Below, one piece after another: positions 1-21,535 of a stretch of DNA of 21,535 bases. The position numbers and the translations under genes are program-made. The notes below the pieces were generated by a model. It saw only the letters and a list, made by a program, of their open reading frames with translations, ran no database searches and had not been told where the DNA came from. The DNA is from a virus: positions 1 through 21,535 of the IMG/VR virus record IMGVR_UViG_3300036846_000451. One strand, written 5' to 3'. Each line of letters begins with the position of its first letter. Position 1 is the stretch's first letter.

Positions 1-1233
1 TGGGTTGAAGATGCAGTGTCAGAGTTTCTCATTGAAGATTGGGTTGACTGGAATTACGGTGAAGATGAGAACACACCACGTATCGAGCATGAGCGTAACC
101 CTGATCCTGACTTGTCAATTGCTGACTTGGCGTCACTAGTGAGTAACAACATACTGCACGTTGATCCTGAGTTGGAGTCATACTTCCGTGACAAGTATGC
201 ACTGCCAAGTTACACAGCGCCACCAGAAGTAATTGAACCGAACCCGCCAACAGTGAAGGAACCAGTTGTACCACCTTCACCAGAAGAACCATCATCTGTG
301 TCACAATCACAGCAACCTGCAAGTGGTACGCCGTCTGCCACTAACGGTACGCAACCAGTGACACAATCATCAGTGACAGTTGCGCCCCCACATGACAAGA
401 CTGTTACTGATGACACGCGGCGTAGGGTGCCAAGTGAAGTGGTCAGTTCTCTCCTGCCACTTCCTAAGCGCACTCTACGCCGCCAACCTTACAAGCATGA
501 AGTACAAGCAGCAGTTGACTTTGCTGCACTTGACACTCTGTTTGATACATCACAAGCCTCACTAGTTTCATCTGTCAAGCAGGGACAAGGTGCACAAGTC
601 AAGCAGTTACAGGAACAGATAGTTGCAGCAAAAGCAGACTTAGACAAGCTGGCACAGATACAAGCTGATCCTGTACATGCCACTGTCATTCAACAGCACA
701 TGGTGGACATGGCTAGTAACGGTGCAAAGCAAGCAGTGGCAGAAGCAAAGCGTCAGGGTAAAACAATTCCCATGCCTGACATGACAAGTGCTAATGCCTC
801 ACTAGCCAATCGTGCAGCATCTACTGACCAGGTACTAGCACGCAGCTTATCTGAATCAGGTGCACGTAAGGCACTGTCACTCACACCAGCACAGTCACCT
901 GAAATGGTGGCATCAGCAGTTGGCAAGTATCTCAACAACCTGTCAACCAGTTACTTACAGGATCAACTAGGTGGCTCACTGCAACAGGCTTTGAACACTG
1001 GCCGCAAAGAAGTGTTCAGTGACGGTGATCCCAATTCACTGTACGCCAGTGAACTACTCGACAGTAACACATGTGACAGTTGTGTGGAGATTGATGGTAC
1101 TGAGTATACTGACCTGGATGCAGCGGAAGCTGACTATCCGACAGGTGGATACATGGACTGTTATGGTGGGCCTAGGTGCAGAGGTACACTGGTCGGTGTT
1201 TATGGTGAAGTCGAAACCGCAGAAGGGAGTTGA
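1..1233 (+). CDS. Portal (Mu gp29-like) C-terminus fused to MuF-like minor head protein, 5' truncated
   Basis: The reading frame is open to the left edge, so the true start lies outside. A GTG at 16 is in frame but is not needed as a start. The first ~65 residues resemble the C-terminal end of Mu gp29/DUF935 portals (LIEDWVDWNYG, then a leucine-rich helix and a final DKYALP). A Pro/Ser/Thr-rich linker follows to about residue 135 (counted from the GTG), then a helical region. The last ~60 residues carry a four-cysteine MuF-type C-terminus: CDSC at 353-356, then YPTGGYMDC and GGPRCRG, probably a zinc site. The portal forms the DNA entry ring and MuF-type proteins act as minor capsid or ejection proteins. 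The next gene starts right after it. Seen: motifs and continuous frame. Inferred: the fusion, since most of the portal is out of view. Confidence 0.8.
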   Translation, partial: WVEDAVSEFLIEDWVDWNYGEDENTPRIEHERNPDPDLSIADLASLVSNNILHVDPELESYFRDKYALPSYTAPPEVIEPNPPTVKEPVVPPSPEEPSSVSQSQQPASGTPSATNGTQPVTQSSVTVAPPHDKTVTDDTRRRVPSEVVSSLLPLPKRTLRRQPYKHEVQAAVDFAALDTLFDTSQASLVSSVKQGQGAQVKQLQEQIVAAKADLDKLAQIQADPVHATVIQQHMVDMASNGAKQAVAEAKRQGKTIPMPDMTSANASLANRAASTDQVLARSLSESGARKALSLTPAQSPEMVASAVGKYLNNLSTSYLQDQLGGSLQQALNTGRKEVFSDGDPNSLYASELLDSNTCDSCVEIDGTEYTDLDAAEADYPTGGYMDCYGGPRCRGTLVGVYGEVETAEGS

Positions 1234-1241
1234 CAGTCACC

Positions 1242-2975
1242 ATGTCACAGACACTTACTGGTGTGCCAATTGTGGAAACTGGAATTGAGTATCCAACCAG
1301 TACAGGTGCAATTACTCTTACCACTGAAGACCTTGCCTCAATTGTTGAAGCACAAGATGATCCAGCAATTGTTACTCCACGTCTGAAGCTTGGTCATACA
1401 GATGTAAGGTTCAATGACATGGATGGTGAACCTGCATTTGGTGTTGCTAAGAATCTAAGGTTGGAGAATAACGGTAACACTGTTGTCTGTGACTACGTTG
1501 GCGTACCTGATTGGTTGGCGGCAATCCTGCCGACTGCATACCCTAATCGCTCGATTGAGGGTAACTGGAATGTTGAAACTGTCACTGGTCACAAGTGGCA
1601 ATTCGTAGTTACTGACGTTGCACTGTTAGGTGTGGTGTGGCCGGGTATCTCCACATTGGATGACCTTGAAGTGTCACTATCAGATACAGGACCGGAAGGA
1701 GTTACTATGGCGGGAACTGCCACGGTGTTGGCAGAAACAGTGTCAGACACACCGTGGTCAAACTTCAAAGACAGTGACTACAATGATGCACAGTATACGA
1801 AAGCTACTGTGTATGATCGTGGTAAGTGTAACGATGCAATGAAGAACGCCACAGCGAAACAGCGTTACTCACTACCTGTCAGGGAACCATCTGGCAAGTT
1901 GAATCGTAACGGTGTGCACGCTGCTGCTGGTAGAGTGAATCAAGTTACAGGTGGATGCAGTGATGCACTGAAAGCTGCTGCAACTACGCTAGTGAACATG
2001 TACAAGAATTCACTCAAAGAAGATCCACCTGATGCACTAGTCTCCTTAGCTGCAACACTGTCAGCTTCATCTACCAATGCTGAAGATGTCAGGCGTTCAT
2101 TCTATGACACAGTTGCCACTCAGGAGAATGACCAATACTGGTGGTGGATTCGTGCACTGTTACTTGATCCAAACGAACTGATTGTTGATGACGATGAGGG
2201 AGGTTTGTATCGCATACCATTCACCATGGGTGACGATGAAGTAACGTTCAGTGACCCTATCCCTGTCAAGATACAGTACGTCGATCAACCTGCAACTGCT
2301 GCCAGTTTCGCAGGTGCAGTGATCGCATCAGTGTATAGTGACAGTAAGTCATCACGTCCAGACACAAGGAGTAAGCCTAGCGTGACACCATCAAAGGTGA
2401 AAGCGAATGTCAACCTGAATGCACTCCGTAAGCGTTTGGGTTTGCCAGAAGATGCAACTGAAGAGGAAATCAATTCTGCGCTCGAAAATGAGCCAACCCC
2501 TACCGATATCCCTGAAGATGATTCCGTGGCCGGAGAAAGCCCCACAGGTGCCTCAGAGGGTACGTCTGGTGGCGAGGGTTCCACCGAATCCGGCACCACA
2601 GCGGCATCACGTGGTGACACTGTTGTAGTTGACCGTGACACGTTCACCAAGATGCAGAGTGACGCTGCACTCGGTCGGCAAGCGTATGACCGTCAACAGG
2701 CAACTGATCGTGACAGTTACTTGGCCGCTGCTGTGCAACAGGGAAAGTTCGCACCATCACGAATTGAACACTGGCGTAAAGCATGGGATGCTGACAGTGA
2801 AGGTACCAAGGCAACAATTGATTCACTTGCAGCAGGGTTGATTCCAGTTGGTCAACTCGGTGCTGCACCGAATGAGGAGAGTGACACAGCAGCAACAGCA
2901 TATCCAACAACTCTGTTCCCTGAGCTTCAAAGGAGACAGCAACCACGTCAAGCCACTATCATTCAGGAGTCATAG
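1242..2975 (+). CDS. Mu I-like capsid maturation protease / scaffold protein
   Basis: A 577-aa protein. The N-terminal ~160 residues match the Mu-like prophage I protein pattern: LKLGH, GEPAFGVAKNL, a hydrophobic V-C-D-Y-V strand, then YPNRSIEG and a VALLGVVWPG segment. Residues ~170-265 form a separate conserved-looking domain with SLPVREPSGKLNRNGVHAAA and KEDPPDAL, a type found in other actinophage head proteins. After ~390 comes a charged, low-complexity, helical C-terminus (KRLGLPEDATEEEI, then Ser/Gly/Glu-rich) ending in a Mu I-like tail with KFAPSRIEHWRKAW; this part is likely scaffold. The protease would process head proteins during assembly. ATG 1242 is chosen because GAAGGGAG ends at 1229; the in-frame TTG 1230 abuts that site too closely. 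I could not assign catalytic residues. Confidence 0.8.
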   Translation: MSQTLTGVPIVETGIEYPTSTGAITLTTEDLASIVEAQDDPAIVTPRLKLGHTDVRFNDMDGEPAFGVAKNLRLENNGNTVVCDYVGVPDWLAAILPTAYPNRSIEGNWNVETVTGHKWQFVVTDVALLGVVWPGISTLDDLEVSLSDTGPEGVTMAGTATVLAETVSDTPWSNFKDSDYNDAQYTKATVYDRGKCNDAMKNATAKQRYSLPVREPSGKLNRNGVHAAAGRVNQVTGGCSDALKAAATTLVNMYKNSLKEDPPDALVSLAATLSASSTNAEDVRRSFYDTVATQENDQYWWWIRALLLDPNELIVDDDEGGLYRIPFTMGDDEVTFSDPIPVKIQYVDQPATAASFAGAVIASVYSDSKSSRPDTRSKPSVTPSKVKANVNLNALRKRLGLPEDATEEEINSALENEPTPTDIPEDDSVAGESPTGASEGTSGGEGSTESGTTAASRGDTVVVDRDTFTKMQSDAALGRQAYDRQQATDRDSYLAAAVQQGKFAPSRIEHWRKAWDADSEGTKATIDSLAAGLIPVGQLGAAPNEESDTAATAYPTTLFPELQRRQQPRQATIIQES

Positions 2976-2978
2976 TAC

Positions 2979-3407
2979 ATGGCATCAAATGAATGCATCC
3001 CTTACTACGATGATGGTGACAACATCACTGGATGGTGTTCAAACGCTGTCACTGGTAAGACATTCGTAACAGTGGGACCAGGTGACCGTACTGGTCCTGA
3101 CTTCGATCCAACTGCAACTGCAAATCCAAGTGACGGTGGTTGTATTCACATTGAACCTGCTGCTGCTGGTCAAGTTGCACCTGTCTTTGGTGTTGCTGCA
3201 TATGACGGTGCTGCAAGTGCATTTGTCGATGTGATTCGTGGCAGTAAGATGGTTGTGCCTGTTACTGCATCTGCTGCAATTGCAATCAATCAAGAAGTTG
3301 AAGTTGGACCGAACGGTCAAGCAGCGCCACATGCCGCTGGTTTCAAGTGTGGCTATGCAGTTTCAAGTGCAGGTGCAGGTGAAGATGCACAAATCAGTCT
3401 CTACTGA
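2979..3407 (+). CDS. Capsid cement / decoration protein, DUF2190-like
   Basis: A 142-aa protein placed directly before the major capsid gene, the usual position for cement proteins. It has the small beta-rich pattern of the DUF2190 family: a CIHIEPAAAGQVAPVFGVAAYDG segment giving a hydrophobic strand set, then GSKMVVPVTASAAIAINQEV, and a terminal GYAVSSAGAGED region ending in a hydrophobic strand. Such proteins bind the outside of the HK97-fold shell and stabilise it. AGGAG at 2965-2969 sits 9 bases before the ATG, which fits high expression. Four cysteines (including GWCSN and GGCIH) are a little unusual for this family. Family call is from pattern recognition, without a database match. Confidence 0.7.
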   Translation: MASNECIPYYDDGDNITGWCSNAVTGKTFVTVGPGDRTGPDFDPTATANPSDGGCIHIEPAAAGQVAPVFGVAAYDGAASAFVDVIRGSKMVVPVTASAAIAINQEVEVGPNGQAAPHAAGFKCGYAVSSAGAGEDAQISLY

Positions 3408-3420
3408 AAGGGTAAAGTTA

Positions 3421-4443
3421 GTGCAACCAGGAATTGTCAAGGCTGGTCGCAGAGTGATTGCACGTGCTGAGCCTGTTACTGCCACTGCTGGCAGAAGGTC
3501 ACAGCATGTGGAAGCAGTAGGGTTCCCAGCTAACCCCACTTACACACCTACTATGGCACCAGCGGCACACCCGCTAGGACCGCCAACTGTTTCTGACACA
3601 CTGATTACTGTTGACCTGTTGCTTCAACAGCCAACACGTGTCACACAGATGATTATGGACCTGACACAACAGCGGTTCATTGCCGACAGGATTTTCTCTT
3701 CTGGCGGTGGTGTTACTGGTGGTGCAGTTGTGTACGATCAGGCAACCATGAACCAGTTGTACACAGCACGTGATGTGGAGAAAGTTGCACCTGGTGGTGA
3801 ATTCCCACTGGTCACTTCTTTGAAGTTGCGTCCACGTGTTGCTGAAGTTGAGAAGTACGGTGGCAAAGTGTTCATCACAGATGAGGCACGTGACCGTAAC
3901 CAGCAAGCAGTGTTTGCCAATCAGATTCGCCAACTGGCAAACACAATGGTCAGGAAGATCAACCTGATTGCTGTCAGTACACTTGCAGCATCAGTGACAG
4001 AGTACACACAGACGTTTGCTGGTCACCCATGGAGTGCAGTGCAAACTGCTGGTGCCACTGCTTCACAGGCATCAGAGTATCCTGCTGCTGACTTTGCCAA
4101 GGCACAGCAGTACGCTGACCAACAGGAACTAGGTGTCACCTATGACCTGTGGCTGTTGAACCCACAGGAAATGGCGACACTCATCACACTGTACGGTTCA
4201 GCGAACCTGAGTGCACTACTCAGTGCAATGGGCATTGACCTGTACTCATCTAACCGTGTTCCTGCTGGCACAGCGTATGTTGTGGCATCTGGACAGGTTG
4301 GTGAAATGCGGATTGAAAAGCCACTAGGCACTGAGACATGGCGTGAACCTGAAGAAGAGAAGACATGGGTGCAGTCAAGTGTACGTCCAGTGATGTATGT
4401 CACTAACCCATTCTCTGTTCTTGAAGTTACAGGTATTGCATAA
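3421..4443 (+). CDS. Major capsid protein, HK97-fold type
   Basis: A 340-aa protein in the expected slot after the protease and cement genes. It has an extended N-terminal arm (VKAGRRVIARAEPVTATAGR), then MIMDLTQQRFIADRIF, which resembles the long spine helix region. A beta-rich core follows with GGEFPLVTSLKLRPRVAEVEKYGG and VFITDEARDRN, then helices, and a DLWLLNPQEMATL segment typical of the A-domain. The end (MYVTNPFSVLEVTGI) is the usual P-domain strand. GTG 3421 is chosen because AAAGGG (3407-3412) lies 8 bases upstream and the preceding gene stops at 3407. The frame stays open further upstream to 3238 but that would overlap the cement gene. It forms the icosahedral shell. Confidence 0.85.
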   Translation: MQPGIVKAGRRVIARAEPVTATAGRRSQHVEAVGFPANPTYTPTMAPAAHPLGPPTVSDTLITVDLLLQQPTRVTQMIMDLTQQRFIADRIFSSGGGVTGGAVVYDQATMNQLYTARDVEKVAPGGEFPLVTSLKLRPRVAEVEKYGGKVFITDEARDRNQQAVFANQIRQLANTMVRKINLIAVSTLAASVTEYTQTFAGHPWSAVQTAGATASQASEYPAADFAKAQQYADQQELGVTYDLWLLNPQEMATLITLYGSANLSALLSAMGIDLYSSNRVPAGTAYVVASGQVGEMRIEKPLGTETWREPEEEKTWVQSSVRPVMYVTNPFSVLEVTGIA

Positions 4444-4949
4444 TGGCAGAACGTACTATCAGACACCTTGGTTTCTGGTACATGGAAGAGATTGAAGATA
4501 GGTTTCACCCTGGTCAGACCTATTGGATTGAACGTACTGCCAAGCAAGGTGACACAGTTGACATTCCACGTGAAGAGGATATTGCACGTGGTGAAGAGGC
4601 ACATGCATTTCTAACTGATGAAGACATTGAAGCTGCTGAAGCTGCTGCTGAAGCTGAAGCAGATGAAATGGAAGCGATGCGACAGTCACAGTTGGAGGCA
4701 CAGACACCACCTGGTACTGACGCTGAAGGTGAAGAGGTTGAAGAAGTGTCATCTGTCAGTGAAATGTCAGATGAGGAATTGGTGGCATGGATCAAGGAAG
4801 ATAAGCCTACTGCACATGAAGTTGTTGATGCAGCAGAAGGTGACCCTGATCTAGCACGTAGGTTGCTTGATGCAGAGGATGAAGCATCAGGTGGTGACTC
4901 ACGTAAGAGTGTCATTTCAGGACTGACTGCCATCATTCAACAGGCGTAA
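4443..4949 (+). CDS. Acidic head-tail region protein of unknown function
   Basis: A 168-aa protein whose ATG overlaps the capsid stop codon (TAATG), so it is likely translationally coupled. The N-terminal ~55 residues are compact and aromatic (HLGFWYMEEIEDRFHPG). The middle is a very acidic Ala/Glu helix (IEAAEAAAEAEADEMEAM), then a disordered Glu/Ser stretch. The C-terminal ~60 residues (MSDEELVAWIKEDKPTAHEV through LARRLLDAEDEASGG) form a small helical unit. Similar C-terminal units occur in proteins encoded just after the capsid gene in other actinophages, and they may act at the neck. Function is not established; connector component or capsid-associated factor are the main options. Confidence 0.6.
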   Translation: MAERTIRHLGFWYMEEIEDRFHPGQTYWIERTAKQGDTVDIPREEDIARGEEAHAFLTDEDIEAAEAAAEAEADEMEAMRQSQLEAQTPPGTDAEGEEVEEVSSVSEMSDEELVAWIKEDKPTAHEVVDAAEGDPDLARRLLDAEDEASGGDSRKSVISGLTAIIQQA

Positions 4950-4954
4950 CACTC

Positions 4955-5680
4955 ATGCCGGACTTCTCGATAAAGCTTGGTGCGACACAGCCAGTGTTCA
5001 CGTACCAATGCATACGCTCAGACGGATCATCACCTGTCATTGACACTGCTGAGTTAGTGGTGGGTGACATGAACTTTGACATGGACGTTGACACCACTGA
5101 CACGTCACTGGTCACTTACCAATTCACTGCTTCTGACCTATCCACGGCGGGAACATTTCCAGCGTTCATACAGTCACTCTCAGGTGGCGAACCAGAAGTG
5201 TTCCCTGACCGTGGTGTGTTGACATTCAAGGTTGAACCGTTAGTGCCAGATGCACGAACGTTTGCTGTCACTCCTTCACCTACTGAAGTGGCACAAGCTC
5301 ACCTGATGGCACGGACACGTGACACTTACGGCAAGTTGCTTGGCCGATTCACTGATGACACTTCGATTACTTACCCACAAGCACTTGCTGCAATTGACGA
5401 TGCTTACACTGAAGTCATGGATGAATTTGGCTCATCAATGGATGACAGTGATGAACCTGCTGTCAAACGAGTCATTACGTTACTAGCTGCATGTAACATG
5501 GAGCTTGACTACTTCCCTGAACAGTCAGCGCAAACCAACTCTCCATATGACAAGTTGTATGCTAGGTACACAACTGCAATTGAAGACCTACGTGGAACAA
5601 CTGGTGAAACAGAAGTAGAGAGTGCAATTGCATATGCATTCCCACCACCAGCTATTCTATGGAACAGGGTGCAGTGGTAA
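4955..5680 (+). CDS. Head-tail adaptor (gp6-like connector) with BppU-like N-terminal domain
   Basis: A 241-aa protein with two visible parts. Residues ~1-95 are beta-rich and follow the BppU N-terminal pattern seen in baseplate upper proteins: FSIKLGATQPVF, then SLVTYQFTASDLSTAGTFPA, then EVFPDRGVLTFKV. Residues ~105-215 are helical (TYPQALAAIDDAYTEVMDEF, VKRVITLLAACNMELDYF, YDKLYARYTTAIEDLRG), which fits the head-tail connector family of HK97 gp6/SPP1 gp15 type. The position between capsid and neck genes supports the adaptor role. No strong Shine-Dalgarno is seen; the ATG lies 5 bases after the previous stop, so coupling is likely. The connector assignment is moderate and the BppU resemblance is by pattern only. 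Confidence 0.65.
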   Translation: MPDFSIKLGATQPVFTYQCIRSDGSSPVIDTAELVVGDMNFDMDVDTTDTSLVTYQFTASDLSTAGTFPAFIQSLSGGEPEVFPDRGVLTFKVEPLVPDARTFAVTPSPTEVAQAHLMARTRDTYGKLLGRFTDDTSITYPQALAAIDDAYTEVMDEFGSSMDDSDEPAVKRVITLLAACNMELDYFPEQSAQTNSPYDKLYARYTTAIEDLRGTTGETEVESAIAYAFPPPAILWNRVQW

Positions 5681-6144
5681 TGCCACTTGAATTCACACTT
5701 GAAGTATTGGGTGAAACTCAGATTGACCGTACCTTTCTGCGTATGGCAGATAATGCACGGACCACTGAGAAACTGTGGCAAGAGATACTGAAGACACTGA
5801 GGTTGATTGAACAGGTACAGTTTCTTACACAAGGTGCACATGGTTCAGGTGGTTGGCCGGAGCTTGCTGAAAGTACACTCAAAGCAAAGGCAAAGAAGGG
5901 ACAGCAACCTTGGATTGAACGTGCAACTGAAGACCTGTTCAATTCACTTACTCAGGAAACAAGTGACTCCATTGCTGATGTGCACCAGGACTGGTTGAAG
6001 TATGGCACCAGTATTCCATATGCAATCTTCCAGCAAACCGGCACATCAAGGATGCCACAGCGTAGGCTAGTGCAACTGACAGAGATTGAACGCAAGGAAC
6101 TGACCAAGATGGTGCAACGTTTCATCATGACAGGTGAAGTATGA
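5680..6144 (+). CDS. Virion morphogenesis protein, Mu gpG-like
   Basis: A 154-aa protein matching the phage virion morphogenesis family (Mu gpG, PF05069). It has an N-terminal beta strand (MPLEFTLEVLGETQIDRTFLRM), a helix, then GGWPELAESTLKAKAKKGQQ and a typical RATEDLFNSLTQ segment. The YGTSIPYAIFQQTG stretch with TSRMPQRRLVQLTE is the family signature of a tail-completion protein acting at the head-tail join. ATG 5680 overlaps the previous stop (TAATG), as at 4441-4445. An alternative ATG at 5659 would add seven residues inside the previous gene. The next gene overlaps by ATGA. Confidence 0.85.
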   Translation: MPLEFTLEVLGETQIDRTFLRMADNARTTEKLWQEILKTLRLIEQVQFLTQGAHGSGGWPELAESTLKAKAKKGQQPWIERATEDLFNSLTQETSDSIADVHQDWLKYGTSIPYAIFQQTGTSRMPQRRLVQLTEIERKELTKMVQRFIMTGEV

Positions 6145-6782
6145 GCGTTGATACTTACAGTGACATTTCAACAGTTGTCGATAGGTCGATTGTTGAACAC
6201 AGTGTTACTACTCATCTACAAACTTGGATGACAGCTTACATCGCTGCTATTGAACGTTTCCATCAGTTACCAGCGAAGACTCTCCCACTGCCAAAGTCAT
6301 GGAGGATCAAACAAGAGTTTGCCAGAAATCCACAAGACACACTGCCAATGGTTGCAGTTGTGTCACCTGGTCTAAGTCCTGGTAAGCCACCAAAGCGCGA
6401 TGGCGATGGCACAACAAAAGCATGGTGGATAATTGCAGTTGGTTCAGTTGTGTCAGCAGGGACCGATCAAGATGCAAAAGACTTGTCAGGTTACTACGGT
6501 GCAGCTATCCGTATGATGATGTTACAAATGCCACAGTTAGGGGGTTGGGCATCAGGTGTAGAGTGGAATGATGAAAAGTATGACGATTGGCCGCCGATAC
6601 TGGAACAGATGATATCCAGTGCACGGTTGGTATTCACTGTTGAAGTTGAAGATGTAATCAACGTGTTTGAGGGATTCCGTGGACCTGATGGTGTACTTAC
6701 TGTACCGTCTGATCCATATGCATATCCACTTGAATACCCGGATGTTTCTGAAGTCAACATCAATGTTGACATATCTTCTTAG
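6141..6782 (+). CDS. Tail completion / tail terminator-like protein
   Basis: A 213-aa protein starting in an ATGA overlap with the gpG-like gene. It has an N-terminal helix (VEHSVTTHLQTWMTAYIAAI), a central beta region (AWWIIAVGSVVSAG), a helix (LSGYYGAAIRMMMLQM), and a C-terminal strand ARLVFTVEVEDVINVFEGF. This alternation is typical of small neck and terminator proteins that cap the tube and sheath before head joining. Its position just upstream of the sheath gene supports this. The family is not certain and the call rests on position plus secondary-structure pattern. Confidence 0.6.
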   Translation: MSVDTYSDISTVVDRSIVEHSVTTHLQTWMTAYIAAIERFHQLPAKTLPLPKSWRIKQEFARNPQDTLPMVAVVSPGLSPGKPPKRDGDGTTKAWWIIAVGSVVSAGTDQDAKDLSGYYGAAIRMMMLQMPQLGGWASGVEWNDEKYDDWPPILEQMISSARLVFTVEVEDVINVFEGFRGPDGVLTVPSDPYAYPLEYPDVSEVNINVDISS

Positions 6783-6786
6783 GAGG
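6781..6786 (+). promoter_or_regulatory. Strong ribosome binding site of the sheath gene
   Basis: AGGAGG overlaps the stop codon of the tail-completion gene and lies 5 bases before the sheath ATG at 6792. It is the fullest Shine-Dalgarno match I found in the window, which fits a protein made in many copies. Confidence 0.85.
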
Positions 6787-6791
6787 TTTAG

Positions 6792-7910
6792 ATGACACTA
6801 CCGGGTTATGAAGTCAACATCATTGAAACTCCACCGAGTGCGGCAGAGTTTGTTGACATTGCAACCCTGTTTGCTGTTGGACCAGTTGCAACACCAGGAT
6901 TCGATTTGGTTTACTCAATTGACCAGTTTGAGTTACTGTTTGGTTCAAGGCAAGCTGGCGACCCCATGTGGGATGGGGTGCAGACATTCTTCAGGGAAGG
7001 TGGATTCAGAGCTTACATTTCAGGAGTGCCACTAGCTGCACTACCACCTGACATTGTTACTGGACTGGATGCTTTTACTAGTGACCTGGGACCAGGTTCA
7101 CTTACTGCATTTGGTCAGACTGATCCTGAAGTTCATGGTGGTCTTCTGGCAGCAACAGCAAACGGACGTATTGCACTGCTAGATGCATTGGATGATCCTG
7201 ACTCTGCAACTGTAACTGCTGCTGCTACCGCACTTACTGGTACAGCAGGTGACAGGTTCTCTGGCATGTTCTGGCCGTGGGACGTTGTACCTGGACTTAC
7301 ACCAGGGACAGTACGTACCGTTCCACCATCAGCACGTATTGCAGGTAACCTTGCACGTAATGATGCACTTGGTTACGGTTCAGGTGACCCTGCTGCTGGT
7401 GTGTTGGGAATTGCACGTTACGTTCAGGACTTGTCACAACCTACACTGGTTGACTCTGACCGTCAGGCAATGAATGAGGCAAGTGTGAATGTCACTGTTC
7501 GCAAGTTGAACGGTATTCGCACTTACGGTTGGCGTTCACTTGCTGACCAGGTGAGTGATGCTGACTGGTCATTCTTCAACAACAGCCGTACTGTCATGGC
7601 AGTGCAATCGGCACTGAGTGTTGTTGCAGAGAATTTCATGTTCAGTAAGTTGGACTCCATGGCAAAAGTCACCAAGAAGTTTGGTGGTGCAATTTCTAAT
7701 GCATGTCTCGCATTCTGGCAAGCCGGTGACCTGTTCGGCGACACTTCCAGTGAAGCGTTCAATGTTGATGTTGGTCCCGCTGTGAACACACCTGCTGATT
7801 TTGCACAAGGTAAGTTGTCAGCGAATGTCGGACTGCACACTTCAAGCATGGCAGAAAAGGTGATTATCAATATCGCTAAGGTGCCAATCACTGAATCACT
7901 AGCAGCGTGA
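6792..7910 (+). CDS. Contractile tail sheath protein
   Basis: A 372-aa protein in the sheath slot, directly before the tube gene. The start (MTLPGYEVNIIETPPSA) is a typical sheath N-terminus, where the first strand meshes with neighbouring subunits. Other sheath features are YSIDQFELLFGSRQAGDPMW followed by FFREGGFRAYISGV (the Gly-aromatic repeat of the conserved domain) and VPPSARIAGNLARND. Near the C-terminus, EASVNVTVRKLNGIRTYGWR is the family's conserved region. It is close in length to P2 gpFI and much shorter than T4 gp18, so it has few surface insertions. This gene shows that the phage has a contractile tail. Confidence 0.92.
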   Translation: MTLPGYEVNIIETPPSAAEFVDIATLFAVGPVATPGFDLVYSIDQFELLFGSRQAGDPMWDGVQTFFREGGFRAYISGVPLAALPPDIVTGLDAFTSDLGPGSLTAFGQTDPEVHGGLLAATANGRIALLDALDDPDSATVTAAATALTGTAGDRFSGMFWPWDVVPGLTPGTVRTVPPSARIAGNLARNDALGYGSGDPAAGVLGIARYVQDLSQPTLVDSDRQAMNEASVNVTVRKLNGIRTYGWRSLADQVSDADWSFFNNSRTVMAVQSALSVVAENFMFSKLDSMAKVTKKFGGAISNACLAFWQAGDLFGDTSSEAFNVDVGPAVNTPADFAQGKLSANVGLHTSSMAEKVIINIAKVPITESLAA

Positions 7911-7925
7911 AAGGAGTGAGTAACA

Positions 7926-8351
7926 ATGAGTGATGGCTCACGCGAACAACTGTTTCTAGTTCACCTGGAAATTGACGGTACTGACTTAGGTATCTGGGAT
8001 ACATGGGCAGGTGGTGACAAAGACACTAACTCCACCAAGTACAGGTCAGGTGGACAACCGACTGAAGAGTCACTAGGTGGTGGCACTGTTTACACTGACT
8101 TGACAATCGGCAGGAACTATCGACTGTCACGTGACAATCCGATCATCGGATTCCTACTTGACAAGTGCGGTATCGGTGGATGCAATGTGCAGAAGCAACC
8201 ACTTGACCAAGCATACCAACCTTACGGTAACCCGATCATCGGTAACGGCAGGCTCAAAACTGTAACTGATCCAAAGGTTGACTCAAACTCAAACAATGCT
8301 GCAATCCTTCAGATAGTGATTGAACTGGATAACCTGACAGTAGCAAGCTAG
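7926..8351 (+). CDS. Tail tube protein
   Basis: A 141-aa protein following the sheath with AAGGAG (7911-7916) 9 bases ahead. It is a beta-rich protein with LFLVHLEIDGTDLGIWDTW at the N-terminus, KYRSGGQPTEESLGGGTVYT in the loop region, and NNAAILQIVIELDNLTV as the last strand, as in P2 FII/phage T4 gp19-type tube proteins. Six-subunit rings of this fold stack into the inner tube, around the tape measure. The GCNVQKQPLDQAYQPYGNP stretch is a likely lumen or interface loop. The function rests on order (sheath, tube, chaperone, tape measure) and fold pattern. Confidence 0.85.
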   Translation: MSDGSREQLFLVHLEIDGTDLGIWDTWAGGDKDTNSTKYRSGGQPTEESLGGGTVYTDLTIGRNYRLSRDNPIIGFLLDKCGIGGCNVQKQPLDQAYQPYGNPIIGNGRLKTVTDPKVDSNSNNAAILQIVIELDNLTVAS

Positions 8352-8358
8352 GAGAGAA

Positions 8359-8895
8359 ATGGAAGACACTGAACTTACCACTCACACTGAAGATGTAACT
8401 AACGGTGAAGTGGATGATGAGTCACAGGGTGCACTCCTTGACAATCTGAAGCAACTCCGTGCTGAAGCTACTAACCTGTTTGGCACAACCAAGATCATGG
8501 AAGTACCTGGTTACCATGGACTGCTTGCCATTGAATACACTTACATCAACTCAGAAGTAACTGAAGTGATTGCACGTGAGGTTCGGCGTGAGACAAAGAA
8601 TGTCAACGGAATTGGCATGAACCTGTTAGCGTCACTTGATACTCTCATTGCAGCTTCAAAGAATGTACTGATCCGTAAGGATACTCACCGTGACTGGCGA
8701 CCACTTGACAAGGAACATCAGGTGAATTTCAAGTCACTGACATTGGCACGTACCCTTGACTACCCTGCTGATGATTCACGTGATGTTGTACTTGGACTGT
8801 ATGGTTCTGAGCATAGTGTCATTGAAGCGAACATCCTACTGTCAAGGTGGCTAACTGATAAAACCCGCACAGCAGATGAGGATTTTTTAGGTTAG
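8359..8895 (+). CDS. Tail assembly chaperone, short (unshifted) form
   Basis: A 178-aa protein with GGAGAG (8351-8356) before the ATG. The N-terminus is acidic (MEDTELTTHTEDVTNGEVDD), followed by a beta and helical domain with VPGYHGLLAIEYTYINSEVT and a helical HSVIEANILLSRWLTD tail. It lies between tube and tape measure, the universal slot for the chaperones that coat the tape measure during tail assembly (lambda gpG, P2 gpE). The short form stops at TAG 8893-8895, only four bases after the slippery site at 8883-8889; a longer form is described separately. Confidence 0.85.
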   Translation: MEDTELTTHTEDVTNGEVDDESQGALLDNLKQLRAEATNLFGTTKIMEVPGYHGLLAIEYTYINSEVTEVIAREVRRETKNVNGIGMNLLASLDTLIAASKNVLIRKDTHRDWRPLDKEHQVNFKSLTLARTLDYPADDSRDVVLGLYGSEHSVIEANILLSRWLTDKTRTADEDFLG

Positions 8896-9101
8896 TCAAA
8901 CAAGAAGTTGAACTGATAGAGGCTGCCAAAGTGCAGTTAGCTGGAATGTCAGGATGGCGATTCCTCACTGTCAGTGACCCTATGGAACGGTTACTGACAC
9001 AAGCTCTTGCTGAACAAGTGTTTAGACTGATGGATCAGCGTGACGAAAATCAGGCACAGCGAATTGCCAACTGTGTTTCCAAACTGTTTGGGAGTAACTG
9101 A
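8359..9101 (+). CDS. Tail assembly chaperone, -1 frameshifted long form (G-T type)
   Basis: The canonical heptamer T TTT TTA is read in frame as GAT TTT TTA at 8881-8889. A slip of one base back continues at 8889 as RLVKQEVELIEAAKVQLAG and runs for 70 codons to TGA 9099-9101, overlapping the tape measure ATG (TGATG). The -1 frame has a stop at 8877-8879, just before the slip site, and no nearby start, so it can only be reached by frameshifting. The product is 247 aa. Conserved elements such as WRFLTVSDPMERLLTQAL give the extension a normal protein character. The gap between chaperone and tape measure is therefore coding, as in P2 gpE/E' and lambda gpG/GT. Confidence 0.88.
8883..8889 (+). promoter_or_regulatory. 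-1 programmed ribosomal frameshift site (T TTT TTA)
   Basis: The heptamer TTTTTTA matches X XXY YYZ with the zero frame split as T TTT TTA. It lies 6 bases before the zero-frame stop. I did not find a clear downstream stimulatory hairpin by eye, and no obvious internal Shine-Dalgarno stimulator within 15 bases upstream. Confidence 0.88.
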
Positions 9102-10951
9102 TGGCAGATGAAGAAGCTGTAGAGATTGTCATACGTCTGAAAGACCTGCAACAGTTTCTTTCAGGTACAGAGGAAGCTGCTGTATCAATCAGGAAGATTG
9201 GCACTGCATCCAAAGAGACTTCAATAGAAGCCACAGCTTCACTGAATAAAGTTCATGGTGTAGTTGGCAGACTCAAAGAAGCTGCACACAGTACCGCTAG
9301 CGCAATGGCGTCTATGGCACACAAAACTGCTGCTGGATATAGACACATGAGAAGTGGCATTGAAGGTGTGGCTAGTAAGTCACTCATGCCTGGTGGACCA
9401 GTAGTAGGTACAATTGCAGGAATGGCAGCAGGTGCACTGTCAATAGAAACTGTCAAGTCAGCTATTGAATCCACAACTGAGCTTGCCAAGAATGCAAAGG
9501 CATTCCATGAAGTAACAGGTATGACAAACAAGGATGCTGTTGGTTGGCAAGCACTGACACAAGCATACGGTGTCAATGCACGTGCATTCGGCATATCAAT
9601 GAAATCTGTTGCCACTCAGTTTGAAACAGCCACTAGTGGTAAGGGTGGCAAGAAGTCAGTTGCACTGTTCAAAGACATGGGCATTGGTATGAATCAGTTG
9701 AAAGCTCATGGTCATGACATGAACAGTATGCTTGGTACTGTCATTGACCACTTCAACAAGATGCCTGGTGGTGCAGAGAAAACTGCAATTGCAACTAAAC
9801 TGTTCGGTCGCAGTTGGCAACAGTTGATGCCACTGTTAGGTGAAGGTTCTAAGAAGCTGGCAGAACAGCGCAAGGAAGCAGCAGCTTACGGAGTGACACT
9901 GAATGGTAATGCAACCAAGAATGCAATGAGGTTGCATGAGGCACAGATAAAACTGAAACTGGCAACCATGGGTTTGAAGGTACAGTTTGCAGAGAACCTT
10001 GCACCAGCACTGTTCACTGTGTTCGGTTGGATAATGAAACTGTACGCTGTTGTTGCCAAGAATATGAATCCAGCGTTCAAGCTCATGGGACAGATAATTC
10101 ATGATGTAACTCAGTATTTCAAAGAACATCATGACATGCTGAAGAAACTGGTAGATATATTGAAGTTTGTGGCACTGGCGTATGTAGCAATCAAGATACA
10201 GATAGTTGCATGTAAATTAGCAGCTATGGCAATGGATGCTTGGGAAGCAGGTACTAATCCATGGGTACTTGCAATTATGGCGATCATTGTAGTTGTTGTC
10301 TTGTTGGTCAAGCACTGGAATGCAGTGAAGAAAGTAGTTGGTAGTGTTGTTCATTGGGTTACTAATGCTTGGAACAACATCAAACATGCAGTGACAACAG
10401 CGATCACTGTTACCATCAACTTCTTGAAGAAGTGGTGGCCGCTGATTGTCGGTATATTCACTGGTCCCATCGGTCTGGTGATTGCACTATTCATCAAGTT
10501 CCACGATCAGATTTTGCAGAAGGTGACTGATGTGTGGAATTTCATCAAGTCAATTCCAGGTAAGATTGTGGATTTGTTCACTGGTGCAGCAAGCTCTATT
10601 GTCAATGCAATCACACAGCCTTTCAAGGATGCATGGCACTGGATCAGTAACTTGCAGATTCACTTGAAGTGGACACACATTGGTCCAGTGAAGGTGCCGA
10701 GTGGTGTGTCAGTCAGTAGTGCACAGCACGGTGGAATCAGGAGTGGACTGACACTGGTTGGTGAGGCTGGACCTGAGTTGGTGAACTTGCCTGCTGGTTC
10801 AAGAGTGCAACCACATACGTCCACAAGTGTCGGCAGTGTGCAACAAACAGATAAGGTCATGCCGCCGTTTGTCATATCAGTGCAGATTCAGCGTCAAGAG
10901 ATTGCACGTGCAGTTGGTAAGTACACAACTGACAGGTTGGCGCGACGATGA
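9101..10951 (+). CDS. Tape measure protein
   Basis: A 616-aa protein, starting in a TGATG overlap with the long chaperone and with GGGAG at 9090-9094. The N-terminal ~110 residues are helical. Residues ~140-270 show the usual minor tail protein domain (GWQALTQAYGVNARAFGISM, then ATKLFGRSWQQLMPLLGEGS). Residues ~345-400 and ~445-465 include strongly hydrophobic stretches (WVLAIMAIIVVVVLLVKHW; WWPLIVGIFTGPIGLVIALF) that may insert in the host membrane on injection. The C-terminus has the typical LVGEAGPELVNLPAGSRVQ. At ~1.5 angstrom per residue the tail would be near 90 nm (inferred). It is short for a myovirus tape measure but typical of P2/Mu-sized tails. Confidence 0.9.
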   Translation: MADEEAVEIVIRLKDLQQFLSGTEEAAVSIRKIGTASKETSIEATASLNKVHGVVGRLKEAAHSTASAMASMAHKTAAGYRHMRSGIEGVASKSLMPGGPVVGTIAGMAAGALSIETVKSAIESTTELAKNAKAFHEVTGMTNKDAVGWQALTQAYGVNARAFGISMKSVATQFETATSGKGGKKSVALFKDMGIGMNQLKAHGHDMNSMLGTVIDHFNKMPGGAEKTAIATKLFGRSWQQLMPLLGEGSKKLAEQRKEAAAYGVTLNGNATKNAMRLHEAQIKLKLATMGLKVQFAENLAPALFTVFGWIMKLYAVVAKNMNPAFKLMGQIIHDVTQYFKEHHDMLKKLVDILKFVALAYVAIKIQIVACKLAAMAMDAWEAGTNPWVLAIMAIIVVVVLLVKHWNAVKKVVGSVVHWVTNAWNNIKHAVTTAITVTINFLKKWWPLIVGIFTGPIGLVIALFIKFHDQILQKVTDVWNFIKSIPGKIVDLFTGAASSIVNAITQPFKDAWHWISNLQIHLKWTHIGPVKVPSGVSVSSAQHGGIRSGLTLVGEAGPELVNLPAGSRVQPHTSTSVGSVQQTDKVMPPFVISVQIQRQEIARAVGKYTTDRLARR

Positions 10952-11619
10952 AACTTGTCACTTTTACCTCGCATGAAATCAGGCTTTCTGCAACAGTTCC
11001 TTTGGCTGGTCCGACTGTTGTTGTGCAACATGACCCTGAAGGTTGGCAACAGGTACAGCGTAAGTGGCGTACCTCTTTCACTGAGTGGCAGGGTGGACCT
11101 ACCTATGAGTTACAGGTTCCACTGGTGTTTGACCAACTAGGGTTCAACCCTAGGCTTGGCAGTGCCATGAATTCAGTGGAACAGAACATACGTAGGATTG
11201 AACGGTTAGCAGAGAAGTTGTCAAACAAGCCACGTACACCAATTGTCAGGATAGATGCACACGGTGCAATACCACATGACTTCACTAACGATCACACTAA
11301 GTCATGGGTAGTTGCAACAATTGCATGGGGTGATTACATCATCAACAGCAATCTGTCACGTGTCCGTCAAGAGTGCACAGTGACATTCTGGGAGTATGTA
11401 CCTGACAAGGTACTACAGGCTAAGGAGAGATTACCTGCTAGGCCAGTGCCTAAGAAGTACAAGATCAAGAAGGGTGACACTCTACAGAAGATTGCTGCTT
11501 ACTTCTACGGTGACCAAGCTGAATGGCATTCTATTGCCAAACTGAATAAGATTCACAACCCTACCAAACTGAAAGTTCACCATTGGATAAAACTACCAAC
11601 TGTCACACATAAGAAATGA
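10948..11619 (+). CDS. LysM-containing baseplate protein (gpX/XkdP-like)
   Basis: A 223-aa protein starting in an ATGA overlap with the tape measure. The first ~150 residues are beta-rich (LSATVPLAGPTVVVQHDPEG, MNSVEQNIRRIERLAEKLS) as in the tail proteins encoded after the tape measure in Mu-, P2- and PBSX-type tails. The last ~50 residues form a LysM domain: KKYKIKKGDTLQKIAAYFYG, AEWHSIAKLNKIHNPTKL, HHWIKLP. In these phages the LysM domain docks at the hub and sheath initiator rather than acting as a free wall binder. The next gene also overlaps by ATGA. Confidence 0.8.
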   Translation: MKLVTFTSHEIRLSATVPLAGPTVVVQHDPEGWQQVQRKWRTSFTEWQGGPTYELQVPLVFDQLGFNPRLGSAMNSVEQNIRRIERLAEKLSNKPRTPIVRIDAHGAIPHDFTNDHTKSWVVATIAWGDYIINSNLSRVRQECTVTFWEYVPDKVLQAKERLPARPVPKKYKIKKGDTLQKIAAYFYGDQAEWHSIAKLNKIHNPTKLKVHHWIKLPTVTHKK

Positions 11620-13658
11620 CCAGTTACTCACAGTTTGTAAAGCGTTCACGTGGTGCACATCATCCACAACCTACTCGCAAGAAGAAGACTGCTGCAAATA
11701 GAAACGTCAAGATACCGACACCACTTGACTATCCAATTGACACTGATCTTTCCAAGCTCATCCTCAATGATGAACTGGTAAGTGATGACATATCTCAGGC
11801 GATCTTGGATGGTAAGATCATTGAGACAATGGAAGGTGCAGCTTCACTTGAATTGGTGATTGAAGATTCAAGTAGAGTGTTAGTAAAGAAGCTGCTGAAG
11901 GATTGGGTGAATGCAGACAAACCTGTAATCATCACATCAGTTCATGGTCAGCGACGCCATCTAGTTATACCTGACACATGGAATGAAGTGTATGCAACAC
12001 TTGATGGCCGTGACTTCTGCTTGGTTGCATGTAACAAAGCGGCAGATGAATTCACCTTGACGTTTGAGAACCGTGCAGTACATGAGTTACGCAGGTACAA
12101 GAAGCGTAAGACATGGACACGTACTGCAACGTTCACACGTGCAATGGCTATCAAGGCAATGTGTGATGAAGTAACCACTATGCCTGGTGGTGTGCAGTTC
12201 TTCTCTACTGAGTTACACAATGTTCAGCCGATCAAGAACTTGAAACAGTTGCCTAACAGTAAGCAGACTAAGGCAATCAAGGGTCGCGGCTTTGCACCTA
12301 ATGCGCCAGTGACAGTGAAACATGTGCGAGCTTCACCACAACAGCGTGACTACATTGCACAAGTTCTTACCACTGGTGAGTCAATGAAGATGCCATATGC
12401 AGTGTTGGTGTCTTCCATCATGTGTATTACTCAGGAGTCAACAGTTAGTATCCTGAACAATCCGACACTAGGTATGGGTTTGTTCAGTCAGGAGAAATAC
12501 ATCAACGGTGTACGTACACATTGGCCGTGCATGGATCATGGAATACCTGGTGATGCAACTGCATATTTCGATCAGGCAATCAAGTGTTACAGAAACAGTC
12601 CAAGCCAAGCTCTAGCTGAACTAGTACAGTGTGTGCAAGCAAGTGGCGCTGGTGCATCTTACTATGCACAGTGGGAGAGTGAAGCAAAGAACACATTGAA
12701 GCTGTGGGGTACCACAGAAGGTAGTAGTAGTGTCAGTTACACTGAGTACAATTCATATGTGTTCACACGTGGTGTCAGTGGTCTGGTGGAAGACTCATGG
12801 GACTGCATGATACGCCTTGCCAAAGAAGTGAACTTCCGAGCGTTCATGATTGACAACACGTTGTATTATGAGGATGACGTTACACTAATCAACTCAATTC
12901 CGTTTGACACAATCAGTGAAGCAACTGAGGGAATTGACACAATCGACTATGACATTGACACTGGCAAGAAAGTGTCTGAGTGTACGGTAACTGCACACTT
13001 CGATAGGTGGGCCGCTCCACCTGGATGTGTTGTTGTAGTTGAAGATACTGGTACTGCTGACGGTAGATGGTTGGTGTGGCAAGTAGAACGTCCACTGTTC
13101 TCCACAGTAGGCACAATCACTCTTCACCTTCCACAGCCACCGCTTCCTGAACCTGCACCTTCTACAACGTCAGTTACTATCAAGGGTGACGTGAACCTGA
13201 AGATTGGCAAGCACGGTAAGATCAGTGGCAGTGGTAATACTCAGATTGACAATGTGTACAACAAAGCAATCGAGATTAGCCAGAAGGGTTATCCATACGT
13301 TTACGCTGGTGGTCATGATGCAAACTTCACTGCACCGTATGACTGTTCAGGTTATGTGTCAGCGATTCTTCATGCTGGTGGTATGGTGTCATCACCAATG
13401 GCATCAGGTGGCTTTGACAGTTGGGGCGACCCTGGACAGGGTCAGATAATGACAATATGGACTAACCCTGCAATCGGTCCACTAGGCCATGTGTTCATTG
13501 AATTCAAGTTACCCAAACCAGTTGGTCATGTACAAGCCAATACTTCACACAGTGGCATACGTCCAGGTGTAGGTGCTGCTGTATTACCATGGGGCGGTAA
13601 CGGTGAAGCTGACTCTCACTTGTCAACATTCCATCCACGTCATTGGCCGGGCACATGA
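11616..13658 (+). CDS. Baseplate hub with inserted lytic transglycosylase-like domain and C-terminal NlpC/P60-like peptidase
   Basis: A 680-aa protein. Residues ~40-230 and ~365-535 look like the two halves of a P2 gpD/T4 gp27-type hub ([39 protein letters not shown]). Between them, about 243-360, is a lysozyme-like insertion: CITQESTV with Glu274 as candidate catalytic residue, then LGMGLFSQE, and a helical end [10 protein letters not shown]. This matches the actinobacterial QES/LGLFQQR-type domain. The C-terminal ~120 residues resemble NlpC/P60: [11 protein letters not shown] with Cys577, and LGHVFIEF with His625. The hub holds the tail tip and would drill through peptidoglycan during injection. 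Seen: motifs and order. Inferred: both activities. Confidence 0.8.
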
Positions 13659-15796
13659 GTTATTCAGATTACTTCGCTGATGCATTTGATGAACAGAAGT
13701 ATGTCAACAATGACAGGCGTACTGCTGCCACTGCACTTGTTACACAGAAGATGGATGACACAAATGGTGTCATTACCATTGACTCTTTCGATGGCGGCGT
13801 TCATGGGTTCCCAATAGAGACAGGTGCAGTAGAAGGTGAAACTATTGCTGTTGTGCAGGATGAGAACAGTAAGTATTGGGCGATCACTCCTAGTGCACTT
13901 GGTGCACCTGGTCCTGAAGGTCCACAGGGTCCACCTGGACAAACTGGTGCCACTGGTCCTGCTGGACCACAAGGTGCAAAAGGTGACAAAGGTGATACTG
14001 GTGCACAAGGCGTACAAGGTCCAGTAGGTGCAACAGGACCGCAAGGTGTGAAAGGTGACACTGGTGCCACTGGTGCTACTGGTCCACAAGGTGCAACAGG
14101 TGCACAAGGCCCAACTGGTGCTGATGGTAAGGCAATGGATGGCTCAGCAATTGGCACAGTGTCAACGTTCAGTGGTAAGACACTGCCATATGGATTTGTG
14201 ATTGCTGACGGTGCGACATATGCACAAGGTACTTATCCACAAGGTTACGCTTTCGCTCAACAGGAAGTTGCAGCAGGTAATGCACTGTGGACAGTGAATA
14301 CTACTAACGCTACGTTTACTGTCCCTGATTTGCGTGACAAGTTCCTCATGTCATCAGCATCAATTGCATGGGCAACCAAAGCCGGTGAAACGACACATGT
14401 ACTGGCGAAAGGTGAAATGCCAGTGCACAATCATGGTGGTGCTACTGGCGGTGGCACATCAGGTGCAATGGACCGTTCACCAAGTCATCAGCATTCAATT
14501 GACATTGCTAACGGTGGCGCTGCTGGTAGCTGGTTGTCAGGGTGGGGTGCAGGTAACCCTGGTGGTTACGCTACTGGTGCTGCTGGTGTTGACCACTTGC
14601 ACGGTATCCCTGCCTTGTCAATCGGTAATGATGGTAGTGGTACAGCACACAACAACATGCCACCTTACTGTGTCATTGCAATGATCGTGAAGGTGGCAGG
14701 TATTACTGTTGATCCTACATCAGCAGTAATTCAGGGTCCACCTGGTGTCCGTGGTTCCATTTGGTACATGTACACTGGAACTGGAACACCACCTGCCGGT
14801 ACGTTCATTGGCGAGCTTGATGGTGACTTCTGCATTCGCCAAGTTGATGGTGAGAACTTTGAACGCAAAGCTGGTGTGTGGGTTGACCTAGGTTTCACTA
14901 ACCGTTCAACTGCTGTTGTTACTTCAGCACGTATGTACCGTAGTGCAGCATGGACAATCCCTGGTGGTAATGTGATTACGAAAGTTCCACTTGACTCAGT
15001 GGAATTTGATTCCAGTGGATCGGCAAGTGTTGCTAATGGTCGAATCAATATAAAGGCTGCTGGTTACTATCAGGTTACAGGAGAGATAGCTGTTTATCCT
15101 ACCAGTGGTGCTAATACAAATGTAACTGGTTTATCCTTCCTGTATGTGAACGGTACGAACCATACACAAGGTCCACGCCAAGGTCAGACTGATACATTTG
15201 GCGCATATAGTACAGGAGTCAGTGACACCTTACATTTGAACGTTGGAGACTATGTTGAACTGTGGGGAATGTCTAGCGGTGCTTGGTCTGTACAATCTGG
15301 GCAATCGACTGTATTTCTATCAGTTACACTAATTACCGCAGGACCGGGACCACAAGGTCCACAAGGTCCAATGGGTTCTACAAATGGTTTGATTGGTGCA
15401 CCTGTTCCGTGGTTGACAAGTGTAATTCCAACTGGCTATTTAGAATTCAATGGACAAGCTATTACTCAAAGTCAATATCCAACTTTGTATGGATTGTTTG
15501 GAGCAAGCTTACCTGACTTGACAGGTAAATTCATGATGGGTGTAGATGGCACACATGCAATTGGAACTACGGGTGGCGAAGCAACACATGTTTTGTCTGT
15601 TGCTGAAATGCCAGCGCACAATCACAGTAAACAAACTTCATGGCCGGGTACTGCTGCTGATGCTGGTTGGAATGGTGGTGGTTGGAATAACGGCGCGTAC
15701 CCACAAGCCATTGGTTCTGACAACACTGGTGGTGGTGGTGGTCACAACAATTTACCTCCGTATCACACAGTACATTGGATAACATTTGCTGGGTAA
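13655..15796 (+). CDS. Mosaic tail fibre with collagen-like, collar, C1q-like and second collar domains
   Basis: A 713-aa protein starting at the ATG of an ATGA overlap with the hub (an upstream TTG at 13643 is less likely). Residues 1-82 are a beta-rich N-terminus that anchors or caps the baseplate. Residues 83-160 are 26 uninterrupted Gly-X-Y triplets. A Phage Collar domain follows ([24 protein letters not shown]), then a His-rich segment with three HxH motifs. Next come a [10 protein letters not shown] unit (~360), a C1q/TNF-like beta domain (~418-565), a short second collagen stretch [10 protein letters not shown], and a second collar domain with HNH near the end. It is the likely receptor-binding fibre. 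From about 15001 to the end base composition is lower in GC than before. Confidence 0.85.
13901..14134 (+). repeat. Collagen-like Gly-X-Y codon repeat (26 triplets)
   Basis: Twenty-six uninterrupted Gly-X-Y codon triplets, mostly GGT-initiated, from GAP to GKA, with GPQ, GAT and GDT recurring. It codes for a trimeric collagen-like stalk in the fibre, and the repeated DNA could also drive length variation by recombination. Confidence 0.95.
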
Positions 15797-15817
15797 AACT
15801 CAAACCTAGGAGAACTT

Positions 15818-16117
15818 ATGACACTGTTTGCAGTCTTTCAGGTTCCACTTCCTGCTGATCCTGCTTTGATTCCACCAGGTATAACCATGTGGTCAATGAG
15901 CGGAATTGCTACTGAAGCCGATGATTCACAAGCTGCACTTGACAAGGTACTAGAAGGTGGCAACATCTTGGTTGGCACTGTCTATGTTGCTGACCTGACC
16001 ACTACTGACACTTACAACATTCAACTGAATACCTCAACTGAAGTGGTGGTGGACAAGGAGTCACATATTACATCTGTGTTGGTTACTACTGAAGAGGAAG
16101 TAGAAAGTGGCGAATGA
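15818..16117 (+). CDS. Unknown 99-aa protein in the baseplate cluster
   Basis: A small protein with a good Shine-Dalgarno, AGGAGA at 15808-15813, 5 bases from its ATG, and only 21 bases after the fibre stop. Its stop overlaps the GTG of the gp25-like gene, so it sits in the operon as a real gene. The protein has a hydrophobic, proline-rich N-terminus (FQVPLPADPALIPPGITMWS), a helix (SQAALDKVLEGG), a beta-rich centre (NILVGTVYVADLTTTDTYNI) and an acidic tail (VTTEEEVESGE). I do not recognise a family. Because it lies between the fibre and the wedge genes, baseplate component or fibre chaperone is possible; neither is shown. Confidence 0.7.
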   Translation: MTLFAVFQVPLPADPALIPPGITMWSMSGIATEADDSQAALDKVLEGGNILVGTVYVADLTTTDTYNIQLNTSTEVVVDKESHITSVLVTTEEEVESGE

Positions 16118-16439
16118 AGATATCATCACGCCACAGTGGGCATTACCGTTCACGTTCACTGATGATGGTGATGTGGTGGCATGTGAACAAAGTTCAGATG
16201 AAGAGATACAGAACAACGTCTGGACGATACTGTCATATGAACCAGGTCAGCTAATCGCCAACACTGACTTTGGCATCATGGAACCTACTTTCAACAAGAG
16301 TGGTGTGAATCTTGATGCACTCAGTCAGTTGATAGTGAAGTGGGAACCTGAAGCAACTGAAGTAATCAGTCGTGACCCTGAGTGGTTCAGAACTATGATT
16401 GACACTATTACCATTTGGAGGCAATCAGGTGCCCAATGA
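16107..16439 (+). CDS. Baseplate wedge protein, gp25/gpW-like
   Basis: A 110-aa protein, close to the length of P2 gpW. It has the gp25 lysozyme-like wedge pattern: EIQNNVWTILSYEPGQLIAN followed by TDFGIMEPTFN (the conserved P-E-F-G/D-F-G region) and a helix ending VIVKWEPEATEVIS-like. The GTG start at 16107 overlaps the stop of the 99-aa gene by 11 bases, with GAGGA at 16094-16098 upstream. It sits right before the gp47/J gene, the invariant pair of contractile baseplates. It forms the wedge core together with the J-like protein. Confidence 0.85.
   Translation: MANEDIITPQWALPFTFTDDGDVVACEQSSDEEIQNNVWTILSYEPGQLIANTDFGIMEPTFNKSGVNLDALSQLIVKWEPEATEVISRDPEWFRTMIDTITIWRQSGAQ
16417..16421 (+). 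promoter_or_regulatory. Ribosome binding site deciding the start of the J-like gene
   Basis: GGAGG inside the end of the gp25-like gene, 7 bases before GTG 16429. This favours GTG 16429 over the in-frame TTG 16399. The ATG at 16436 is in another frame and so cannot be the start. Confidence 0.8.
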
Positions 16440-17604
16440 ATATATTGAGGTTCCGGTTGAGTTTGATGAAACTGCACTGTACAACATGGCAGTAGCTAAG
16501 GTACAGGAGACTTTCCCTGAATGGGTACCTAAGCCTGCATCAACAATTGACATAGTGTTCCGTGCAGGTGCAACAATGGCCGCTGTTGGTGCAGAGGTTG
16601 CCAGTGATGTTCCATCAAATATCTTCCGTGCATTTGGTGACTTGGCTGGTGCACCGTCATTGGATGCTATCTCAGCAACAGTCATATTGACATTCAATGC
16701 TATTGATACCAACGGCTACACCGTTCCAGTGCAGACGCCAGTTGGCATGTCTTCACCGTCCAATCCTGACACTGTTGGATTCTGGACACTGAATGAAGCT
16801 GACATACCCAATGGTCAGTCAAGCCTTGATGTATTGTGTGTGGCAGTGATTCCAGGTGCGAACGGTAACAATCTGTTTCAGGTGACACGTACAGATTCAC
16901 TATCATTCATTAGCAGTATCGCAATGAGTCCATCCAATACTGTAAGTCAGGGTGGACAGGATGCAGAGTTGGATGATGCCTTTGATACTCGGTTGGCACA
17001 AGAGTTTGAAACCTGGTCAGAGACACCAATCCTAGGTAAGAACTTTGCAGTGTTGGCACGTAAGGTGAATGGTGTCTACCGTTGTGGTTACATTGACAAC
17101 TACAACCCTGCCGATCAAACCACCAACAATGACAAGATGGTGGCACTGTGTCCGATTGACGCTGACGGTAATGATGTGTCAACTACTTTGCAGCAAGAGG
17201 TTGCAGCTTTGATGGAGTCATGGCGGGAAATGAACTTCATCTGTAACGTCATGGGTGCCACACGTTCACTGATTGATGTGACTTACACTGGTCATGTCAA
17301 TGATCCGACAACTGTTGAACAAGCCACCAGTGATGTGCAGACTGCGTTGGATGCCTACCTGAACCAAGCATCATGGGGAATTCAACAGACACAGACAGGT
17401 GAAGTGCCAGTGTGGGAGAATGAACCCAACATCAGGTACTCAAAGATCATGACCACGATTGAATCTGTACCGTCACTCGATTGGGCAGAACTGGTGACGT
17501 TTGGTATTCAAGCTGGCACAATGGGTACAACGGATATCGTCATGCCTGGTGCATTCACACTTCCAAACCTAGGTGTTGTCACAGCTAACGTGGTGTCACC
17601 ATGA
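16429..17604 (+). CDS. Baseplate wedge protein, J/gp47-like
   Basis: A 391-aa protein overlapping the gp25-like gene by 11 bases. It matches the Baseplate_J family of P2 gpJ and T4 gp6/Mu gp47: an N-terminal helical part (ALYNMAVAKVQETFPEWVPK, IDIVFRAGATMAAVGAEVAS), then a beta region beginning at SATVILTFNAIDTNGYTVPV, the IPGANGNNLFQVT stretch typical of the central domain, and GGQDAELDDAFDTRLAQEFE. It lies beside gp25, as in all contractile baseplates, where it forms the wedge ring. Its last ATGA overlaps the gpI-like gene. Confidence 0.88.
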   Translation: MPNEYIEVPVEFDETALYNMAVAKVQETFPEWVPKPASTIDIVFRAGATMAAVGAEVASDVPSNIFRAFGDLAGAPSLDAISATVILTFNAIDTNGYTVPVQTPVGMSSPSNPDTVGFWTLNEADIPNGQSSLDVLCVAVIPGANGNNLFQVTRTDSLSFISSIAMSPSNTVSQGGQDAELDDAFDTRLAQEFETWSETPILGKNFAVLARKVNGVYRCGYIDNYNPADQTTNNDKMVALCPIDADGNDVSTTLQQEVAALMESWREMNFICNVMGATRSLIDVTYTGHVNDPTTVEQATSDVQTALDAYLNQASWGIQQTQTGEVPVWENEPNIRYSKIMTTIESVPSLDWAELVTFGIQAGTMGTTDIVMPGAFTLPNLGVVTANVVSP

Positions 17605-18215
17605 GTGTCATTGGTGATGGTAGCTTTGCTGATCGGCTGTATGAACAGTTACTACCGTTTCAGAAGCTTGACCAGTCACTTCACTTGTGGGTGTTCTGTG
17701 ATGCATTCGGTTGTATGTTCCAAGCAGTTGAAGATTTGACAGCCACACGTGATGATGACCTGGTGGGTTACGCTAACCTGTTGGACATTGATACTTGTCC
17801 AGAAGAGAATCTTGGTTACCTAGGTCAGTACGTTGGTGTCAATCTGCGTGATGACCTGAGTGGTGATGCACAGCGTGATTGGGTGAGACAGAAGCGTAAC
17901 TTCAAGCGTGGTACACCACAGGCAACAATAGATGCAGTAAAGGAGACACTCACTGGTACACAGTATGTGGCACTGAATGAGCGTATCGGTACAGCATGGC
18001 ATTACACAGTTGTCACCAAGCCAAGTGAAACACCTGACCCCACATTGACTGAGCGTGCCATCCTCGCACACAAACCAGGACCGGACACTTACAACCACAA
18101 CATGACAGAGTATCCGACATACGGTTGGGTGCGTGACACTTACAACTTGTACTCAGAGTTGCAAGCTGCTTATCCGACATATGGAGATTTAGCTAACGCG
18201 GAGATTACACTCTAA
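17601..18215 (+). CDS. Tail protein, P2 gpI-like (baseplate wedge/fibre attachment)
   Basis: A 204-aa protein following the J-like gene in an ATGA overlap, as P2 gpI follows gpJ. It carries LYEQLLPFQKLDQSLHLWVF and FQAVEDLTATRDDDLVGYAN (the family's helical start), then EENLGYLGQYVGVNLRDDLS and QRDWVRQKRNFKRGTPQATI. A short C-terminal extension has two YPTYG motifs (YPTYGWVRDTYNLYSELQA and YPTYGDLANAEI), 60 bases apart in DNA; this extension is a common feature of actinophage tail proteins. It likely connects the wedges to the fibres encoded next. Length is a little above P2 gpI, mainly because of this tail. Confidence 0.85.
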   Translation: MSVIGDGSFADRLYEQLLPFQKLDQSLHLWVFCDAFGCMFQAVEDLTATRDDDLVGYANLLDIDTCPEENLGYLGQYVGVNLRDDLSGDAQRDWVRQKRNFKRGTPQATIDAVKETLTGTQYVALNERIGTAWHYTVVTKPSETPDPTLTERAILAHKPGPDTYNHNMTEYPTYGWVRDTYNLYSELQAAYPTYGDLANAEITL

Positions 18216-19084
18216 TGCCAACACCATCAGCACGTCTAGGTATTCCTAACTACACTGAGTCTGATACACCTGTTGATATCCCAACAGCGTGGCTTGCACG
18301 TTCTGCCATTCTTGACACACTGGTACCAATCAGTCAAGGCACACTTACACAGCGCCCAATCAGTTCAGCAGGTACACCAGGTATTTGGGGAAGACAAGCA
18401 ATCGTCACAGGTGAGGTTGACTCACCACGGTTGGACCTTGATCTAGGACAAAGCTGGATTACTGTTGGTCCACCCATGAAGGATGGTGACCCTACTGTAC
18501 CTGGTAGTAGGTCGCTAGGCACTGGTCCTGGTCAAGCTGCACCTGGTAACAGTGTCAGTTTGTTCATGCCTGGTGACTTGAAGATATCAGCGGCAATAGC
18601 AACACCAGCAGGTTGGTTACTGTGCGATGGCAGTGTAATCAGTCGCACAACATATGCTGCACTGTTTGCTGCTATTTCCACTTCATATGGTGTAGGTGAC
18701 GGTTCTACCACTTTCAACTTGCCTGACTACAGGGGTCGGACAATTGTTGGTGCCGGTAATGGTCCAGGTCTGACAGCACGTGCACTTGGTTACAAGAGTG
18801 GTGAAGAGAACCACACACTAGCCAATGCTGAAATGCCAGTGCACTCACATGGTGGTGCCACTGGTGCAATGAACGCTGCTAACCCACACAATCACGGTAT
18901 TGATATTTCTGGTGGTTCAACTGCAACTTGGCAACTCGGTTGGGGTGCTGGTGGGTTAGTTGGTGGGTACAATACCGGAGTAAGAGATATCAACCATGTT
19001 CACGGTATCGGTAATGACGGTGGTGGTGGTACTCACAACAACATGCAGCCTTATGCAGTGTGCAATGTGTTCATCAAGACATGA
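18215..19084 (+). CDS. Second tail fibre, collar-domain protein
   Basis: A 289-aa protein whose ATG overlaps the preceding stop (TAATG). The first ~118 residues are a proline- and glycine-rich attachment region (PNYTESDTPVDIPTAWLARS). A collar domain follows at about 120-190: FMPGDLKISAAIATPAGWLL, CDGSVISRTTYAALFAAIS, then FNLPDYRGRTIVGAG. The last ~90 residues repeat the HxH segment of the large fibre (AEMPVHSHGGATGAMNAANP, HNHGIDIS, NHVHGIGNDGGGGTHNN). It may be a second receptor-binding protein or a cap for the first. No collagen-like stalk or C1q-like domain is present. It ends the plus-strand operon. Confidence 0.85.
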   Translation: MPTPSARLGIPNYTESDTPVDIPTAWLARSAILDTLVPISQGTLTQRPISSAGTPGIWGRQAIVTGEVDSPRLDLDLGQSWITVGPPMKDGDPTVPGSRSLGTGPGQAAPGNSVSLFMPGDLKISAAIATPAGWLLCDGSVISRTTYAALFAAISTSYGVGDGSTTFNLPDYRGRTIVGAGNGPGLTARALGYKSGEENHTLANAEMPVHSHGGATGAMNAANPHNHGIDISGGSTATWQLGWGAGGLVGGYNTGVRDINHVHGIGNDGGGGTHNNMQPYAVCNVFIKT

Positions 19085-19239
19085 CAGTCACTTGTATCAA
19101 TCAGCACAAGGCGAATCCTCTGTCGGCAATCCTAGGGTCGGACCCCTAGACATACATGCTCTGAGACATGCCTGTAAGCCATCCTAAGACCAATTCAGAG
19201 GCATCCCTAGGCGACCCTACAGGTAGCGCATTTCAGAGC
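19085..19239. other. Convergent noncoding region rich in short inverted repeats
   Basis: A 155-bp gap between the last plus-strand fibre gene and the end of the minus-strand 66-aa gene. No tRNA or credible open reading frame is seen. It holds several short palindromes based on CCTAGG, CTAGGG and CCTAAG, detailed in separate entries. Its position between convergent genes fits a bidirectional transcription end. There is no obvious poly-T run, so classical intrinsic termination is not clear. Confidence 0.6.
19132..19149. terminator. Possible bidirectional hairpin terminator
   Basis: CTAGGG (19132-19137) pairs perfectly with CCCTAG (19144-19149) around a 6-base loop, TCGGAC. This is a 6-bp stem symmetric for both strands, lying 48 bases after the fibre stop. 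No T-rich tract follows on either side, so termination is only suggested by position. Confidence 0.3.
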
Positions 19240-19245
19240 TTAGGA
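19158..19245. repeat. Nested imperfect inverted repeats in the convergent region
   Basis: GCTCTGA (19158-19164) is complementary to TCAGAGC (19233-19239), and TCCTAAG (19182-19188) to CTTAGGA (19239-19245). ATGCTCTGA (19156-19164) can alternatively pair with TCAGAGGCAT (19195-19204) with one bulged base. The repeats are mutually exclusive, so the region can fold in more than one way. The second pair overlaps the stop codon of the minus-strand 66-aa gene. Function unknown. Confidence 0.5.
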
Positions 19246-19440
19246 CGCCTTAGAATCGCTCATCTTGTTCTGTGTCCTGCGACACTGATCTAGGAAGTTA
19301 GCGATACTGTCAATGCGAACATGCACTGTGTAAATCATGTTTCGCTTTGACGGTTGTATGTTGATACGTGCTATGCCACCTTGCATCACATGTGCACATG
19401 CCCACTCTGCATCTTCAAACAGGTCAGTGCATTCAATCAT
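19240..19440 (-). CDS. Unknown 66-aa protein coupled to the DNA polymerase
   Basis: Its ATG overlaps the polymerase stop in an ATGA arrangement (on the minus strand), and AGAGG lies just upstream inside the polymerase end, so it is very likely co-translated. The protein starts MIECTDLFEDAEWACAHVMQ, has a short beta stretch (GGIARINIQPSKRNMIYTVHV), then a helix (RIDSIANFLDQCRRTQ) and a polar end. Four cysteines include none in a clear metal-binding arrangement. I recognise no family. A replication accessory role is possible because of the coupling, but it is inference only. Confidence 0.65.
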   Translation of the reverse strand: MIECTDLFEDAEWACAHVMQGGIARINIQPSKRNMIYTVHVRIDSIANFLDQCRRTQNKMSDSKAS

Positions 19441-21535
19441 TTCAGGCTACCTCTATTCTTACCTGTTGTGATCTTGGCAACAAACGGTACAACAGTATCA
19501 ATAGGTACCTGTGACATTTCTTCAGCAATGATCCTCTTCACCTGTTTGGCATAGCTACGTCTGCACTCGGTGAGTATGGAGTCATGCACAGTGAGGATGA
19601 TGTGTGCAACTACTCTGCCAACTTTGCGATTCAGTCTCTTCAATCTGGCATGAATGCGGATCAGTGCATCAAGTGTAATGTCACTGGCGAGTGACTGAAT
19701 AGGAGTGTTGATACCTTGTCTGCCAACTGCACCATTGTCTCTACCAGTGATGAGTGGGAACCTACGCAACCTGCCAAGTTCAGTCTCTAGCTGCTGGTCA
19801 CGGTACACTATTTGTTTCTGTTCAGCTTGCCATTCCCGTAACCCTGGATAGTGTGCAAAGAACCGTTTGAAGAAAGTGTCCACTTCATTCAGTGTCCATC
19901 GGGTGCCACCTAGTTCATTCACCAGGTAGTCCATTTCAGGACCGAATGCTATTGATGGTGCACCACGATCATACATGGCACCGAACACCATGTTCTTTGA
20001 CATGACACGTTCATAGTCAGTGAAGCTGTCTTTGCGGAAGACTGCTGTTGCTGCATCCTTGTGTAAGTCTCTACCATCAATGTATGCCTGTATGAAGTTC
20101 TCATCACCTGTCAAGTGTGCAGCAACACGTAACTCTAGCTGTGAGTAGTCTGATTCAATAAGTAGCCAGTCATCATCTTCAGGTATGAAAGCTGTTCGTA
20201 TGTCAAAGCCAGTGTGGGATTCCACTGAGATATTTTGAAGATTAGGGTTGACTGATGAGATTCTACCTGTACCTGTTCCATGTAGGAGAAAGTCACTTCG
20301 TACCCTGTCATCCGATTCCATTCGATCAAGTAACCCATTGATGTAAGTTCCAAGTGTCTTCTTGATTCCACGCCACTTGATAATTTCATCGAATAGATAT
20401 CTGTATTCTGGGTATCTGCTTCTGAGTATCTTGATGACAGGTTGCGAGGTTGGACCTTCTTGTAACTTCCCTTTGCGCTCAGTCTTAGTAACAGGTAGTC
20501 CAAGTGTCTTATACAGGAGATTGTGAGTTTGCTTGACTGAACCAGGATTGAAGTCAGGGTCTTCCACATACTCTCTGATCTTCTGTGTAGAGACTTCCAA
20601 GTCATGTGTCAGCTTCTCCTTCATTCCTTCTAAGTAGTTACGATCCAGCTTGCATCCACGCAGTTCAATCTCTGTCAGTGCAAGCGAAGCTGGTACTAGT
20701 AACCATTCATATAGGTCAAGTAGATTGTCACTCTCCTTCTCCACATCATTACGTAGGTCAGTAGCTAGCCGTGCAGTGTAGTAACAATCAAGTGCCAGAT
20801 AGCCATAAAGCTCTGCCAGCATTTCCTGTTGACGTTCAGGTGTGGCTTTCTTGTACTCAGCTAGCCACTTGCCAACTTCAATGTCATAGTCAGGTGCATC
20901 GTATCTGACACGTGAAATGTTCTTCAGTGAGTGTGCACCATACTTACCCCATGGCCGTTCATCAAGACAGTAGTTCAGTAACAGTGTGTCATCAATGTTG
21001 TTGAACACACAGTCAATACCAAACTTCTCTAGTGCCTTGATGATGAACTTCAGGTCAAACTTGCCACCATGGAATGCAGTGCACCCATACCGTAGCTGAC
21101 TGGCGATTGCAAACCAGGTACCTTGATAATCAAGTAACTCCTGAGTGATGATGACTGCACTACCGTTAGTGCCACTGACTGCACCGAACCCTATACAGAG
21201 TATGTCATCCTCAAATGGTGAGAACCCTGTTGTCTCAATGTCACATGATAACTGCCTGTCAGTGAATGCACCTAGGTTGGTCAGGTCATGATTCAGTTCA
21301 CTAACTGTTTCAGGTATGGAGTACCGAATGTCCGGCCACGGTTCCCTGCCATCAGTGGTGAAGAACTTTTCAAAGGCACGGTAGAAGTCACGGTAAAACT
21401 CAGGGTCCATGATGACACGTGTTGGTGAGTAAGTGCCAATCAGTTGCATCCCATACACTGACAGCCACTTACCATGCACCTTGTCCATACGTGGTATCTT
21501 GCTGGTACTGGTAAGTGCAGCGTAGCTGATGGTAC
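19437..21535 (-). CDS. Family A DNA polymerase with UDG-like N-terminal region, 5' truncated by the window
   Basis: The frame is open to the right edge, so the gene starts outside; ATG 21488 is internal. Residue numbers below count from that ATG. Upstream and to ~45, TSKIPR..KVHGKW and GTYSPTRVIMDPEF fit the end of a uracil-DNA-glycosylase-like domain (usual T-x-H-P...R), with Ser replacing the His. Then come 3'-5' exonuclease motifs: SCDIETTG (D83, E85), HGGKFD (D145), and YLALD (Y230, D234). The polymerase part has DYSQLELR (D447), R494-K498-F502-Y506 in the O-helix, and LTVHDSILTE (H635, D636) with Ser where E. coli Pol I has Glu. It replicates phage DNA and proofreads. It lacks a 5'-3' nuclease part in view. 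Confidence 0.93.
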   Translation of the reverse strand, partial: TISYAALTSTSKIPRMDKVHGKWLSVYGMQLIGTYSPTRVIMDPEFYRDFYRAFEKFFTTDGREPWPDIRYSIPETVSELNHDLTNLGAFTDRQLSCDIETTGFSPFEDDILCIGFGAVSGTNGSAVIITQELLDYQGTWFAIASQLRYGCTAFHGGKFDLKFIIKALEKFGIDCVFNNIDDTLLLNYCLDERPWGKYGAHSLKNISRVRYDAPDYDIEVGKWLAEYKKATPERQQEMLAELYGYLALDCYYTARLATDLRNDVEKESDNLLDLYEWLLVPASLALTEIELRGCKLDRNYLEGMKEKLTHDLEVSTQKIREYVEDPDFNPGSVKQTHNLLYKTLGLPVTKTERKGKLQEGPTSQPVIKILRSRYPEYRYLFDEIIKWRGIKKTLGTYINGLLDRMESDDRVRSDFLLHGTGTGRISSVNPNLQNISVESHTGFDIRTAFIPEDDDWLLIESDYSQLELRVAAHLTGDENFIQAYIDGRDLHKDAATAVFRKDSFTDYERVMSKNMVFGAMYDRGAPSIAFGPEMDYLVNELGGTRWTLNEVDTFFKRFFAHYPGLREWQAEQKQIVYRDQQLETELGRLRRFPLITGRDNGAVGRQGINTPIQSLASDITLDALIRIHARLKRLNRKVGRVVAHIILTVHDSILTECRRSYAKQVKRIIAEEMSQVPIDTVVPFVAKITTGKNRGSLK

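Follow-up and report, generated by a model that had tools for sequence, protein, structure and literature searches.

The diffocin hub CD1368 carries both a transglycosylase and an NlpC/P60 domain (PMC10996793), and hub gp15 of the Anabaena myophage A-1(L) bears endoglucanase and peptidase domains that are active on cells (PMC10966104). Deep-Blue Gp189 and Vp4 Gp110 are lytic hub-NlpC proteins. Here, we analyzed a virus fragment of 21,535 nt (21.5 kb; "the window") that encodes a baseplate hub with a predicted GH184-like muramidase between its two halves and a predicted NlpC/P60-like peptidase at its C-terminus.

Like the window hub, CD1368 combines a glycan enzyme and an NlpC/P60 domain in one hub of a contractile tail with a thick wall as its (here presumed) target (PMC10996793). 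However, its order is hub, MltA-like transglycosylase, NlpC/P60, with both enzymes following an intact hub, whereas the GH184-like domain of the window lies inside the hub. A-1(L) gp15 also bears glycan- and peptide-cutting domains on one hub, with a lysozyme (56-265) and an endoglucanase (266-430) near the N-terminus and a peptidase (736-899) at the C-terminus (PMC10966104), but its enzyme families differ from those of the window hub and its host is Gram-negative. The tail-tip protein gp13 of phi29 (PDB 3CSQ) shares with the window hub a muramidase fold nearest to GH184 and a peptidase-like domain in a single tail protein; it is, however, a podophage tip without a hub fold, and its second domain is LytM/M23-like (PMC10394673).

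An earlier note, made from the sequence alone, had likened the protein to T4 gp5 and had stressed that both wall-cutting activities reside in one protein. Since gp5 is the spike, the proper comparison is with gp27-type hubs that carry hydrolases. Both cutters are indeed predicted here, but CD1368, A-1(L) gp15 and at least six relatives of the window hub carry such a pair, and therefore a hub that cuts both bonds is already known. What is new is that the glycan enzyme lies inside the hub, together with the evidence for cassette exchange. We found no description of a glycan enzyme placed inside a hub of this family in the limited open-access literature searched.

The hub gene and its neighborhood

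The window holds a contractile-tail module that includes sheath, tube, chaperone, tape measure, LysM protein and hub. The gene order on the plus strand is tape measure, LysM protein, hub, collagen-repeat fibre, gp25-like protein, baseplate J and gpI. The position of the hub gene, after the tape-measure and LysM genes and before those for the gp25-like and J proteins, fits a gp27-type hub. The anchoring genes are as follows.

6792..7910, plus strand: tail sheath protein, 30% identical to the annotated sheaths of ChisanaKitsune and Cantare
9101..10951, plus strand: tape measure protein (PHROGs tape measure, E 4e-30; weak PhageMin_Tail match in Pfam)
10948..11619, plus strand: LysM tail protein directly upstream of the hub (Pfam LysM E 1e-6, above the cut-off)
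11616..13658, plus strand: baseplate hub of 680 aa (plus stop) that bears two hydrolase-like domains, a single unbroken ORF kept at full length in the related loci L001, L010 and L011
16399..17604, plus strand: baseplate J wedge protein (Pfam Baseplate_J E 4.7e-19; start codon uncertain)

The sheath served as the anchor for finding relatives, and 40 loci were fetched, which included relatives of the hub protein at graded levels of similarity. No wall-enzyme domain was matched by Pfam in the window tape measure, and no gp5-like spike protein was recognized near the hub, in window 11620-18215, where a 99-aa ORF (15818-16117) is the sole small candidate without an assignment. Recognizable relatives of the J protein are mostly from actinophages, which suggests an actinobacterial host; scanning genome contigs with the sheath for a host clue gave no match.

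Several other features of the window were observed. The tail-assembly chaperone gene (8359-9100) has an in-frame T TTT TTA heptamer at its end (8883-8889), and the -1 frame runs on for 70 codons before a TGA closes it where the tape-measure gene starts, as is usual for a programmed frameshift. The fibre gene (13643-15796) encodes collagen repeats and two Collar domains; it begins with TTG and shares its first 16 bases with the end of the hub ORF. On the minus strand, against the direction of the tail genes, a 683-aa ORF (19437-21488) resembles family A DNA polymerase by eye.

Interruption of the hub and its two enzyme-like domains

The hub ORF is divided as follows (plus strand throughout).

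11751..12233, plus strand: hub N-half, residues 46-206 (hhalign against the N-halves of uninterrupted hubs gave P 93%, E 2.9e-7; the alignment does not cover residues 171-206, which we infer to belong here)
12234..12338, plus strand: linker before the insert, residues 207-241, without a library match and variable among relatives
12339..12710, plus strand: GH184-muramidase-like insert, residues 242-365 (tape-measure-domain HMM, pooled profile to GH184, AF2, Foldseek)
12435-12437, plus strand: Glu274, predicted catalytic acid, aligned with Glu41 of Kionochaeta GH184
12711..12785, plus strand: linker that joins the insert to the C-half match, residues 366-390
12786..13145, plus strand: hub C-half, residues 391-510 (hhalign to uninterrupted C-halves P 98%, E 5.1e-13; hmmsearch E 5.7e-8)
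13146..13238, plus strand: Pro/Ser/Gly-rich linker read from the sequence, residues 511-541, among the segments most variable between relatives
13239..13655, plus strand: NlpC/P60-like peptidase domain, residues 542-680 (P 93%, E 3.5e-7 in hhalign against the NLPC_P60 domains of relatives)
13344-13346, plus strand: Cys577, putative catalytic, in the motif YDC(577)SG
13488-13490, plus strand: His625, putative catalytic, in the motif GH(625)V

Direct Pfam, NCBIfam and PDB searches with the whole 680-aa protein were uninformative, and sequence matching to the PDB reached no hub. The halves of 16 uninterrupted hubs of other contractile-tail phages were cut and compared separately. Each half of the window hub matched its counterpart, and crossed hhalign comparisons with the same 16 hubs (N-half against C-halves, C-half against N-halves) gave no match. 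Two hub landmarks lie ~185 residues apart here and ~15 apart in uninterrupted hubs. Because the halves match in order and the crossed controls are negative, the earlier description of a hub that is broken by a glycan-enzyme-like unit and then resumes is correct. The insert occupies the identical hub site in four relatives, L001 (86% identity), L010 (74%), L011 (75%) and L015 (~25%), which share the layout of the window hub over its N-terminal and central parts; the interruption is therefore not an assembly artefact. By homology over both halves, the ORF encodes the baseplate hub of a phage with a contractile tail. AF2 on the full-length hub (15-row alignment) reached a pLDDT of 41, which leaves the hub fold and enzyme placement without a usable model.

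The insert bears the motifs QES, LGMGLFSQE and AQWESEA. A fragment of it weakly matched the tape-measure family PHROG 10030 (E 2.6e-5), and tblastn revealed the same kind of domain in tape-measure proteins of Streptomyces phages. Across 419 phage records, most of them from actinophages, this GLFQQRPSQGWG domain is part of tape-measure proteins, endolysins and minor tail proteins. An HMM of the actinophage tape-measure domain, built without any relative of the window, found the insert among 4553 real ORFs with E 1.6e-5 and 26.4 bits, compared with a best score of 10.4 bits for 5000 shuffles of the insert; among these ORFs, only the family of the domain and the relatives of the window scored better than 0.3. 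TM4 tape-measure motif 3 was dropped as a member of the insert family, its sequence being a different, M15-like motif, and these statistics leave it out. Scanning viral contigs with the insert returned no contigs beyond the relatives already found.

In the pooled alignment of 21 rows, which includes 16 tape-measure homologues, Glu274 and Ser275 are invariant. The pooled profile matched crystallized GH184 muramidases (8B2H, E 2.8e-17; 8B2E, E 2.1e-15) and placed Glu274, the earlier catalytic candidate, on Glu41 of KsGH184, the only residue shown by mutation to be essential (PMC10394673). For the window-family profile alone, GH184 is the best PDB match but with E 0.57; the significant link runs via the tape-measure homologues. 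AF2 gave the insert fragment a pLDDT of 70 and a pTM of 0.73, with the active-site loop region (fragment residues 45-76) weak and the small subdomain poorly modeled. Glu274 ends helix 26-39 of this model, and the catalytic Glu of GH184 stands at the end of helix 2. The best Foldseek match was 8B2E (prob 0.96, TM 0.57), but with E 0.28.

Two further observations concern tape measures. In the pooled profile, the GLFQQRPSQGWG domain itself, as found in the tape measures and endolysins of actinophages, matches GH184 muramidases; no Pfam family was reported for it in the hubs and the tape-measure piece scanned. Motif 3 of TM4 gp17 (L084:685-4374), which was shown to degrade peptidoglycan, appears by eye to be an M15-type peptidase (SGRALDI ... 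HMDHVHV) and not a glycan enzyme.

The hub C-terminus has the DCSG-type Cys and downstream GHV His of NlpC/P60 (C40) peptidases. Cys577, His625 and Gln640 are invariant in the window hub, L001, L010 and L011; with Glu274, the three predicted catalytic residues that the earlier note had named are thus kept in all three close homologues. The third, polar residue of the triad may be Gln640 or Asn642, where the alignment is ambiguous. Pfam NLPC_P60 scored 13.1-13.5 bits (13.4 for the window C-terminus), below the curated cut-off of 23, which is a detection threshold and not a biological trait, and the relatives' domains that hhalign aligned with this region do pass it. The peptidase of the earlier note is therefore retained as an NlpC/P60-like domain with predicted activity. 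The C-terminal domain of L015 differs; it is M15-like by eye, and no Pfam family was reached for it.

Related hubs and probable exchange of the insert

Six metagenomic relatives (L030, L025, L048, L038, L042 and L039) show the order SLT_3, hub, NlpC/P60. They share with the window the hub family, the C-terminal enzyme family and a glycan enzyme in the same chain, but theirs is an SLT_3 domain at the N-terminus of an uninterrupted hub, whereas that of the window hub is GH184-like and internal. Other pairs on related hubs are Glucosaminidase with NlpC/P60 (L032), M23 with NlpC/P60 (L020) and SLT_3 with M15 (L019). NlpC/P60 stands alone on the hubs of L034, L017 and L031, CHAP is found on those of Vibaki and Altadena, and the Cantare and L046 hubs have, by length, no room for an enzyme.

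Tandem hub paralogues were observed in the Gordonia phages ChisanaKitsune (gp47/gp48, L003:8086-10807) and GMA6 (Orf36/37, L086:4020-6743), whose annotations go no further than minor tail protein, hypothetical protein or hydrolase. The C-terminal domain is GH184-like in the first paralogue and NlpC/P60 in the second. The hub family and both enzyme types are those of the window, but the enzymes are split over two paralogues, each at the C-terminus, whereas the window hub has both in one chain.

NoodleTree gp178 (Mycobacterium phage, L081:1897-4743) and L085:4917-7838 contain GH184-like and NlpC/P60 domains, both mid-chain, and their flanks, of unproven fold, are strongly conserved to the Gordonia phage CherryTomatoes. 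This Bixzunavirus gp178 type is, as a myophage virion protein with both enzymes in one chain, similar to the window hub, but its enzymes are adjacent to each other and those of the window hub are apart. Comparison of the gp178 flanks with the halves of the window hub family did not show homology.

Synonymous divergence exceeds non-synonymous divergence in all hub segments, and dN/dS is ~0.1-0.3 in both enzyme domains; the insert and peptidase segments are under purifying selection. Between the window and L010, differences at third codon positions number 21/126 in the insert and 131/310 across the two hub halves (p 2.5e-7, Fisher test), and nucleotide identity climbs at ~residue 221 and drops again at ~residue 370. 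The same third-position contrast is absent between the window and L001 or L011. The simplest reading of this recombination-like signal, which comes from one genome pair and a small sample, is that the insert was exchanged as a cassette between phages. In L015, the insert site is filled, yet the C-terminal domain is not that of the window hub.

Competing readings and a model for wall opening

The nature of the insert can be read in more than one way. The earlier note had called it transglycosylase-like, and a lytic transglycosylase (GH23/SLT) would agree with the lysozyme-superfamily motif order E-S ... G-L-F-x-Q and with the N-terminal SLT_3 domains of related hubs. However, Pfam does not match the insert to SLT, SLT_3 or Lys, its profile compares with the relatives' SLT_3 domains at P 0.3%, and its clear relatives are tape-measure domains that match GH184 structures. 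Sequence cannot tell a hydrolyzed from a 1,6-anhydro product, but we consider a transglycosylase quite unlikely; the glycan-cutting part of the earlier claim stands as a prediction, and the SLT link does not. The insert could also have degenerated into a non-catalytic relative whose role is to bind wall glycan or merely to space the hub, given that LysM-type binding is common in tails, that GLFQQRPSQGWG is changed to GLFSQEKY, and that Asp66 of GH184 has no equivalent in the insert alignment, with Pro/Asn in its place. We regard this as improbable. Glu274, Ser275, Gln292 and Trp303 do not vary among four close relatives, the Glu and Ser are kept also in the distant L015, and the segment is under purifying selection. 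GH184 Asp66 is close to the ligand-stabilizing Gln54 of phi29 gp13, which likewise lacks that Asp and yet is the nearest structure to GH184 (PMC10394673). Because only Glu41 was shown to be essential, the missing Asp66 lowers but does not remove membership in GH184, hence the label "GH184-like". The insert is thus best read as a GH184-like muramidase, with predicted activity.

The third alternative concerns the whole 680-aa protein, which might be an accessory tail lysin next to a separate true hub. The tandem hub-like proteins of ChisanaKitsune and GMA6 would provide a precedent, and none of the window's proteins was identified as a separate spike. We nevertheless give this possibility little weight, as no other ORF between the LysM and wedge genes is hub-like in either the window or L001.

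Taken together, we favor, with a probability of about 0.74, a gp27-type hub that doubles as the tail's wall-opening tool by means of an internal GH184-like muramidase and a C-terminal NlpC/P60-like peptidase, wherein the muramidase is an exchangeable cassette common to actinophage tape-measure proteins and endolysins. By analogy with gp27-type hubs, three hubs would form a ring at the tube end, in which the two halves (~46-206 and ~391-510) join the tail tube to the tip. The muramidase (~242-365, Glu274) would hang by two flexible linkers from the loop between the halves and cut glycan strands, and the peptidase (~542-680, Cys577/His625) would hang at another point of each subunit on the flexible, Pro-rich C-terminal linker and cut stem peptides. 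Sheath contraction would bring both enzymes to the wall, and the tube would pass through locally dissolved peptidoglycan. More tentatively, and with less than even odds, we hypothesize that the loop between the hub halves is a docking port for glycan-cutting cassettes, which would recombine separately from the hub, and that it holds the muramidase at a radius or height other than that of the peptidase so that cuts fall at set positions.

With this layout, internal insertion would join the known strategies for arming the hub of a contractile tail. It would also place a GH184-like muramidase inside a phage hub, a domain otherwise found in tape-measure proteins, endolysins and, as seen here, at the ends of Gordonia hubs. 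In related phages, one hub scaffold carries at least six enzyme families at different positions. These phages may therefore provide a natural catalog of which hub positions tolerate an enzyme and of how the two cuts are coordinated.
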